From: Dehalococcoidia bacterium
GTDB lineage: Bacteria; Chloroflexota; Dehalococcoidia; Tepidiformales; Tepidiformaceae
Assembly: GCA_009841435.1 (NCBI GenBank)
Contig: VXLW01000015.1
Location: 62,001 to 126,000 of the forward strand
DNA: 64,000 nucleotides
Reading direction: 5' to 3'
The notes below the pieces were generated by a model. It searched no databases. It was given only the letters and a program-made list of their open reading frames with translations, and was not told where the DNA came from. Below, in pieces: positions 1 through 64,000 of the stretch (positions are counted from its first letter, which is position 1; each line of letters opens with the position of its first letter). The translations under genes and the position numbers were made by a program.

Positions 1-4
1 CAGG

Positions 5-889
5 CTACTCCTCTCCCTTTACGGGATGCTCGAACGACTCGCCCTTCACATGGCAGTAGATGGTGACGAGCACTCTCAGGTCGGGGCTGAGGTACTGCCC
101 GGGACACCTGCAATGCCTCTGAATCGCACGCACGTACTCCCCGGAGGAGTCGACCAGCTCCTTAGTGACGATGACCGAGGGGGCAGTTGTACGGCGTTCG
201 TAGTACTCACGTCTCTCCACCTCAACGACCACCTGGAGCCCGCCGGGCTTGATCTGGTAGTGGTAGAACGAAACCTGGGACTCCCAGACGTCCAAGCCAG
301 ATACTGCTTTCGTCTCGCTCTCTCCCTCGTAGGCGGCTAGTTCCATCCCCTCGGGGATGACGATTCTGTACTCGCCCACCCGGTACGTTCCGGGACCGTT
401 GTTCTCTTGAAGACGGGGCTCTTCCCCGGTGGCAGGCTTGGCACACTGACTCGTGGGAGTCCCCCTGACACTTGGGGGTGGTGTCTCGGTGGGCGGGGTA
501 GGCGGTAAAGCGATGGGCTCGGGCTCCCCGTTCCCCTGCAGGATCACCAGGATGACGGCCAAGGCCGCTACGCCAGCCAGTGTCACGGCTCCCACTCCCG
601 CCCACACAAGAGGGCGAGTGAGGGAGACGAAGCCGACTGGAGTCGCAAGCAGGGCCCGAAGCCGGCCTCGCTTGGCGGCGGCTTGCCAAGCAGCCAGCTG
701 ATGCCGGTCATGAAGGGCGAGCTTCCCCAGCATGTTCGAGATGTGGTACTTGACTGCATCCGGACTGACCCCGAGGCGTACGGCGATCTCGGCGTTCGTT
801 CCGCCCTTGCGCAACTCCTCAAGTACGCGCCACTCGGCGGGGGTCAGGATGTCAGGATGGCGTGGACGCCCGCCACGATTGCGCTCCAT
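5..889 (-). CDS. Membrane-anchored LuxR-type (HTH) one-component regulator
   Basis: 294 residues. The N-terminus (about residues 12-72) is a LuxR/GerE-type helix-turn-helix: it opens LTPAEWRVLEELRKGGTN and continues into EIAVRLGVSPDAVKYHIS, the usual recognition-helix pattern. A single hydrophobic segment lies at about 96-117, then a Pro/Thr-rich linker at about 122-145, then an extracytoplasmic domain of about 145 residues with no family I recognise. This layout suggests a regulator that senses something outside the membrane and binds DNA inside. No receiver domain is present. The ATG start has no Shine-Dalgarno but sits five bases after a TAGGAT box, so the mRNA may be leaderless. The stop codon lies just inside the left edge of the window. 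Target genes are unknown. Confidence 0.8.
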   Translation of the reverse strand: MERNRGGRPRHPDILTPAEWRVLEELRKGGTNAEIAVRLGVSPDAVKYHISNMLGKLALHDRHQLAAWQAAAKRGRLRALLATPVGFVSLTRPLVWAGVGAVTLAGVAALAVILVILQGNGEPEPIALPPTPPTETPPPSVRGTPTSQCAKPATGEEPRLQENNGPGTYRVGEYRIVIPEGMELAAYEGESETKAVSGLDVWESQVSFYHYQIKPGGLQVVVEVERREYYERRTTAPSVIVTKELVDSSGEYVRAIQRHCRCPGQYLSPDLRVLVTIYCHVKGESFEHPVKGEE

Positions 890-894
890 AGGTC

Positions 895-900
895 ATCCTA
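895..900 (-). promoter_or_regulatory. Candidate -10 box for the LuxR-type regulator
   Basis: Read on the minus strand, TAGGAT is followed by GACCT and then the ATG at 889. A start point six or seven bases after a -10 would fall on the start codon, so a leaderless mRNA is the simplest reading. No clear -35 is visible. Confidence 0.4.
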
Positions 901-999
901 TTGCGTGGCGTATGGGGGTTTCCCTACCCGACCAGGACGCGGGTGTCGTGGTCAGAGCCCGGCTGCGGGTTGGACGATGCTGCTCGTAGCAGAGCGGTA

Positions 1000-1071
1000 T
1001 ACCCCCGAGAGGACTCGAACCTCTGCCTTCGGCTCCGGAGGCCGACACTCTATCCGCTGAGCTACGGGGGC
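1000..1071 (-). tRNA. tRNA-Arg (anticodon CCG)
   Basis: Folds by eye on the minus strand into a complete cloverleaf: acceptor GCCCCCG with CGGGGGT (the first pair is G-U), D arm GCTC/GAGT, anticodon stem TCGGC/GCCGA with loop CTCCGGA, and T arm AGAGG-TTCGAGT-CCTCT. The loop gives anticodon CCG, reading arginine codon CGG. The 3' end is TA followed by TAC, so CCA is not encoded. Confidence 0.93.
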
Positions 1072-1084
1072 CCGGCGAGGCTCG

Positions 1085-1090
1085 ATGGTA
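1085..1090 (-). promoter_or_regulatory. Candidate -10 box for tRNA-Arg
   Basis: TACCAT on the minus strand lies 13 bases before the first base of the tRNA, suitable for a short 5' leader. No good -35 is visible. Confidence 0.3.
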
Positions 1091-1190
1091 GCGCGTCGGG
1101 GGCGCACTCGCACCAGCCTCGACCGCTCGGGCGGGAGTGCTACGATCGGGCGACACTTCGCGTCGTACCTCCGGAAGGGAGCCCTCCGCC

Positions 1191-1484
1191 ATGCCCATCT
1201 ACGAATTCAACTGCCCTTCGTGCGGACACGTTTTCGAGCGCAAGCGGCCAGTGACGAAGGCGGGCCAGGGGGCTCGCTGCCCGGAGTGCAACAAGATGGC
1301 GCAGCGCATCTTCGGCGCGGCGATCATCGGCGTGGGCGGTGGCGGCGACGATTTCGGCGACCTGAGTGATCTGGCCGGAATGCCGGATATGGCCGGAATG
1401 CCCGACATGGGTGGCGGCATGCCCGGTATGGGCGGCATGCCCGGCATGGACGGGCTCGACATGGGCGGCGACCTGGACTTCTAG
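1191..1484 (+). CDS. FmdB-family zinc ribbon protein with Met/Gly-rich tail
   Basis: 97 residues. The start MPIYEFNCPSCGHVFE followed by ARCPECNKMAQRIFG is the FmdB/CxxC_CxxC_SSSS regulatory-protein signature: two CxxC knuckles that should hold one zinc. From about residue 60 the protein becomes a low-complexity tail with repeated GMPDM and GMPGM units ending in an acidic stretch. The ATG at 1191 has GGAAGGGA about ten bases upstream, and a TACGAT box lies at 1141. The family is small, widespread and of unsettled function. The Met-rich tail is longer than usual and could bind a soft metal, which is only inference. Confidence 0.85.
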   Translation: MPIYEFNCPSCGHVFERKRPVTKAGQGARCPECNKMAQRIFGAAIIGVGGGGDDFGDLSDLAGMPDMAGMPDMGGGMPGMGGMPGMDGLDMGGDLDF

Positions 1485-1502
1485 CGCCCCGGCACAGGCC
1501 CC

Positions 1503-2447
1503 CTAGTACGGGTCGCGGCGGGAAAAGACTCGCCGCGGGTTCTCCACCATCATCGCGTTGATCTGCGCCTCACTGACGCCACGCTCCCGTAGCGCCGGGA
1601 GCACGTCGTTGCTGATGTGGAGGTAGTGCCAGTTCGGCGCCCACTCCTGGGATGAGGCACGCGGCATCGTGTCCATGAAGCAGTTCGTGTCGTGCGAGAG
1701 AACCATGCCTTCGGCGTAACCCATCTCGCAGAGCTTGACGATGGTGTCGACACGGCCCGCAGTGTTGAGGGTGCGGTCGATGCCGAAGCGGTCCATGCCG
1801 ATGACGCTGCCGCGATCCATGATGCGGCTCAGGTAGCCGGTGTCGTCGCTGTCGCCAGAATGGCCGATCACGACGCGCGTCAGGTCGACGCCCTCGCTCT
1901 CGAACACGTCCTGCTGGGCGAGTCCCGACTCGGTGGAGACATCGGTATGGGTGCTGATGGGAACGCCCGTGCGGCGATGCGTACGGGCGCCCGCCCGCAG
2001 CATGACCTCGTTTTCGGCGTCGACGGTGGGCTGGGTGGCCAGCTTGATGACGCCAGCGCGGACGTCGCTGCCCTCGATGCCCTGCTCGATGTCGCGCACG
2101 AAGAGGTCGGCGATGGCGTCGCTCTCCATCTGCTTGAAGAGGTTGGGGGGCTGCCGCCAGACGCCGGTGCACATGACGATGTTGAGGTCGACCTGGCGGG
2201 CGACCTCCGACACCATGGCAGCGTCGCGGCCGAGGTCGATGGTGGTCAGGTCGACGATTGAGTCGATGCCGGCGGCCTTCAGCTCGCGGAAGCGCTCGAC
2301 GGCGTTGGCGACCTCGGCATCGCGGTCCCAGAGCTCGGGCCAGGCCTCGTACACGCCCGGCGAGCGGATGAACACGTGCTCGTGCATGAGGGTGGCGCCC
2401 AGGTCGGTGTGCTCGATGGCGCCGGCGGCGGTGGGGATGGTGACCAT
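1503..2447 (-). CDS. Phosphotriesterase-family metal-dependent hydrolase
   Basis: 314 residues, the normal length for the phosphotriesterase/lactonase branch of the amidohydrolase superfamily. All binuclear-metal ligands can be placed: HEH (H22 and H24), the bridging lysine K135 in VIKLAT, H167 in ISTHTD, H196 in GHSGD and D253 in LSHDTN. It should therefore be an active TIM-barrel hydrolase. Members act on phosphotriesters or lactones, and the substrate cannot be told from sequence. GGAGG lies a few bases before the ATG. It is transcribed away from the thioesterase gene at 2506, with both promoters in the 58-base gap. It converges with the FmdB-type gene. Confidence 0.87.
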   Translation of the reverse strand: MVTIPTAAGAIEHTDLGATLMHEHVFIRSPGVYEAWPELWDRDAEVANAVERFRELKAAGIDSIVDLTTIDLGRDAAMVSEVARQVDLNIVMCTGVWRQPPNLFKQMESDAIADLFVRDIEQGIEGSDVRAGVIKLATQPTVDAENEVMLRAGARTHRRTGVPISTHTDVSTESGLAQQDVFESEGVDLTRVVIGHSGDSDDTGYLSRIMDRGSVIGMDRFGIDRTLNTAGRVDTIVKLCEMGYAEGMVLSHDTNCFMDTMPRASSQEWAPNWHYLHISNDVLPALRERGVSEAQINAMMVENPRRVFSRRDPY

Positions 2448-2505
2448 GCCTGCCTCCGTGACCGAGTCGCTGGCGGGCGGCAGTATACGGGGCGGGGGAA
2501 CGGCG

Positions 2506-2925
2506 ATGGACCTGGCGATGGCAGAGCTGGTGGCGGCCGGCCAGATTCCCTACTGGTCGCTGCTGGGCATCGAGCTCGTGGACGCAGAACGCGGGCACGT
2601 AACGCTGCGGCTCCCGATGCGCGGGGAGCTCGCGACGCGCCGCCCCGACGTGATGCACGGAGGCGCGATCGCCTCGCTCGTCGACGCGGCCTCGGGATCG
2701 GCGGTGGCAACGCTGCGTGACCCGGAGGACGAAACCTGGGCCGGTCACGCGACGACGGACCTGAACGTCTCGTACCTGCGGGCGGTGCGGGGGGAGGCGC
2801 GAGCCGAGGGGCGGGTGCTGCGGGCGGGCCGGACGACGGTGTTCGTGGCGGTCGAGGTGCGGGACGAGGCGGGGGAACTGGCGGCGGCGGGACGCGTGAC
2901 GTACGCGATCGCGCGGCGGGGGTAA
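2506..2925 (+). CDS. PaaI-type hotdog-fold thioesterase
   Basis: 139 residues. The central motif RRPDVMHGGAIASLVDAASG is the hotdog helix of PaaI/YdiI-type acyl-CoA thioesterases, with the conserved HGG and the acidic residue (D in LVDAA) where the catalytic residue sits. The C-terminal half (LNVSYLRAV, then GRVLRAGRTTVFVAVEVRD) gives the expected beta-sheet. The ATG at 2506 follows GGGGGAA, and a TATACG box lies about 17 bases further up. The likely role is hydrolysis of an acyl- or aryl-CoA in the cytoplasm. The specific substrate is not visible. Confidence 0.85.
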   Translation: MDLAMAELVAAGQIPYWSLLGIELVDAERGHVTLRLPMRGELATRRPDVMHGGAIASLVDAASGSAVATLRDPEDETWAGHATTDLNVSYLRAVRGEARAEGRVLRAGRTTVFVAVEVRDEAGELAAAGRVTYAIARRG

Positions 2926-2992
2926 GCACCGGCAGGTCCGACGCCTGCTATCGTGAGGGGGCGGCCCCGGCATGGGGCGAGGAGAGTCGCCG

Positions 2993-3325
2993 GTGGGTGC
3001 GAAGGACTTCCAGAACCTGACGGAGATGGCCGAGCTCGACGCGCTGTTCGAGCGCTCTCGCGAGAGCGACATTGTGCTGTTCCTGCACGACTACTGGTGC
3101 CCCATCTCGAGCCGCGCCTACGACGAGATGTCGCTGGTGGAGGGCGAGATCGCACTCATCGACGTGGCCGAGGGACGCGAACTGACTCGGTCGGTTGAGA
3201 CGCGCACGGGCGTGAAGCACGAGTCGCCACAGGTGCTGATCCTGCGGGATGCGCGGGCGCGGTGGGCGGCCTCGCACGGAAGCATCACACACGAGGCGGT
3301 GGGCGAAGCGATCGGAGTCTCGTAG
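2993..3325 (+). CDS. YtxJ-like (DUF2847) monothiol redox protein
   Basis: 110 residues. It has a thioredoxin-like fold with a single-cysteine site in FLHDYWCPISSRAYDEM and the later segment VKHESPQVLIL, matching the YtxJ family described as bacillithiol-linked in Firmicutes. The start is set at GTG 2993 because GGAGAG lies seven bases before it. An in-frame ATG at 2972 has no ribosome site and would add seven residues. A TATCGT box lies at about 2950. The presumed job is reducing mixed thiol disulfides. Whether this organism makes bacillithiol is not shown here. Confidence 0.75.
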   Translation: MGAKDFQNLTEMAELDALFERSRESDIVLFLHDYWCPISSRAYDEMSLVEGEIALIDVAEGRELTRSVETRTGVKHESPQVLILRDARARWAASHGSITHEAVGEAIGVS

Positions 3326-3350
3326 GGGGGCAGGCGCGGATGGCGGTTGG

Positions 3351-3863
3351 TCAGCGCGATTCGCGCAGGCTCTCGCTGCTGCGGTCGAGCGCTTCGAGAA
3401 CGGTACGAATATCGGCCTGCAGCCGCTCGATGACGCTGACTGCGTAGCGGTCGGCATCCTGGAGTTGGCTGGCGGCGGCCTCGGCGGCCTCGCTCAGGTG
3501 GGCGGCCGCGGTGGCGTCGGCATCGGCGACGGTCTGCCGGGCGCGCGCCTCGGCATTCATGATGATGTCCTGGCTGCGCTGCTGCGCTTCCTGCACCACC
3601 GAGGTCTCGCTTACCAGGTGCACGCGCTGCCGCTCCGCCTCCTCGATCACGGCCTGTCCGTGCTCCTTGGCGTCGCGCAGGAGTTGCTCGCGCTGTTCGA
3701 GCACCTGGGCGGCCTGACGGACGTTGTCGGGAACGGCGAGGCGCAGCTGGTCGACGAGATCGAGGATGGCGCGGCGCTCGACGACAAGGTTGCCGCCCAC
3801 GGGCAGGCGACGCGCGTCCACAACGAGGGTCTCAAGACGGGCGATGAGATCGAGGAGTTCCAC
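3351..3863 (-). CDS. SepIVA/DivIVA-like coiled-coil protein
   Basis: 170 residues, almost wholly predicted helix and coiled coil. A short N-terminal segment (about 1-45, LLDLIARLETLVVDARR and so on) is followed by a long Ala/Glu/Gln-rich heptad stretch to the end. There is no signal peptide or membrane segment. The gene starts with GTG 15 bases after coaD in the rsmD-coaD operon. In actinobacteria a coiled-coil DivIVA-like/SepIVA protein, often mis-annotated as an ATP synthase subunit, sits at this same place. A role in division or envelope growth is therefore a reasonable inference from synteny and shape, not from a catalytic motif. Confidence 0.6.
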   Translation of the reverse strand: MELLDLIARLETLVVDARRLPVGGNLVVERRAILDLVDQLRLAVPDNVRQAAQVLEQREQLLRDAKEHGQAVIEEAERQRVHLVSETSVVQEAQQRSQDIIMNAEARARQTVADADATAAAHLSEAAEAAASQLQDADRYAVSVIERLQADIRTVLEALDRSSESLRESR

Positions 3864-3878
3864 GGGGGCCTCCCCCGG

Positions 3879-4364
3879 TCAGGCCTGGAGGCCGACCCGC
3901 TCGCGTATGGCGGCGCGTACGTGGTCCGGGACAAGGCCGTCCACGTCGTAGCCGAGCTGGGAGACCTCGCGCACGCGGCTGGCGCTCACGTAGATGTACT
4001 CGTGGTTCGTCATCAGGTAGACGGACTCGATCGAGGGCGCCATCTTGCGGTTCATGAGGGCCATGTCGAACTCGTACTCGAAGTCGCCGCCGCCACGGAT
4101 ACCGCGCACGATCGCAACGGCGCCCCGGTTCTTCGCGAACTCGACGGTGAGTCCCTCGAGCATCTCGACCTCGACGTTGGGAAGCTCCTTGACGGCTTCG
4201 CGGAAGAGCTCGATGCGTTCCTCGCAGGTGAACATGGTGCTCTTCTCGCGCCCGCGGATGACGGCGACGATTACCTCATCGAAGAGGCCGGTCATGCGCT
4301 TGACGAGATCGAGGTGCCCGTTGGTAACGGGATCGAATGCACCCGGGAATATCGCGGTTCTCAT
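3879..4364 (-). CDS. coaD: Phosphopantetheine adenylyltransferase
   Basis: 161 residues, the normal length. It begins MRTAIFPGAFDPVTNGHLDL, containing the nucleotidyltransferase TxGHxD-type motif (NGHLDL). It also carries AIVRGIRGGGDFEYE and the C-terminal YVSASRVREVSQLGYDV, all hallmarks of CoaD. The enzyme transfers AMP from ATP to 4'-phosphopantetheine, the penultimate step of coenzyme A synthesis, in the cytoplasm. The ATG overlaps the end of rsmD by four bases (ATGA), so the two are translationally coupled. rsmD-coaD is a very common gene pair. Confidence 0.97.
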   Translation of the reverse strand: MRTAIFPGAFDPVTNGHLDLVKRMTGLFDEVIVAVIRGREKSTMFTCEERIELFREAVKELPNVEVEMLEGLTVEFAKNRGAVAIVRGIRGGGDFEYEFDMALMNRKMAPSIESVYLMTNHEYIYVSASRVREVSQLGYDVDGLVPDHVRAAIRERVGLQA

Positions 4365-4921
4365 TCACCCTCCAAGGCCACGAAGAACGCCACAGCGGTA
4401 TCGCCGTAGACCCGCCGATCGGACAAATTCAGGCCGAGCGGGCGTTCTGGAGGATTGTATCGGCTCCGATGCTCATAGACGACCAGACCGCCCTCGGCGA
4501 GGAGCGCCCCGACCGCGCTGAGCGTAGGCAGCCCCTGCTCGGAGTCGTAGGGAGGGTCGAGGAAGATAAGGTCGAAGGGGCCGTCGGCGGCATCGAGTGC
4601 GCCCGGCAGAGCGCCCCGGACGACCGACCCCCGTTCGGCCACCTCGGCGCGGGCGAGGCTCTGGACGATCGCGCGAGCGGACGATCGGTGGTTCTCGACG
4701 AAGACGGCGCGGGCGGCCCCCCGGCTGAGGGCTTCGATGCCGAGGGCGCCGGTGCCAGCGAAGAGGTCAAGCACCGCGGCATCCTCAATGCGCGTGGCGA
4801 GCACGTTGAAGATGGCCTCGCGCACGCGGGCGCTGGTGGGGCGCAGACGAGCGCCGCCCGGCTCGGCCAGCTGGAAGCCGCGCAGGGCGCCGCCGGTGAC
4901 GCGGACGCGGGTCTGCGGCAC
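4361..4921 (-). CDS. rsmD: 16S rRNA (guanine966-N2)-methyltransferase
   Basis: 186 residues. It has the SAM-binding motif LDLFAGTGALGIEALSRGA and the catalytic DLIFLDPPY (the N-methylase D/N-PPY motif), plus the typical RsmD opening GGALRGFQLAEP. It methylates N2 of G966 of 16S rRNA in the 30S subunit. The start is GTG at 4921, immediately adjacent to the stop of the upstream GH18-like gene. Its end overlaps coaD by four bases. Confidence 0.95.
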   Translation of the reverse strand: MPQTRVRVTGGALRGFQLAEPGGARLRPTSARVREAIFNVLATRIEDAAVLDLFAGTGALGIEALSRGAARAVFVENHRSSARAIVQSLARAEVAERGSVVRGALPGALDAADGPFDLIFLDPPYDSEQGLPTLSAVGALLAEGGLVVYEHRSRYNPPERPLGLNLSDRRVYGDTAVAFFVALEGE

Positions 4922-6598
4922 TCAGGGAGCCTCCTCGGGCTCTTCGGTTTCGGCCGGGGGAAGGGCGAGCACGATGCGGCTCTCGAAACGCTCGACACCG
5001 TCGCTGAGGGTGAGCGTAACGATGTAGGAGCCGGCCTCCAGCGGGGTCTGCCAGGTGACGAGGCCGCGATCACCGCCCACGAGGCTGCCTGCCGTGACCT
5101 TCCACTGCGGGAGGAGGTGGGAGTGGCTGGGCTGCTGGAGCACGGGCTGCCCGGACGCCACGAAGGGTTCGACGGCGATCCAGATGTTGCCGAGGAAGTC
5201 GTTGTCGCTCGAGTCCTCCACCGCGAGGCCGCCGAGGTTGAAGACGCTTACGAACTCGAGCTTGAAGCCCGCGCTGAAGGAATTCTCGAGCCAGACAGTG
5301 CGGCCGCCGTTCAGCTTGTAGGTGAAGGCGACAGTTGCCGTCTCCGCCTGCCAGCGCAGGCCGCTCAGTCCCTCGTCGCGGTCGATATTGACGCCCACGA
5401 TCTGGACGTCGCTGCCCGCCACGAGGCTCTCGCTGCGGATGGCGAGCTTGCTGGCGACCGTCATCGCCTCGGCAAGGGTGAGCGGGCGGATGCCGTCCCC
5501 CGACTTTTCGGAGGCGTAGGGCGTGATCGTGAGGATCACCTTGCCGGGGTCGACCAGGGAGGTGATGTGATCCAGCACCTCGGGCATGTGCAGCCGGTAG
5601 GTGCTCTGGTCGCGGACCGGGGCAATCTTGATGAGGTCCGCCGACTCGCCGAGGGCGGCCCAGTCGTACGCCCCCTCGTCGATGCGGTCGATGGCCTTGA
5701 GGGGAGCGGGGAGGGTGAGGGTGAGCGTCTTGCCCTGCGAGTGCAGCCCTTCGGCCAACTCGGAGATGAAGAGGGTGAAGGAGGTGCGGTGGTCGGCGCG
5801 CAGATCCAGATAGGCGATGTCGATGCCGGAGAGGCGGTGGGCGGCGACGCGCTGGAGGATCTGTTGGACGTGGTTCGTGCGATCGGCCCCGGTCGACAGG
5901 ATGTTGTCCACGCTGGGGACGGTTCCGTCGATCTCGGCGGAGGCGGAGATGACAGGGTAGTGGAGGGCCGTAGTCGGGGGGCGGGGGCTCGGCTGGCCCC
6001 GGAGGGAGCCGTCGGGCGCGGGCGTGAAGTCGAGCGTGTGAACAACGGTCGCGAGGAGGGCGGCGGTGGGGTGGAGGGTGTCGCCCGGCGCCAGGTAGGC
6101 GACCACCTGTCGTCCCTCGTTTAGTCGCCGGAACACCGCGAGGAAGCGGGGGGGATCGGCGAAGATGCCGGTGGCCCGCTCGCCGATCTCGTCGAGGGCG
6201 GCGCTGGCCACGGGCTCCCATATCTGGCTCTCGGCGTTGTAGCCGTAGAAGCTCAGACCGCGCCCATCCATGGTCGGGACTTCAAGGGGGATCGTGATCT
6301 GCAGGTCGAAGCCGTCGGGCAGAGGCTCCGCGTTCGGGTTCCGCTCGAAAAGCCTGCTGTGCAGGTCGAAGTCGGAGGGGATGTCGATCTCGGATGCGGT
6401 GGCCTCGCAGTAGGCGTCGGTGCACTCTCCGGGTGAACGGCCGAAGAAGAACCAGATGAGGACGCCGACGGCGATGACGGCGATCGCGATGACCGCGAGA
6501 ACCACGAAGCGCACGGGTGACGGGCGGCGACCGTCCGAGAAAGCCGAGCGCTGCACCGCTCCCCCGGCATAGCCGCGACGGGGTCCGGGCCGGATCAC
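4922..6598 (-). CDS. Membrane-anchored GH18-like protein, probable pseudoenzyme
   Basis: 558 residues from a GTG at 6598, chosen because GGGAGGA lies five bases upstream; a TTG at 6628 would add ten residues without such a site. One transmembrane helix at about residues 30-55 would leave the rest outside. The middle (about 220-430) resembles the glycoside hydrolase 18 barrel of YaaH/chitinase-like proteins: GIDIAYLDLR fits the fourth strand, followed by LAEGLHSQGKTLTLTLPAP. In the catalytic pattern DGxDxDxE this protein reads SGIDIAYL, so the acid glutamate and two aspartates are lost. A carbohydrate-binding rather than cleaving role is likely. The C-terminus (about 450-550) looks like a beta-sandwich of PKD/Ig type. 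It heads the rsmD-coaD operon. Confidence 0.65.
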   Translation of the reverse strand: MIRPGPRRGYAGGAVQRSAFSDGRRPSPVRFVVLAVIAIAVIAVGVLIWFFFGRSPGECTDAYCEATASEIDIPSDFDLHSRLFERNPNAEPLPDGFDLQITIPLEVPTMDGRGLSFYGYNAESQIWEPVASAALDEIGERATGIFADPPRFLAVFRRLNEGRQVVAYLAPGDTLHPTAALLATVVHTLDFTPAPDGSLRGQPSPRPPTTALHYPVISASAEIDGTVPSVDNILSTGADRTNHVQQILQRVAAHRLSGIDIAYLDLRADHRTSFTLFISELAEGLHSQGKTLTLTLPAPLKAIDRIDEGAYDWAALGESADLIKIAPVRDQSTYRLHMPEVLDHITSLVDPGKVILTITPYASEKSGDGIRPLTLAEAMTVASKLAIRSESLVAGSDVQIVGVNIDRDEGLSGLRWQAETATVAFTYKLNGGRTVWLENSFSAGFKLEFVSVFNLGGLAVEDSSDNDFLGNIWIAVEPFVASGQPVLQQPSHSHLLPQWKVTAGSLVGGDRGLVTWQTPLEAGSYIVTLTLSDGVERFESRIVLALPPAETEEPEEAP

Positions 6599-6737
6599 CG
6601 CGCTCCTCCCACAGGAGACGCCGCGCAAGCGCGGGCCAAACGATTGAACGCGAAGGCAAGCACCGGAAGCATCAGAGGCGATTATCGCTTACCAGCGCCC
6701 AACATCCAGAGCGGGGAAGGGACGGGCGCCACTACGT

Positions 6738-6743
6738 TATACT
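6738..6743 (+). promoter_or_regulatory. Candidate -10 box for greA
   Basis: TATACT, one base off consensus, in the 200-base gap between the divergent GH18-like gene and greA. It predicts an mRNA leader of about 50 bases that contains the strong hairpin at 6752-6781. Confidence 0.5.
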
Positions 6744-6751
6744 TGTGCTTC

Positions 6752-6781
6752 CGCGAGCGGCCTCCCCGGAGGCGGCTCGCG
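6752..6781 (+). promoter_or_regulatory. Strong hairpin in the greA 5' leader
   Basis: CGCGAGC, G, GCCTCC, loop CC, GGAGGC, G, GCTCGCG: two perfect stems of seven and six pairs separated by one G-G mismatch. It lies about eight bases after the predicted transcription start and 20 bases before the greA ATG. It has no T-run, so it is not a standard terminator. It could slow polymerase, stabilise the mRNA or be an autoregulation site. Confidence 0.55.
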
Positions 6782-6801
6782 TTCGTGAAGGCAGCAAAAT
6801 C

Positions 6802-7269
6802 ATGTCACAAGATCCAGTGCCGATGACCGAGGAAGGCGTGGCCAGGCTCCACGAGGAGCTTGAGGGCCTGAAGGCCGATCGCAAGACCGTCGCTGACCAC
6901 ATCCACAAGGCCCGCGAGCTGGGCACGAGCCAGAACGACGCCGAATACGACAACGCGAAACAGGAGCAGAGCCTGCTCGAAGGGAAGATCCTCAACCTGG
7001 AGGACCTCCTGCGACGGGCGGTCATCATCGACGAGGAGGGCGCGCACCACGCCTCGCGCGTGGTGGTGGGGAGCGGCGTGAAGGTGCGGCAGGGCAGGAA
7101 GACCCTGCACTACCAGATCGTCGGTCCGCCGGAAGCGAACGCCGCCGAAGGCCGCATCTCGAACGAATCGCCCATCGGCGCAGCCCTGCTCGGGCGAGCC
7201 AAGGGCGACGAAGTCGAGATCACCGTGCCGAGCGGCGTCATCAAGCTGAAGGTGCTCGAAATCGATTAG
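6802..7269 (+). CDS. greA: Transcription elongation factor GreA family, tip residues altered
   Basis: 155 residues, normal GreA length. There is an N-terminal coiled-coil hairpin (about 10-80) and a C-terminal FKBP-like domain with ISNESPIGAALLGRAKGDEV and the final VPSGVIKLKVLEI. GreA rescues backtracked RNA polymerase by stimulating transcript cleavage through acidic residues at the coiled-coil tip. Escherichia coli has GDLKENAEY (D41, E44); this protein has GTSQNDAEY, so those two positions are T42 and N45, with one Asp shifted to position 46. Cleavage stimulation may be weakened or changed. The ATG at 6802 is the family start. Confidence 0.9.
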   Translation: MSQDPVPMTEEGVARLHEELEGLKADRKTVADHIHKARELGTSQNDAEYDNAKQEQSLLEGKILNLEDLLRRAVIIDEEGAHHASRVVVGSGVKVRQGRKTLHYQIVGPPEANAAEGRISNESPIGAALLGRAKGDEVEITVPSGVIKLKVLEID

Positions 7270-7296
7270 CGAGGCGGCGCCACGGGTACATCCGGA

Positions 7297-7320
7297 GAGG
7301 GCCGCCAACCGGTGGCCCTC
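7297..7320 (+). terminator. Hairpin after greA, weak terminator candidate
   Basis: GAGGGCCGCC, loop AACC, GGTGGCCCTC: a ten-pair stem with one G-U pair in the 80-base gap between greA and lysS. It is followed by GTTGCTG rather than a T-run, so it may instead be an mRNA-stabilising or partial terminator. Confidence 0.35.
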
Positions 7321-7349
7321 GTTGCTGTAAGAAGGGGACTGAGACGAGC

Positions 7350-8888
7350 ATGGGCGAGGAACAGGGGACGCACGAACCGGAGGCCGCCCCCGCGGGAACG
7401 GGGGCGGCGAGCCTTCGCGTCCAGCGCATCGAACGCGCCGAGCAGCTGCGCGCCGCGGGACTCGACCCCTACCCCCCTCGCATCGAGCGGACACACACGA
7501 ACGCCGAGGTCGACGCGCTTCTGGAAGGCGTCGAGAGCGGGGCGGAACCCGAACTCGACCCGGTCGCGATCGTCGGGCGCGTCGTTGCGCAGCGGGGGAT
7601 GGGCCGTGCGAGCTTCCTCGACATCGTCGACGGAAGCGGCCGTCTGCAGGTCCTGATTCGCAAGAACGCGGTCGGGGACGAGGCATACGAACGGCTGAAG
7701 CTGCTCGACCTGGGTGACTTCGTGGCCGTGCAGGGCTCGCCCATGCGCACGCGGACGGGCGAAGCCACCGTGGGGGCGACCTCGTGGCAGGTGATCACGA
7801 AGGCGCTGCGGGCGCCGCCGGAGAAGTTCCACGGCCTGACCGACGTCGAGATCCGCCAGCGCCAGCGATACCTGGACCTGCTCGCGAACGAGGAAGTGCG
7901 GGATACGTTCCGGGTGCGAAGCCGGATCGTAGCGGCGGTTCGACGCCACCTCGACGAGCGGGGCTTTCTCGAGGTGGAGACCCCGGTGCTGCAGGAAGAG
8001 GCGGGAGGCGCGGCGGCGCGGCCGTTCGAGACGCACTCGCAGGCGCTGGGCGAGGCTCGCGCGCTGCGCATCAGCCTGGAGCTGCACCTCAAGCGGCTGC
8101 TCGTCGGCGGCTACGAGCGCGTCTACGAGATCGGTCGCATCTTCCGGAACGAGGGGTTCAGCCAGCGGCACAACCCCGAGTTCACAATGCTGGAGCTGTA
8201 CGAGGCGTACGGCGACTACGGCACGATCGCGACCCTGCTCGAGGAGCTGATCAGCGGCGTAGCGCAGGAGGTGCTGGGGACGACGACGGTGTCCTTCGGC
8301 GGGCACGAGATCGACTTCAGTCCGCCCTGGCGACGGATCGGCTACCACGAAGCGCTGCGCGAGTACGGCGACCTTGGCCTCGACGAGTTCGGCGACACGG
8401 AGGCGCTCCGGGAGGAGCTGCGAAGGCGGGGACTCGATGCACCCTCCGAGGCGAGCCGGGGCAAGCTGATCGACATCGCCGCGAGCGCCCTCGTCGAGCC
8501 GCACCTGATCCAGCCGACGTTCCTGCTGGACTACCCCATCGAGCTCTCGCCGCTGGCGAAGCGGAAGGCTGGCGTGGAAGGCGTGGTCGAGCGATTCGAA
8601 GCTTTCGCCGGCGGCTTCGAATTCGCCAACGCCTACTCCGAACTGAACGATCCGGTCGACCAGCGTGAGCGGTTCGAGGCGCAGCAGGCGTTGCGGATGG
8701 CAGGCGACGACGAAGTGGAGCTGGCGGACGAGGACTTTCTGCTGGCGCTTGAGCACGGCATGCCGCCGGCGGGCGGCCTGGGATTCGGGATCGACCGGCT
8801 GGTGATGCTGCTCACGGGCCAGGCGAGCATCCGCGAGGTGATCCTCTTCCCGCAGCACCGCAGCCTCACGGGGCAGGACGAGGAGTGA
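7350..8888 (+). CDS. lysS: Lysyl-tRNA synthetase, class II
   Basis: 512 residues. The N-terminal OB-fold anticodon-binding domain (about 60-170, [19 protein letters not shown]) is followed by the class II core. Motif 1 is around [10 protein letters not shown], motif 2 is [20 protein letters not shown], and motif 3 is [15 protein letters not shown] near the C-terminus. It charges tRNA-Lys. An Ala/Gly-rich extension of about 20 residues precedes the core. AAGGGGA lies before the ATG. The stop overlaps the Nudix gene start by four bases, making lysS-Nudix-serS one tight operon. Confidence 0.97.
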
Positions 8889-9394
8889 CGGAGCCGATCG
8901 AGCGCCACCACACGAGCACCGCCTACGTGGTGGCGGGGGACCGAACGCTCCTGCTCTGGCACGCCAGGCTCGGCATGTGGCTCGCGCCCGGAGGACACAG
9001 CGAGGCGAACGAGGATCCGGTGCAGGCGGCGCTGCGCGAGGCGTGGGAGGAGTCCGGGCTGGAGGTCGAGGTGATCCCGCCCCGGGACCTGCTGGCGGTC
9101 AGCGAACCCGAGGTGCTGCCGCCGCCGGCGGTCATCCTGATCGAGGACATCGTGCGGGAGGACCAGCCCTTCCATCAGCACATCGACCACGTCTACTTCA
9201 CGCGGGCGACCCGGGCGGTCGACTACGAGGCGCCGATCCCGCACGGTGCCTGCCGCTGGGTCGACCGGGCAACGCTGGCAGACGCGTTTTCGCTCCCCGC
9301 GCCCGATGGTAGGCTCGTGCCCGTGGCGGAAGACGTTCGACTGCTGGGAGTGCGGGCGCTGGATGCGGCGGCGGAGGCAGAACGGCGATGTTGA
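8885..9394 (+). CDS. Nudix hydrolase
   Basis: 169 residues. The Nudix box is complete: GGHSEANEDPVQAALREAWE followed by ESGL fits Gx5Ex7REUxEExGU, so the metal-binding glutamates are present. Members hydrolyse nucleoside diphosphates linked to another moiety; the substrate is not evident. The start is a GTG overlapping lysS by four bases and the end overlaps serS by seven, so it is co-translated between two aminoacyl-tRNA synthetases. That position could hint at clearing adenylylated by-products, but this is speculation. Confidence 0.88.
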   Translation: MTEPIERHHTSTAYVVAGDRTLLLWHARLGMWLAPGGHSEANEDPVQAALREAWEESGLEVEVIPPRDLLAVSEPEVLPPPAVILIEDIVREDQPFHQHIDHVYFTRATRAVDYEAPIPHGACRWVDRATLADAFSLPAPDGRLVPVAEDVRLLGVRALDAAAEAERRC

Positions 9395-10668
9395 GCGCCC
9401 AATTCATCCGCGAGAACCTCGACCGGGTCAAGAGCGACATCGCGGCACGCGGCGCCGACGCACCCATCGACGCGATCCTGACCCTGGACGAGCAGCGGCG
9501 CACGCTGATCGGGGAGGTCGAGGGGCTGCGCGCTGAACGCAACACGGCAAGCAAGGCGATTGGCGCCACGAAGGACGCGGAGGAGCGCACCCAGCGAATC
9601 GAAGCGGCGCGGGCGCTGGGGGACAGGCTGGACGGTCTTGAGCAGCAGCTCCGGGAGACGGAAGCGTCGCTGCAGGACGCGCTCTACGAGGTTCCCAACA
9701 TCCTCGATCCAACCGCGCCGCACGGGGCCGACGAGAGCGAGAACGTAGTGGTCGACACGGTGGGGGTGTTCCGCGAGTTCGACTTCGAGCCGCGCCCACA
9801 CTGGGAGGTGGGGGAAGCGCTCGACGGGATCGACTTCGCGCGCGGCGTGAAGATGTCAGGTACGCGCTTCTTCGTCCTGCGCGGGGCGACGGCGCGCCTC
9901 CACCGAGCGCTGACCCAGTGGATGATCGACTGGCACGTAGCCGCCGGCTTCGAGGAGCACTACCTGCCCTACATGCTCACGGAGGAGTCGTTCCTGGCCT
10001 CGGGCCACCTGCCAAAGTTCCGGGAGAACCTGTACCAGGACACCGAGGAGGACTACCTCTTCATCCCCACGGCGGAGGCGCCCTTCGCAAACCTCTACCG
10101 CGACGAGATCCTCGATCCGGGGGTGCTGCCGCTCCGGTTCGTCTCGCACACACCCTGTTTCCGTCGCGAGAAGATGAGCGCCGGGCGCGAGACGCGCGGC
10201 CTCAAGCGCGTACACCAGTTCGAGAAGGTCGAGATGTTCTCCTTCTGCGAGCCGGAGCAGAGCGGCGCCGAACTCGACCTGCTCGTCTCCCGGGCGCGTT
10301 CCATCCCGGAAGAGCTAGGGATTCCCTACCGCGTCCTCGAACTCTGTAGCGGCGACCTCGACTTCAAGGCGTCGAAGGGGTTCGACATCGACATGTGGGC
10401 CCCGGGGCAGGAGGAGTGGATGGAGGTGAGCTCCGTCTCCAACACCTTCGACTTCCAGGCGCGCCGGGCGCGGGTGCGCTACCGGCCCGAGGCGGGCGCA
10501 CGGCCACGCTTCCCGCACATGCTGAACGGCTCCGGGTTGGCGCCAGGACGGGCCCTCATCGCCGTGATCGAGAACTACCAGCAGAAGGACGGCTCGGTGG
10601 CCGTCCCGGACGTGCTCCAGCCCTACATGGGCGGGATCACGCGGATCGAGCCAGAGGCTTCGAGCTAG
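9388..10668 (+). CDS. serS: Seryl-tRNA synthetase
   Basis: 426 residues, the usual bacterial length. The N-terminal long coiled-coil arm (about 25-105) that grips the tRNA-Ser variable arm is followed by a class II core with motif 2 ([20 protein letters not shown]), [14 protein letters not shown], and motif 3 in [20 protein letters not shown]. It charges serine on tRNA-Ser and tRNA-Sec. It is the last gene of the lysS operon. Its TAG stop overlaps the TAG stop of convergent clpP within the palindrome CTAG, leaving no space for a separate terminator. Confidence 0.97.
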
Positions 10669-11306
10669 CTGCCCGCCGAGTCCGAGGTCGCGCCGTTGGC
10701 GCCGGCGACCGGACCCTCGAGCACCTCGTCGATGAGGCCGTATTCCTTGGCCGCCTCAGCGTCCAGCCAGAAGTCGCGGTCGGTGTCGCGCTCGATGCGC
10801 TCCATCGGCTGACCGGTCTGCTCGTGGATGATGTTGCGGAGGATGGCCTGGAGGCGCAGCGTCTCCCGGGCCTGGATCTCAATATCGGAAGCCTGGCCCT
10901 CGGCGCCGCCCATCACCTGGTGGAGGTGGACGGTGGCGTTGGGGAGGGCGGTGCGCTTGCCCTTGGCGCCGCCGGTGAGGAGCACCGTGCCCATGCTGGC
11001 CGCGAGGCCGATGCAGACGGTGGCGACATCGGGGCGGATGAGCTGCATCGTGTCGTAGATGGCGAGGCCCGCGGTGACGCTGCCGCCGGGGCTGTTCACG
11101 TAGAGGGTCACGTCCTTCTCGTCGTCCTCACGATCGAGGTAGAGGAGCTGGGCGATGATGATGTTCGCGACCATCGCGTCGATGGGCGTGCCGAGGAAGA
11201 CGATGCGCTCCTTGAGGAGGAGGGAGTAGATGTCGTAGGCGCGCTCGCGGCGTCCATCGGACTCGATGACGAGGGGCATGATGTCGCGGATGGGGTCAAA
11301 GCTCAC
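10665..11306 (-). CDS. clpP: ATP-dependent Clp protease proteolytic subunit
   Basis: 213 residues. The catalytic serine is S104 in GLAASMG, the histidine is H129 in VHLHQ, and the aspartate is in the ERDTDRDFW region (about 173-180). The oligomer-forming [16 protein letters not shown] is also intact. ClpP forms the tetradecameric protease core that works with ClpX or ClpC. The start is GTG, seven bases after GGGAG. No clpX or tig is adjacent, unlike the common tig-clpP-clpX order. The His motif reads LHQVMGG instead of the commoner IHQPLGG. Confidence 0.96.
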
Positions 11307-11396
11307 GTAGGCACTCCCGGCGGTAGTCCCTCCAGTTTGCTAGGCGCGATCCGTGCGAACAATCCGGGGGACCGTGCCAGAGGCGAACGGGCAGGC

Positions 11397-11402
11397 TAGA
11401 CT
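11397..11402 (+). promoter_or_regulatory. Candidate -10 box for a leaderless zinc-ribbon gene
   Basis: TAGACT followed by six bases (GACGCC) and the ATG at 11409. There is no Shine-Dalgarno in between, so transcription should begin at or next to the start codon. Confidence 0.45.
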
Positions 11403-11408
11403 GACGCC

Positions 11409-11582
11409 ATGAAGATCTGTCCGTCGTGCGGATACGAGAACCTCAACGTGTACGCCTACTGCCAGGCGTGCGGCCGCGGATTCGCGGATCTGGAGGATTC
11501 TGGGAGCGCCGACAAGGGCCCGAATCCACGCGTACAGGCGTTCCTGAACTGGCTGCGCGGCCGGCGCACGACGGCTGCGTAG
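11409..11582 (+). CDS. Small double-CxxC zinc ribbon protein (57 residues)
   Basis: A short gene starting MKICPSCGYENLNVYAYCQA and continuing CGRGF. Two CxxC knuckles spaced 11 residues apart (C4/C7 and C18/C21) form a typical zinc-ribbon nucleic-acid or protein-binding module. The C-terminus is basic (FLNWLRGRRTTAA). It has no Shine-Dalgarno but a TAGACT box six bases upstream. It stands alone on the plus strand, divergent from clpP and 46 bases before a methyltransferase with its own candidate -10. Function unknown; such ribbons often regulate transcription or chaperone partners. Confidence 0.7.
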   Translation: MKICPSCGYENLNVYAYCQACGRGFADLEDSGSADKGPNPRVQAFLNWLRGRRTTAA

Positions 11583-11615
11583 GCGAAGCTCCCCCGATCG
11601 CTCCACCCACTCTGC

Positions 11616-11621
11616 TAGCCT
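11616..11621 (+). promoter_or_regulatory. Candidate -10 box for a leaderless methyltransferase gene
   Basis: TAGCCT, then seven bases, then the GTG at 11629, with no Shine-Dalgarno between. The arrangement matches several other genes in the window. Confidence 0.4.
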
Positions 11622-11628
11622 CGATCGC

Positions 11629-12267
11629 GTGCAGACAGCACGGGAACGGTTCGCGCGCATCGCGGACAGCTACGACCGGGGAGCCGCCGCTTACGCACAG
11701 ATGGGCGAGGCTTCGGGGCGCGACTGGTTCGCCGAGCCGCAGCGGCGACTGCGGGAGCTGCTCCCTCCGGGAGCGCGCGTGCTCGACATCGGGTGCGGGC
11801 CGGGGCTGGAGATGGCCGACTTGCGGGAGCTGGACCTCGATCCAGTAGGGCTGGATGTCTCGCGGGGGCAGCTGCAGATCGCCCGGAAGCGGCTCCCTTC
11901 CGCAGCGCTTATTCGAGGAACTGCGCTGACGCTGCCGTTCCGGGCAGGGACCTTCGATGGAGTGTGGGCGTCAGCCTCGCTCCTGCACCTGGCGCGCGAG
12001 GATGCGGCACGGGGACTGGCCGAAATCCGGCGCGTCCTAGTGGACGATGGGGCCTTCTATTGTTCCATCCAGCGGGGGAGTGGTGAGGGGTGGACACGAG
12101 GCGACGGGGTGGGGGCGGAGGTCTGGTACACGTTCTTCGGCGAGGAGGAGTGGCGGGGCCTGCTGGCTGCCGCCGGCTTCTCGATCCGCTGGTTCCTCGC
12201 GTCAGAGGAAGGGACGCTGCAGAAGGGCGCGAGCGGTTGGATCAATGCCCTCGCGGTGGCAGAGTGA
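11629..12267 (+). CDS. Class I SAM-dependent methyltransferase
   Basis: 212 residues, Methyltransf_11 type. Motif I is VLDIGCGPGLEMADL (about 48-62), the acidic ribose contact is in VGLDVSRGQL, and motif IV is FDGVWASASLLHL. It also has the common post-motif EIRRVLVDDGAFYCSI. Start is a GTG at 11629 and the upstream TAGCCT suggests a leaderless mRNA. Substrate unknown; the family includes small-molecule methylases. No neighbouring gene points to a pathway. Confidence 0.85.
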   Translation: MQTARERFARIADSYDRGAAAYAQMGEASGRDWFAEPQRRLRELLPPGARVLDIGCGPGLEMADLRELDLDPVGLDVSRGQLQIARKRLPSAALIRGTALTLPFRAGTFDGVWASASLLHLAREDAARGLAEIRRVLVDDGAFYCSIQRGSGEGWTRGDGVGAEVWYTFFGEEEWRGLLAAAGFSIRWFLASEEGTLQKGASGWINALAVAE

Positions 12268-12349
12268 ATCCCTGGAAGCAGTAGATAGCGGCTCCGCGCG
12301 CCGGGCGTAAGATTGCGTCCATCGCAGCCACCGAGGGCAGGGGGAAGAC

Positions 12350-13378
12350 ATGGACGAAGGCGTACTTCGGCAGACCGTGGCGGACCTGGTCGCACCAAGC
12401 AGGGGCATCCTCGCCGCCGACGAGAGCACACGGACGATCAAGCGCCGCTTCGACTCGATCGGCGTCGAATCGACCGAGGAGAACCGGCGCGCCTACCGGT
12501 CGTTGTTGCTGACGACGCCGGGCGTCGGCGAGTACATCTGCGGCGTGATCCTGTTCGAGGAGACGCTGGGGCAGACGGATCGCGAAGGAACCCCGCTCCC
12601 GGAGGTCGCGGCGAAGGCGGGCGTGGTGCCCGGCATCAAGGTCGACAAGGGCACGGTGCCCCTGCCGGGCGCTCCGGGCGACCTCGTCACGGAGGGGCTC
12701 GACGGCCTCGCGGGACGGCTCGAGGCGTACAAGGAGCAGGGCGCGCGCTTCGCCAAGTGGCGCGAGGTCTACAACATCACCGACGACCTGCCGAGCGCGT
12801 TGGCGATCTCCGCCAACGCCGAGGTGCTGGCTCGCTACGCGCGCATTTGCCAGGAGGCGGACGTGGTGCCCATCGTCGAACCCGAGGTGTTGATGGACGG
12901 CGGCCATACGATCGAGCGCTGCGCCGAGGTGACCGAAGCTGTGCTGCACGCGGTCTTCGCGGCGCTGGACCGGCACGGCGTCCTGCTCGAGGGAATCGTG
13001 CTGAAGCCGAATATGGTCCTGCCCGGCAGCGAGAGCGGCCGCAAGGCCTCGCCCGAGGAGGTCGCGGACGCGACGCTGACGGTCTTCCGGCGGGCGGTGC
13101 CGGCGGCGGTACCGACGATCAACTTCCTCTCCGGCGGCCAGTCGGCGGTCGAGTCGACGGAGAACCTGCACGCGATTAACGCCGCCTCCGGCGAGAAGCC
13201 GTGGGCACTGAGCTTCTCCTACGGGCGCGGCCTGCAGGCGCCGGCGCTGGCGGCATGGGGAGGCAGGGTCGAGAACGAGTCCGCCGCACAGGCGGCCTTC
13301 TTCGAGCGGGCCAGACTGAACGGGCTTGCCCGGGACGGCCGCTACGAGGGCGAGCCGGAAGCTTCGGCGGCGGGCTAG
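12350..13378 (+). CDS. Fructose-bisphosphate aldolase, class I
   Basis: 342 residues, the length of the animal/plant-type class I enzyme. It has GILAADESTRTIKRRFDSIG near the start, VVPIVEPEVLMDG in the middle and the Schiff-base lysine in EGIVLKPNMVLPG, followed by NFLSGGQSAVESTENLHAIN. It splits fructose-1,6-bisphosphate into two triose phosphates in glycolysis and runs in reverse in gluconeogenesis. The ATG follows AGGGGGAAG. It is a metal-independent enzyme, which is less usual in bacteria than class II. Confidence 0.95.
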   Translation: MDEGVLRQTVADLVAPSRGILAADESTRTIKRRFDSIGVESTEENRRAYRSLLLTTPGVGEYICGVILFEETLGQTDREGTPLPEVAAKAGVVPGIKVDKGTVPLPGAPGDLVTEGLDGLAGRLEAYKEQGARFAKWREVYNITDDLPSALAISANAEVLARYARICQEADVVPIVEPEVLMDGGHTIERCAEVTEAVLHAVFAALDRHGVLLEGIVLKPNMVLPGSESGRKASPEEVADATLTVFRRAVPAAVPTINFLSGGQSAVESTENLHAINAASGEKPWALSFSYGRGLQAPALAAWGGRVENESAAQAAFFERARLNGLARDGRYEGEPEASAAG

Positions 13379-13388
13379 CGCCCGCGCC

Positions 13389-13394
13389 TATAAT
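13389..13394 (+). promoter_or_regulatory. Consensus -10 box (TATAAT)
   Basis: A perfect TATAAT only ten bases after the aldolase stop. It predicts a start site near 13401 and a 30-base leader with GGGAGG before the ATG at 13431, so the next gene probably has its own promoter. No -35 match is seen 16-19 bases upstream. Confidence 0.5.
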
Positions 13395-13430
13395 CGGGTC
13401 AGTCGCAGGGAGCACGACGGGAGGCTCGCG

Positions 13431-15116
13431 ATGACGGCCACGGCGACACGCGACAGGGAAGCCCACCGGCTCTTCGCCCAGCTGGAGGAGAGCATCCTCG
13501 GGCGCGACCAGCAGGCAACGCGGCAGACGCTGCTGGATCTACTCGCGGCGGATCGCGACCCGGTCGAGATCCTGAGCGAGACCGTGCGCACGCACGGGCC
13601 CTACACGAACGTGCCGTATCACCAGCGCGTCGACGGCGGCGTGATGCGCTTCGTGAACAACGACCACTGCATGCTCAGTTCACGCACGAGCCTGACCCTT
13701 CCCCGCTACCTCCCGCCCGAGCTGAAGCACCTGCCCATCGCGCAGACGCTCTGGTACGTGCCTACGGGGCTCGACCCGTGGAACCAGCTCATCGGGCGGA
13801 TGCCGGGGCACTACGGCCGGCGCACCTACAAGCCGGTGCCGGGAGTCGAGCCGCCGCCGCCCGAGCGGCACTGGGAGGACCAGGAGCCGCTGCATATCGA
13901 GGGCACGTTCGAGGAGCGGCTGAACGAATGGCTCACGCTGGTGGAGCGCGGCGAAGTGGTGCGCGCTTACCGCGTCTTCCTCGGGCTGTTCGAGGAGAAG
14001 GAGCGGCGCAAGGAGCTGCTGGCGCAGCTCGTGTTCGCGGGGCTCATCGACGTGCAGGGACGCCTGCTCTACAACCGCTCCTACACGACCGGCCACAAGG
14101 CCTACCGCGCCCGGGCCACGATCGAGCTTGGTCAGGCGATCGGCTGGGAGAACGCACACCACGTCCTGTACGCGGGCGTCCTCGACGTGGCGGTGGGGCC
14201 GCGCTGGCATTCCGAATACGAGATGGCCTGCCAGGTCGAGCTGTACCGGCTGCGCGAGGAGCTTCCCGGCTCCTCGATCGACCCGACGCCCGGCGCAAAC
14301 CGCGACACCGAGCTGTTCGCGAACGAGGCGCCGCTCTCGGAGCCGGAGGCAGAGGGGCTGATCCGGGCCCTCACGACAATGCCGGAGCCGGACTACATCG
14401 AGCACCTCGTCGCGCTGCTGCTCGCGGGGCGGGGTCCGCGCCAGATCATTGACACTATCCAGGTGGCGGCGGCGAACGTGCTCCTCGAGACGGTCGTTCC
14501 GGACGAGTTCTCGATGCCGCAGCACGCCTACGAGTACACGAACACCGTTCGTTGGTTCTACGACACCTTCGAGCACCCGCACCGGACGAAGCTGCTCTTC
14601 GTGGCAGGCTCGTTCGTGAACCAGGCGGCGCGCTGGATCGCGAACCTGAAGGGTCATGGGCGACCGCTGGTCGCGCCACCGCAGGGATCGGAGTCGCTCT
14701 CAGGCGACCAGCTCCTCTCGCGCCTGGACGATGCGCTCATGGCGCTGAACAAAGAGGAGAGCGTCGCCTGGACGCAGGCCTACCTCGATGCCGGGTTCGG
14801 CCGCTCGCCGCTGGTGCAGACGCTGACGACCGCCGCCGTAAAGCATGGCAACGACCCCCACAACCAGGAGATCGGGCTCTGCCTGGCGGAGGACTACGGC
14901 CACTCCACCTCGTCACGGCGCGACACGCTCCTACTGGCGAGCGCCTGGCACACGGCGGGGCACCGCAAGTACGGCGACTCGCTGGAATCGTACCGGCGCT
15001 TCGCGGAGGCGCTTGGCGTGAGCGCGAGCGGCGAAGGGCGGGGCGAAGGCGACCCCGAGGAGGCGGTGCTCGACCAGATCGAGGAGCTTCCGGAGGCGGG
15101 CTTGCCCGGACAGTAG
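13431..15116 (+). CDS. Uncharacterised 561-residue protein (questin-oxidase-like at best)
   Basis: I do not firmly recognise it. It is soluble (no signal peptide or membrane helix) and mostly helical in look. Several histidine-rich segments recur: VPYHQRVDGGVMRFV (about 60-75), ENAHHVLYAGVLDV (about 240), MPQHAYEYTNTVRWFYDTF (about 363-381) and DYGHSTSSRR (about 488). The block IIDTIQVAAANVLLE followed by the HAYEYTN segment and LLFVAGSFVN weakly recalls questin-oxidase-like proteins. The C-terminus is a charged Gly/Glu-rich tail. The ATG follows GGGAGG. A mononuclear-metal or cofactor role is possible but unproved. Confidence 0.5.
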   Translation: MTATATRDREAHRLFAQLEESILGRDQQATRQTLLDLLAADRDPVEILSETVRTHGPYTNVPYHQRVDGGVMRFVNNDHCMLSSRTSLTLPRYLPPELKHLPIAQTLWYVPTGLDPWNQLIGRMPGHYGRRTYKPVPGVEPPPPERHWEDQEPLHIEGTFEERLNEWLTLVERGEVVRAYRVFLGLFEEKERRKELLAQLVFAGLIDVQGRLLYNRSYTTGHKAYRARATIELGQAIGWENAHHVLYAGVLDVAVGPRWHSEYEMACQVELYRLREELPGSSIDPTPGANRDTELFANEAPLSEPEAEGLIRALTTMPEPDYIEHLVALLLAGRGPRQIIDTIQVAAANVLLETVVPDEFSMPQHAYEYTNTVRWFYDTFEHPHRTKLLFVAGSFVNQAARWIANLKGHGRPLVAPPQGSESLSGDQLLSRLDDALMALNKEESVAWTQAYLDAGFGRSPLVQTLTTAAVKHGNDPHNQEIGLCLAEDYGHSTSSRRDTLLLASAWHTAGHRKYGDSLESYRRFAEALGVSASGEGRGEGDPEEAVLDQIEELPEAGLPGQ

Positions 15117-15137
15117 CACCCTACACAGGTCTCACTC

Positions 15138-15175
15138 GAACGTTCAGAATAGGCCCGCCTGTCGCGGGAACGTTC
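15138..15175 (+). promoter_or_regulatory. Paired GAACGTTC palindromes, operator candidate
   Basis: Two identical eight-base palindromes (15138-15145 and 15168-15175), exactly 30 bases apart start to start, so on nearly the same helix face. They share flanking bases (GAACGTTC, then AGA or GGA) and lie 30-65 bases before the GTG at 15204. A regulator may bind both. Nothing identifies the regulator. Confidence 0.4.
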
Positions 15176-15203
15176 GGATTGCCCGCGACGGCGGAGGGAG
15201 CGC

Positions 15204-16229
15204 GTGTCGCTTGGGCGACTGGGCAAGCCGCTACGGATCGCAGTCGGCATCGCCATCAGCCTCTTTCTCGTGTGGCTGCTGCTTCGCGATGTGCACCTGG
15301 GTGATGTCGCGAGGACGCTGCAGAAGGCGGACCTGCGCTTCCTTGTTCCCATCGCCCTCGTCTTCTTCAGCCGTTACTGGCTTCGCGCTATCCGCTGGAG
15401 GATTCTGGTCGAGCACCTGAAGGCGGTGACGACGCGGCGGGCCTTCCCGCGCGTGATCCTCGGGCAGGCGGCGAACATGGCCCTGCCATTCGGGCTTGGC
15501 TACGTGCTCATGATCCAGGTGACCGCGCGGAAGTTCGGAATCGGGCGGCTGGAGCTGCTAGGGGCTGAGGCGCTGGAACGGATCATGGACGGCTTCGTGT
15601 TCGCCCTGCTCATGGCAGTCGCCATCGCGACGCTCACGATCGGCGACAGCTTCACCGGGCTCGGGGCGTTCATGTTGTTCGGCACGCCCGCGGGGATCGC
15701 GCTGGCGTGGTTCGTGACGCGGGAGCGGGGGGAGCCTCCCTCGGCGATCGGCTGGCGGGGGCTGCTCGCACATCCGCGCGTCGAGCCGTTCCTTCGGGGA
15801 CTGCGCTCCGTGCAGAGCGCCCGCCAGACGACGAACGTGCTGGTCCTCACGGCTGCGATCTGGATGAGCGAGGCGCTCCTCTACTGGGCGGTGGCGGCCT
15901 CGCTCGGCATCAGCCTCAACTTCCTCGTCCATGTCTTCGTGGTGGCGGCGGCGAACATCGGCGCGGGCATTCCCCTGGCGCAGGCGAGCGTCGGCCTCGC
16001 GTTCCTCGCGAAGGAGGCGCTGGTGGCGCTGGGCGAGACGCAGGCGGCCGCGCTCTCCTATGCGGTCGGCGTAGAGGCGATCATCATCCTGCCGGCGATC
16101 CTGCTGGCGCCCCTGGCCGCCTGGGACATGCGGCTGAGCTGGCGTGACGCCATCCCGAAGTTCGGAGGTGGTACTCCGCAACCCACGGTCGCCATGAACA
16201 GGGTACGCCGCGCCCTCGAGGGGCAGTGA
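15204..16229 (+). CDS. UPF0104 / lysylphosphatidylglycerol-synthase-type membrane protein
   Basis: 341 residues with about eight hydrophobic segments. The pattern FFSRYWLRAIRWRILVEHL and the following GQAANMALPFGLGY match the AglD/UPF0104 (LPG_synthase_TM) family, which shares the flippase domain of MprF. It lacks the cytoplasmic lysyl-transferase domain. Members are thought to move or modify lipids or lipid-linked glycans in the cytoplasmic membrane. The GTG start follows GGAGGGAG. The last four bases overlap the next gene, so it heads a three-gene operon behind the paired palindromes. Confidence 0.8.
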   Translation: MSLGRLGKPLRIAVGIAISLFLVWLLLRDVHLGDVARTLQKADLRFLVPIALVFFSRYWLRAIRWRILVEHLKAVTTRRAFPRVILGQAANMALPFGLGYVLMIQVTARKFGIGRLELLGAEALERIMDGFVFALLMAVAIATLTIGDSFTGLGAFMLFGTPAGIALAWFVTRERGEPPSAIGWRGLLAHPRVEPFLRGLRSVQSARQTTNVLVLTAAIWMSEALLYWAVAASLGISLNFLVHVFVVAAANIGAGIPLAQASVGLAFLAKEALVALGETQAAALSYAVGVEAIIILPAILLAPLAAWDMRLSWRDAIPKFGGGTPQPTVAMNRVRRALEGQ

Positions 16230-16573
16230 GTCCGATCCAGCCCGGCCCGGGGTTCGACAACGCGCTCTTTCAGGAGCTGGCGGAGCCGCTTCTTGCTGCG
16301 GGCGAGGTAGAGGAAGGCACGATCATGGGATTCCCGTGCCTGCGTACGAGCAGCGGGGGCTTCCTCGCAATGGCCGAGCACCGCTCGGGCGATCTGGTCG
16401 TGAAGGTTCCCGCCGGCAGGGTAGAGGAGCTGGTCGAAGCGGGGACGGGCCTGCCCTTCGCCCCGGCCGGGAGGCGGTTCCGCGAGTGGGTCCACGTGCC
16501 GGGTCGCGACGCCGACCTGTGGCAGGCGCTCCTCGACGAAGGGCGCGCGTTTGTCGACGGGGGCACGGCATGA
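16226..16573 (+). CDS. TfoX-N / YjbR-like small protein
   Basis: 115 residues. The core GFPCLRTSSGGFLAM followed by LVVKVPAGRVEELVEAG and FREWVHVPG has the shape of TfoX N-terminal/MmcQ-YjbR-like domains, a small fold seen in competence regulators and in stand-alone proteins of unknown role. There is no DNA-binding element I can recognise. The GTG start overlaps the membrane protein gene by four bases and its stop overlaps the DUF2461 gene by four, so all three are translationally coupled. Confidence 0.6.
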   Translation: MSPIQPGPGFDNALFQELAEPLLAAGEVEEGTIMGFPCLRTSSGGFLAMAEHRSGDLVVKVPAGRVEELVEAGTGLPFAPAGRRFREWVHVPGRDADLWQALLDEGRAFVDGGTA

Positions 16574-17235
16574 CCGCTCCCGTCTCTTTCCCGACAGAGG
16601 CGCGCGACTTCCTGCGAGAGCTTCCTACACACGACAAGGACTGGTTCGATGCGAACCGCAAGGCCTACCAGACGCTCATCGCCGAGCCCGCGAAAGCGCT
16701 CGTCGAGGCGGTCGCGACGGACCTCCGGAACGAGCTGTCGCAGGCGATCGTGGGCTTGCCTCGCGTCAACGGCTCCATCTCACCGATCAACCGCGACATC
16801 CGCTTCTCCTCCGACAAGACTCCCTACAAGGACCACCTGCTCTTTCGCTGGTGGGAGGGTGAGAAGAAGAAGACCGCGCCCACGCTGTTCGTGCGGCTTG
16901 CCGCGGACGAGGTGGGCTTCGCTACGGGGGTCATGCTGCCGTCGCTGGATGGCTGGCGGGAGCTTGTCGCCGAAGAGGCGACGGGCGCTCCGCTCGCCTC
17001 CGCGGTCGCGGAGCTAGTGGAGGAGACGGGCGCCGATGTCGCAGGCATCGAGTACAAGCGAGTCCCGAAGCCGTATCCGGCCGAGCACCCACGCGCGGAC
17101 CTGCTTCGGTGCAAGTGGCTCCAGGTCCGCTGGATGGAGCCGTTCCCGGAGGACGGCTCAGACTTCGCCCCGTGGTGCGCGCGACACCTCCTCAGGTGCG
17201 CCGAGGTGCACCGCTGGCTGGTCGAGCACCTGTAG
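16570..17235 (+). CDS. DUF2461 family protein
   Basis: 221 residues. The opening FLRELPTHDKDWFDANRKAY, the segment INRDIRFSSDKTPYKDH and the later GVMLPSLDGWREL are diagnostic of DUF2461 (TIGR02453), a widespread cytoplasmic family without a known biochemical function. Length is normal. It is the third gene of a coupled operon (ATGA overlap with the upstream gene). The stop lies nine bases from the convergent P450 stop, and GTAGGG-N5-CCCTAC forms a small hairpin over both ends. Confidence 0.85.
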   Translation: MTAPVSFPTEARDFLRELPTHDKDWFDANRKAYQTLIAEPAKALVEAVATDLRNELSQAIVGLPRVNGSISPINRDIRFSSDKTPYKDHLLFRWWEGEKKKTAPTLFVRLAADEVGFATGVMLPSLDGWRELVAEEATGAPLASAVAELVEETGADVAGIEYKRVPKPYPAEHPRADLLRCKWLQVRWMEPFPEDGSDFAPWCARHLLRCAEVHRWLVEHL

Positions 17236-17244
17236 GGGGAGTCC

Positions 17245-18483
17245 CTACTCCACGGGCGTCAGGGTGACGTAGAGCTCCTTGAGGCCGCGCAGAACGAAGC
17301 CGGGCAGGTGGGTGAAGTCGTTGGCGCCGGGCACGAGGTCGAAGCGCTCGACGCGGTCCAGCATCGTCTCCCAGGTGATGTTCTGCTCAAGGCGAGAGAG
17401 GCCCGCGCCGGGGCACATGTGCTCGCCCTGCGAGAAGGCGACGTGCTTGGCGGCGTTGGGGCGTTCGAGGCTGAAGTCGTCGGGTGCGGGGAACTCGTCG
17501 CCGTCGCGGTTGGCGGCGGCAAAGCGGAGGTGGAGGACGGAGCCGGCAGGAATCTTCACGCCCCGCAGCTCCTCGTCCTGGACGGTGACCCGGAAGAGGC
17601 CCTGTGTAGGGGATTCGAGGCGCAGCACCTCCTCGACGAAGAAGCGCACGCGTGAGCGGTCTTCCTTGAGGCGTGGCCAGAGGGACGGGTCCTGCGTCAG
17701 AAGCCAGAGCGCCGAGGTGAGGGCGAAGGTCGTGGTTTCGTTCCCGCCGATATAGAGGTGGCTGATGATGCCAACGATCTCCGCGTTCGAGAGGGCGCGT
17801 TCGCCACCGTAGCGGGCGCGCGCGGCGAGGTGCGAGAGCACGTCGTCGCCCGGGTTGGCGCGGCGCTCGTCGATGAAGCCATCGATGTACTTCTGGAACT
17901 CGACGCCCTTCTCGGCGAGGTACATCTGCTCTTCGTGGGAGAGGCCCATCTGGAAGGGCATGACCCAGGCGTTCGACCAGACGCGGAGCTGGGGGATGTC
18001 CTCCAGCGGGAAGCCGAGCATGAGCGTGATCACGCGGACTGGGAGGGGGACGGCAAAGTCTTCGACGAACTCCACGCGGCCTTTCGCCACAACCTCGTCG
18101 ACGAGCTCCTCGATCGTGGCGGTGATCATCTCCTGCTGGCGGGTGGCGCCGGCGGGAGAAAAGAAGGGGTCGACGAGCTCGCGGTAGCGGCGGTGCTCGG
18201 GCGGGTTGGTGCTGAGGGGCTGGATGCGGGGGTAGCCGTGCTCCTCGTGGTAGGCCTTGGCCTCGTCGCTCATGAGCAGGCCGTGGCTGCCGGTAGGGTT
18301 GTGGGGGAAGCGATCGGGGTTACGCACGATCCAGGCGATGTCCTCGAACTTCGAGACGAGGAACATGTTGCGGCCGGGGATGGGGTAGACGGGGGCCTGG
18401 TCGAGGATGGCGTGGTAGGAGGGGTACCAGTCTTCCTGCGTCTCGGGGGAGAAGAGGTCGACCTCGTCGATGCTGAGAGTCAT
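17245..18483 (-). CDS. Cytochrome P450
   Basis: 412 residues from the ATG at 18483 (GAGGTG lies just upstream; a further in-frame start at 18528 has no ribosome site). It has an I-helix oxygen-activation motif IGGNETTTFAL, ExxR in EEVLRLESP, and heme loop FSQGEHMCPGAG with the thiolate C357. It is a soluble bacterial class I P450 needing a ferredoxin and reductase, neither of which is nearby. Closest in the window is the P450 at 47212 (shared TQGL and CPGAGLSR). Substrate unknown; oxidation of a hydrophobic carbon source is likely. Confidence 0.93.
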   Translation of the reverse strand: MTLSIDEVDLFSPETQEDWYPSYHAILDQAPVYPIPGRNMFLVSKFEDIAWIVRNPDRFPHNPTGSHGLLMSDEAKAYHEEHGYPRIQPLSTNPPEHRRYRELVDPFFSPAGATRQQEMITATIEELVDEVVAKGRVEFVEDFAVPLPVRVITLMLGFPLEDIPQLRVWSNAWVMPFQMGLSHEEQMYLAEKGVEFQKYIDGFIDERRANPGDDVLSHLAARARYGGERALSNAEIVGIISHLYIGGNETTTFALTSALWLLTQDPSLWPRLKEDRSRVRFFVEEVLRLESPTQGLFRVTVQDEELRGVKIPAGSVLHLRFAAANRDGDEFPAPDDFSLERPNAAKHVAFSQGEHMCPGAGLSRLEQNITWETMLDRVERFDLVPGANDFTHLPGFVLRGLKELYVTLTPVE

Positions 18484-18546
18484 CGCACACCTCGCGCCGC
18501 CAAGCCGTGGCTCACGGGAGTATGGCACACGCCGGCAAGTGCTCCT

Positions 18547-19188
18547 TCAGGCTTCATTAAGGATGATCCCTTTCAATTCACTCAGGGTATCGATTCGATA
18601 GCTGGCCTGAGAGAAATCCTGCGTTTTCGTGAAGTCGTTGTGGACGATCACGCACTCAATGCCGGCCGCGACGGCCGAGTTCAAGCCCCTGAGCGAATCC
18701 TCTACTACCAGCGTCTCTTCCTTGCTGGCCCCCAGGCGTTTCAAGCCGGCCAGGTAGGGTTCAGGGTGCGGCTTGGCAAGTTCGTAGTCTTCGCGAGCAA
18801 GGACGAAATCCATAAATTGCGTAATCTGGCGCTTTTCGTGGATGACTTCGAAGTCCGCACGTTTCGCAGTCGTGATGATGGCCATGCGGACGTACTCTGA
18901 CAGCTCGGCAAGCGTCTCAAGGACGCCGTCAATCTCAATGGCTTCGGTTCTCAGGTATTCCTGGTAGTAGGCGTTACGGACCTCACGCTGCCTGCTGATG
19001 GTCTGCTCGTCGATACCCGCCGCCCTTGCCTGGGCCCACGTGGCCATCCCCCGGGTCATGTCCCGGATGTACTGATCTCTGTCCTGGGTAAATCCAATGT
19101 CGGCCAGGGCGCGCTCTCCAGCCTTGAAGTACCAGAATTCGGTATCCACCAGAACGCCATCATGGTCGAAGAGTACGTACTTCTTCAC
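18547..19188 (-). CDS. HAD-superfamily hydrolase, probable phosphatase
   Basis: 213 residues. Motif I is FDHDGVLVDTE (nucleophile D8, acid/base D10), motif II is IITTAK, and motifs III/IV are KPHPEPYLAGL and VVEDSLRGLNSAV. A cap of the beta-phosphoglucomutase/phosphoglycolate phosphatase kind lies between. It likely removes phosphate from a small metabolite. The gene is clearly less GC-rich than its neighbours and uses AT-ending codons freely, suggesting recent transfer. It is flanked by its own short gaps and is not obviously part of the P450 transcription unit. Confidence 0.85.
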   Translation of the reverse strand: MKKYVLFDHDGVLVDTEFWYFKAGERALADIGFTQDRDQYIRDMTRGMATWAQARAAGIDEQTISRQREVRNAYYQEYLRTEAIEIDGVLETLAELSEYVRMAIITTAKRADFEVIHEKRQITQFMDFVLAREDYELAKPHPEPYLAGLKRLGASKEETLVVEDSLRGLNSAVAAGIECVIVHNDFTKTQDFSQASYRIDTLSELKGIILNEA

Positions 19189-19260
19189 GCTCCTGATCCT
19201 TTCCGGTAGCCACGGCAGCCGGGGCGGTGGTCGGGTCGGCGGGAGTGTACAGACACGGGA

Positions 19261-20061
19261 TCAGGGCGGGCTGAGGGTGCGGCTGAGCCAGTCCAGCATG
19301 GCGCCGGCGGCCTCCTGCCAGTTGTCCTCCAGCATCATGTCGTGGGCCATGTCGGGAATCATCGTGAGATCGGCGCCGTAGTCCGTGGCCGTTGCCCGCA
19401 GGGCGTCCCCGGAAATAAGGCGGTCTCGCTCAGCTCCCAGTATCAGGATGGGGGTGCTCCCGATGCGCCGGGCATCCAGCCGCACCACGAGCATCTCCAT
19501 CCAGGCCCGGAAGGACTCCCGGCCCATGAGCTGAGCGCAACGGTTCACGGTCTCTTCGCTGGTGGCGGGAGAGAAGAGGAGCCTTCGGCAGAGCTCCGGC
19601 GTGGAGAAGAGGGTGCGCGGCTCCAGCGCCAGCAACAACCTGGCGGAGAGCAAGGGCGCCCTGCGCACCAGGCGCACGGCACCGCGGCCCCTACCCCACC
19701 TGGGCGCCGGCGCGACCAGCACCGCACCGGGCAGCCGGCGTTGCTCCAGGAGTTTCTGGACGACCAGGCCGCCGAGCGAGTGGCCGATGACGACGGGCTC
19801 GCGGGGCAGCTCGGCGGCCACCTGCTCGACATCGGCCACGTAGGAGGCGACGGAGGTCCAGCGGATGCTCCGCGGGCTTGCGCTCGCGCCGTGGCCGCGC
19901 AGGCTCAGGGCGTAGGCGTCGAAGCCGCGCTCGGCGAAGTACGGCAGGAAATGCTCGTCCCAGCACCAGGCGGCGTGGCAGGAACCATGGACGAAGAGGA
20001 GCGGCGGGTAATCGGAGCCGCCCTCGGCCTTGCGGGCGATGACCTCCAGGTCGAGCGCCAT
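19261..20061 (-). CDS. Alpha/beta hydrolase
   Basis: 266 residues. The oxyanion-hole motif is LLFVHGSCHAAWCWD, the nucleophile elbow is GHSLGG (S95), the acid is in ILGAERDRL and the histidine in MIPDMAHDMM. It therefore has a full Ser-Asp-His triad and should act as an esterase, lipase or similar. It sits 12 bases downstream of a P450 on the same strand, so the two probably share an mRNA and a substrate pathway. The exact reaction is not determinable. Confidence 0.85.
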   Translation of the reverse strand: MALDLEVIARKAEGGSDYPPLLFVHGSCHAAWCWDEHFLPYFAERGFDAYALSLRGHGASASPRSIRWTSVASYVADVEQVAAELPREPVVIGHSLGGLVVQKLLEQRRLPGAVLVAPAPRWGRGRGAVRLVRRAPLLSARLLLALEPRTLFSTPELCRRLLFSPATSEETVNRCAQLMGRESFRAWMEMLVVRLDARRIGSTPILILGAERDRLISGDALRATATDYGADLTMIPDMAHDMMLEDNWQEAAGAMLDWLSRTLSPP

Positions 20062-20073
20062 CGAACCTCCGGG

Positions 20074-21423
20074 CTAGTCCGTGTCGAATTCGACCCAGAG
20101 CTCCACGGGCGAGCGGAAGCCGCCGGAACCGAGGTTGGGCGAGGTGACGCCGGGGTGCGTGGGGAACTTGGGGCGCGGGTTCTTCATCGCCTCGAGGAGG
20201 CGGGTGGAGGCGATGATCGCTTCCTGACGGGCCATCGCGTAGCCCATGCAGAAGTGCTGGCCCATGCCGAAGCCGAGGTGCCCGTGCTTGCCGTCGGGAT
20301 AGCGGCCGGAGCGGAGCTCGCGGCCCATGTGCAGGTCTTCCCGGAAGATGTCGAAGGTGTCGGGGTCCGTGAAGACGCGCTCGTCGCGGTTGCCGGCGCC
20401 GAGAAGCAGCGTGATGCTCGCGCGCTCGGGGATGATTTCCCCGTGCAGCTTCACCTCGCGCGTGGTGTAGCGGTACTGGAAGTGCACGACGGGGTCGTAG
20501 CGCATCATCTCGGTGAAAACGTTGGTCCACAGCTCCGGATTCTTCTTCACCTCCTCGAACTGGTCGGGGCGGGTGTAGAGCATGTGGTACCACATGAGTG
20601 CGATGGCCTTGTCGGTGGTATCGCCGCCGGCCGCGAGGAGCAAGGCGATGAAGCCCTTAATCTCGTCTGCGTTCATGCGCTGGCCGCGGAACTCGGCGTG
20701 GACGATGCGTGAGACGAGGTCCTCGCCGGGAGCGTCCTCGGCGCGACGGATGAGCGGGTCGAGGTAGTCCCACATCTCGTTACGGGCCTGGAGGCCTCGG
20801 GCGAGGTGCTCGCCGCCGAAGCCGAGCCCCTCGATGAGGTGCTGGTACCAGCGCACGAACGTGTCCTCGTCCTCGCGCGGCAAGCCCAGCATGTTGGAGA
20901 TGACGCGGATCGGGAACTGGGTCGTGAACTGGCTGACCAGCTCAACCTCGCCCGTCTTCGCGAATCCGGCGGCGATGTCGTCCGCAGACTTCGCCCAGAT
21001 CCTGCCCATCATCTCGCGGGCGATCTGCTCGATGAAGGGGAGGAACGTCTGGAGGCGGTTGCCCACGAACTGGTCGGCGACGACGTTGCGGAGGAAGCGG
21101 TGCTCATCGCTGTTGCCGTACTCGAGGATGTTCGGGCCGAAGACGTGCTTCTTGCCGAATTCGTAGTCGCCCTTGGGGTCGTACTCGGCGCGGTCGAAGT
21201 CGTCGTTGTTCTGGAAGATGGAGACGATGTCGTCGTAACGGGTGACGACCCAGTTGTTGTGGAAGAGGTCCTGGTAGGCGGGATGGTGGTCGCGCAGCCG
21301 CTTGTAGAGGGGGAAGGGATCCTTGATGTACTCGGGGCTGTCGAACTCCTGGGGCTCGATCGCCAGCGCAAGCTGCGCCTTGATGGCCTCTTCCATGGTC
21401 ATGGCTTCTTCGGCTGCCGTCAT
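20074..21423 (-). CDS. Cytochrome P450
   Basis: 449 residues. The I-helix motif is LAAGGDTTDKA, ExxR is EMMRYDP, and the heme loop is FGMGQHFCMGYAMAR with C392. It carries a slightly longer N-terminus (MTAAEEAMTMEEAIKAQ) than the other P450s here. The ATG lies eight bases after CTGGAGG. It belongs to a different subfamily from the 17245 P450 and is transcribed with the alpha/beta hydrolase. No ferredoxin or reductase gene is visible, so electrons must come from elsewhere in the genome. Confidence 0.92.
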   Translation of the reverse strand: MTAAEEAMTMEEAIKAQLALAIEPQEFDSPEYIKDPFPLYKRLRDHHPAYQDLFHNNWVVTRYDDIVSIFQNNDDFDRAEYDPKGDYEFGKKHVFGPNILEYGNSDEHRFLRNVVADQFVGNRLQTFLPFIEQIAREMMGRIWAKSADDIAAGFAKTGEVELVSQFTTQFPIRVISNMLGLPREDEDTFVRWYQHLIEGLGFGGEHLARGLQARNEMWDYLDPLIRRAEDAPGEDLVSRIVHAEFRGQRMNADEIKGFIALLLAAGGDTTDKAIALMWYHMLYTRPDQFEEVKKNPELWTNVFTEMMRYDPVVHFQYRYTTREVKLHGEIIPERASITLLLGAGNRDERVFTDPDTFDIFREDLHMGRELRSGRYPDGKHGHLGFGMGQHFCMGYAMARQEAIIASTRLLEAMKNPRPKFPTHPGVTSPNLGSGGFRSPVELWVEFDTD

Positions 21424-21514
21424 CGTCGCCTCCAGGAGGTGGGTTCGTGCGCCAAAGGCTACCGCATCGGGGGGAGGACTTGCCGCACGGGAGGGGCGAA
21501 AGGAACACGGTTGC

Positions 21515-21520
21515 TACAAT
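21515..21520 (+). promoter_or_regulatory. Candidate -10 box for tRNA-Gly
   Basis: TACAAT preceded by TTGC, ending 15 bases before the tRNA. It lies in the gap between the divergent P450 and the tRNA. Confidence 0.4.
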
Positions 21521-21535
21521 CGCGAGAGGCCGAGA

Positions 21536-21610
21536 GCGGGAGTAGCTCAGCGGTAGAGCGCCTGCCTTCCAAGCAGGATGTCGCGAGTTCGATCCTCGTC
21601 TCCCGCTCCA
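21536..21610 (+). tRNA. tRNA-Gly (anticodon TCC), CCA encoded
   Basis: Cloverleaf by eye: acceptor GCGGGAG/CTCCCGC, D arm GCTC-AGCGGTA-GAGC, anticodon stem CCTGC/GCAGG with loop CTTCCAA, T arm GCGAG-TTCGATC-CTCGT. The loop gives TCC, reading GGA and GGG. The 3' end TCCA is in the DNA, unlike the tRNA-Arg of this window. Confidence 0.95.
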
Positions 21611-21642
21611 GTGTCCCGACAAGACACCGCACAGGATGAGCC

Positions 21643-22602
21643 ATGCCGAATCGTGACAAGTGGACGGCCGACGACATCCCGGACCTCACCGGCAAGGTCG
21701 CCGTCGTGACGGGAGCGAACAGCGGCATCGGGTTCGAGGCCGCGAAGGAGCTCGCGCGCAGGGGCGCGGAGACGATCCTCGCATGCCGCTCGCCGGAGCG
21801 CGCAAAGGTAGCTCTCGACGCGCTGCGGGCTGAGATTCCGGAGGCGAAGGCCGAGCTGATGGCGCTCGACCTCGCCAGCCTTGCTTCGGTCGAGCAGTTT
21901 GCCACGGAGTTCGCGGAGCGCTCCTCACGCCTGGACCTGCTCATCAACAACGCCGGGATCATGGCGGTTCCGTGGGGCCAGACCGAGGACGGCTTCGAGC
22001 TGCAGAACGGCACGAATCACCTTGGTCACTTCGCCCTGACGGGTAGGCTCCTCAACCTGCTACTGACCTCGCCAGAAGCGCGGGTCGTGAACGTGAGTAG
22101 CGTGGGGCACCGCCGGGGCAAGATCGATTTCGACAACTTCCTTTACGAGGGTGGAGACTACGGGCCCTGGAGGGCGTACTTCCGGTCGAAGCTCCTCAAC
22201 CTGCTGTTCACGTACGAGCTACAGCGGCGGTTCGAGGCGGCGGAGGTGGAGGCGTCATCGCTGGCGGCGCATCCGGGCGGTTCGGCGACGAACCTCGGGG
22301 CAGCGTCAGTTCGCCCGCCGGGGACGGGATGGCTGTTCGGACTGGTCAATGTTTTGCTGGCGCAGAGCGCGGCCATGGGCGCCCTCCCCACCCTGCGTGC
22401 CGCCGTCGATCCCGGGGCCGCCGGTGGCCAGTACTACGGGCCATCGGGCTTCTACGAGACAAGAGGCCACCCGGTCGTCGTTTCGTCGATTCCCGCATCG
22501 CACGACGAAGAGGTGGCGCGGTGGGCCTGGGCGACTTCCGAGGAGCTGACAGGAGTGCGCTACACGAAGCTGGAAGCGAGACACACCGATGCCCAGACCT
22601 GA
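21643..22602 (+). CDS. Short-chain dehydrogenase/reductase (first of tandem pair)
   Basis: 319 residues. The cofactor motif is TGANSGIG, then NNAG in INNAGIM, the catalytic serine in NVSSVGH and YxxxK in AYFRSKLLN. This retinol-dehydrogenase-like layout oxidises or reduces an alcohol or ketone with NAD(P). It starts MPNRDKWTADDIPDLTGK, nearly the same as the next gene, so the two are tandem paralogues. The stop lies 14 bases inside the next gene. It follows tRNA-Gly by 32 bases. Confidence 0.9.
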   Translation: MPNRDKWTADDIPDLTGKVAVVTGANSGIGFEAAKELARRGAETILACRSPERAKVALDALRAEIPEAKAELMALDLASLASVEQFATEFAERSSRLDLLINNAGIMAVPWGQTEDGFELQNGTNHLGHFALTGRLLNLLLTSPEARVVNVSSVGHRRGKIDFDNFLYEGGDYGPWRAYFRSKLLNLLFTYELQRRFEAAEVEASSLAAHPGGSATNLGAASVRPPGTGWLFGLVNVLLAQSAAMGALPTLRAAVDPGAAGGQYYGPSGFYETRGHPVVVSSIPASHDEEVARWAWATSEELTGVRYTKLEARHTDAQT

Positions 22603-23539
22603 GAAGTGGACCGCCGACGACATCCCCGACCTGACCGGCAAGGTCGTGGTCGTGACGGGTGGGAACAGCGGAATCGGTTTCGGCGCCGCGAAGGCGGTGG
22701 CGCGAAAAGGCGCCGAGACGATCATCGCCTCCCGATCGCCGGAGCGGGGCCAGCGCGCACTCGACGCGCTGCGGACGGAGATTCCCGACGCGAAGGCCGA
22801 GCTGATGGCGCTCGACCTCGCCAGCCTCGCCTCGGTCGAGCGGTTCGCCGGGGAGTTTGCCGAGCGGTACCAGCGGCTGGACGTGCTTGCGAACAACGCC
22901 GGGATCATGGTGATCCCCTACGGCAAGACCGAGGACGGCTTCGAGCGACAGGTCGGGACGAACCACCTGGGGCATTTCGCCCTGACGGGACGGCTGCTCG
23001 ACGTGCTGCTGGCGACCCCGGGCGCGCGTGTCGTGAATGTGAGCAGCCTGGCGCACAATCGAGCTGAGCTGGACCTCGACAACCTGCTCTACGAGAAGGG
23101 CGGCTACGGGGAGTGGGCGGCCTACGGCCGCTCGAAGCTGCTGAATATGCTGTTCACGTTCGAGCTTCAGCGTCGCTTCGAGCAGGCGGGGATCGATGCG
23201 CATGCGCTGGCGGCGCATCCCGGTTTCTCGGCCTCGAACCTGACCGGCCACATGGCGGAACGACTCCACATGCGGATTGGCCTGGCTATTTTCAACAGGC
23301 TGATCCAGGGCCCGGACATGGGCGCCCTGCCGACGCTGCGGGCCGCGACCGATCCCAATGCCACGGGCGGGCAGTACTTCGGTCCCGCGCGCCTCAACGA
23401 GACGACGGGACATCCAGTGCTGGTGGCGGCGTCGGCGGAGGCCCACGACGAGGCGGACGCGCGACGGCTCTGGGAGATGTCGGAGGAGCTGACGGGGGTT
23501 CGCTTCCAGGCGCTGGAGGCGGACGGGGACAGAGGCTGA
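22589..23539 (+). CDS. Short-chain dehydrogenase/reductase (second of tandem pair)
   Basis: 316 residues. It has the motifs TGGNSGIG, ANNAGIM, NVSSLAH and AYGRSKLLN. It is paralogous to the gene it overlaps by 14 bases, with long identical stretches (ELMALDLASLASVE) and a diverged C-terminus. There is no separate ribosome site, so translation probably couples to the first copy. Two near-identical enzymes side by side may differ in substrate or cofactor, which cannot be read here. Confidence 0.9.
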   Translation: MPRPEKWTADDIPDLTGKVVVVTGGNSGIGFGAAKAVARKGAETIIASRSPERGQRALDALRTEIPDAKAELMALDLASLASVERFAGEFAERYQRLDVLANNAGIMVIPYGKTEDGFERQVGTNHLGHFALTGRLLDVLLATPGARVVNVSSLAHNRAELDLDNLLYEKGGYGEWAAYGRSKLLNMLFTFELQRRFEQAGIDAHALAAHPGFSASNLTGHMAERLHMRIGLAIFNRLIQGPDMGALPTLRAATDPNATGGQYFGPARLNETTGHPVLVAASAEAHDEADARRLWEMSEELTGVRFQALEADGDRG

Positions 23540-23568
23540 GGGCTCGCCCGTCCTGCAAGGAGGCCGCG

Positions 23569-25641
23569 TTGAGGTTTCGATCCGCTCGCGCCATCGTCGC
23601 CGCGATCCTCGTTGCCCTTGCGCTCTGGGCCGCGCCGACGCCCGGAACCACCCTCGCACAGGACGAGGCCCCGACGGTCACGACGAGGCTGTATCCGGGC
23701 TGGAACATGGTGGGCTGGGTTGGAAAGACCGCACCCGTGACCGACCTCTTCGAAGCCATCCCCGAACTCCAGGAGGTACGCGGATGGGACACCGAGGCGC
23801 AGCGCTTCCGGCGATCGACCCCGACAAGCAGGGGATACCGGATGGGCCGGGTCACTCCCGGACAGGGGCTGTGGCTGGAGATCGGCGGTGAAGCAGCGGT
23901 CGACTGGCAACGGCCGGTCAGCGACCGGTACGTGCTGCTCTCCCTGGAGGAGGGTCTCAACCTCGTGGGCTGGACGGGGAGCGACGGCACGCCGATCGAG
24001 GAAGCGTTCAGGCGGTGGGGTGATGCCGTTCACTTCGCGTTCCGGTGGGATGCGGAGGCCCAGCGGTTCGACACCTACGTGCCCGGCGGAGGCCCACTCA
24101 ACACGTTCGCCGTACTGGACCGCGGTGACGCCTTCTGGGTCGAGATGGGCCGCGAGACGAGGTGGTGGCAGTCGGAGACGGGACGCACCCCCTTCGAGTT
24201 TGGCGAGGGCGTATCAGCCGAGCGCCAGGTGGAGGTGCGGAGGGCGCTGACGAACGTTATCGGCTTTTTTGCGGAGCGCTACGGAATCGAGCCACCGGAG
24301 TTCACCCTGAGCACCGGTGAGGACTCTTCCAGTCAGGTCACGACGCACTTTCGTGGCACTCCACCCGCGAGTCGCGTCATCCGAAGCGTGCTCCAGATTG
24401 AAAACGACATCGTCGAGGATGAGCTTGAGAGCGTCCTGGCGCACGAGTACTACCATGTGCTTCAACACAGCTTCGCCAGATACCCCTACCCCCCTTCGTG
24501 GATGACCGAAGGGGCGGCGACCTATGCCAGTGGAATCTATGAGGTGTCCCTCCTGGTCTGGGACGGCAGCACGATCCGACTGAACTGGGAGCATCGCGCG
24601 GAACACTTCGGGAGGGCACTCAAGTCGCTTGAGGACAACACCACGCCAGGCTACGACAACCAAGCGACATATCCCCTGGGCGCGCTGGCGGTGGACTGGC
24701 TGGTTGGGCACTCCGCCATCGGACAAGGGGCAACGGAGGACGCGTCGCAGCTTCTGCCGCTCGCCGAACAGGCGGAGCACGATTCGTATCTGGAGTACTA
24801 CCGCCTGCTGGTCTCCTCCGGGAGCTGGCAGGAAGCGTTCGAGACCGCCTTCGGCATCGACCCGGAGGCCTTCTATGAGTCGTTCGAGCGCGATCGCGAA
24901 GCGAGGGCAGGACCGGTGGTCGTGTTCTTTGGAGAGGTGCCAGAGACCACACGAGCGGACCTTGAGGCGCTGGCCACAGGCACCTACACCTTCTTCATCG
25001 AGAGCCTGGGCGTCAGGCCGTTCACCATCGCCTCGTACATCGCGGCAGACGAGGAGGCAGGGCGTCTGGCCCAGGAATCGCTGATCCGGCAGGGCGTGCA
25101 GAGATCAGCGGTGTCCGCCTGCTCCTATGGCCTAATACGAAGAGCGGCCTTCCATGAAGTGACCTGCGAACAGCCCCTGACGCACGAGGACTACTTCCGC
25201 CGATACGTGGAGGTGCTGAACGCACGCGTCGCTATCGGACCGCAGTGGCTCCTTTCCGGGATCCACACCTACCTGGAGACGTCCTACGCCGTGGGCGCAG
25301 GCCTCGCCGAGTACGACTCAGAGCTCCAATCCCGGACGGACCTGGTGCGGAGCGACTCAACTCCCTTATCGCAGCTCACCGACGCCGACAGCTGGCGTGC
25401 CGCGGGCGTCGACGAGAGCCGGCCACTGGCCTTCTTGGCCATGGACCGGTTGATTGATCAGGCCCCCGAGGGAGCGCTCAAGGAGTACGTTCGCCTGCTA
25501 CCGAGGGGCGAGCCCGACTGGCCCGAGTACGAGCCGGGCGCAGAGAGCTGGGAGGCGGCGTTCGAGCAGGCCTTCGGCCTGACTGTCGACGACTTCTACG
25601 AGCAGTTCGCGGAGTACCGGTCCGGACTGACACAGCCCTGA
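23569..25641 (+). CDS. Secreted zinc metallopeptidase with tandem GWNxVGW repeats
   Basis: 690 residues from a TTG at 23569, fixed by AAGGAGG six bases upstream. A signal peptide (about 1-31) ends at TTLAQDE. Two repeats follow: PGWNMVGWVG (about 43-110) and EGLNLVGWTG (about 128-200). Each has an aromatic-rich core (WDTEAQRF or WDAEAQRF) and probably forms a beta module that binds polymers or the cell surface. The gluzincin-like site HEYYH (292-296) with a third ligand in WMTEGAATY (E314) indicates a zinc peptidase of the MA type. A large C-terminal region (about 430-690) has no domain I recognise. Substrate is unknown. Confidence 0.72.
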   Translation: MRFRSARAIVAAILVALALWAAPTPGTTLAQDEAPTVTTRLYPGWNMVGWVGKTAPVTDLFEAIPELQEVRGWDTEAQRFRRSTPTSRGYRMGRVTPGQGLWLEIGGEAAVDWQRPVSDRYVLLSLEEGLNLVGWTGSDGTPIEEAFRRWGDAVHFAFRWDAEAQRFDTYVPGGGPLNTFAVLDRGDAFWVEMGRETRWWQSETGRTPFEFGEGVSAERQVEVRRALTNVIGFFAERYGIEPPEFTLSTGEDSSSQVTTHFRGTPPASRVIRSVLQIENDIVEDELESVLAHEYYHVLQHSFARYPYPPSWMTEGAATYASGIYEVSLLVWDGSTIRLNWEHRAEHFGRALKSLEDNTTPGYDNQATYPLGALAVDWLVGHSAIGQGATEDASQLLPLAEQAEHDSYLEYYRLLVSSGSWQEAFETAFGIDPEAFYESFERDREARAGPVVVFFGEVPETTRADLEALATGTYTFFIESLGVRPFTIASYIAADEEAGRLAQESLIRQGVQRSAVSACSYGLIRRAAFHEVTCEQPLTHEDYFRRYVEVLNARVAIGPQWLLSGIHTYLETSYAVGAGLAEYDSELQSRTDLVRSDSTPLSQLTDADSWRAAGVDESRPLAFLAMDRLIDQAPEGALKEYVRLLPRGEPDWPEYEPGAESWEAAFEQAFGLTVDDFYEQFAEYRSGLTQP

Positions 25642-25759
25642 CGCAGACAAGCACGGGGTTCCACGCGGCAGGAAGCGTCGGACGGGTCCCGATGGCGGAG
25701 GCCGCGCGCTCCGTGCGACACTCGCGCGGTATCGCCCCACGGGCGAAGAGGAGCAGGCC

Positions 25760-26143
25760 GTGCCGCTGGAACCGGGACCAATGCAGGTTATTCACAACGC
25801 CTTCACGACCAAGGAGGAGGTGCTCGAGGACATCAAGCGCCTCGACCTCTGGCCGACGACCTACGTCTCGGAGCGCATGGATGAGCTTCCCCTCCACTGG
25901 CACGACGTCGACAACTGCGGCTACGTGCTCGAGGGGAGCAGCTACGTGCTCAATGAGCAGGGCGAGCGCTTCCCGCTCGGCCCCGGCGACAAGCTCGTGA
26001 TTCCGGCGGGGGCCATCCACGCGGAGGGCGCGGTGAAGGAGCGGATGGTCTACATCGTCGGCATCTCCGCGGCGGCCAACCTCTTCGAGGTGCTGGAACT
26101 GCGCGACCCAAAGGAGAGCCCCCTCGCCAGGAAGGCAAGCTGA
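25760..26143 (+). CDS. Cupin-domain protein
   Basis: 127 residues from a GTG behind GAGGAG. The cupin motifs are LHWHDVDNCGYVLEG (metal-binding HxH and a downstream acidic position) and PGDKLVIPAGAIHAEG. Small single-cupin proteins serve as isomerases, dioxygenases or sensors. It is followed seven bases later by an LLM oxidoreductase, so the two are probably an operon. Function cannot be fixed. Confidence 0.8.
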   Translation: MPLEPGPMQVIHNAFTTKEEVLEDIKRLDLWPTTYVSERMDELPLHWHDVDNCGYVLEGSSYVLNEQGERFPLGPGDKLVIPAGAIHAEGAVKERMVYIVGISAAANLFEVLELRDPKESPLARKAS

Positions 26144-26150
26144 CCAGCCC

Positions 26151-27206
26151 ATGGACAAGCGGCCCGCATTCGGGCTGAACCGCTTCGACTGGACCTCGAC
26201 CGAGGGGTTCGTGGCCGATGTCCAGCGGGCGGAGGAGCTGGGGTGGGGATACGCGCTCATCCCCTGGAACCCGCTCTCGCGGCGCGACCCGTACATGGAG
26301 CTGGCGATCGCGGCGGGGCGCACGTCGCGCATTAAGCTAGGGCTCCTGCTCGACAACCCGGTCCTGCACCACCCGGCCGTCTCGGCAAGCTCGATCGCGA
26401 CGCTCGACAGTATGTCGGGCGGGCGGGCGCTGCTGACGCTGGGCGTCGGCGACACGGCCGTACGCTGGCTGGGGTTGCGTCCCGCGCGCATGGCGGAGCT
26501 GGAGGAGGCGACCGTGCTCGCCCGGCGGCTGCTGGCGGGGGAGGAGGTCGACGTGGGGGCGGTTCGGCCAGCGAAGCTCGTGCACGCGCGGCCGGTACCA
26601 GTGTGGATCGCGGCCGGCGGACCGAAGACGATCGAGATGGCGGGGCGGGTAGCGGATGGGGTGTTCCTGCGGGTGGGGCGGCACCCGGAGAACCTGCGAA
26701 CGGCCATCGAGCGAGTGCACGCGGGGGCGCGGGAGGCCGGTCGGGACCCAGACGAGATCGGCATCGGGCTCATCTTCCACACGGTGATGAGCGACGACCC
26801 CGACGAGATTCGCGCCACGGCGCGGTCGATGGCGGCGGGGTACTACGAGTACTCGCCGGCGCTCTTCGAGATTCCGGGGCTGCCCTGGGACGGGCCCTCC
26901 GTGGAGGAGCTGAAGAAGCAGGTCTACCCGGACTTCCACCACGCCCCGGACCTCGTGGAGTCAGGCAACCTCGTGAGCTTCCTCGACGAGGAGACGGCGG
27001 ACTCGTTCGCGCTGTTCGGGTCGGCGGACGACATCGCGGGGCAGCTCCGCGCGGCCATTGAGGCGGTCGGGCGGGTCGACATCGTCGTGCCTCACCCGGT
27101 CCCGATGCCGGTTCCGGGCGCGCCAATCCCGCGTTCGACTCCGCCAGTTCTGGCGGGAGTGGACTACAAGACCTGGTTCGCCGCCGAGGTGATCCCGCGG
27201 CTCTAG
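26151..27206 (+). CDS. LLM-class flavin- or F420-dependent oxidoreductase
   Basis: 351 residues. It has the bacterial-luciferase-like barrel: DSMSGGRALLTLGVGD is the conserved flavin/F420-contacting strand, and PVPVWIAAGGPKTIEMAGRV plus DGVF is typical of the F420-dependent branch. Members oxidise or reduce secondary metabolites, alkanesulfonates or xenobiotics. It forms a two-gene unit with the cupin gene. The cofactor (FMN or F420) cannot be decided from sequence alone. Confidence 0.85.
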   Translation: MDKRPAFGLNRFDWTSTEGFVADVQRAEELGWGYALIPWNPLSRRDPYMELAIAAGRTSRIKLGLLLDNPVLHHPAVSASSIATLDSMSGGRALLTLGVGDTAVRWLGLRPARMAELEEATVLARRLLAGEEVDVGAVRPAKLVHARPVPVWIAAGGPKTIEMAGRVADGVFLRVGRHPENLRTAIERVHAGAREAGRDPDEIGIGLIFHTVMSDDPDEIRATARSMAAGYYEYSPALFEIPGLPWDGPSVEELKKQVYPDFHHAPDLVESGNLVSFLDEETADSFALFGSADDIAGQLRAAIEAVGRVDIVVPHPVPMPVPGAPIPRSTPPVLAGVDYKTWFAAEVIPRL

Positions 27207-27244
27207 CGGAGCCTGAACATCACACGTTCGGCGCAAGGATCATC

Positions 27245-27261
27245 GCAATTTGGAGTATTGC
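27245..27261. promoter_or_regulatory. Small inverted repeat upstream of solute-binding gene A
   Basis: GCAAT-N7-ATTGC within the 240-base gap before the solute-binding gene. The paralogous gene (44443) also has GCAATGC and GGGGCATT/AATGCCCC repeats upstream. The sharing of GCAAT/ATTGC halves is suggestive but could be chance. Confidence 0.25.
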
Positions 27262-27446
27262 AGCGCGTTGTGGGGCGGCGTAGCCTGACCCCAGCCCCAG
27301 GGCAGTTCTGCATCGCGGAGGTACGTTCGTTTTCCACAGGTGGTCAGGCGTGACCCCGGAAGCACAGGGACGCGCAAAACGATCGCCGAGAGCGAGCAGT
27401 TCCGCACAGGAGCTTGTTGGTTGCCCCCGGGCGGGAGGGGAACCAC

Positions 27447-29285
27447 ATGGCCGAGAACTACTGGCGACGGCACTGGGACAGGAAGCGGATCAGCCGACGG
27501 GCGCTCTTGAAGGGCACAGCCGCCGGGGCGGCAGGGGTTGGCGCGCTGGTCGCCGTGGGCTGCGGCGACGACGATGACGACGAGCCGGCGGAAGAGCCGG
27601 CCGCTGCAACAGAAGCGACCGCAGCTCCCACCGAAGCGCCGACGGAAGCTCCCACCGAAGCTCCCGCGGCGGGCACTGTTCCTACCGACGGCGGGCAGTA
27701 CAGCTTCCACCGCGGCCTCGATGGGGCAACGCTGGACATGCACCGCGAGCTCTATCCGAACCGTGGCGAGATGCTCAGCCTGGCCTACAACCAGCTGGTG
27801 TCATGGGACGACATCGAGGCGGCGACGATCCGGGGCGAGCTCGCACAGGGCGTACCTGAGCAGCCCGACGAGGTGACCTACACCTTCCAGATTCGCAACG
27901 ACGTGAAGTTCCACGACAAGCCTCCCGCGAACGGCCGGGCCATGACGATGGAGGACGTCCGCTGGAACATCGAGCGCCAGCGCGAGCGCAAGCTGGCGGA
28001 TGGAACCGAGACCGAGGACTTCTACCGCTACAGCGCCCTCTACTCGCACGTCGAAAACGTCGACTACATCGACGACACGACGTTCACGATCACGCTGAAC
28101 GCTCCGAGTGTCCTCTGGCTCTCGGAGATGTGCGACCGCTTCAACGTCATCAACGATCGCGAAACGGCTGAGGCGATCGAGCTCGACTTCGCCGTGACCA
28201 ATGCCGAGGTCATCCTCGGAACGGGGCCCTACGTGTACGAGGAGTACAACCTCGACACGCGAGCACGAGCGCGGCGCCACCCCGACTACTTCCTCAAGGC
28301 CGCGGGCGAGGAAGTCCAGTACTTCGACGAGGTCATCTACTCGCCGATCGCCGATGCCCAGGCGATCCGGCTGGCGTTCGAACAGAAGCAGCTCGACATC
28401 ATGCAATCGACGAACGACGTCATCTCGGCGGTCGAGGCGGCGCAGCCAGACGCCGTGCGGCTGTCAGTAGGCGAGCCGAACAGCAACCTCGGGCTGACCT
28501 ACCCGTATATCCAGAGCGAGGGCTGGAACAACAAGGACATCCGCAACGCGATCTTCATCGCCACGGACCGGGTGCTGAGCGGACAGCAGTACTTCCAGGG
28601 AGTCGCGCGGCCGAACCCGCCGGTTCCCTGGCCCTTCCAGGACTGGGCCCTGTCCCAGGAGGAACTGGCGACGGCTCCCGGCTACCGGGAGAACAAGGAA
28701 GAGGACATCAAGGAAGCCCGCGCGCTGTGGCAAGCGGGTGGTGGCGATGCCATCGACCCGATGTGGTTCGAGATGACGATCATCGATGTCCAGGACCAGG
28801 CCATCAAGGAGTGGTGGCCGGCCATGATGAACGAGAACCTCGGGACGGATAAGTTCTCCCTGCATACCGTGCCCGTGGGCACGCTCCTTCAGTACCTGCT
28901 TGACCAGGGCTCGGGAGGCTACCTCGGCGGCTGGACGCAGTGGCACTCACCCGACCCGCGGCAACGCTGGAAGGGTCTCTGGGGCATCGAGGGCAACATC
29001 AACTTCTACAAGACGACGACTCCGGAAATGGAGGAGTTGATTTCGGAGATGTTCGCCGAGTTCGATACGGAACGCGCGAAGGAGATCCTCAGGGAAGCGC
29101 AGCGCTTCACGCTCGGGGATGGCGGCACCGGACACATCCCCATCTCCGGTTCGCTGCGGCAGTACCTGCACTGGCCGTACCTGCACGGCGCCGAGCCAGG
29201 GTTCCTCGACTTCGAGAAGAAGCTCGGCAGGCGAGCCTGGCTCGACCAGACGGATCCTACGTACGCGGGCAAGCCCACCTTGTAG
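27447..29285 (+). CDS. Peptide-type ABC transporter solute-binding lipoprotein (family 5), cluster A
   Basis: 612 residues. It has a twin-arginine motif (ISRRALLKG), a hydrophobic stretch and a lipobox ending in C39 (VAVGCGDDD), so it is a Tat-exported lipoprotein. An acidic run and a TEAP repeat linker (about 40-80) tether the SBP_bac_5 domain, seen in VTYTFQIRNDVKFHDKP and DVRWNIERQR. It should capture a peptide, opine or similar solute outside the membrane. The ATG follows GGGAGGGG. It heads a run with an amidohydrolase and two permeases, but no ATPase. Confidence 0.9.
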   Translation: MAENYWRRHWDRKRISRRALLKGTAAGAAGVGALVAVGCGDDDDDEPAEEPAAATEATAAPTEAPTEAPTEAPAAGTVPTDGGQYSFHRGLDGATLDMHRELYPNRGEMLSLAYNQLVSWDDIEAATIRGELAQGVPEQPDEVTYTFQIRNDVKFHDKPPANGRAMTMEDVRWNIERQRERKLADGTETEDFYRYSALYSHVENVDYIDDTTFTITLNAPSVLWLSEMCDRFNVINDRETAEAIELDFAVTNAEVILGTGPYVYEEYNLDTRARARRHPDYFLKAAGEEVQYFDEVIYSPIADAQAIRLAFEQKQLDIMQSTNDVISAVEAAQPDAVRLSVGEPNSNLGLTYPYIQSEGWNNKDIRNAIFIATDRVLSGQQYFQGVARPNPPVPWPFQDWALSQEELATAPGYRENKEEDIKEARALWQAGGGDAIDPMWFEMTIIDVQDQAIKEWWPAMMNENLGTDKFSLHTVPVGTLLQYLLDQGSGGYLGGWTQWHSPDPRQRWKGLWGIEGNINFYKTTTPEMEELISEMFAEFDTERAKEILREAQRFTLGDGGTGHIPISGSLRQYLHWPYLHGAEPGFLDFEKKLGRRAWLDQTDPTYAGKPTL

Positions 29286-29326
29286 AGTGGGCGTGCATCA
29301 CCAAGGAGGCCAGCGGAGGTTGGGTC

Positions 29327-31063
29327 ATGGCTGAATTCGACACCGTCATCAAGGGCGGAACGGTCATCGACGGGCTGCGGACACCGCGGCATGTAGCCGA
29401 CATCGGCATCGCCGACGGCCGCATCGCCTACATCGGGAAGCTGAGGGCATCCGACGGCGAGCAGGTGCTCGATGCCGAGGGGCTGATCGTGGCTCCCGGG
29501 TTCGTCGATCTGCACACGCACTACGACGGGCAGGTCTACTGGGACCCGTACTGCTCGATCTCGGGCTGGCACGGGGTCACGTCGGTCGTCATCGGGAACT
29601 GCGGGTTCGGATTCGCGCCCGTGAAGCCGGACGACCGCGAGCGGGCGATGCTCTCGCTGGCGCGGAACGAGGCCATCCCCCTGGAGTCCATGCAGGAGGG
29701 GATGCCGTGGGACTGGGAGACGTATCCCGAGTTCCTCGACAGCCTCGAACGCACGCCGAAGGGCGTGAACCTGCTCAGCTACGTGGGCCTGAGCCCGCTG
29801 ATGATGTACGTGATGGGGATCGAAGCAGCGAAGAGCCGACTTCCCAACGATGCGGAGATGGCGGAGATGTCGCGCATCCTGGAGGAGGCGATCAAGGCCG
29901 GCGGGTGCGGCTTCTCCGCGCAGGTGCTGGGGCCGGGAAGCGGTCAGCGCGACTACGACGGCACGCCGATGATCACGGACACGATGGCGCCCGAGACGCT
30001 GGTGTCGTTCGCGGAGGTGCTCGGGAAGTGCCGGGCGGGGTTCATCCAGCTAACGGGCGGAAGCATGGAGTTGAACGAGCAGCTCGCCGAGGCGAGTGGG
30101 CGGCCGGTGATCTACAACCTGATCCTGGCCATGGCGCAGGACCAGCACGGCAACAAGATGGAGGGCCACCACAAGACGATCGCGTGGCTGAACGAGGCGA
30201 ATGCGCGCGGCAACCGCATTTTCGGGCAGGCAGTGACAGTCAAGATCGGCTACGAGTTCACGCTCGAACACTGGAACATGTTCGACACGTTCGAGCTGTG
30301 GCGGGAGATGACCCTTGGCACAGTGGAGGAGCGGATGGCGAAGATGGGCGATCCGGAGCGCCGCCCCGCCCTTCGCGCCGAGCACGACGAGGGTAAGGGC
30401 CCCAGCGCACCGGGACGGGACGAAGAGGCGGAGATCGCCGGGCATGTCGGGCGCGGACTGGAAGTGCTGACCGTGCAGGAGGTCGAAGACCCCTCACTGA
30501 AGCACTTTGAGGGCCTCACGGTCCAGGAGATAGCGGACCAGAGCGGCAAGCACGTGATCGACGCGTTCCTCGACCTCGGCGTGGCAGACAAGCTGCAAAC
30601 GACGTGGGTCACGCCGCCCGAGGAGACCGATGTCCAGTCGATGAGCGAGGTAGCGAACTCGCCGTTCGCGATTCCGGGGGTCTCGGACGGTGGAGCGCAC
30701 ACGAAGTTCCTGGCGATGGGCGTGTACCCAACGGAGATGCTGTCGGAGCTGGTGCGCGATCACGAGATCATGGACCTGGAGCAGGCCCACTGGCGGCTGA
30801 GTGCTTACCCGGCGATGGCCGCCGGTTTCAAGGACCGGGGCTGGATCAAGGAAGGCTCACCAGCGGACATCGTCGTCTACGACCTGGAGAACCTGAGCAG
30901 CGGGCCGATGGAGAAGGTGTACGACCTTCCCGCAGGCCAGTGGCGCCGCGTGCGCCGGGCCGAGGGCTATCGCTGGATTCTCGTGAATGGCGAGGTGACC
31001 TCGGAGGACGGGGAGACGACCGGGGCAACCCCCGGCCGCCTGCTTCGTTACGGCTCGGGGTAG
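29327..31063 (+). CDS. D-aminoacylase-type amidohydrolase, cluster A
   Basis: 578 residues, start fixed by GGAGGT. Signatures of the N-acyl-D-amino-acid deacylase branch: VDLHTHYDG (H63/H65), the cysteine ligand C92 in VIGNCGFGF, and the late catalytic aspartate in GVSDGGAHTKF. It should hydrolyse an acyl-amino acid or a related cyclic amide using zinc. It stands directly between the solute-binding protein and two permeases, so its substrate is probably what they bring in. Its paralogue at 44574 sits in the second transporter cluster. Confidence 0.88.
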   Translation: MAEFDTVIKGGTVIDGLRTPRHVADIGIADGRIAYIGKLRASDGEQVLDAEGLIVAPGFVDLHTHYDGQVYWDPYCSISGWHGVTSVVIGNCGFGFAPVKPDDRERAMLSLARNEAIPLESMQEGMPWDWETYPEFLDSLERTPKGVNLLSYVGLSPLMMYVMGIEAAKSRLPNDAEMAEMSRILEEAIKAGGCGFSAQVLGPGSGQRDYDGTPMITDTMAPETLVSFAEVLGKCRAGFIQLTGGSMELNEQLAEASGRPVIYNLILAMAQDQHGNKMEGHHKTIAWLNEANARGNRIFGQAVTVKIGYEFTLEHWNMFDTFELWREMTLGTVEERMAKMGDPERRPALRAEHDEGKGPSAPGRDEEAEIAGHVGRGLEVLTVQEVEDPSLKHFEGLTVQEIADQSGKHVIDAFLDLGVADKLQTTWVTPPEETDVQSMSEVANSPFAIPGVSDGGAHTKFLAMGVYPTEMLSELVRDHEIMDLEQAHWRLSAYPAMAAGFKDRGWIKEGSPADIVVYDLENLSSGPMEKVYDLPAGQWRRVRRAEGYRWILVNGEVTSEDGETTGATPGRLLRYGSG

Positions 31064-31136
31064 CCATCCGAATCGCCGGTAGCGCCGTGGCCTCACGGCC
31101 GGGCCATGGCGCCGAGACCTCGGTCGAGGGTGGTCC

Positions 31137-32117
31137 GTGACCCAGTACATCGCGAGACGCCTGCTCCTCAATCTCGTGGTCATCCTGATCGTGATGACCT
31201 TCATCTTCATCACCCTTCGCATCCTGCCGGGCGACTTCGCCGCACAGCAGGTTTCGGACCAGTTCTTCGCGGGTCGGGGCGGCGATCCCGACGAGGCGCT
31301 CCGCCTCGCCCGTGAACGCCTCGGGCTTCACGATCCGATCCCGATCCAGTACGGGAAGTTCCTCCGCGACCTCTTCACGGGGGACTTCGGAACGTCGTTC
31401 CGGACGGGCGACTCCGCCCTGACCTCGGTTCGCGCCGCACTCCCGTACACCCTCCAGCTGGGCCTGATGTCAGTGGTCATCGCCCTCATATTGGCGTTCC
31501 CCGTGGGCATCATCTCAGCCCTGCGACAGGACTCCTGGCTTGATGGCGGCCTGCGCCTCTTCGCGGTGTTCTTCCTGGCGGCGCCGCCGTTCTGGATTGC
31601 CACGCTCGGCTCCGGGTGGTCACTCCAGTACGACATCCTGGAGTTGAACGTGATTGCGCATCCGGGCATCTGGGAGGATCCCTGGGGGAGCTTCCAGCTC
31701 ATGATCATCCCCGCCCTCGCGGCCGGGCTGGCATTCGGCGCCATCCTGATGCGATTCCTGCGATCACAACTCCTCGACGTGCTGCGGCAGGACTACGTAC
31801 GCACGGCGAGGGCGAAGGGCCTGCGAAGCGGCGCCGTCATCACTCGCCATGTGCTGCGGAACGCGCTCATCCCCATCGTCACCATTTTCGGGATCTCGCT
31901 GGCCGCGCTCGTCGGCGGCAACGTCATCCTGGAGACAATGTTCAACATCCCGGGCATGGGAAGGCTGCTGCTTGAAGCGCTCCTCATCCGGGACGTACCG
32001 GTAGCGCAGTCCATGGCTCTCCTGCTCGTGGTGGGAGTGGTGATGATCAACCTCCTCGTTGACCTGAGCTACTTCCTCATCGATCCAAGGGTCACGGTGG
32101 GAGCGGCAAGCGAATGA
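31137..32117 (+). CDS. Peptide-type ABC transporter permease (DppB-like), cluster A
   Basis: 326 residues, six membrane segments. It begins with the typical MTQYIARRLLLNLVVILIVM and carries the EAA loop that contacts the ATPase (YVRTARAKGLRSGAVITRH). GTG start. It overlaps the next gene by four bases. Together they form the membrane channel of an oligopeptide/opine-type importer. A short hairpin (GCCGTG-GCCT-CACGGC) lies at 31084-31099, between the amidohydrolase and this gene, and could lower permease expression. Confidence 0.93.
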   Translation: MTQYIARRLLLNLVVILIVMTFIFITLRILPGDFAAQQVSDQFFAGRGGDPDEALRLARERLGLHDPIPIQYGKFLRDLFTGDFGTSFRTGDSALTSVRAALPYTLQLGLMSVVIALILAFPVGIISALRQDSWLDGGLRLFAVFFLAAPPFWIATLGSGWSLQYDILELNVIAHPGIWEDPWGSFQLMIIPALAAGLAFGAILMRFLRSQLLDVLRQDYVRTARAKGLRSGAVITRHVLRNALIPIVTIFGISLAALVGGNVILETMFNIPGMGRLLLEALLIRDVPVAQSMALLLVVGVVMINLLVDLSYFLIDPRVTVGAASE

Positions 32118-33082
32118 CAACGGGCGTGGGCTTCGGGGAGCAGGAGGTGGCGGTGACCGCCCTCGAGGAGGAGCGGTCCGTCGCGGCACGTGCGATGAGA
32201 GGCCTCGGGCGGTTCATCCGGCAGAAGAAGGTCGGCGCGCTCGGCCTGGGGATGGCGCTCATCTTCCTCGTCCTGGGGGCGGCGGGGCCTCATATCACGC
32301 CCTACGACAAAGACGAGACGTTCAGCAACGCGAACCCGAACTACGAACGGGGAAGCACAGACCCGGAAAAGATCAGCCCAACGACGCTGCTGCGGCTTGC
32401 GGGCCCATCATGGGAGCACCCCCTGGGGACAGACGACAAGGGGCGCGACCTACTCACGCGGGTGCTGGTGGGGGCGAGGCGCGCGCTCTACTTCGGCTTC
32501 GCCTCGGCGGCCATGGCGACGGTGCTCGGGGCGATCATCGGGGTTGCATCCGGTTACTTCGGTGGCCTCGTGGACCTGGTTCTGCAGCGATTGGTCGACG
32601 CGATGATCGCCATCCCGGGCCTCATCTTCCTGCTCCTGCTGATCCAGATCGGGGAGGTGACCCTGTTCAGAGTCATCCTCGCCTTATCCATACTCGGATC
32701 ATTCGGCGCCGCCCGGGTTGTGCGATCAGCGGCGCTATCCACACGCAATGAGGTGTACGTGGAGGCCGCGAGGGTGGTGGGCGCCAGTCACTTGCGGATA
32801 GTGGCTCGCCACCTGCTGCCGAACATCGCGGCGCCGATCATCGTCATCTTCTCGATCTCCATTGGCACGGCAATCCTCGCCGAGGCGGGGCTCTCGTTCC
32901 TGAACCTCGGGGCGCCCGGTCCCAGCTGGGGGAAGATGGTGGCGCAGGGGCGCCTGACATTCGACTCGCAGCCCGTCATGAGCATCGTTGGGGGTGGCGC
33001 CATCACCTTCACCGTCGCGGCGTTCAACCTGCTCGGCGATGCGATGCGCGACGTGCTGGACCCGCGGCAACGGGGAACCTGA
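32114..33082 (+). CDS. Peptide-type ABC transporter permease (DppC-like), cluster A
   Basis: 322 residues. It has the OppC N-terminal transmembrane segment (about 45-65), the conserved HPLGTDDKGRDLLTRVLVGA and the ATPase-contacting EAARVVGASHLRIVARH. The second channel subunit, translationally coupled to the first (ATGA overlap). No dppD/dppF-type ATPase follows: the next genes are an EthD-like protein and oxidoreductases. The importer must borrow ATPases encoded elsewhere. Confidence 0.93.
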   Translation: MTTGVGFGEQEVAVTALEEERSVAARAMRGLGRFIRQKKVGALGLGMALIFLVLGAAGPHITPYDKDETFSNANPNYERGSTDPEKISPTTLLRLAGPSWEHPLGTDDKGRDLLTRVLVGARRALYFGFASAAMATVLGAIIGVASGYFGGLVDLVLQRLVDAMIAIPGLIFLLLLIQIGEVTLFRVILALSILGSFGAARVVRSAALSTRNEVYVEAARVVGASHLRIVARHLLPNIAAPIIVIFSISIGTAILAEAGLSFLNLGAPGPSWGKMVAQGRLTFDSQPVMSIVGGGAITFTVAAFNLLGDAMRDVLDPRQRGT

Positions 33083-33151
33083 GGCAACAGCCGAGATCAC
33101 GGGCGCACACCGGTGCTACCCTGCGCGCAACTGGCAGGAGGAACCCAGACC

Positions 33152-33538
33152 ATGCCGAAATTCGTGCTCATCGGGCTCTGCGAGCCCACAGGTCCCGACG
33201 CCCAGGAAGCGTTCGACGAGTGGTTCGTCGACCAGCACATCGAGGACACCGCCAAGTGCCCAAACTTCATCCGCGGGAGCGTGTTCAAGCTGAGCGGTCC
33301 GCACGGCGGCGGCGAGACCGTCTCCGGCTACCTCTCCCTCTACGAGGTGGAGGCGGACAGCTACGACGAAGCCGAGACGACGCTCAACGCGTGGCAGCGC
33401 GACCCCGACGCCTGGGAAGGGCGCAAGCACCACCGCGAGACCGGCGAGAAGCTGGGCGGGATCCCGATCGCGGTCAACGGCTCCGGCTGGTACGAGCTGA
33501 TCAAGTACTGGGACGGGCCCAAGGCGAGCGCGCGGTGA
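33152..33538 (+). CDS. EthD-like dimeric alpha/beta-barrel protein
   Basis: 128 residues from an ATG behind AGGAGGAA. The pattern FDEWFVDQHIEDTAKCPNF is the EthD-type signature (E, W, H at conserved positions), and the small alpha/beta sandwich usually dimerises. EthD proteins accompany P450 and similar degradation operons and may bind or isomerise an intermediate. This one opens a plus-strand run with an F420-type oxidoreductase, two SnoaL-like proteins and an LLM enzyme. Confidence 0.6.
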   Translation: MPKFVLIGLCEPTGPDAQEAFDEWFVDQHIEDTAKCPNFIRGSVFKLSGPHGGGETVSGYLSLYEVEADSYDEAETTLNAWQRDPDAWEGRKHHRETGEKLGGIPIAVNGSGWYELIKYWDGPKASAR

Positions 33539-33563
33539 CCGCTGCCCGCATCGGGGTCCGCGT

Positions 33564-34001
33564 ATGACGCGCCCCCGCGGCATGAGCCGCGAACAGATCG
33601 AGGCGTTCCTGGCGGAGCCCCGCAACGCGATGGTGAGCGCGATCCGCAAGGACGGTCGCCCCCAGATGACGCCGAACTGGTTCCACTGGGACGGCTCGCG
33701 GTTCTACGTCTCGACGACGAAGGCGCGGCGGAAGTACGAGAACTTCAGCCGTGACCCGCGGGTGCAGCTGGCCATCGACGACGCAACCGGGTTCCGAACG
33801 GTGCTGGTCGACGGCACGGTCGAGCTGCGCGACGACCACGAGGCGGTGTTCGAGCAGTTCAAGGCGATCCGCGCGAAGCACAACCGCGAGCAGAACGACG
33901 AGGACTTCCTGGAGGAATTGCGGCGGGACCAGCGGGTCCTGCTGGTGATTACGCCCGACAAACCGATCGACGAATGGACCTCGTGGGGTCCGCCAGCCTA
34001 A
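33564..34001 (+). CDS. PPOX-class F420-dependent oxidoreductase
   Basis: 145 residues. The pyridoxamine-phosphate-oxidase-like barrel is seen in FLAEPRNAMVSAIRKDGRPQ, TPNWFHWDGSRFYVST and the KYENFSRDPRVQLAID block, the usual pattern of the F420-dependent (Rv1155-like) group. It probably reduces or oxidises a small molecule with F420H2. The gene is 25 bases after the EthD-like gene and 13 bases before the first SnoaL-like gene. Its presence supports F420 use by this organism, as do the LLM enzymes. Confidence 0.8.
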   Translation: MTRPRGMSREQIEAFLAEPRNAMVSAIRKDGRPQMTPNWFHWDGSRFYVSTTKARRKYENFSRDPRVQLAIDDATGFRTVLVDGTVELRDDHEAVFEQFKAIRAKHNREQNDEDFLEELRRDQRVLLVITPDKPIDEWTSWGPPA

Positions 34002-34014
34002 GGAGCAACACAAA

Positions 34015-34470
34015 ATGGTTACCCCCCAGGAATTGTGCGAAATCGAGGAGATCAAGGAGGTGCGCTACCTCTACACGCATTACTACGACGGGCAGCGGGT
34101 CGAGGAGCTCGCGAACCTGTTCACGGAGGATGCGGTGTGCGAGTTCGGCGAGGAGTACGGCGGCGACTGGGTCGGCCGGGAGCAGATCTACAACAACTAC
34201 AGGAACTTCATTGAAGGCGAGGGTGACGACCCGCACGGGGTTATGCACGCGGTCGTGAACCCGTGGATCCGGCTCGCCGACGAGACGACGGCGCACGGGC
34301 GCTGGTACCTGCTCGACCTGCGGACGACGGAGGGCGTGGAGAACCCGCTCATCCTCTTTGGCATCTACGACGAGACGTACAAGAAGACGGATGACGGCTG
34401 GAAGATCGCGCGTACGCGCATCGACTTCCTCTGGCCGCGGCGGGAGTACCAGCCCAGCAAGAACCTGTAG
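34015..34470 (+). CDS. SnoaL-like (NTF2-fold) protein, first copy
   Basis: 151 residues, start behind AAGGAGC. The pattern IEEIKEVRYLYTHYYDGQRV followed by ELANLFTEDAVCEFGE is the SnoaL-like polyketide cyclase/NTF2 helix plus Asp-containing strand, and the C-terminal RTRIDFLWPRREY closes the sheet. Members act as cyclases, isomerases or dehydratases in degradation and secondary metabolism. The next gene is a close paralogue, so the pair may work as a hetero-dimer. Confidence 0.8.
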   Translation: MVTPQELCEIEEIKEVRYLYTHYYDGQRVEELANLFTEDAVCEFGEEYGGDWVGREQIYNNYRNFIEGEGDDPHGVMHAVVNPWIRLADETTAHGRWYLLDLRTTEGVENPLILFGIYDETYKKTDDGWKIARTRIDFLWPRREYQPSKNL

Positions 34471-34481
34471 GAGCGCGGACG

Positions 34482-34931
34482 GTGGTCACACCCGAGGAAC
34501 TCTGCGAGATCGAGGAGATCAAGAACCTCCGCTACCTGTACGCGCACTACTACGACGGGAACCGGACCGACGAGTTGGTCGACCTGTTCACGGAAGACGC
34601 GGTGTGCGACTTCGGAGAGAGCTACGGGAAGTGGGTCGGCAAGGAGGAGATTCAGCGTGAGTACGCATCGGCAGCGGCGAGCGGGCGCACCGATTACGGC
34701 ATCCTCCACAACGTGATGAATCCCTGGATCCGGCTGGTCGACGAGACGACGGCGCGGGGCCGCTGGTACCTGATCAACACTCGCTCGACGGTTGGGGAAG
34801 AGAACCCGCTGATGCTGTGCGGCATCTACGACGAGACCTACAAGAAGACAGGGGACGGCTGGAAGATCCACCGCACCCGCATCGACTTCCTCTGGCCCCG
34901 GCGCGAGTACGTCGGCAGCACGGACCTGTAG
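34482..34931 (+). CDS. SnoaL-like (NTF2-fold) protein, second copy
   Basis: 149 residues starting with GTG 11 bases after the first copy. It aligns throughout with it: IEEIKNLRYLYAHYYDGNRT, ELVDLFTEDAVCDFGE, the same RTRIDFLWPRREY ending and similar KKTGDGWKI. It lacks an obvious extra motif that would tell it apart. Tandem duplication within an oxidative cassette suggests two related intermediates or a two-subunit enzyme. Confidence 0.8.
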   Translation: MVTPEELCEIEEIKNLRYLYAHYYDGNRTDELVDLFTEDAVCDFGESYGKWVGKEEIQREYASAAASGRTDYGILHNVMNPWIRLVDETTARGRWYLINTRSTVGEENPLMLCGIYDETYKKTGDGWKIHRTRIDFLWPRREYVGSTDL

Positions 34932-34943
34932 GGAGGCCCGCTA

Positions 34944-36023
34944 GTGGTGGAGTTCTGGACCACGGGGCTGGGGCTGCCAGCAGTCATTGCGAAGGCCGCC
35001 GCCCGGGCGGAGGAGCAGGGGTGGGACGGTTTCGGCACGCCCTACGCCCCCACCATGGCGCCCGACCCCTACGTCTCCCTCGCCACGGCAGCAGCTGAAA
35101 CGAGCACGCTGCAGCTGGCCACCTGGGTGGCCACGCCGGCCTCACACACGCCGGCCGCCGCGGCGGGGTCGGCCAGGACGTTGCAGGCCGTGTCCGGCGG
35201 TCGCGCGGTGCTCGGGCTGGGACGGGGCGACTCGGCGATGGCCTACCTCGGGATGGCGCCGGCGCCGGTCAAGTTCTTCGAGGCCTACGTGAGCCGGCTG
35301 CGCAACTACCTGCAGGACGAGCCCCAACCGTTCGATCTCGATCTCGACGGCGGCGGCCACTTCCCACCCGTCGATCGCCTGGGGCTCGCGCAGACGGCGA
35401 CGGAGGCGAAATTCGGGTTGTTCATGCAGGGCACACCCTCCGTGCCGCTCGACCTGGTAGGCACCGGGCCGAGGGTGCTCGGTATCGCCGCACGCCATGC
35501 GGACCGGGTGACGACAGCCGTCGGCGCGAACCCGGAGCGCGTCGCCTGGGCGCTGGGTGTGGTGCGGGCAGCGCGGGAGGCTGCGGGCGTGACGCGTCCG
35601 CTGAGTTTGGGCGCGTGGGTACCTGTGGCGGTCACGGACGACCGGGAGGCGGGACGCCGCATGCTGAGCGGCGTGGCCACCTCAATGGCGCGCTTCACGG
35701 CGATGTACGGGAAGGTCGTGGCGCCGGTCTCGGACGAAGACCGCGACGTGTACGAGCGCATTCACGACGCGTACGAATTGCACGGGCACTTCCGTGAGGG
35801 CTCGCCGCAGTCGAAGGTGGTTCCGGGCGAATTCATCGACCGGTTCACGATCATCGGACCACCGAAAGACTGCATCGAGCGACTGCGAGCGTTGATCGAC
35901 CTGGGCATCGAGCGCTTTGTCATCGCAGGGCCCGCGCAGGGGGCGCTCGCCTCGTCCGCGCCGGAGCTCTCGGAGCGGGCAGTGCGCTTGTTCGAAGAAG
36001 AGGTCATGCCCGCGCTGCGCTGA
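34944..36023 (+). CDS. LLM-class F420-dependent oxidoreductase
   Basis: 359 residues, start GTG behind GGGAGG. The luciferase-like barrel shows GRAVLGLGRGDSAMAYLG (cofactor-binding strand) and the C-terminal DRFTIIGPPKDCIERLRALI, typical of the F420-dependent group. It closes the cassette EthD, F420-type oxidoreductase, two SnoaL-like and LLM, and a perfect palindrome at 36065 follows it. It probably oxidises a ring or ketone in the same pathway. Confidence 0.85.
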   Translation: MVEFWTTGLGLPAVIAKAAARAEEQGWDGFGTPYAPTMAPDPYVSLATAAAETSTLQLATWVATPASHTPAAAAGSARTLQAVSGGRAVLGLGRGDSAMAYLGMAPAPVKFFEAYVSRLRNYLQDEPQPFDLDLDGGGHFPPVDRLGLAQTATEAKFGLFMQGTPSVPLDLVGTGPRVLGIAARHADRVTTAVGANPERVAWALGVVRAAREAAGVTRPLSLGAWVPVAVTDDREAGRRMLSGVATSMARFTAMYGKVVAPVSDEDRDVYERIHDAYELHGHFREGSPQSKVVPGEFIDRFTIIGPPKDCIERLRALIDLGIERFVIAGPAQGALASSAPELSERAVRLFEEEVMPALR

Positions 36024-36064
36024 GCGAGGGCCGGCAGCCTCAACTCTCAGACTTACGCCACAGG

Positions 36065-36090
36065 AACGGCCCGCCGATCGGCGGGCCGTT
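36065..36090. terminator. Perfect palindrome between convergent genes
   Basis: AACGGCCCGCC-GATC-GGCGGGCCGTT, an 11-pair hairpin with a GATC loop, placed between the LLM gene and the convergent GNAT gene. There is no T-run, but its place suggests a bidirectional terminator. Confidence 0.6.
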
Positions 36091-36139
36091 GGTTCGCAGG
36101 GTGAAGCCGTTGGCAGAACGGACGAAGCCGTTCCCGCCT

Positions 36140-36928
36140 CTAGCCGGACAGATCGAGAGCCATGATGAGGAGGTCACGCGGGAGGCCGCGGCGGTCCGTG
36201 ACCCAGCCGTGCAACGTGGCCTCCTCCTTGAACCCGAGTCGCTCGAAGGCCGCGCGGGCGCCGCCCTGATCGACCGTCATCTGGGCCGTGATCTTGCGCG
36301 AGCCGAAGTTCGGAGCGGCATCGATGACATCGCGGACGAGGCGCCCACCAAGGCCGCTGCCGCGGAAGTCGCTGTCCACGATCACGCGTACTTCGCCCAC
36401 ATTGCGAGTCCAGCGCATGGGCTCGCCGTGCAGGGAACCGTAGCCCACGACTCGGCCGCCGGACTCGGCCACCAGGGCGAAGTCGACGCCTTCCTCCACA
36501 TTCCGGACGAGCCCGTCAACGACTGCGCTGCTGGAGATGTCCTCGCGCAGGAAGAGCAGGTCGTCATGAGGAAGCGCACGGGCGAACTGGAGGAACGCGC
36601 CTCGGTTCGAGCGGGTCAGCCGGTGGAGCTGCACCTCGCGCCCGTCGGCAAGGTTCCAGGTGACGGGGTAGCGTGCGTGGATGTTGGGGCGCTCCTGCAG
36701 GCCGCGACGGATACGGTCCGCCTCGGTGCCGCGCAGGATCTCCTCCTCCTCCCGGGTAAAGCTCTCACCGCAGGTGTTGCAGCGATAGCTGCTCGCTTTG
36801 TCCTCGATGCCCATGTTCTCGGGCGAGTCCCAGTGCGGGACCAGGAGGACGCATTCACAGGTCTCGGAAGCATCCTCAGCTACCTGGGCGCTGCTCGACT
36901 CACTCTCTCCACGTCGAAGGAACCGCAT
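36140..36928 (-). CDS. GNAT acetyltransferase with N-terminal zinc-ribbon-like segment
   Basis: 262 residues from the ATG at 36928, behind GGAGGGTGG. Near the N-terminus four cysteines (CEC at about 24-26 and CNTC at about 50-53) could form a zinc ribbon. The C-terminal half (about 105-262) is a GNAT fold: VGEVRVIVDSDFRGSGLGGR is the acetyl-CoA pyrophosphate loop (GSGLGG) and ARAAFERLGFKEE the following helix. It would acetylate an amine using acetyl-CoA. It lies downstream of nhaA on the same strand. Confidence 0.8.
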   Translation of the reverse strand: MRFLRRGESESSSAQVAEDASETCECVLLVPHWDSPENMGIEDKASSYRCNTCGESFTREEEEILRGTEADRIRRGLQERPNIHARYPVTWNLADGREVQLHRLTRSNRGAFLQFARALPHDDLLFLREDISSSAVVDGLVRNVEEGVDFALVAESGGRVVGYGSLHGEPMRWTRNVGEVRVIVDSDFRGSGLGGRLVRDVIDAAPNFGSRKITAQMTVDQGGARAAFERLGFKEEATLHGWVTDRRGLPRDLLIMALDLSG

Positions 36929-37038
36929 GTCCACCCTCCAGATTTTCGAATACGCGACCAGCCTACTCCTTTTTCGAGAGGGGCAAGCAGCCCCGGGACG
37001 GGCTTTCGTATGCGCGCTCGCTTCAGTACGAGATGCGC

Positions 37039-38454
37039 CTAGGGTGCGGCAACGGTATCCGGAGCATCCACCGTCGCAGCGGGAGCTCGGGCCTGCTCGA
37101 CCTTCGGAAGCAGGCGGAACCCGAGGAACGCGAGGGGGCCGGCGATGGCGAAGGCGGCAATGATGCCGATCTTGCTGAAGCGGAGGAGGTCGGGGTCGGC
37201 GTAGGCCAGGTCGCCCACGAAGAGGGCAACGGTGAAACCGATGCCGGCGACGAGGCCGATCGCCCACACTCCCCGCCACGTCACCCCTGCGGGACGCTGG
37301 GCGCCCAGGACGACCGCAATCCAGGTGGCCGCCACGAGGCCCACGGGCTTCCCCACCACGAGGCCGACGATGACGCCCCAGGTGACAGTGCTCGCGAAGG
37401 CATCAGCGAGACCGGACGGGTCCAGGTGGACACCGGCATTGGCGAGCGCGAAGGCGGGCACAACCAAGTAGGCGACCCACGGATGCAGGTGGTGCTCGAG
37501 GCGGTCGACGTGGGGCACGGCGTTGCTGCTCAGGTCGCTGAGGCTGAGGAGGGAGTCGACTACCTGGTCGTGACCAAGGGGCGTCTCCGGGTCCTCGTCC
37601 CCGGCACGGAAGCGTTCGAGGAGCTGTCGGGCGGTGCGCACGAAGCCGTCGAGGGGCATGGGCGGCCGCCAGGGCGTGAGGAACCCGAGCACAGCGCCCA
37701 GGGTCGTGGGATGCACGCCGGAGTCGTGGATGGCCGCCCATGCGACGACCCCCATGCCGGCGAAGATGAACATCTGGCGGAGGCCGAGGCGGTACACGAG
37801 GAGCATGAGCGCGACCAGCCCGGCCGTAAGCAGGAGCTGGTCGACCTGGACATCGCCGGAATAGAAGAAGGCGACGACGACGACGGTCCCGATGTCATCG
37901 ACGATGACGAAGGTGAGGAGCATCGCGCGCAGGCCTATCGGCACGCGTCTGGCGAAGAGGGTGGCGATGCCGAGGGCGAAGGCGACGTCGGTGGCCATGG
38001 GGATGGCCCAACCCTCACGGGCTTCGGCCGAGGCGCCCTGGGTGACGAGCAGGAAGATTCCGAGCGGCAGCAGCATCCCGCCGATGGCCCCGACAACGGG
38101 AGCCGCCATCACCCGCGGGTCGGACAGCTCGCCGATCGTAATCTCGCGCTTGACCTCGAGGCCGATGAGGAAGAAGAAGAGGACCATTCCCACTTCGTTC
38201 ACCCAGAAGTGGAGGCTCCCTTCGACAGCCCAGAAGGCAAGGTCGACCCCAAGCTGGACCGCCAGCAGCTCCTCGTACGACTCGCGCCAGGGCGAGTTCG
38301 CCCAGACCAGCGCCACGATGGCGGCGACCATGAGGAGCACGGCGCCCGCGCTCTCCGTCTGGACGAACTCCTGCACGGGGCGAACGAAGTTCGTGAGTGG
38401 CCGCCGGGGGAGGCGCTCGCGTGGATCGAACCTGCGGATGACGCCTCCGAGCAT
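37039..38454 (-). CDS. nhaA: Na+/H+ antiporter NhaA
   Basis: 471 residues. The characteristic NhaA segments are present: SAGAVLLMVAAIVALVWANS near the start, NEVGMVLFFFLIGLEVKREI, and PMATDVAFALGIATLFARRV with the ion-binding aspartate region. About 12 membrane helices can be seen, with a soluble loop before the last third and a charged C-terminus. It exchanges Na+ for H+ to hold internal pH and sodium. The ATG has no Shine-Dalgarno but a TACCCT box lies six bases upstream. Confidence 0.95.
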   Translation of the reverse strand: MLGGVIRRFDPRERLPRRPLTNFVRPVQEFVQTESAGAVLLMVAAIVALVWANSPWRESYEELLAVQLGVDLAFWAVEGSLHFWVNEVGMVLFFFLIGLEVKREITIGELSDPRVMAAPVVGAIGGMLLPLGIFLLVTQGASAEAREGWAIPMATDVAFALGIATLFARRVPIGLRAMLLTFVIVDDIGTVVVVAFFYSGDVQVDQLLLTAGLVALMLLVYRLGLRQMFIFAGMGVVAWAAIHDSGVHPTTLGAVLGFLTPWRPPMPLDGFVRTARQLLERFRAGDEDPETPLGHDQVVDSLLSLSDLSSNAVPHVDRLEHHLHPWVAYLVVPAFALANAGVHLDPSGLADAFASTVTWGVIVGLVVGKPVGLVAATWIAVVLGAQRPAGVTWRGVWAIGLVAGIGFTVALFVGDLAYADPDLLRFSKIGIIAAFAIAGPLAFLGFRLLPKVEQARAPAATVDAPDTVAAP

Positions 38455-38460
38455 GCATCT

Positions 38461-38466
38461 AGGGTA
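38461..38466 (-). promoter_or_regulatory. Candidate -10 box for leaderless nhaA
   Basis: Minus strand: TACCCT, AGATGC, then ATG, a six-base spacer. No ribosome site is visible between, so the mRNA should begin at the start codon. Confidence 0.45.
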
Positions 38467-38518
38467 GATGGCGTCGAACCGAAGCGTGCGATGTCCCGGG
38501 CATTATCCCTCCGGCGTA

Positions 38519-38547
38519 TTGACCCGCCTGTGGCCGATCGCTAGCGT
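38519..38547 (+). promoter_or_regulatory. Sigma-70-type promoter for the LLM/hydrolase operon
   Basis: TTGACC, a spacer of exactly 17 bases, and TAGCGT: the best -35/-10 pair seen in the window. It predicts a leader of about 77 bases before the ATG at 38631 and lies in the nhaA/LLM divergent gap. Confidence 0.6.
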
Positions 38548-38630
38548 GGGCGCCGAGCCTCACGCGCCATGCCGTCGCTTCCGGGCTCCGCCGGACGGAC
38601 ACGCAGCGGGCCGCGGCTGGGAGGTACCCG

Positions 38631-39896
38631 ATGAAGATTTCGATGTTCCACCTGATGCCCCACCGGGAGCTGCCGGACGACTTCGAGGAGCGCTACCACT
38701 CGGTCTGGGTCGACCCGCCGTTCCACGAGCTGGCAACCCCCGAGCGGGTCGGCGACTACTACAACTGGACGCTCGACGAGCTGATGCACGCGGCCGACCT
38801 CGGCTTCGACGGCATCTGCGTGAACGAGCACCACCAGAACGCCTACGGCTTCATGCCCGGCCCGAACGTGATGGGCGGAGCGCTGGCGCGCGCCACGCGA
38901 GGCCAGGACGTGGCGCTGGTGCAGATGGGCGCGACTCTCCCGACAACGAACCCGCCGATCCGGATCGCGGAGGAGTACGCGATGCTGGACTGCATCTCGG
39001 GCGGGCGGTTGGTGGCGGGCATGCCGCTTGGCACGGCCATGGACGCCAACATGGGCTACGGCATCACGCCCATCGAGCAGCGCGAGCGCTACTACGAGGC
39101 GCACGACCTGATTCTGAAGGCGTGGCAGTCGCGCAAGCCCTTCCCCTACAACGGGAAGTACACGCAGCTGCCAATGGTGAACCTGTGGCCGCGGCCGGTT
39201 CAGCAGCCGCATCCGCCCGTCTGGGTTCCCGGCATGGGCAGCCTGAGCACGTGGGAGTTCGCGGCGGATCAGGGGCATTGCTACTGCTTCCTGAGCTACT
39301 TCGGACACGCCCGCGGCAAGGCGGTGATGGACAGCTTCTGGGAGTTCATGGACAGCAAGGAGAAGGAGCTGAACCCATACCGGGCAGGCTTCCTCCAGCT
39401 GGTGGCCGTCTCGGAGACGGACGCGCAGGCGGAGAAGGACTACGAGAAGCACATCAAGTACTTCTTCGAGAAGTGCCTGCACATCGCTCCCGAGTTCACG
39501 CCGCCGGGCCACCAGGACTACCGCAGCCTCGAGAACAATCTCCGACGGATGCTCTCGCAGCAGATGTCGGAGCAGCAGCGGCTGAGTGACTGGTCGTTCA
39601 AGGATTATGTTGATAACCAGTACGTGATCTCGGGCGGCCCCGCGTCGGTGCGGGACCAGCTCGAGGAGCTGATCGAGAGCCTGCGCGTTGGGAACCTGAT
39701 GCTTCTCCTGCAAATCGGCTCGATGCCGCACGAGCTGGCGATGAAGAACATCGAGCTGATGGCCACCGAGGTGATTCCCCACATCCGCCACCACTGGACG
39801 GACGAGTGGGAGAACAAGTGGTGGCCGGAGAGCCTGCGCGGTGGGCGGCAGATGAACGCGGAAGCCGGCGTCGCCGCCGTGGCGGGCGGCTCCTGA
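38631..39896 (+). CDS. LLM-class flavin-dependent monooxygenase
   Basis: 421 residues. The luciferase-like barrel begins MKISMFHLMPHRELPDDFEE, then LGFDGICVNEHHQNAYGFMP (EHH is conserved in the luciferase-like group) and the EYAMLDCISGGRLVAGMPLG cofactor strand. Its length and EHH motif place it with larger flavin monooxygenases rather than the shorter F420 enzymes here. The ATG follows GGGAGGT. The TGA stop shares its last base with the ATG of the hydrolase. Confidence 0.85.
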   Translation: MKISMFHLMPHRELPDDFEERYHSVWVDPPFHELATPERVGDYYNWTLDELMHAADLGFDGICVNEHHQNAYGFMPGPNVMGGALARATRGQDVALVQMGATLPTTNPPIRIAEEYAMLDCISGGRLVAGMPLGTAMDANMGYGITPIEQRERYYEAHDLILKAWQSRKPFPYNGKYTQLPMVNLWPRPVQQPHPPVWVPGMGSLSTWEFAADQGHCYCFLSYFGHARGKAVMDSFWEFMDSKEKELNPYRAGFLQLVAVSETDAQAEKDYEKHIKYFFEKCLHIAPEFTPPGHQDYRSLENNLRRMLSQQMSEQQRLSDWSFKDYVDNQYVISGGPASVRDQLEELIESLRVGNLMLLLQIGSMPHELAMKNIELMATEVIPHIRHHWTDEWENKWWPESLRGGRQMNAEAGVAAVAGGS

Positions 39897-40693
39897 TGGC
39901 AGCCGTCAGCGAGCGCGAGACGACCGTCTGGCAGGGCAAGGTGCAGTCGCGCGCGCTCGTCGCGGGCGACGGCCCCCCGCTGGTCTTCTTCCACGGGGCC
40001 ATGGGGCTGACGTGGGACCCGTTCCTGGACGCGCTGGCGGAGTCGTTCACGGTGTACGCACCGGAGCATCCCGGGACGACCCCGGGCCTTCCGGACGCGA
40101 TCAAGCCAATCGACAACCTCTGGGATCTCGTCCTCTCCTACTACGAGGTGTTCGACGAGCTGGGCCTGGAGAGTCCGGCAGTCGTCGGGCACTCGTTCGG
40201 GGGGATGGTGGCGGCGGAGGTCGCGGCGACGAACCCGTCGCGCGTCAGCCGGCTGGCGCTCATCGATCCGGTCGGGCTCTGGCGCGACGACGCGCCGGTG
40301 AAGAACTGGATGGCGACGGCGCCGGATAAGCTCGGTCCGTTGCTGTTTGCTGACCCCACGGGGCCGGCGGCGCAGGCGATGGCCACGCCCCCACCGGACC
40401 CGGAGACGGGCATCCAGATTGCGCTGCGAACGACATGGTCCCTGGCGTGCACGGGCAAGTTCGTGTGGCCCATCCCCGACAAGGGACTGAAGAAGCGGCT
40501 GCATCGCATCACCGCGCCGACCCTGATCCTCTGGGGCGAGCAGGACGGCCTTATCCCGCCGGTCTATGCGAGCGAGTTCGAGAACGCCATCCCCGACGCA
40601 CGCGTCGAACTGATCGCGGGGGCGGGACACCTCCCGCAGATGGAGCAATTCGAACAAACGGCGAACGCCGTGAGGGGATTCCTGAGCGGGTAA
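39896..40693 (+). CDS. Alpha/beta hydrolase coupled to LLM monooxygenase
   Basis: 265 residues. The oxyanion motif is FFHGAMGLTWDP, the nucleophile is S100 in VGHSFGG, the acid is in LILWGEQDGLIP and the histidine in GAGHLPQ: a full triad. It overlaps the monooxygenase by one base (TGATG), so the two are made together; an oxygenase followed by hydrolysis of an ester or lactone is a common catabolic pair. Two permease genes follow seven bases later. Confidence 0.87.
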   Translation: MAAVSERETTVWQGKVQSRALVAGDGPPLVFFHGAMGLTWDPFLDALAESFTVYAPEHPGTTPGLPDAIKPIDNLWDLVLSYYEVFDELGLESPAVVGHSFGGMVAAEVAATNPSRVSRLALIDPVGLWRDDAPVKNWMATAPDKLGPLLFADPTGPAAQAMATPPPDPETGIQIALRTTWSLACTGKFVWPIPDKGLKKRLHRITAPTLILWGEQDGLIPPVYASEFENAIPDARVELIAGAGHLPQMEQFEQTANAVRGFLSG

Positions 40694-40699
40694 CGATAC

Positions 40700-41644
40700 A
40701 TGGGGACGTACATCCTGCGGCGACTGCTTCTCGTGCCGGTGACGCTGTTCATCCTCTCTTTCGGCACGGCCATGGTCATTCGGCTCACCCCCGGCGACGT
40801 CGTCGACTATCGCCTCCAGAACAGCTACACGCCTGAGCGCGCCGACGCCCTGCGGGAGCAGTTGGGACTGAACAAAGGACCATTCGAAGCGTATTTCAGC
40901 TGGATGTCCAACGCCTTCCAGGGGGACTTTGGTAGTTCGTTCGTGAGCAGCAAACCGGTCGTCGACGAGGTCAAGCGGCGCTTTCCCGTGACCATTGAAC
41001 TGGTCGTCCTCACAGTCCTCGTGCAGGCGTTTGTCGCGATTCCCCTGGGAGCGATCGCGGCCGTGAGACAGAACGGCCTGAGCGACCACTCCATCCGCAT
41101 CATGAGTGTCCTCGTGCTCGCGGTACCGAGCTTTGTCGTTGCCGTATTCGCGCTGAAGTTTCCCCCCATCTGGTGGGGCTGGTTGCCCCCGCTAGGCTAC
41201 GTGCCCTTCCAGGAAGACCCGCTGCGGAACATGCAGGTCTACTCGATCCCCGTCATCGTGGGAGCGCTGGGGTTGATGGCGACCCTTATCCGGCTCACCC
41301 GCACGGAGATGCTGGAGGTCCTTCGGCAGGACTACGTACGCACAGCCCGGTCGAAGGGTCTCCAGCAGGTGACCGTGGTCCGGCGGCACGCGCTCAGGAA
41401 CGCGCTCATCCCGGTCATCACCGTCCTCGGGCTTTCCTTCGGCGGGGCACTGGGGGGGGTGGTCATCATTGAGCAGATCTTCAGCCTGCCCGGGCTGGGC
41501 CTGTACGCCCTCAACGCCGTGCAACAGCAGGACTACCTCGTGGTCCAGACCTTCGTGGTCTTCTCCGGATTCATGTTCGTGATGGTCAACCTCGTCGTAG
41601 ACCTCGTGTACGCATGGCTCAACCCAAGGATTCGGTACTCGTGA
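40700..41644 (+). CDS. Peptide-type ABC transporter permease (DppB-like), cluster B
   Basis: 314 residues with six membrane segments. Typical start MGTYILRRLLLVPVTLFILS and EAA loop VLRQDYVRTARSKGLQQVTV, close to the cluster A permease. It lies seven bases after the alpha/beta hydrolase, so the transporter and the oxygenase/hydrolase pair form one operon. It ends at TGA 41642-41644 inside the GTGA of the next gene. Confidence 0.93.
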   Translation: MGTYILRRLLLVPVTLFILSFGTAMVIRLTPGDVVDYRLQNSYTPERADALREQLGLNKGPFEAYFSWMSNAFQGDFGSSFVSSKPVVDEVKRRFPVTIELVVLTVLVQAFVAIPLGAIAAVRQNGLSDHSIRIMSVLVLAVPSFVVAVFALKFPPIWWGWLPPLGYVPFQEDPLRNMQVYSIPVIVGALGLMATLIRLTRTEMLEVLRQDYVRTARSKGLQQVTVVRRHALRNALIPVITVLGLSFGGALGGVVIIEQIFSLPGLGLYALNAVQQQDYLVVQTFVVFSGFMFVMVNLVVDLVYAWLNPRIRYS

Positions 41645-42540
41645 CGGAATCCGCAGCACTCGCCACCGGTGCGGAAGACCCCGCCGCCCTTGTAGCACGC
41701 CCGGGCATCTGGCAACGGCTGGGCAAGACGGCCCGCTCTCAGCCTGTGGGGGTCTTCGGTCTCTTCCTCACGCTTGTGGTTGTCGTGATTGTCATCTTCG
41801 GGCCGTACCTCGCCACACACGAGCCGGATGCCGAGACGACGAATCTGCTGGCATCGCCATCGGGCGAGCACTGGTTCGGAACGGATCTCAAGGGACGCGA
41901 CTACTTCTCCCGCACACTGGCGGGCGGACGAATCACCGTGACGATCGCCGTGGTGTCGCTGGCGCTGGGGACAGCCGCCGGGACGCTCATCGGCATGGTG
42001 TCGGCCTACGTGCGGTTCCTTGATCTCCTGCTCCAGCGGCTCATCGACGCAATCCTGGCGCTCCCCGGGCTCTTCCTCATCCTCCTGTTCATCACCGTGT
42101 TCGGGAAAGAAGTCCAGATTCTCATCTATGTTCTCGCCTTGTCGGTAACGCCACCCCTGGTGCGCATTGCACGAGCGGCCACACTCTCAACACTGACGAA
42201 CCCGTACGTCGAGGCAGCGGAGGTCGTCGGCGCTTCCTGGCTTCGCATCCTGCTGCGGCATGTGCTGCCGAACATCGCTCCAACAGTGGGAACGATCTTC
42301 GCGGTGGGCGTGGGCAACCTCATGCTCGTGACCGGGGCGCTCGGATTCCTGGGCCTAGGCGTGCAGCCTCCCCAGTCCGAGTGGGGCCAGATGATCGCCA
42401 ATAGCCGCCAGTACGTCGCCAGCGCCTCGCATCTGTTCATCTACCCCGCAATCGGCCTCGCCCTTGCAGTGCTGGGCGTGAACCTCCTCGGCGACTCGTT
42501 GCGTGACCTTTGGGACCCGCGACTGCGAGGGACGACCTAG
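41641..42540 (+). CDS. Peptide-type ABC transporter permease (DppC-like), cluster B
   Basis: 299 residues from a GTG at 41641 with a four-base GTGA overlap, as in cluster A. An in-frame ATG at 41614 would add nine residues and overlap by 31 bases, less likely. It shows the N-terminal anchor segment (about 40-60), HWFGTDLKGRDYFSRTLAGG and the EAAEVVGASWLRILLRH ATPase-contact loop. The second channel subunit. No ATPase gene is adjacent. Confidence 0.9.
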   Translation: MTESAALATGAEDPAALVARPGIWQRLGKTARSQPVGVFGLFLTLVVVVIVIFGPYLATHEPDAETTNLLASPSGEHWFGTDLKGRDYFSRTLAGGRITVTIAVVSLALGTAAGTLIGMVSAYVRFLDLLLQRLIDAILALPGLFLILLFITVFGKEVQILIYVLALSVTPPLVRIARAATLSTLTNPYVEAAEVVGASWLRILLRHVLPNIAPTVGTIFAVGVGNLMLVTGALGFLGLGVQPPQSEWGQMIANSRQYVASASHLFIYPAIGLALAVLGVNLLGDSLRDLWDPRLRGTT

Positions 42541-42565
42541 GGTTCCACCACCCCCTCCAACCAGC

Positions 42566-42599
42566 AAGAGGCCGCCCCGAAGAATGGGGCGGCCTCTTT
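42566..42599 (+). terminator. Rho-independent terminator after cluster B permeases
   Basis: A perfect 13-pair stem (AAGAGGCCGCCCC with GGGGCGGCCTCTT), loop GAAGAAT, and a short T-run. It lies 26 bases after the permease stop and also separates it from the convergent solute-binding gene. Confidence 0.85.
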
Positions 42600-42622
42600 C
42601 AATGTGCGGAGTTGATTGGTAG

Positions 42623-44443
42623 CTACGCTTCCTTCCAGAGGCGAGCGAAGTTGAAGGTCAGGCCGGCCGGAACAGGCTCGGCATGGCCATGGACGTAGCT
42701 GCGGGACACCGGCCAGAACACCAGCTGGGCCGTGAAGGCCTGGGGCGACTGCTCGATGATGGCCAGCGACGCATCCCGGATCGCGTCCGCCCGAGCCTCC
42801 GGGTCGAGGGTCGCGCGCTGCTTCTGAAGCAGGCTGTCGACCTCGGGATCGGAGAAGGCGGTCCGGTTGAACGGGGCGCCCGTGTGGAAGCGGTGGTAGA
42901 TGTAGGTATCGGGGTCAATTCCGCCGACCTCGAGACCGATGTTCATGATGAAGTTGCCCTGTGCGCGCTCGGCGAAGTAGTCGGCGCTGGTGGCCGGCTC
43001 GAGCTCGAGGTTGATTCCGAGCTGTTCCACGTCGGCCTTGATGCCGGTGGCGTGACAGGGGCACTGGATAGGCGTGTTGATGGTGATGGTCTCGTCGGCG
43101 CCAACACCCACGCCGGCGGCGTTCATGAGGGCGATGGCGTCGGCGATGTCCTGGTCCTTGTCCTCGCGCCAGCCCGGCATCTGGAGAAGCTCCTCCTCCG
43201 TGAATGCCTGGGGCACGAAGTTCTGGGGGACGGGACCCATGAGTACGCCACTCCCCGGACCGAGGGGATTGGCGGCGATCTGGCGGTTGATCACCAGGTG
43301 CACCGCCTGGCGCACGCGCACGTCATTGAAGGGCGGCTTCTGGGTATGCATGTGCGTCTCCGAGATGGCGGAGTGCAACTTGCGGTAGACGTCGATGCGA
43401 TCGCCCATCTGGCCCTGGAGGGACTCGGCCTCGGTCAGACTCAGGCCGGTTGTGAAACTGACCAGGTCGACCTCACCCGTGATGAAGGCGCCCTCGTAGG
43501 CCTCGCGCGAGAGCGCGACGAGCTCGATCCCGTCGAGGTAGGGCAGTTGCTGCCCGTCCTCGCCCATCTCGAAGTAGTTGGGGTTGCGGTCAACCTTGGC
43601 GTAGACGCCGGGGTCGAACGTGTTCCGGATGAAGGGGCCGGTACCGAGCTGATTCTCGTAGAGCTTCATCCCCTCGTCGCCGACGGCTTCTCGCTGCTCA
43701 CGGTTGACCATGAGGACGGGGTCGTCGGCGAGGAAGCGGAGCATCGGGGCGAAGGGTTCCTTCGTCGTGATGCTGAAGGTGAGGTCGTCGATCACATCGA
43801 TGCGGTCGACCTGGTCGAGCTGGCCCTGGATGAACTCGGCGTTGTCCTCGTTGAAGCGGTTGATGCCGAAGGCCGCATCCTCGGCGGTGAACTGCCGCCC
43901 GTTTGCAGGGGGCAGGTCGTGCCAGTGGATGTTGGGATTCAGCTTGAAGACGTAGGTGAGGTCGTCGGGCTGCTCGGGGAGCGACTCGGCCAACTCGGGA
44001 TTCACCTGGCCGGTACCGTCGTAGTTCAGGATGCGGTTGAAGGTCCGCCCCATGGCGATCGCGTACGTGGTCGCGTGGTTGGTGATTGCCGGGTCGTACA
44101 CCTGGTCGCCGGTCACGGGGCTGGCGAGCGTCAGGATGCCACCGCGCGTGATGTCGGTGCGAACGGGCGCGGCCGTGGCCTCGGCGGCGGCCTCCGTAGC
44201 AGCCTCAGTGGCCTCGGCGGCAGCCTCGGTGGCTTCCGCGGCGGCCTCGGTGGCCTCGGCGGCAGCCTCGGTGGCCCGAGCGGTGGCGGCAGCCGGGGCG
44301 GCCGGCTCGTCGTCATCGTCATCGCCGCAGCCGATGAGCACGGCCGTGGCAGCGCCTCCAGCGGCGACTGCCGACCCGGTGAGGAAACCCCTCCGGCTGA
44401 TCGGACGCCTGCGCATGTACCTGGTCCAGTAGTTCTCGGCCAT
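42623..44443 (-). CDS. Peptide-type ABC transporter solute-binding lipoprotein (family 5), cluster B
   Basis: 606 residues. Tat motif ISRRGFLTG and lipobox ending at C39 (VLIGCGDDD). A long Ala/Glu/Thr linker of seven-residue units (residues 58-89) leads to the SBP_bac_5 domain with LTYVFKLNPNIHWHDLPPAN. It is a paralogue of the cluster A protein and begins MAENYWTRYMRRRPISRR, very like it. It should bring solute to the convergent permeases 80 bases away, although these are on the other strand and separately transcribed. The ATG follows AAGGAGG. Confidence 0.9.
   Translation of the reverse strand: MAENYWTRYMRRRPISRRGFLTGSAVAAGGAATAVLIGCGDDDDDEPAAPAAATARATEAAAEATEAAAEATEAAAEATEAATEAAAEATAAPVRTDITRGGILTLASPVTGDQVYDPAITNHATTYAIAMGRTFNRILNYDGTGQVNPELAESLPEQPDDLTYVFKLNPNIHWHDLPPANGRQFTAEDAAFGINRFNEDNAEFIQGQLDQVDRIDVIDDLTFSITTKEPFAPMLRFLADDPVLMVNREQREAVGDEGMKLYENQLGTGPFIRNTFDPGVYAKVDRNPNYFEMGEDGQQLPYLDGIELVALSREAYEGAFITGEVDLVSFTTGLSLTEAESLQGQMGDRIDVYRKLHSAISETHMHTQKPPFNDVRVRQAVHLVINRQIAANPLGPGSGVLMGPVPQNFVPQAFTEEELLQMPGWREDKDQDIADAIALMNAAGVGVGADETITINTPIQCPCHATGIKADVEQLGINLELEPATSADYFAERAQGNFIMNIGLEVGGIDPDTYIYHRFHTGAPFNRTAFSDPEVDSLLQKQRATLDPEARADAIRDASLAIIEQSPQAFTAQLVFWPVSRSYVHGHAEPVPAGLTFNFARLWKEA
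44177..44272 (-). repeat. Tandem 21-base repeat in lipoprotein linker
   Basis: Encodes TEAAAEA units at residues 58-64, 65-71, 72-78 and 83-89, with one short TEAA unit between. It is near-identical at the DNA level, so unit number may vary between strains. It makes a flexible or helical spacer between the lipid anchor and the binding domain. Confidence 0.8.
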
Positions 44444-44480
44444 GTTCCCTCCTTGTCGGTCGGGCCGACGCGTGCAATGC

Positions 44481-44510
44481 GGGGCATTCTATGGCATCGC
44501 GCAATGCCCC
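44481..44510 (-). promoter_or_regulatory. Inverted repeat over the promoter of solute-binding gene B
   Basis: GGGGCATT and AATGCCCC, separated by 14 bases, span a minus-strand TAGAAT -10 box (44491 to 44486). Transcription would begin near 44479 and give a leader of about 36 bases. An operator over the -10 would repress by blocking polymerase. The direct repeat GCAATGC occurs at 44474 and 44501. Confidence 0.45.
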
Positions 44511-44520
44511 GTGACGTGGA

Positions 44521-44545
44521 GCGGGGCGCCCGATGGGCGCCCCGC
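44521..44545 (-). terminator. Hairpin after the cluster B amidohydrolase
   Basis: GCGGGGCGCCC-GAT-GGGCGCCCCGC: an 11-pair perfect stem 28 bases after the stop of the amidohydrolase. It lacks a T-run on either side, so it is a probable but imperfect terminator, separating the amidohydrolase from the next promoter. Confidence 0.6.
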
Positions 44546-44573
44546 GATGGTGCTTTTCCGGTAGCGGTTGGCG

Positions 44574-46274
44574 CTAGGCCGAGCCGTGGCGAAGGAGCTT
44601 GCCGGTCGTCGCGCCCGTGCACTCGCCGTCCACGAACGTCTCTTCGCCGTTGACCATGATGTGACGGTAGCCCTTCGGCTTCCGGACGAGGCGCCAGGCG
44701 CCCGCCGGGTAGTCGTACGCCTTCTCCGTCTCGCCCATCTCCAACTCCTCAAGGTCGTAGATGACGATGTCGGCGGGAGCGCCCTCGCGGATGGTGCCGC
44801 GATCGCGGAAGCCCGCGGCCAGGGCCGGGTAGGCGCTCAGCCGCCAGTGGGCCTGCTCCAGGTCCATCACCTCGTTGTCGCGAACGAGGAGGGCGAGGAA
44901 CTCGGTCGGGTAACGGCCGAGCGTGATGAACTTCGTATGGGCGCCACCATCGGAGACGCCGGGGAGGGCAAAGGCTGAGTTCGCCATCTCCCTCATGGCG
45001 GCCATGTCGTACGGACGCGGCGAGGTCACGAAGAGGGCCTTCATGTCGTCCTCGAGGGCGATGTCGAGCATCGCATCGATGACGTGCTGGCCGCGCTCCT
45101 CGGCAGCCTCAGCGACGGTGAGGCCGGTGTACTTCTCGAGCTCCGGCTTGTGCACCTCGCCGATGATGAGGTCGTCCATCGAGAAGACGACGCCCTGGCC
45201 GGTGCGCTCGGAGTCGTCGTACTCGGCCTTGGCGGCGGCGCGACGCTCGGGGTCGGCGAGCTTGGCGGCGCGCTCGGGCACGGTGCCGAGGGTCATCTCG
45301 CGCCAGACGGGGCTGGTATCGAACAGGTTCCACTCCTCGAAGGTGAACTGGAAGTTGTTCTCGGAGGTGAGGGCCTGGCCGAAGACGCGCGTTCCGCGCG
45401 CGTTGCAGTCGTCCAGCCACTGCATGGTGTCCTTGTACTGCGGCATGGCGACGCCGTGCTGGTCCATGGCGACGGCGAGGACGTTGTAGATGACCGGGCG
45501 GCCGCTCTCGTCGGCCAGCGTCTCGGTGAGCTCGCGGGAAGCGCCGATGCACTGGATGAAGCCTCGGCCGACTTCGCGAAGGACGCGGGCGAAGGAGACG
45601 AGGTCCTGCTCCTTCATGAGGTTCGTGATCATGAGCGTGCCGTCGTAGTCGCGCTGCACGTCGTTGTCGCCGAACTGGCCGGACCAGCCGCAGCCGCCTG
45701 CCTCGAGGCCCTCGATCATGAGGCGGCGCATCTCCGCCATCTCCTCATCGTTGGCGGGGCGGCCCTTCGCGGCTTCGAGCCCCATCACGTACATCATGAG
45801 CGGGTTGAGGGGCATGTAGCTGAGGACGTTCACCCCCTTCGGGATGCGGTCGAGGCTGTCGAGGAACTCGGGGTAGGTCTCCCAGTCCCAGGGCATGCCT
45901 TCCTGCATCGACTCAAGCGGAACCGCCTCGTTGCGCGACATCGTCAGCATGGCGCGGTCCTGGTCCTCGGGCTTGCAGGGAGCGAAGCCGAAACCACAGT
46001 TCCCGATGGCGACGGAGGTGACGCCGTGCCAGCCCGAGATCGAGCAGTACGGGTCCCAGAAGATCTGGGAGTCGTAGTGCGTATGCAGGTCGATGAAGCC
46101 GGGAGCGACGTTCAGCCCGGTGGCGTCGATGACCTTGCCGGCATCGGACGAGTGGATCTTGCCGCCGATGCTGGCGACGTGACCATCCTTGATGCCGATG
46201 TCGCCGTTGAAACGCGGCGTTCGCTGGCCGTCAAAGACCGTCCCGTTCTTGATGACGGTATCGAATTCGGGCAT
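44574..46274 (-). CDS. D-aminoacylase-type amidohydrolase, cluster B
   Basis: 566 residues. The motifs IDLHTHYDS (H64/H66), IGNCGFGFAP (C93) and GVSDGGAHTKF match the D-aminoacylase branch and align along the whole length with the cluster A enzyme (WDPYCSISGWHGVTSV is shared). The deacylase should release a free amino acid or fatty acid from its substrate. The ATG is preceded by GGGAGGGAA. A TAGGAT box lies about 30 bases upstream. It is divergent from the nitroreductase gene. Confidence 0.88.
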   Translation of the reverse strand: MPEFDTVIKNGTVFDGQRTPRFNGDIGIKDGHVASIGGKIHSSDAGKVIDATGLNVAPGFIDLHTHYDSQIFWDPYCSISGWHGVTSVAIGNCGFGFAPCKPEDQDRAMLTMSRNEAVPLESMQEGMPWDWETYPEFLDSLDRIPKGVNVLSYMPLNPLMMYVMGLEAAKGRPANDEEMAEMRRLMIEGLEAGGCGWSGQFGDNDVQRDYDGTLMITNLMKEQDLVSFARVLREVGRGFIQCIGASRELTETLADESGRPVIYNVLAVAMDQHGVAMPQYKDTMQWLDDCNARGTRVFGQALTSENNFQFTFEEWNLFDTSPVWREMTLGTVPERAAKLADPERRAAAKAEYDDSERTGQGVVFSMDDLIIGEVHKPELEKYTGLTVAEAAEERGQHVIDAMLDIALEDDMKALFVTSPRPYDMAAMREMANSAFALPGVSDGGAHTKFITLGRYPTEFLALLVRDNEVMDLEQAHWRLSAYPALAAGFRDRGTIREGAPADIVIYDLEELEMGETEKAYDYPAGAWRLVRKPKGYRHIMVNGEETFVDGECTGATTGKLLRHGSA

Positions 46275-46460
46275 GGATTCCCTCCCGGGAGTTAGACGTA
46301 ACGCAATCCTACCGCCGCACCAGCCCCGATTCCACCATTTTCGCCGCGGTGGCGAGCTCTCGTGGCGGGTTTTGGGAGCGGTTGTGGCGGCGTACGCGCG
46401 TGGCTATCGTGCCGACACCAGCAGCGACCCGCGCAGTACGGCGCGGGCAGGAGGGAAGCG

Positions 46461-47102
46461 ATGGGCGACCTCTCGGTCCACGAGGCCATTTTCACGACGC
46501 GGAGCATGCGGCACCTGAAGCCTGACCCGGTCGCGCGCGAGGACCTCGAGTACATCATCGAAGCGGCGACGATGGCGCCGAGCGCGGGCAACACGCAGAT
46601 GTGGGCCTTCGTGGTCGTGACCGACCCCGAGCAGATCGCGAAGATCGGCGCTGCCTATCGCGACGTGGGGGAGCGCTACATCCGCGACGGTGTTCTCGCC
46701 GACCCCGACATCACCGCGGACCGCCAGCGCGTCTACTCGAAGGCGATGCACAACGTCGAGCACCTGGACGAGTCGCCGGCGATCATCGTGCCCTGCCTGC
46801 ACGGTCGCGCGCCCGACAACTCCGACATCTCGTCGGGCTTCTTCAGCTCGACCTACCCAGCCGTCCAGAACATCCTGCTGGCGGCTCGGTCGCGCGGCCT
46901 CGGCACGGTGCTCCTGACGCTGGCGACGGACTACTCGCCAGTAAAGCCCGAGGCCGCAGTAGAAGTGCGCGACGTTCTGGGCCTTCCGGAGGACGTCACG
47001 ATCACGGCGCTCATCCCGGTGGGCTACCCGAAGGGTCCGTGGGGCCGCCCCTGGCGCAAGCCGTGGCAGGACTGCACGCACTGGGACCGGTGGGGCGGGT
47101 AG
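46461..47102 (+). CDS. Nitroreductase-family FMN oxidoreductase
   Basis: 213 residues. It begins VHEAIFTTRSMRHLKPDPVA and carries ATMAPSAGNTQMWAFVVVTD, the FMN-binding RSxR-like and SxxNxQxW region, then GLGTVLLTL and the end GYPKGPWG typical of this fold. Members reduce nitro groups, quinones or flavins with NAD(P)H and bind FMN as a homodimer. AGGAGGG lies before the ATG. It may reduce flavin for the many oxidoreductases nearby, which is only inference. Confidence 0.83.
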   Translation: MGDLSVHEAIFTTRSMRHLKPDPVAREDLEYIIEAATMAPSAGNTQMWAFVVVTDPEQIAKIGAAYRDVGERYIRDGVLADPDITADRQRVYSKAMHNVEHLDESPAIIVPCLHGRAPDNSDISSGFFSSTYPAVQNILLAARSRGLGTVLLTLATDYSPVKPEAAVEVRDVLGLPEDVTITALIPVGYPKGPWGRPWRKPWQDCTHWDRWGG

Positions 47103-47211
47103 CTCCCGATTCGCCCCCACCCAGCACCCGCACGGTGGCAGCGGGCCGTCCAGAGTGCGAACATTCGGCTAACCCATCCGACGCTCCTTGGGGCGCGGAG
47201 AGGAGTGCGTC

Positions 47212-48561
47212 ATGTCGATGACCTACCACGGAACCACCGAGGTTCCGACAGCGCCGGCGCAGTGCCCGGTCAATCACGAGGAGATCGACCTCTTCGCGGC
47301 AGGGTCGCAGGAGTGGTGGTTCGAGGCGTACCGGAAGCTCCAGGAGGAGTGTCCGGTGATTCGCCTGCCGGGCGAGGGTCGCGAGCCGGGGACCGACGCC
47401 TTCATCCTGACCCGGTACGAGGACATCGCGCGGGTCGCGCGCGACCGGAGTCTCGTGCTCGGTCGCGAAGATCAGGCCATGCAGGGGAACGGCAACAGCC
47501 CCCTGCAGGAGGAGATCTTCGAGGAGGCGGGCTTCGGCGACGCCTTCAACGCGCAGCAGGACCTGCGTTCGAGCGATGAGCAGGCGATGCGCTACAAGCG
47601 CCTCGTGACCGACCCGTGGGTGGGACCGGAAGGGGCGCAGCGCCACCAGAAGATGGCCGGGGCGGCTGCGCACCGGTTGATCGACAACTGGATCGAGGAC
47701 GGCGAGGTCGACTTCGTGAAGGGCTTCGCCGCCCCGCTTCCGCAGATGGTGATCACGACCATCCTCGGGCTGCCGCTGGAGGACATGCCGATGCTGCGGG
47801 GGATGGAGGAGGCGCAGGTGCGCCGCTTCGTCTACGGGCGGGGCGTGAACAGCACCATGAGCGACGAGGACGAGGTCGAGAACGCCCGCGAACTGGTCGC
47901 CTTCAACGAATACCTCGCGGAGCAGATCCAGGAGAAGCGCCGCAACCCCAAGGACGACATGATCTCGTACCTGACGCAGATCGAGTTCGAGGGGAAGACA
48001 TTCAGCGACGGCGACATCACGAGCGTTGCCCTGCTGATGCACATCGGCGGCAACGAGACGACGCAGTACGCGCTCACGGCGGAGGCGATGCTGCTCGCGC
48101 AGCACCCGGAGATCGTCGAGGAGCTGCGCGCGGACCGGACGAAGGTGCGCTTCTTCGTGGAGGAGGCGCTTCGCCTCTACGCGCCCACGCAGGGGCTGAC
48201 CGCACGGACGGCACGCATCGACTTCGAGATGGGCGGGGTGGACATTCCCGCAGGCTCGACGCTGCACCTGCGCTTCGGGGCGGGGAACCGCGACCCGGAG
48301 CACTACCCGAACGCGGATCAGTTGGACCTGACGCGACCGCACGCGGGCCGGCACCTGACGTTTTCGCAGGGGCCGCGCTCCTGCCCAGGAGCGGGACTCT
48401 CGCGCATGGAGCAGAACGTGGCGGTCAACGCCCTCCTGGACCGTCTGGAGACGATCGAGCTGAAGGACACGAACGACTTCCAGCATCAGCCGGGGATCAT
48501 GCTCGGGCTGTATCACCTCGATCTGGCGTTCACGAAGCGCCAGGCGGCGGTCGGGACGTAG
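47212..48561 (+). CDS. Cytochrome P450
   Basis: 449 residues from the ATG at 47212 (GGAGAGGAG upstream). The I-helix is IGGNETTQYAL, ExxR is EEALRLYAP, and the heme loop is FSQGPRSCPGAGLSR with C391. It is most like the P450 at 17245 (shared TQGL and CPGAGLSRxEQN). A second P450 starts eight bases after its stop, so two different P450s are co-transcribed, pointing to sequential oxidations. No redox partner is encoded nearby. Confidence 0.93.
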   Translation: MSMTYHGTTEVPTAPAQCPVNHEEIDLFAAGSQEWWFEAYRKLQEECPVIRLPGEGREPGTDAFILTRYEDIARVARDRSLVLGREDQAMQGNGNSPLQEEIFEEAGFGDAFNAQQDLRSSDEQAMRYKRLVTDPWVGPEGAQRHQKMAGAAAHRLIDNWIEDGEVDFVKGFAAPLPQMVITTILGLPLEDMPMLRGMEEAQVRRFVYGRGVNSTMSDEDEVENARELVAFNEYLAEQIQEKRRNPKDDMISYLTQIEFEGKTFSDGDITSVALLMHIGGNETTQYALTAEAMLLAQHPEIVEELRADRTKVRFFVEEALRLYAPTQGLTARTARIDFEMGGVDIPAGSTLHLRFGAGNRDPEHYPNADQLDLTRPHAGRHLTFSQGPRSCPGAGLSRMEQNVAVNALLDRLETIELKDTNDFQHQPGIMLGLYHLDLAFTKRQAAVGT

Positions 48562-48568
48562 CGCGGGG

Positions 48569-49717
48569 ATGGTCGACGGGTACAACCCGCTCTCGGACGA
48601 GGTCCGGGCCGAGCCAAGCGTCGCCTACCACCACCTCCTCGAAGAGGCGCCCGTGCACTTCTTCGAGCAGTTCGAGCCGCCGTTCTACACGCTCTCGCGT
48701 TTCGCCGACGTGCAGGGCGCGCTGCTCGATATCGAGACGTACTCGAGCGAGTGGGGGCAGGGCCCGCGCCACAGTCCGCCGGGCGGGATGCTCTCGAACC
48801 CACCCCAGCACACCTTCTACCGGGGTCTCGTGCAGCAGGCGTTCACGCCGAGGGCGATCGCCGAGTGGGCCGACCGCATCGTGGAGATCTCGGAGGAGTT
48901 GCTCGACAAGCGAGCCGACCCCGGCAACTGGGACATGCACGACGACTACGCCTTCCCACTCCCCGTGATCGTCATCGTGGAGATGCTGGGCGTGCCCGGT
49001 GACGACCTGCAGAAGTTCAAGTACTGGTCCGACATCACCGTGGAAGCGATGGGCGCCGAGGACCCCACGCCCTGGGCAGCGGAGATGGGGGAGCTGGCCG
49101 CCTACCTGCTGGAGGTCATCCGTGAGCGGCGGGAGAACCCGCGCGACGACCTCATCAGCGAGCTCGTGACCGCCGAGCAGGACGGCAAGGGGCTCACGGA
49201 CGAGGAGCTCCTCGGGGTCGTGAACCAGCTGTTCGTGGGCGGCAACGAGACGACGACGTCGCTCATCACGAACATGGTCTGGCGGCTGCTCCAGGACCGG
49301 CCGCTCTGGGAGCGGCTGGTGGCGGACCCGGGCCTGATCGACGCCGCGGTCGAGGAGAGCCTTCGCTTCGACCCACCCGTTCTGGGCCTCTACCGGACCA
49401 CGACGAAGGACGTGGACCTTGAGGGAGGAACGATCCCGAAGGACGCGAAGGTGATGATGCACTACGCCGCCGCGAACCGGGACCCGGAGGCGTTCCCATC
49501 GCCGGACGAGTTCTCGCTGGACCGCGAGCGAAACCGACACCTGGGATTCGGGCTGGGCGTGCACTTCTGCCTGGGGGCGCCGCTGGCGCGGCTGGAGGCT
49601 CGCGTCGCGCTGCGCACGCTGCTGCTGCGCTGCCCCGACCTGCAGCTCCTGGGAGACGGGGAGCGGATCGCGCCGTTCTTCCTCTGGGGAAGGCGCCGGC
49701 TCCCGGTCTCGGGGTAG
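48569..49717 (+). CDS. Cytochrome P450
   Basis: 382 residues, somewhat shorter than the others because the N-terminus begins directly with NPLSDEVRAEPSVAYHHLL. The I-helix is VGGNETTTSLI, ExxR is EESLRFDPP, and the heme loop is FGLGVHFCLGAPLARLE with C334, the classic bacterial form. It follows the previous P450 closely and precedes three MFS transporters whose first start lies 32 bases away. Confidence 0.93.
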   Translation: MVDGYNPLSDEVRAEPSVAYHHLLEEAPVHFFEQFEPPFYTLSRFADVQGALLDIETYSSEWGQGPRHSPPGGMLSNPPQHTFYRGLVQQAFTPRAIAEWADRIVEISEELLDKRADPGNWDMHDDYAFPLPVIVIVEMLGVPGDDLQKFKYWSDITVEAMGAEDPTPWAAEMGELAAYLLEVIRERRENPRDDLISELVTAEQDGKGLTDEELLGVVNQLFVGGNETTTSLITNMVWRLLQDRPLWERLVADPGLIDAAVEESLRFDPPVLGLYRTTTKDVDLEGGTIPKDAKVMMHYAAANRDPEAFPSPDEFSLDRERNRHLGFGLGVHFCLGAPLARLEARVALRTLLLRCPDLQLLGDGERIAPFFLWGRRRLPVSG

Positions 49718-49734
49718 CGAGCCCCGCAGCCCTG

Positions 49735-49740
49735 TAGCGT
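49735..49740 (+). promoter_or_regulatory. Repeated start element upstream of MFS gene 1
   Basis: TGTAGCGT, then nine bases, then GTG at 49750. The same layout (TGTAGCRT, nine bases ending in AC, GTG) occurs before MFS genes 2 and 3. It looks like a -10 box for a nearly leaderless mRNA. Confidence 0.45.
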
Positions 49741-49749
49741 CACCCCTAC

Positions 49750-51087
49750 GTGGCATTCCCCTCCGACACCGACGTAGCAGCAGGCGGCGAATCCGGCGAG
49801 TTTTCGACGTTCGCCACCTTCCGCTCAAAGCCGTTCACGCTCCTGTGGGCGAACACGATCGTGTTCGCCGTCTCGCAGTCGATCCAGCAGTTCACGCTGG
49901 TGTGGCTGGGGCTGGAGATCGGCAAGGATGGGGTGGAGCTGTGGTCCGGGCTGACGGTGGGGTCCGGGACGGCCGTGGGGCTGATCGTCTTCGCGCTGGG
50001 CGTACCGGTCCTCTTCTTCGGGCTCTATGCGGGCATCCTGACCGACCGGCTCGACCGGCGGCTGCTGCTCTTCGGGAGCCAGGTGGCCGGCATCGCCATC
50101 ACGGCCGGAGCGGCGACGCTCGTCGCGCTCGACACCCTGAACTTCTGGGGCATCTTCGGGCTCGCGGCCGTGCTCGGCTTGATCGTCGCCTTCGGAATGC
50201 CGGTGCGGTTGGCGATCGTGCCTTCCCTGGTGCGACCCGAGCGGGTGCTCAACGCGGTAACGCTCATGAACGTCGGGCAGCAGGTTGCGCTGGGCGGCGC
50301 GGCAGTCAGCGGCGCCATCATCAGCGTGGGAGGCACGGAGGCGGCGTTCGCCGCTCAGGCGGGACTGCTCGCGCTGGGGCTGATCGCGCTCTTCCCCCTG
50401 CGCATGCCGGTGGTGCGCACAGACGTGCGGCGAAGCGTACGGGAGGACCTGCGGGAGGGGTTCGCGTTCGTTGTCCAGCACGCTGGCATCCGCTCGCTGA
50501 TGATCGTGCTGCTGGCAACCGCACTGGTGATGGCGGGCGCGTTCCAGGCGCTGCTTCCGAAGATCGCGGTCGACCACCTGGGGGCTGGGCCGTTCAAGGC
50601 GTCGGCGCTCCTGACGGTGATGCTCGGCGGCAACCTGATCACGTCACTGATGCTCGCTTCCTTCGAGCGGGTGGACCGGGCGGGGCTCTTCTTCCTCATA
50701 ACGCTGGTAGTCGGCGGCATCCTGAACGTCAGCGTCGGGCTGGCGCCCTGGTACACGATCGCGCTCGTGATCATGTTCCTGAACGGCCTCGACGCGGGCG
50801 TCTTCGTGAACCTGAACATGGCGCTGATCCAGGCGCACACCCCGAACGCGATCATGGGGCGGGTAATGAGCATCTATCAGATGTGCATGGCTGGCGGCAT
50901 GCCCCTGGGTGCGCTGATAGCGGGCCTGATGGCGGACAGTGTCGGCACCCGCGAGTGGTTTGCCATCTGCGGCGCCATGCTGATCCTGCTCGGCCTCGGG
51001 ATGATCGCCACGCAGCCGGCGCTGCGGCGGATGAGCTCGGCTCCCGACCCGGTGCCGGAGCCGGCCGGCGCCCCCGCAGGAGGCTAG
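49750..51087 (+). CDS. MFS transporter (EntS/MFS_3-like), tandem copy 1
   Basis: 445 residues, about 12 membrane helices. The loop GLYAGILTDRLDRRLLLFG is the MFS motif A, and NAVTLMNVGQQVALGGAAVS and the C-terminal HTPNAIMGRVMSIYQMCMAG fit the enterobactin exporter (EntS) group of drug or siderophore exporters. GTG start without a Shine-Dalgarno but with TAGCGT upstream. It is the first of three tandem copies that differ mainly at the N-terminus. The likely role is export of toxic P450 products or a metabolite. Confidence 0.88.
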   Translation: MAFPSDTDVAAGGESGEFSTFATFRSKPFTLLWANTIVFAVSQSIQQFTLVWLGLEIGKDGVELWSGLTVGSGTAVGLIVFALGVPVLFFGLYAGILTDRLDRRLLLFGSQVAGIAITAGAATLVALDTLNFWGIFGLAAVLGLIVAFGMPVRLAIVPSLVRPERVLNAVTLMNVGQQVALGGAAVSGAIISVGGTEAAFAAQAGLLALGLIALFPLRMPVVRTDVRRSVREDLREGFAFVVQHAGIRSLMIVLLATALVMAGAFQALLPKIAVDHLGAGPFKASALLTVMLGGNLITSLMLASFERVDRAGLFFLITLVVGGILNVSVGLAPWYTIALVIMFLNGLDAGVFVNLNMALIQAHTPNAIMGRVMSIYQMCMAGGMPLGALIAGLMADSVGTREWFAICGAMLILLGLGMIATQPALRRMSSAPDPVPEPAGAPAGG

Positions 51088-51138
51088 CCCCGTGGCCTGC
51101 TAGCCACCTCTCTCGGGGTAGGCAGACCGGCAGCCCTG

Positions 51139-51144
51139 TAGCAT
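51139..51144 (+). promoter_or_regulatory. Repeated start element upstream of MFS gene 2
   Basis: TGTAGCAT, nine bases, then GTG at 51154, in a 66-base gap. It matches the elements before copies 1 and 3. Confidence 0.45.
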
Positions 51145-51153
51145 CGCCCGAAC

Positions 51154-52512
51154 GTGGCAACCCTTTCGGAGTCAAAAACGGGGCCGGTCGAGGTATCGAG
51201 CGAGGGCGGGCGTGGCCTGTCGCGCTCTACGTTTGCCGTGTTCCGGCACAGGCCGTTCGCCCTGCTGTGGGGGAACACGATCACGTTCGCCCTCTCGCAG
51301 TCGATCCAGATGTTCACGTTCGCGTGGCTGGCGCTCGACATCGCCGGCGACGAGGGCGTGGAGCTCTGGGCCGGCTTTACGGCACAGTCGGGCACAGTGG
51401 TGGGCCTCGTCATCGCCGCGCTGGGCCTGCCCGTCCTCTTCTTCGGTCTGTACGCCGGCATCCTCACCGATCGCATGGACCGACGACTGCTGCTCTTCGG
51501 CACCCAGATAGGCGGAATTGCGCTTGCGGCCGGCGCGGCGACCCTCGTGGCCCTGGGATCCCTGAACATCTGGGGCATCTTTGGCCTCGCGTTCGTGCTG
51601 GGGTGCACCACGGCCTTCGGGATGCCGGTGCGGCAGGCGATCGTGCCCTCGCTGGTCTCCCCCGAACGGGTCCTCAACGCCGTCACCCTGATGAACGTCA
51701 GCGCGCAGGTAGCGCAGGCGGGGGCGGCGGTCAGCGGGGCCGTCATCGCCTTCGGGGGGATCGAAGCGGCATTCGCGGCGCAGGCGATACTCCTGACGGT
51801 GGGGCTGTTCGCGTTGATTCCCATCCGCGTCCCCAACGTCAGGGGCGGCACACCGCGACGGATAGGGGAAGATCTTCGGGAGGGCCTGTCCTTCGTGATC
51901 CACCACCCAGGCATCCGCACGCTCATGATCGTGCTGCTCGCAACCGCCCTCGCGATGGCGGGCACGTTCCAGGCGCTCCTTCCCAAGATCGCGCTTGACG
52001 AACTGGACGCGGGCCCGTTCAAGGCCTCGATGCTCTTCACCATCATGCTGTTCGGCACGCTGATCACGTCGGTCGTGCTGGCCTCGTTCCGGCGGGTCGA
52101 CCGGGCAGGGTTCTATTTCCTCTGCACGCTGGTGGCGGGCGGTGTGTTGAACGTCGCGCTGGGCCTTGCGCCCTGGTACTACATGGCCCTGCTGATCATG
52201 TTCATCACCGGCTTCAATGCCGGGATCTTCATCAACCTGAACATGGCCCTTGTCCAGGCGCACACGCCGAACGCGATCATGGGGCGGGTGATGAGCATCT
52301 ACCAGATGTGCATGGCGGGAGCGATGCCGATTGGCGCCCTGGTCGCGGGACCGATGGCGGACGTGGTGGGAGCGCGGGAGTGGTTTGCCATCGGCGGCGC
52401 GCTGCTCTTCGTGCTTGGCGTCGTCGTGATCGCGACACAGCCGGCCCTGAGGCGAATGAGCTCGGCGCCCGACCCGGCGGCCACGGCAGCGGCCGCTGCG
52501 GCGGGGAGCTAG
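51154..52512 (+). CDS. MFS transporter (EntS/MFS_3-like), tandem copy 2
   Basis: 452 residues, about 12 membrane helices. Motif A is GLYAGILTDRMDRRLLLFG, and NAVTLMNVSAQVAQAGAAVS and HTPNAIMGRVMSIYQMCMAG mirror copies 1 and 3. GTG start with an upstream TAGCAT box and no Shine-Dalgarno. The DNA is similar enough to the neighbours that homologous recombination between copies, with gain or loss, is possible. It ends with a run of alanines (TAAAAAAGS). Confidence 0.88.
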   Translation: MATLSESKTGPVEVSSEGGRGLSRSTFAVFRHRPFALLWGNTITFALSQSIQMFTFAWLALDIAGDEGVELWAGFTAQSGTVVGLVIAALGLPVLFFGLYAGILTDRMDRRLLLFGTQIGGIALAAGAATLVALGSLNIWGIFGLAFVLGCTTAFGMPVRQAIVPSLVSPERVLNAVTLMNVSAQVAQAGAAVSGAVIAFGGIEAAFAAQAILLTVGLFALIPIRVPNVRGGTPRRIGEDLREGLSFVIHHPGIRTLMIVLLATALAMAGTFQALLPKIALDELDAGPFKASMLFTIMLFGTLITSVVLASFRRVDRAGFYFLCTLVAGGVLNVALGLAPWYYMALLIMFITGFNAGIFINLNMALVQAHTPNAIMGRVMSIYQMCMAGAMPIGALVAGPMADVVGAREWFAIGGALLFVLGVVVIATQPALRRMSSAPDPAATAAAAAAGS

Positions 52513-52557
52513 CATCGAGGGGCGGGCAGATCGACGGTGGCGGAGGGGCCGGCGCTG

Positions 52558-52563
52558 TAGCAT
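52558..52563 (+). promoter_or_regulatory. Repeated start element upstream of MFS gene 3
   Basis: TGTAGCAT, nine bases, then GTG at 52573, in a 60-base gap. Third copy of the same element. Confidence 0.45.
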
Positions 52564-52572
52564 CGCCGGTAC

Positions 52573-53925
52573 GTGGGTTCTGTCTCCGACACAGCCGCTG
52601 ATCCGCTAGCGGTTGAGCACGAGAGCCGCGGGCTCTCGCACTCGACGTTCGCTGCGTTCCGCTCGAAGCCGTTCACGTTGCTGTGGGCGAACACGATCAC
52701 GTTCGCGCTGTCGCAGTCGATCCAGCAGTTCACGTTCGCCTGGCTCGCCATCGAGATCGGGGAAGGCGGCGCCCAGCTCTGGTCCGGGTTCACGGTGGGC
52801 GAGGGGACCCTGCTCGGGCTCGTCATCGCGGCCCTGGGGCTGCCCATCCTCCTCTTCGGGCTCTACGCGGGCATCCTCGCGGACCGGCTGGACCGGCGGT
52901 TGCTGCTCTTCGGGAGCCAGGGGGCGGGCATCGCCATCACGGCGGGGGCAGCCACGCTCGTGGCGATGGGCTCCCTGAACATCTGGGGCGTCCTCGCAAT
53001 GGCGTTCGTGCTCGGCTCCGCGGTGGCCTTCGGGATGCCCGTACGCCAGGCGATCGTGCCGTCGCTCGTGCCTCCCGAACGCGTCCTGAACGCGGTGACC
53101 CTCATGAACGTGGGGGCGCAGGTCGCAACCGGCGGCGCGGTGATCAGCGGTGCAGTCATCGAACTCGGCGGAATCTCCGCGGCCTTTGCGGCGCAGGCAG
53201 GGCTGCTGACGCTGGGGTTGCTCGCGCTCATCCCCCTGCGCGTCCCCAATGTGCGAGCGGGCGTCTCCCGACGAATGAGCGAAGACCTGCGCGAGGGGTT
53301 CACCTTCGTGGTCCACCACGCAGGCATTCGCTCTCTGATGATCGCATTGCTGGCGACGGCGCTGGTGATTGGAGGAGCGTTCCAGGCGCTGCTCCCGAAG
53401 ATCGCCGTCGACGATCTGGACGCGGGTCCCTTCCAGGCCTCGATGCTGTTCACGGTGATGCTCGGCGGGACGCTAATCACGTCCCTCGTCCTCGCCTCGT
53501 TCCGGCGGGTAGACCGCGCCGGCTTCTACTTCCTCATGACGCTGGTGGTCGGTGGCTTCCTGAACATCGGCCTGGGAGTGGCGCCGTGGTACACCCTGGC
53601 CCTCGTCATCATGTTCGTCACGGGGTGGAACGCGGGCTTCTTCACGAACTTGAACATGGCGCTCGTTCAGGCGCACACGCCGAACGCGATCATGGGGCGG
53701 GTGATGAGCATCTATCAGATCTGCATGGCCGGGGCGATGCCCCTGGGCGCGCTGGTAGCCGGCCTGATGGCGGACGTGGTGGGAGCGCAGGAGTGGTATG
53801 CCATCTGCGGTGTGGGGCTGCTGGTGCTGGGCATCGTCATGGTCGCTACGCAAACGGACCTGCGCCGCATGAGCTCGGCGCCGGACCCGGAACGGGATGC
53901 GGTAGCAAGCGCCGCCGGCGGCTAA
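52573..53925 (+). CDS. MFS transporter (EntS/MFS_3-like), tandem copy 3
   Basis: 450 residues, about 12 membrane helices. It has motif A GLYAGILADRLDRRLLLFG, NAVTLMNVGAQVATGGAVIS and HTPNAIMGRVMSIYQICMAG. In its N-terminus (STFAAFRSKPFTLLWANTIT) it is closer to copy 1 than copy 2, so the triplication may have involved more than one event. GTG start with TAGCAT box. The gene ends 45 bases from the convergent small gene at 53971. Confidence 0.88.
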   Translation: MGSVSDTAADPLAVEHESRGLSHSTFAAFRSKPFTLLWANTITFALSQSIQQFTFAWLAIEIGEGGAQLWSGFTVGEGTLLGLVIAALGLPILLFGLYAGILADRLDRRLLLFGSQGAGIAITAGAATLVAMGSLNIWGVLAMAFVLGSAVAFGMPVRQAIVPSLVPPERVLNAVTLMNVGAQVATGGAVISGAVIELGGISAAFAAQAGLLTLGLLALIPLRVPNVRAGVSRRMSEDLREGFTFVVHHAGIRSLMIALLATALVIGGAFQALLPKIAVDDLDAGPFQASMLFTVMLGGTLITSLVLASFRRVDRAGFYFLMTLVVGGFLNIGLGVAPWYTLALVIMFVTGWNAGFFTNLNMALVQAHTPNAIMGRVMSIYQICMAGAMPLGALVAGLMADVVGAQEWYAICGVGLLVLGIVMVATQTDLRRMSSAPDPERDAVASAAGG

Positions 53926-53970
53926 TCGCCGAACGCGTCGGCTCTTGCAGGACCGCTGGAGCCCTCCGGG

Positions 53971-54225
53971 CTACGAAACGACGAAATACACCGACCCGTC
54001 GCGGACCCAAGTGTCCGCGCTCTTGCCGACGCGCTTGGCCGCACGAGAGATCCGGAGTGCGAGTCCACGAGTCGTCTCGCCCTCTTCAGGAGTGAGTTTT
54101 CCCGCTTCATCGGACTTGACCGAATTAACGTAGTCCTCGTACTGCCGCATTCGAGCAGTAAGCCGTCCAGTCTGTTTCATTGGACCGGGGGCAGCGGACG
54201 CCTTCACCGTTGAGAACTTCACCAT
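53971..54225 (-). CDS. Small uncharacterised protein in a lower-GC patch
   Basis: 84 residues from the ATG at 54225, behind CAGGAG nine bases upstream; a further in-frame ATG at 54252 would add nine residues. No known motif. A basic, helical centre (ISRAAKRVGKSADTWV) follows a charged stretch and precedes a short C-terminal strand (GSVYFVVS). The gene and its flanks are less GC-rich than the neighbours, and it is oriented against them, so it may have been acquired. It could be a DNA-binding or partner protein, but nothing proves this. Confidence 0.5.
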   Translation of the reverse strand: MVKFSTVKASAAPGPMKQTGRLTARMRQYEDYVNSVKSDEAGKLTPEEGETTRGLALRISRAAKRVGKSADTWVRDGSVYFVVS

Positions 54226-54487
54226 TGCCGGAATCTCCTGAGAATTGTGCATCCTAGAGTAGCAGCAAAGGTTGAAAGTTCACACTCAGGGCCGTCTAAC
54301 CAGGCGCACTCTATTTCGCGACGAGAGCGCGACGACAACGCTCGAACAAGAAACGTCACTTCAACCTCCGTGCGTGCGCCACAGGGACCCTGGAGAGCGC
54401 CGGATGAGTCGTACTGGGGCCTTCAGTCCTCCAGCGCTTCACGCGGCCCCTCCCGAGCCGTAGGCTGCGCGGCGATCGGAGGTCAGG

Positions 54488-55615
54488 ATGAGCGTCGCCG
54501 CGAAGGATGTCGTTGCACGAATGGCGGAGGCGGCCAGCGACTGGCTCGAGTCGCTGCCGGAGGAGTTGCGGTCCGCGGCGAACCCACCCTTTGCCGACCC
54601 ACGCCGGGAGATCTGGTACTACACGCCGACGAACCACGAGGGCGTGCCCATGGCCGACCTGACCATGCGGCAGGTGCAGCTCGCGCACCGGCTGCTGGCC
54701 TCGGGCCTCAGCCTGCCGGCCTACCGGCGCGCGACGGTGATCATGAACCTGGAGGCCTGGCAGGACGCGCTCGGCGGTTGGCGCATCCCACGAGGGTCGA
54801 TGCGCGGCACGATGCACGGCTCGGATCCGGCGATGTACTTCGCGATGGTCTACGGGGAGCCCGGCAGCGACGCCTGGGGGTGGCGCTTTGGGGGGCACCA
54901 CGTCTCGGTGCACAACACGATCGTGAACGGCGAGATTGTGTCTGTGACGCCCACCTTCTTCGGCGCGAACCCGCACGAGGCGGACCTGAGCGACTACCAG
55001 ACGCTGCGTCCGGTCGCGGGCGAGGAGGACCTCGCGCGCGAGCTCGTGCACAGCCTCGACACGGAGCAGCGTTCGGTCGCGATCATCTCGAAGGCGGCGC
55101 CGTTCGACATCGTCCAGTCGAACCGCTCCCACGTCGAAGACGGGGCGCAGCCTGAGTGGATCTCGATGGTGTTCAACGGCCTGCCGGACCAGGGGACGGC
55201 CGATCGCCTCACGATCATGCAGGACGATCTCGACAGCCGGCAGGCCATGACGGACGCCGACCGCGAGGCGGCGCGCTACTCGCTCGCGCCCAAGGGGCTG
55301 GCGGCAGCGGGCATGTCGCAGGCGCAGCTCGCGATCCTGGAGGCGCTCCTGCGGGAGTACACGCAGCGGCTTCCCGAGCCCATGGCGGCAGCAGAGCACG
55401 AGCGCCTCACGAGCATCCTCCCGGACCTGCACTTCGCCTGGGCCGGAGGAATCGAGCGGAAGCAGCCGCACTACTACCGGCTGCAGGGACCACGCGTGCT
55501 GATCGAGTACGACTGCGTCCAGAACAACGCCAACCACAGCCACACGGTGTGGCGCGATCCCGAGGGCGACTTCGGGCGCGACCTGCTGGCGGAGCACTAC
55601 GCGGCGGCGCACTGA
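54488..55615 (+). CDS. DUF3500 family protein
   Basis: 375 residues, start behind GGAGGTC. GWRFGGHHVSVHNTIVNGEI, TPTFFGANPHEA and the final YDCVQNNANHSHTVWRDP are the DUF3500 signature, with clustered histidines that could hold a metal. There is no signal peptide. The family has no assigned reaction and is common in degraders. It lies before a P450 in the same direction with a 65-base gap that holds AAGGAG, so the two are likely one unit. A TAGGCT box lies at about 54461. Confidence 0.75.
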   Translation: MSVAAKDVVARMAEAASDWLESLPEELRSAANPPFADPRREIWYYTPTNHEGVPMADLTMRQVQLAHRLLASGLSLPAYRRATVIMNLEAWQDALGGWRIPRGSMRGTMHGSDPAMYFAMVYGEPGSDAWGWRFGGHHVSVHNTIVNGEIVSVTPTFFGANPHEADLSDYQTLRPVAGEEDLARELVHSLDTEQRSVAIISKAAPFDIVQSNRSHVEDGAQPEWISMVFNGLPDQGTADRLTIMQDDLDSRQAMTDADREAARYSLAPKGLAAAGMSQAQLAILEALLREYTQRLPEPMAAAEHERLTSILPDLHFAWAGGIERKQPHYYRLQGPRVLIEYDCVQNNANHSHTVWRDPEGDFGRDLLAEHYAAAH

Positions 55616-55680
55616 CTAGTGGCTGGTGATCGGTCGTCGGTCCCCACCACCCCACCCGAACGACACACAAGGAGAACCCC

Positions 55681-56970
55681 ATGAGCGACACGACGGACAC
55701 AGCGGGAAAGACGCCGGACGACTTCAACTTCCTCGACCCGGAGGTGCAGGACTGCCCCTACGACGCGTACCAGGCCCTGCGCGACCAGGCGCCGGTCTAC
55801 CAGGACCCACACACGGGCCAGTACGTGATCAGCCGCTTCGATGACCTGCGTGAGGTGTTGCTCGACACGGAGAACTTCGGGAACGGGGGCAATCGCGCCG
55901 CCCAGGCGGAGGCGAGGCCCCAGCTAACCGAGCGGCAGATGCGGATGCTCGCAGTGTATGAGGAGAACAAAGGGTGGCTCCCCGAGCCGACCCTGGCGGC
56001 CCGCGACGACCCGAACCACCGCCAGATGCGGAACATGTTCGACAAGGCGTTCCGGCCGGGGAAGATCAAGCAGCTCGACCCGTTCGTCGAGAGCGTCGCG
56101 AACCGGCTCTTCGACGCGTTCATCGAGGACGGCCACTGCGACTGGGTGCACCAGTTCGCGGTGCCGCTGCCGCTGATTGTGATCGGGCACCAGATGGGCG
56201 TGAAGGAGGAGGACATCTGGCTCATCAAGCGCGCGACCGATGCCTGGGTGCGCCGCTTCGGCCAGATGGTGAGCGAGGAGGAGGAGCGCGAGGCGCTCGA
56301 GCTGGAGATCGAAGCGCAGCATTACTTCAAGAAGGTGTTCGACCGGCTGCGGGAGGAGCCCGACGACACACTCCTCTCGGACCTCGTGAACACCGAGATC
56401 CCGGAGTGGGGGCGGACGCTCACGGACGGCGAGCTGCAGTCCGAGATGATGTCAGACACCTTCGTGGGAGGCTCGGAGACGAGCACGAACGCCATCGGCG
56501 AGGGCGTCAAGATCCTGATCGAGCAGCCAGAGATCTGGGAGCAACTCAAATCGGACCCGGACCAGTACCTGCGTACGTTCGTGGAGGAGGTGCTCCGGCT
56601 GGAGTCACCGGTGCAGATGCTGGGGCGGGTCGCGCTGAATGACGTCGAGATGCACGGCGTGACGATCCCGGCGGGGGCATCGATCGGGACGCGCTACGCG
56701 GCCGCCAACCGCGACGAGCGGCGCTTCGAGTGCCCGGCAGACGTGGACCTGGAGCGCAAGAACCCGATGGCGCACCTCACGTTCGGGGCGGGCATCCACT
56801 ACTGCCTTGGCGCACCGCTCGCCCGTCGCGAGCTGTACTACAGCTTCAAGACGCTCGTGGAGCGAGTCGACGAGATGTGGTTCGCGCCAGGGAAGAACGA
56901 CTTCAAGCACCACCCGCACATGTTCCTGAGGGCGCTCAAGGAGCTCCACATCGAGTTCAAGGCGAAGTAG
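55681..56970 (+). CDS. Cytochrome P450
   Basis: 429 residues, start behind AAGGAG. The I-helix is VGGSETSTNAI (Ser replaces Asn/Asp before the acid), ExxR is EEVLRLESP, and the heme loop is FGAGIHYCLGAPLAR with C375. This is the fifth P450 of the window and belongs to a separate subfamily. A solute-binding lipoprotein gene follows nine bases later, an unusual partner that suggests the P450 substrate is the transported solute. Confidence 0.93.
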   Translation: MSDTTDTAGKTPDDFNFLDPEVQDCPYDAYQALRDQAPVYQDPHTGQYVISRFDDLREVLLDTENFGNGGNRAAQAEARPQLTERQMRMLAVYEENKGWLPEPTLAARDDPNHRQMRNMFDKAFRPGKIKQLDPFVESVANRLFDAFIEDGHCDWVHQFAVPLPLIVIGHQMGVKEEDIWLIKRATDAWVRRFGQMVSEEEEREALELEIEAQHYFKKVFDRLREEPDDTLLSDLVNTEIPEWGRTLTDGELQSEMMSDTFVGGSETSTNAIGEGVKILIEQPEIWEQLKSDPDQYLRTFVEEVLRLESPVQMLGRVALNDVEMHGVTIPAGASIGTRYAAANRDERRFECPADVDLERKNPMAHLTFGAGIHYCLGAPLARRELYYSFKTLVERVDEMWFAPGKNDFKHHPHMFLRALKELHIEFKAK

Positions 56971-56979
56971 GGAGCGGCC

Positions 56980-58206
56980 ATGTACCCGAAACGAAGGAAT
57001 TGGGGCCCCTGGCTGGCCGTGGTCGCCGCCCTTGCCCTTGTCGCGGGGATGCTCGCGGCCTGCGACGACGAAGAGCAGACGCCCCTCAAGATCGGCGTCC
57101 TGCTGGTCAACAGTGAGACGCAAACGGACACGGCTCTCGACCGGCTGCGCGCCTTCAAGCTCGCCATCAAGCACGTGAACGAGGCCGGCGGCATCTTCGG
57201 CCAGCCGGTGGAAATCGTGGAAGGCGACACCCTCAACCCCCAGGAGGAAGCGCGACGCCTGATTCAGGAGGGCGTACACGCCATCGTCGGACCCAACTCC
57301 AGCGCCGACTCGCTCCTGGTGATCGAGGTCGCGGCGCCGGCGGGGGTGCTCGTGATCAGCCCCTCCGCTTCTTCTCCGCTCCTCACCGCCAACGAGGACC
57401 GCGACCTCTTCTTCCGCACGGTCCTCTCCGACGTCGCCCAGGGGCCGGCGCTGGCGCAGCTCACGCGCGAGCGAGGCTTCGACAACGTGGGCGTGATCTA
57501 CCGCGACGACGCCTGGGGCCAGGGTCTGGCGGCGGCCTTCCAGGAAGCGTGGATGGGCGGCATCGTGGCTGTCAGCTCTCCCGCCGAGCTGCAAGAGAGC
57601 TACCTCGACCTCATCGAGGAGAGCGCGCGCGAGGGAGCCCAGGCGCTCGTCCTGCTCACCTTCTGGCCCGAGGGCGAGATCATCCTCAGGGAGGCGCTCG
57701 ATAGCGGCCTCTACGAACAATTTCTCTTCGGCGACGCGCTGCGGGTGGCCGATGTAGCCGAGGCTGTAGGCGGGGGAAGGCTGGCCGACATGTACGGCAC
57801 CGTCAGCAGTCCCTCCCATGAGAATCCGTCCACCGCGATCTGGGAAGAGGCCTTCCGTGACGAGTACGGGAGGGACACAGAGGCCACCTACGTCAGGGAA
57901 ACCTACGACGCCACCATTGCGATCGCCCTCGCGGCGGAGGAAGCGGGCGAGGCCGAGGGAACGGCCATTCGCGACGCGCTCCGCGGCATCGGCGCCGGAC
58001 CTGGCGAGCACGTCCGGCCCGGGGTGGAAGGCATCGCCCACGCCCTGAGCCTCATCCGGGACGGAGACGAAGTGGACTACGCAGGAGCCTCCGTTTCCAT
58101 GGACTGGGACGAACACGGCGACCTCCGGCGCGGCTACATCGGCATCTGGCGGTTCACGGCAGATGCCGCGATCGAAGACATAGACGTCATCGCCTACGAG
58201 CGCTGA
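56980..58206 (+). CDS. Branched-chain-amino-acid-type solute-binding lipoprotein
   Basis: 408 residues. The signal sequence ends at a lipobox with C28 (GMLAACDDE). Then a Peripla_BP_6/LivK-like fold: FKLAIKHVNEAGGIFGQPVE, VHAIVGPNSSADSLLV and GVIYRDDAWGQGLAAAFQEA. It should bind an amino acid or aromatic acid outside the membrane. No LivH/M/G/F partners are here, so it is an orphan or a sensor-type binding protein. Its P450 partner and the following LLM gene suggest a pathway-specific role. Confidence 0.87.
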   Translation: MYPKRRNWGPWLAVVAALALVAGMLAACDDEEQTPLKIGVLLVNSETQTDTALDRLRAFKLAIKHVNEAGGIFGQPVEIVEGDTLNPQEEARRLIQEGVHAIVGPNSSADSLLVIEVAAPAGVLVISPSASSPLLTANEDRDLFFRTVLSDVAQGPALAQLTRERGFDNVGVIYRDDAWGQGLAAAFQEAWMGGIVAVSSPAELQESYLDLIEESAREGAQALVLLTFWPEGEIILREALDSGLYEQFLFGDALRVADVAEAVGGGRLADMYGTVSSPSHENPSTAIWEEAFRDEYGRDTEATYVRETYDATIAIALAAEEAGEAEGTAIRDALRGIGAGPGEHVRPGVEGIAHALSLIRDGDEVDYAGASVSMDWDEHGDLRRGYIGIWRFTADAAIEDIDVIAYER

Positions 58207-58222
58207 CGCAAGGAGACTGACG

Positions 58223-59134
58223 ATGCGTATCGGGATATCGATGACGACGGCGCTGCGGGCACCGGACGCGCGCACGGGTGGGCGGTGGCTCGTCGAGCGG
58301 GCGGCGGCGGCGCGGGAGGCGGGGCTCGACAGCCTCTTCGTGGGCGACCATCACAGCACCGCGCCGATGACCTACTACCAGAACGTTCCTGTGCTCGGCC
58401 GGGTGCTGGCGGAGTGGAACGACCGGCCGGCGGGCGCGCTCTTCCTGCTGCCACTCTGGCACCCAGTGCTGCTGGCCGAGCAGATCGGGACGCTGGCGGC
58501 GCTGCACACGGGCCCGTTCGTGATGCAGTGCGCCATCGGGCCCGACGACAACCAGTTCCCGGCCTTCGGCGTGAACGTGAAGCACCGGCCCTCGCGCTTC
58601 GAGGAATCCCTCGACATCATGCGGCGGCTCTGGGCGGGCGAGACGGTCAGCTCGGAGGGCCGCTGGCAGATCCAGGACGCGCGCATCAGCCCCGTACCGC
58701 CGGACGGGGTGGAGGTGTGGATCGGGGCGGTCGCGAGGCGCGCCATCGACCGCGCGGCGCGGCTGGGCGACGGCTGGCTGGCCTCGCCGGGACTGACGGC
58801 AAAGCAGGCGGCGGCGCAATCGGCGGAGTACCACGAACGGCGACAGATCCACGGGCATGCGGAGACGGGTCCGGTCGCCATCAGGCGCGACATCTACGTC
58901 GGCGAGAGCGACGAAGAAGCGCAGGAGACGGCGCGTGCGGTCGTCGAGTCGGGCTACCGCGGCTTCGACAGCGAGGCGCTGGCGATCGGGAGCCCGGAGA
59001 CGGTCGCAGGGCAGTTCCGGGCACTGGAGGAGTCGGGGTACACCGACGTCATCGTGCGCAACCTGATGCCGACGCAGGAGCACGCGGTGGCGTCGATCCG
59101 GCGGCTGGCGGAGGTGCGGGCCAGCCTGGCGTAG
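58223..59134 (+). CDS. LLM-class flavin- or F420-dependent oxidoreductase
   Basis: 303 residues, shorter than the other three LLM enzymes here. It starts MRIGISMTTALRAPDARTGG, carries GLDSLFVGDHHS and the cofactor strand TGPFVMQCAIGPDDNQFPAFG, then PDGVEVWIGAVARRAIDRAA plus RLGDGWLASPG, typical of luciferase-like enzymes. AAGGAG lies before the ATG. The gene is 16 bases after the solute-binding gene and so belongs to the P450 unit. Confidence 0.82.
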   Translation: MRIGISMTTALRAPDARTGGRWLVERAAAAREAGLDSLFVGDHHSTAPMTYYQNVPVLGRVLAEWNDRPAGALFLLPLWHPVLLAEQIGTLAALHTGPFVMQCAIGPDDNQFPAFGVNVKHRPSRFEESLDIMRRLWAGETVSSEGRWQIQDARISPVPPDGVEVWIGAVARRAIDRAARLGDGWLASPGLTAKQAAAQSAEYHERRQIHGHAETGPVAIRRDIYVGESDEEAQETARAVVESGYRGFDSEALAIGSPETVAGQFRALEESGYTDVIVRNLMPTQEHAVASIRRLAEVRASLA

Positions 59135-59226
59135 CGTCAGTCAGTGCCCCGGTCCTTCACTACTGGCCCGCGGGGACGGGATCGCGTAGCGTGCGCGGGC
59201 ACTCTGAACGCACGGAAGAGAGACCC

Positions 59227-59799
59227 ATGACCATCCACACCGGCAAGCCTGTCATGCACCACCTCGGGTTCGTCGTGAAAGACGCCGACGAGATGGCGAA
59301 CACGTACACGAACCTGCTGGGCGCCGAGTTCCGCCTGATGCCGCCCTACATGGTCCACTCGATGGCGGGCGAAGAGGCCGAGCTGCGCGTCTACTACGGC
59401 GCGATTGCCGGCAGCATCGCCGAAATCATCCAGCCGGTGCGGGGCGACACGCCCCACCAGCAGTGGCTCGACGAGCGGGGCGAAGGCGTCCAGCACCTCG
59501 GCCTGTACGTGGACGACGTGGTGTCGGCGACGAAGGACCTGCTTGAGAAGGGCGGCGAGATTCGCTGGGTCTATCCCAACGCGGGTGTGGTCCAGCTGAA
59601 CTTCGACAGCTCCCTTGACGAGATCATGGGCGAGACGCTTCCCGGGAGCCTGACCTACCTGCACGCGGCGGGCGGCGGCCCGATCCTCGAGCTGCTCGGG
59701 CCTCCGATTCACCAGGGCGTGGTCGGCGGGGCGGTCGCCGGTCTCAACGACTACTGGGAGACGACTTTCCCGCCCGTGGAGCCGATCCAGCAGGGATAG
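59227..59799 (+). CDS. VOC-family protein (glyoxalase/epimerase-like)
   Basis: 190 residues. Two betaalphabetabetabeta halves are visible: HHLGFVVKDADEMANTYTNL and, after ELRVYYGAIAGSIAEIIQP, the second one QHLGLYVDDVVSATKDLLEK with LELLGP at the end. Metal ligands fit H and E positions of the methylmalonyl-CoA-epimerase or extradiol-dioxygenase-like group. The reaction is uncertain. The ATG has GGAAGAGAG upstream. A TAGCGT box at about 59191 suggests a promoter of its own. Confidence 0.72.
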   Translation: MTIHTGKPVMHHLGFVVKDADEMANTYTNLLGAEFRLMPPYMVHSMAGEEAELRVYYGAIAGSIAEIIQPVRGDTPHQQWLDERGEGVQHLGLYVDDVVSATKDLLEKGGEIRWVYPNAGVVQLNFDSSLDEIMGETLPGSLTYLHAAGGGPILELLGPPIHQGVVGGAVAGLNDYWETTFPPVEPIQQG

Positions 59800-59814
59800 C
59801 TCCCGGCCGATCGA

Positions 59815-60099
59815 CTACTCCTCCGCTTCGCGCGGCTTGAACGTGTCCTGCGTGAGCGAAGCGATCTCGGCTTCCACGATGTCGGCGTGTTCGCGGAACG
59901 CCTTGGCGGCATCCGTGAGGGCCGCGTTGTAGAGGTCGGGGCCGGCGAGGTCGAGCACGAAATCGAGAAGGAAACCGGCGGCGAGCTCGCCCAAATCCTC
60001 GTCACGCTCCTTGAGCAGCCACACCTGGAGCTCGCGCACCATGGCGCGACGACGGCGGGCGTCGATGCGCTCCGACAGTCCACGGGCCTTGTCGGCCAT
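59815..60099 (-). CDS. DUF2164 family protein
   Basis: 94 residues. KERDEDLGELAAGFLLDFVL followed by GPDLYNAALTDAAKAF is the DUF2164 core, a small helical cytoplasmic family of unknown function. Length is normal for the family. It is convergent with the VOC gene (15 bases) and divergent from the NfeD-type gene 70 bases away. No partner gene points to a role. Confidence 0.75.
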   Translation of the reverse strand: MADKARGLSERIDARRRRAMVRELQVWLLKERDEDLGELAAGFLLDFVLDLAGPDLYNAALTDAAKAFREHADIVEAEIASLTQDTFKPREAEE

Positions 60100-60155
60100 G
60101 GGGATCCCCTCGGACTAGGGTAACGGCCTTCCCACAAAGCGCGGAACACGCTGGC

Positions 60156-60161
60156 TATACT
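60156..60161 (+). promoter_or_regulatory. Candidate -10 box deciding the NfeD start
   Basis: TATACT lies eight bases before the ATG at 60170 but only two bases before the ATG at 60164. The latter would lie upstream of the transcription start, so 60170 is preferred. Confidence 0.45.
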
Positions 60162-60169
60162 CGATGCAG

Positions 60170-61489
60170 ATGCGTTCCCTGAAGACGGTTCGGCGTGCCT
60201 TCCTGCTCATCCTGATCGCCGTCGGGATCGGGGTGGCGTGCGGCAGCGACGACGCCGAGCCGGGCGCCATCCACCTGCTGGAGATCGATGGCGGCATCGG
60301 CCCGATCACGGAGCGCTACATCGACCGCGGCATCAACAAGGCCGAGGACGAGGGCGCCCGGCTCATCGTGATCCAGATGGATACGCCGGGCGGGTTCAGC
60401 TCGTCGATGCGCGAGATCGTGCAGCGCATCGAGGCGTCGAACGTGCCCGTGGTCGTGTACGTGTCGCCGTACGGAGCGCGGGCGGCGAGCGCGGGGACAT
60501 TCATCACGATGTCGGCGCACGTGGCCGTGATGGCGCCGAACACGTCGATCGGCGCGGCCTCGGCGATCAACGCCGACGGCAGCGACATCGACGGCACGCT
60601 CGGCAAGAAGATCGAGAACGACGCCGTCGCCTTCATCCGCGGCATCGCGGAGCTGCGCGGACGCAACGCCGACTGGGCCGAGGAAGCGGTCCGCGAGGCG
60701 GTCGCGGCCACGCAGACCGAGGCTGTCGAGCTGAACGTGGTCGACTTCGTGGCGAGTGACGTGGACGAGATCCTGGAGCGCATCGAAGGCACGACCATCG
60801 AGCTGAAGCCGGGGTTGCTGGTGACGCTCAATGGCCTGCCCGAGGCGGAACGTGTGAACACGAGCATGACCGTCTGGGAACGGATGCTGGAGCACCTCGC
60901 CAACCCGACGCTCGCGACCATCCTGATCTCCCTGGGGATGATCGGGCTCTTCATCGAGCTCACGAATCCCGGCGTGATCTTCCCGGGCGTGGCGGGCGTG
61001 ATCGCGATCGCGATCGGCTTCCTGGCGCTGGGCGTGCTGCCGGTCGACACGGTCGGGCTCGTCCTGATTGGAATCGCGCTCCTCTTCTTCGCGCTGGAGC
61101 TGTTCGTGCCTTCGGGAGGGATCCTCGCCGGCGGCGGGCTGGTGGCGCTCGTGCTGGGGGCGATCATCGCCTTCCGCGACACGCCCACGGAGTTCCAACC
61201 GAACCGTATCGTCGTCGGCATCCTGGGGTTCCTGCTGGTTGTCGTGTTCGTTTCGATGGCGATCGGGCTGGCGCGAATGCGGAAGATGCGTTCGGAAACC
61301 GGGGCGGAGGCGCTTGTCGGTAGAATGGCGGTCGCTCGTACACCGCTTACGCCAGACGGCACGGTCTTCATCCAGGGCGAGCGTTGGCAAGCGGAGTTGG
61401 AAGACGGCTCCGCCGCAGAGGGTGAAGAGGTGCGCGTCGTGAGCGCAAACGGCCTGAGGCTCAGGGTACGGAAGGAGAACGACCCATGA
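60170..61489 (+). CDS. NfeD-type membrane-bound serine protease (ClpP class)
   Basis: 439 residues. The N-terminal hydrophobic stretch ends in VAC at C24, a lipobox-like site, so it may be lipidated. The ClpP-like protease domain (about 30-220) has the nucleophile S107 in [11 protein letters not shown] and the catalytic lysine K148 in LGKKIENDA, the Ser-Lys dyad of the PH1510 group. Four or five membrane helices (about 245-375) and a C-terminal soluble NfeD domain (about 385-439) follow. It degrades membrane-associated substrates with the adjacent slipin. It overlaps slipin by four bases. Confidence 0.9.
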
Positions 61490-62313
61490 CCGAACAGCTA
61501 CCACAACCCGAACAATTTGAGCAGGAGCCGCCAAGCAGCTTCCTGGCGACGATCATCCGCGTCTTCCTGCTGGGGTTGAGCGCGATCCTGCTGGTCCCGC
61601 TCCTTCCCTTCCAGGTCCGCGTGGTGGCGGAGTACGAGCGGGGCGTGATTTTCCGGCTCGGGCGCCTGCAGGGGGCGAAGGGACCGGGGCTGTTCGTGCT
61701 GCTGCCGTTCATCGACCGGATGGTGAAGGTGGACCTGCGCACGATCACGCTGGACGTGCCCTCGCAGGACGCGATCACGCGGGACAACGTGACGGTGCGG
61801 GTCAACGCGGTCGTCTATTTCCGGGTGGTCGAGCCAACGATGGCGGTCGTGCGCATCCTCGACTTCATCCGCGCGACCTCGCAGATCTCGCAGACGACCC
61901 TGCGCTCGGTCATGGGCCAGACGGACCTGGACGGCCTCCTCTCCCAGCGCGAGGAGGTCAACCAGCAGCTGCAGTCGATCATCGACGAGGAAACCGAGCC
62001 GTGGGGCATCAAGGTCAGCACGGTCGAGGTGAAGGACGTGGAGCTGCCGGAGCAGATGCGGCGCGCCATGGCGGCGCAGGCCGAGGCCGAGCGGGACCGG
62101 CGCGCGAAGATCATCGCCGCCGACGGCGAGTTCCAGGCCAGCGAGCGGCTGCGTGAAGCAGCAGACGTCATGGCGGAGCAGCCGATCACGCTGCAGCTCC
62201 GCTATCTGCAGACGCTCGGCGAGATTTCCGTGGAGAACAACTCGACGATCGTGTTCCCGCTGCCGATGGACATCATTCGCATGTTCATCGAGGACGACGA
62301 CGACGAGGAGTAG
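61486..62313 (+). CDS. Slipin / SPFH-domain (stomatin-like) membrane protein
   Basis: 275 residues. A short hydrophobic segment (about 18-42) anchors the protein, followed by the SPFH domain, seen in [40 protein letters not shown] and the typical slipin run [20 protein letters not shown]. The C-terminal coiled coil ends in a run of acidic residues (DDDDEE). Slipins form oligomeric scaffolds that recruit NfeD-type proteases; the ATGA overlap here makes that pairing almost certain. Confidence 0.93.
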
Positions 62314-62322
62314 CGCGCGGCG

Positions 62323-63102
62323 TTACTCGTCCGGACGGACGGACACATCGGCGGCGAGCACCGTGAGGCGCTCGCCGCCTTCACGTTCAACGACAAGGGC
62401 GCCATCAGGCGCAATGTCCAGCGCGCGCGCTTCATAGGCGCCCTCAGGCTCCTCGACCGTGATCCGGCGCCCGAGCACGAGGCTGACGGCGCGGTACGCA
62501 TCGACGAGATCGCTCTCCGGAGCCGAGATGACGGTCTCGAGCTGATCGCAGATACGGGCCAGGAGCGACTCGCGGCCGACCTCGCGGCCAAGCTCGCGGG
62601 CGAGGCTGGTGGCGGTGTCGCGCAGGGCGGGGTCGGCGGTAGGGTCGGCGTTCACGTTGATGCCGATGCCGGCGTAGGCGGTAAGGCCCCCGGGGCCGGT
62701 CTCGCCGTCGATGAGCATGCCGCACAGCTTGCGCTCGCCGACCCAGATGTCGTTGGGCCACTTGATGCGTGCGTCGACGCCCTCGTGGGCGCAGGCGCGG
62801 CAGACGGCGAGGGGAACGGCGAGGGGGAGGCGGCCGTACACGTCGCGAGAGGGGCGCAGGATGAGGGTGAAGTAGAGGCTGCCGCCGGGCGGGCTGAAGA
62901 ACCCCCGGCCCCGGCGCCCACGACCTGCGGTCTGCGCCTCGGCGAGGATGAGGGTCCCGTGGGGCGCGCCCTCCGAGGCGGCAGTGCGGGCGAGGTCCAT
63001 CGTCGAGGGGGTTTCGAGGACGTAGCGGCAGTCGCGGCCCAGTTCGGCGGTGTGCAGGGCCGCGGCGAAGCGGTCGGTGTCGAAAGCTGGGAAGTCGGGC
63101 AT
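62323..63102 (-). CDS. birA: Biotin--[acetyl-CoA-carboxylase] ligase
   Basis: 259 residues from the ATG at 63102. An in-frame GTG at 63150 lies inside a strong terminator and is unlikely. It has the biotin-AMP loop GRGRRGRGFF, IKWPNDIW, the lysine-contact AYAGIGINVN and a C-terminal SH3-like domain. It lacks the N-terminal DNA-binding domain, so it is the enzyme-only type. It attaches biotin to carboxylase carrier proteins. The start has no obvious ribosome site. A terminator lies just upstream on the same strand. Confidence 0.9.
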   Translation of the reverse strand: MPDFPAFDTDRFAAALHTAELGRDCRYVLETPSTMDLARTAASEGAPHGTLILAEAQTAGRGRRGRGFFSPPGGSLYFTLILRPSRDVYGRLPLAVPLAVCRACAHEGVDARIKWPNDIWVGERKLCGMLIDGETGPGGLTAYAGIGINVNADPTADPALRDTATSLARELGREVGRESLLARICDQLETVISAPESDLVDAYRAVSLVLGRRITVEEPEGAYEARALDIAPDGALVVEREGGERLTVLAADVSVRPDE

Positions 63103-63124
63103 GTCTGGCGGAAATCCGGGAATG

Positions 63125-63162
63125 AAAAAGGGGCCTGGCGGCAATCGCACCGCTCAGGCCCC
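63125..63162 (-). terminator. Strong rho-independent terminator upstream of birA
   Basis: Minus strand: GGGGCCTG, a bulged A, GCGG, an eight-base loop, CCGC, CAGGCCCC, and then TTTTT. The 12-pair stem with one bulge plus a five-T run is the best terminator of the window. It ends the micro-ORF transcript 20 bases after its stop and lies just before birA. Confidence 0.88.
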
Positions 63163-63183
63163 GTTCGTAGCTCAACGCATGTT

Positions 63184-63240
63184 CTAGGAGGAGGTCACCT
63201 CCTGCGCTAGATGGGGTTGGCTACTACTGTGGTCGTCCAT
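63184..63240 (-). CDS. Micro-ORF (18 residues) with extended Shine-Dalgarno and own terminator
   Basis: The peptide is MDDHSSSQPHLAQEVTSS. The site AAGGAGGTGAT matches the full 16S rRNA 3' end consensus, which is far better than that of any other gene here, with the ATG at 63240 eight bases after GGAGG. An ATG at 63246 abuts the site and is unlikely. The coding part ends in AGGAGGTGACCTCCT, a near-perfect hairpin containing a second ribosome-binding sequence. A strong terminator follows. There is no signal peptide, Cys or maturation gene nearby. It could be a leader, a micro-protein or a small RNA. Function unknown. Confidence 0.55.
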   Translation of the reverse strand: MDDHSSSQPHLAQEVTSS

Positions 63241-63414
63241 GCGCATCACCTCCTTCCTTGCGACTAACGATAAACGTCCGCTCGCTCGGTGGCTAGAGGT
63301 GAAGGTTTGGGAGGTCCACGCTTCCGCGTGTGGGGGAGCACCGGTATTCTGAGCGGGCGCGCGGCGCCTGGCGCTCTGCGTCAAATCTATGCGTCGCGCA
63401 GAAAGGGGCGGACC

Positions 63415-64000
63415 TTGGTCACGCCCGTCACGATGAAACAGCTCCTCGAAGCCGGTGTGCACTTCGGCCACCAGACACGTCGCTGGAACCCGAAGATGCA
63501 GCACTTCATCTTCACCGAGCGCAACGGCATCCACATCATCGACCTGCAGCAGACGGTTACGCGGCTGGACGAAGCGATCGACTTCGTGCGCGAGGTCGTC
63601 GCCGGGGGCAACGACGTGCTCATCATCGGCACGAAGAAGCAGGCCCGCGAAACGGTCGAGCAGGAGGCGCAGCGCGCCGGCCTGCCCTACGTGAACAACC
63701 GTTGGTTGGGCGGCACGCTCACCAACTTCCGGACCATCCAGGCGCGCATCCGCCACATGCGTGACCTCGAGGATCGCACCGAGCGTGGCGAGTTCGCGCG
63801 GCGCGCCAAGAAAGAGCAGCTCGATATCGCCAACGAGATCGAGCGGCTGAACCGCTATTTCGGCGGCATCAAGTACCTTGACCGGCTTCCCGGAGCCGTC
63901 TTCGTCATCGACACGATGAAGGAGGCGATCGCGGTGGCCGAGTGTGACCGGCTGGGAATCCCGATCGTGTCGCTGGTCGATACGAACTGCGACCCGGACC
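63415..64000 (+). CDS. rpsB: 30S ribosomal protein S2 (5' part, cut by window end)
   Basis: About 195 residues are visible before the window edge. It has the S2 signature [20 protein letters not shown], then [28 protein letters not shown] and [17 protein letters not shown]. It is a structural protein of the small subunit. The start is set at TTG 63415 because AAAGGGG lies seven bases before it; the in-frame ATG at 63433 is too far from that site. A stem (TCTGCG with CGCAGA) lies just upstream of the site and could be part of a ribosomal-protein leader. Confidence 0.96.

Follow-up and report, generated by a model that had tools for sequence, protein, structure and literature searches.

Attenuator leaders of the trp/his type combine a strong Shine-Dalgarno sequence (SD), a short open reading frame (ORF), structured RNA and a terminator with a gene behind them, and dual-function small RNAs (sRNAs) of the SgrS/SR1 type are likewise small RNA genes with a terminator and a short ORF, the peptide being one of their products. 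A further system, ncl0160, was described as a cyanobacteria-wide small RNA with an ORF of 23-25 codons that is preceded by a ribosome-binding site (RBS) and stops mostly at TAA or TAG (PMC4734099). This ORF was considered likely to be translated and was read as a peptide gene; the account of ncl0160 in that report (Brenes-Alvarez et al. 2016, PMC4734099) gives no function for it and describes it within cyanobacteria only.

The locus analysed here lies on the minus strand of the window, a stretch of 64,000 nucleotides from a Dehalococcoidia bacterium, and is placed between rpsB and birA. It shares all the listed parts with the trp/his leaders, the gene behind being birA in the window's family, but unlike them it lacks an antiterminator, a run of one kind of codon and a conserved peptide, and it stands alone in other lineages. 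Unlike the SgrS/SR1 type, its peptide sequence is not conserved and its ORF forms part of the main helix. The ORF in the window has 18 codons, compared with 23-25 in ncl0160.

All parts of the unit are on the minus strand. A -10 promoter element (TATCGT, 63267-63272), identified by consensus only, keeps its position in relatives, most of which also have TTGAC 17 nt 5' of it, and from this -10 consensus the transcript is predicted to start at about 63260. The SD of the unit, SD1 (AAGGAGGTGAT, 63245-63255), has an invariant core in the alignment and precedes the micro-ORF of 18 codons (63184-63240), which encodes the peptide MDDHSSSQPHLAQEVTSS and carries the motif AGGAGGTGACCTCCT at its end. 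The predicted fold and covariation within the family indicate a helix, P1, between a 5' strand in the ORF (GUAGCCAAC, 63216-63224) and a 3' strand past the stop codon (GUUGAGCUAC, 63167-63176). A predicted hairpin, P2 (UCUAG-AGGAGG-UGA-CCUCCU-CUAGA, 63183-63211), is the palindrome noted in the preliminary description of this DNA, and a second SD, SD2 (GAGGTG, 63196-63201), has its last base 9 nt ahead of the stop codon. The predicted intrinsic terminator (63125-63162) consists of a hairpin at 63162-63130 and TTTTT at 63129-63125; the stem before the T-run is thus present as previously described, with 13 pairs in the predicted fold where 12 had been given. The 18-codon minus-strand ORF, the 11-base SD, the palindrome at the ORF's end and the unit's own terminator were all borne out by the sequence and the fold.

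SD1 has no other exact copy in the window, where six matches with at most one mismatch were found and 0.46 were expected, and the SD-spacer-ATG pattern AAGGAGGTGRTGNNNATG occurs once in the entire 2.7 Mb genome, in which the unit is a single copy. The predicted fold of the 161-nt region was better than that of shuffled sequences (z = -2.9). A promoter/terminator scanner called neither element at the window locus, because the terminator stem is interrupted and the -35 box is poor in the window's genus.

A DNA search of 60 relatives matched the stretch from the SD to the stop codon in 34 genomes, all of family f1 (the window's family, apparently that of Tepidiforma), and for this reason the unit is considered more than chance. 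The match was centred on the SD through the stop codon, and a homologous ORF was present at every locus fetched. The preliminary description had let its readings depend on whether peptide and stems are conserved in relatives, and conservation was found for the stems and the ORF. A covariance model, R1, built from 19 sequences of the window's family, matched 64 of 393 genomes of the class, some of them from families f17, f59, f53, f70, f2, f50, f23 and f26, and also a few genomes outside the class. Most examined matches are laid out alike: TTGAC-N17-TAnnnT is followed by a 5' leader of some 20 nt, then by AGGAAAGGAGGTGRTG-NNN-ATG, an ORF of 15-25 codons and a terminator; this layout was not seen in two R1 matches from other classes (L064 and L066). 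A GTDB-wide pattern scan added Dictyobacter, other Chloroflexi, cyanobacteria, and records titled 'Terrabacteria group ANGP1' and 'Bacillota (Centralia)', and Ktedonobacteria are among the lineages that carry the unit. One copy per genome was present wherever copies were counted, and a crude scan found a terminator-like hairpin in 89 of 102 loci. No Rfam 15 family matched the unit in a covariance-model search. Conservation in many genera refutes the explanation that the unit is chance or ordinary intergenic sequence, the probability of which is negligible. Comparative sequence analysis shows the unit to be a genuine gene for a structured RNA, widespread and with an ORF that is conserved and looks translated.

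Matches of the pattern scan in Planctomycetes, Alistipes and others proved to be ordinary genes and were used as controls. Nine loci, mostly in Planctomycetota records (L091, L098, L107, L116, L126, L141, L151, L156 and L158), encode short Lys-rich proteins (MAKKRKVAKK...); these genes have a near-perfect SD and the promoter-to-SD spacing of the unit, and look like genes for ordinary short proteins.

In cyanobacteria, the strictly defined form of the unit was present in 39 of 244 genomes, once in each. These loci, like ncl0160, are small RNAs with an RBS and an ORF, which here has 23-24 codons and ends in TAA or TAG, and on the basis of this ORF description the cyanobacterial look-alike is probably ncl0160. 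A model built on the window's family only gave E-values of 0.005-0.013 for the best cyanobacterial loci and of 0.12-1.2 for other cyanobacterial loci, while unrelated genes with a strong SD scored 0.11 or worse. The best cyanobacterial loci score above every unrelated gene while the others lie within the noise, and homology between the cyanobacterial and Chloroflexota RNAs is rated as no more than probable.

The reading frame was then compared with the peptide it encodes. Frame 0 is open over 15-25 codons in all 52 distinct loci compared, whereas the same span is stopped in frame +1 in 41 and in frame +2 in 51 of them; these loci were chosen by DNA similarity or by the RNA model with the ORF disregarded, though they were located via the SD-ATG pattern. 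ORF lengths differ by whole codons only, while the distance from the stop codon to P1 varies freely. An excess of synonymous changes was sought and none was found, either in the window's family (0.34 in frame 0 versus 0.33 in frame +1) or in cyanobacteria (0.19 in frame 0 versus 0.19 and 0.31 in the other frames), in a test of low power, as the codons number only about 20 and RNA constraint acts on them too. Since the frame is kept in 52 of 52 loci and no synonymous excess was detected, translation appears to be selected and the peptide does not. The unit's existence and its translation are thus well supported by comparison.

The preliminary description had offered a micro-protein as one reading, and a functional micro-protein gene would account for the strong SD, for an ORF that is intact everywhere, and for C-termini, such as EVTSS and GAVL, that are constant within clades; a translated peptide was also inferred for ncl0160 in the published account of that RNA (PMC4734099). 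However, what peptides of different families have in common hardly goes beyond residues that RNA features impose, the constant positions fall on SD2, P1 and P2, and no synonymous excess accompanies the kept frame. A Pfam search of the 18-mer peptide, padded with two glycines, returned no match, which is a weak test for a peptide so short. The micro-protein reading was consequently not supported and is considered improbable. The simplest reading of the kept frame would be selection for ribosome passage: as no amino-acid selection is detectable, what is conserved would be a ribosome that initiates, crosses the ORF and terminates. Conserved translation of an unconserved peptide suggests an RNA that senses or controls ribosomes rather than a protein gene.

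The helix that such a ribosome would cross is P1, which pairs codons ~6-12 with the segment past the stop codon and shows compensatory changes. In the family alignment, 90.5% of the cells of the proposed structure are paired, and its covariation score was not reached in 500 shuffles and was lower in slid controls. Relatedness can inflate such a shuffle result, and independent clades therefore weigh more. In 71 of 102 loci, but in none of four unrelated short ORFs, a helix between the ORF and the post-stop segment exceeded shuffles (p ≤ 0.05). Cyanobacterial P1 has 38 cells with two-sided changes, against a shuffle mean of 12 and maximum of 26, a result biased somewhat in its favour by the choice of the 3' strand for best pairing. 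P1 is bulged in the window's genus, where the ungapped test does not detect it as significant. The inner stem of P2 is paired in 96% of cells in the family; in other families P2 is replaced, as judged by eye, by hairpins of different build.

Two other pairings were rejected. Sequestration of SD1 by ACCTCC in the ORF does not serve as a general switch, since only 12 of the 102 loci have anti-SD complementarity above shuffles (p ≤ 0.05) and cyanobacteria lack it, and a start-codon hairpin, P0 (GUGAU/AUCAC), showed one two-sided change and is lost in other families. The GCGC spacer ahead of the ATG (63241-63245, minus strand) may pair with GCGC at an Ala codon (63204-63207) in a possible pseudoknot (98.7% paired), for which a joint change from GCGC/GCGC to GUGC/GCAC was seen only in L010 and L029, both of one genus.

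SD2 adds a second ribosome-related feature near the end of the ORF. Among 106 distinct loci, 48, belonging to about eight lineages, have a GAGGTG that ends exactly 9 nt ahead of the stop codon. In the window, the GAGGTG of SD1 lies 6 nt from its end to the ATG, and that of SD2 lies 6 nt from its end to the last sense codon. With the stop codon in the A site, the P site holds the last sense codon; a ribosome at termination can therefore pair with SD2 in the geometry of initiation, and this geometric observation suggests that SD2 may delay termination. Cyanobacteria lack SD2, and in f17 and Dictyobacter its position is shifted. Reinitiation at SD2 was rejected, as no start codon was found by eye 5-9 nt past SD2 in the family.

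Of the three readings in the preliminary description, that of an sRNA has the best support, in the form of a structured RNA with translation as one of its conserved features. A trans-acting sRNA that pairs with mRNAs, for instance with their SDs via ACCUCC, while the ORF merely tunes it, would agree with a free-standing gene with a terminator and with the occurrence of ACCUCC or CACCUC in several families. We regard it as unlikely, because the anti-SD motif is missing in cyanobacteria, f70 and the ANGP1/Centralia group, where the frame and P1 persist, and a search for a common unpaired seed found none.

The conserved translation, the long-range helix and SD2 are best matched by a proposed ribosome-responsive switch, for which we infer the following mechanism. 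When ribosomes are available, SD1 would capture one almost unconditionally, and the captured ribosome would melt P1 and P2; at the stop codon, SD2 would pair with the anti-SD in initiation register and hold the ribosome. When initiation fails, P1 and P2 would fold. Since the fold would depend on ribosome passage, the RNA would register, by its state, the available capacity in ribosomes or initiation, and its candidate outputs are a target in trans, the stability of the RNA or readthrough of the terminator. The absence or shift of SD2 elsewhere and the weak P1 in the window's genus count against this reading. On the sequence evidence we give a probability of about 0.5 to the unit being a free-standing small RNA gene that responds to ribosomes, belongs to a widespread family not described before and would feed birA by readthrough in the window's family.

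A bolder version, which we put forward tentatively and hold to be distinctly less probable, is that of an ancient ribosome-sensor RNA common to Chloroflexota, Cyanobacteria and neighbouring phyla, in which the peptide is irrelevant, ribosomes enter by way of a near-perfect SD, SD2 holds the terminating ribosome in initiation register and the presence of that ribosome switches P1. If the homology holds, an RNA that is present across Chloroflexota and probably cyanobacteria and is absent from Rfam would be among the few so deep without a known function. Nostoc or Synechocystis, in which transcription of the likely homologue was reported, would allow the question of conserved translation versus unconserved peptide to be tested, and strong-SD micro-ORFs could, if the reading is true, act as ribosome sensors instead of peptide genes.

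The genes around the unit bear on its relation to birA (62323-63102, minus strand), which lies 3' of it and encodes a biotin-protein ligase without the repressor domain; it matches ligase domains only (TIGR00121, 1.4e-40; PF03099). birA is immediately 3' of the unit in 30 of 30 family loci, and also follows it in several other Dehalococcoidia families and at one more distant locus. This linkage agrees with the birA attenuator leader proposed in the preliminary description, in which passage of RNA polymerase through the terminator to birA would hinge on translation of the micro-ORF, and the terminator does sit between the micro-ORF and birA, about 22 nt ahead of the birA start. In f17, however, the gene downstream of the unit is convergent (glutamate-synthase-like, named by eye), which leaves the unit on its own, and in cyanobacteria it lies beside psbD-, pterin-dehydratase- and porin-like genes, among others (by eye). 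Moreover, P1 does not overlap the terminator, no codon kind common to all families was found when control codons were sought in the ORF, and no antiterminator exceeded shuffles across the loci (median p 0.35), in a crude search whose arms sometimes include P1. The association with birA thus stood in the window's family and other Dehalococcoidia, while the unit is not a classical attenuator nor, since it stands alone in f17, simply an attenuator of birA; a cis-acting leader is rated as rather improbable, although the constant birA linkage in Dehalococcoidia counts against a free-standing role and a cis role may exist.

Because neighbours differ in f17 and cyanobacteria, the unit is considered a gene in its own right, whose link to birA in most of the Dehalococcoidia examined was either acquired or retained. 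Readthrough past its terminator would probably feed birA in the window's family, and is the likely source of the birA transcript there because no room is left for a promoter of birA's own. In one Chloroflexi record (L161) the unit is directly 5' of a SmpB-like gene (named by eye). The gene rpsB is upstream of the unit in at least 21 of 30 family loci, and the reading of the unit as an rpsB leader was rejected, as rpsB is on the opposite strand and upstream in part of the loci only. The rpsB leader itself carries a hairpin-like sequence, GGTCCACGCTTCCGCGTGTGGGGGAGCACC, at 63307-63336 on the plus strand of the window, which may be a ribosomal-protein leader.
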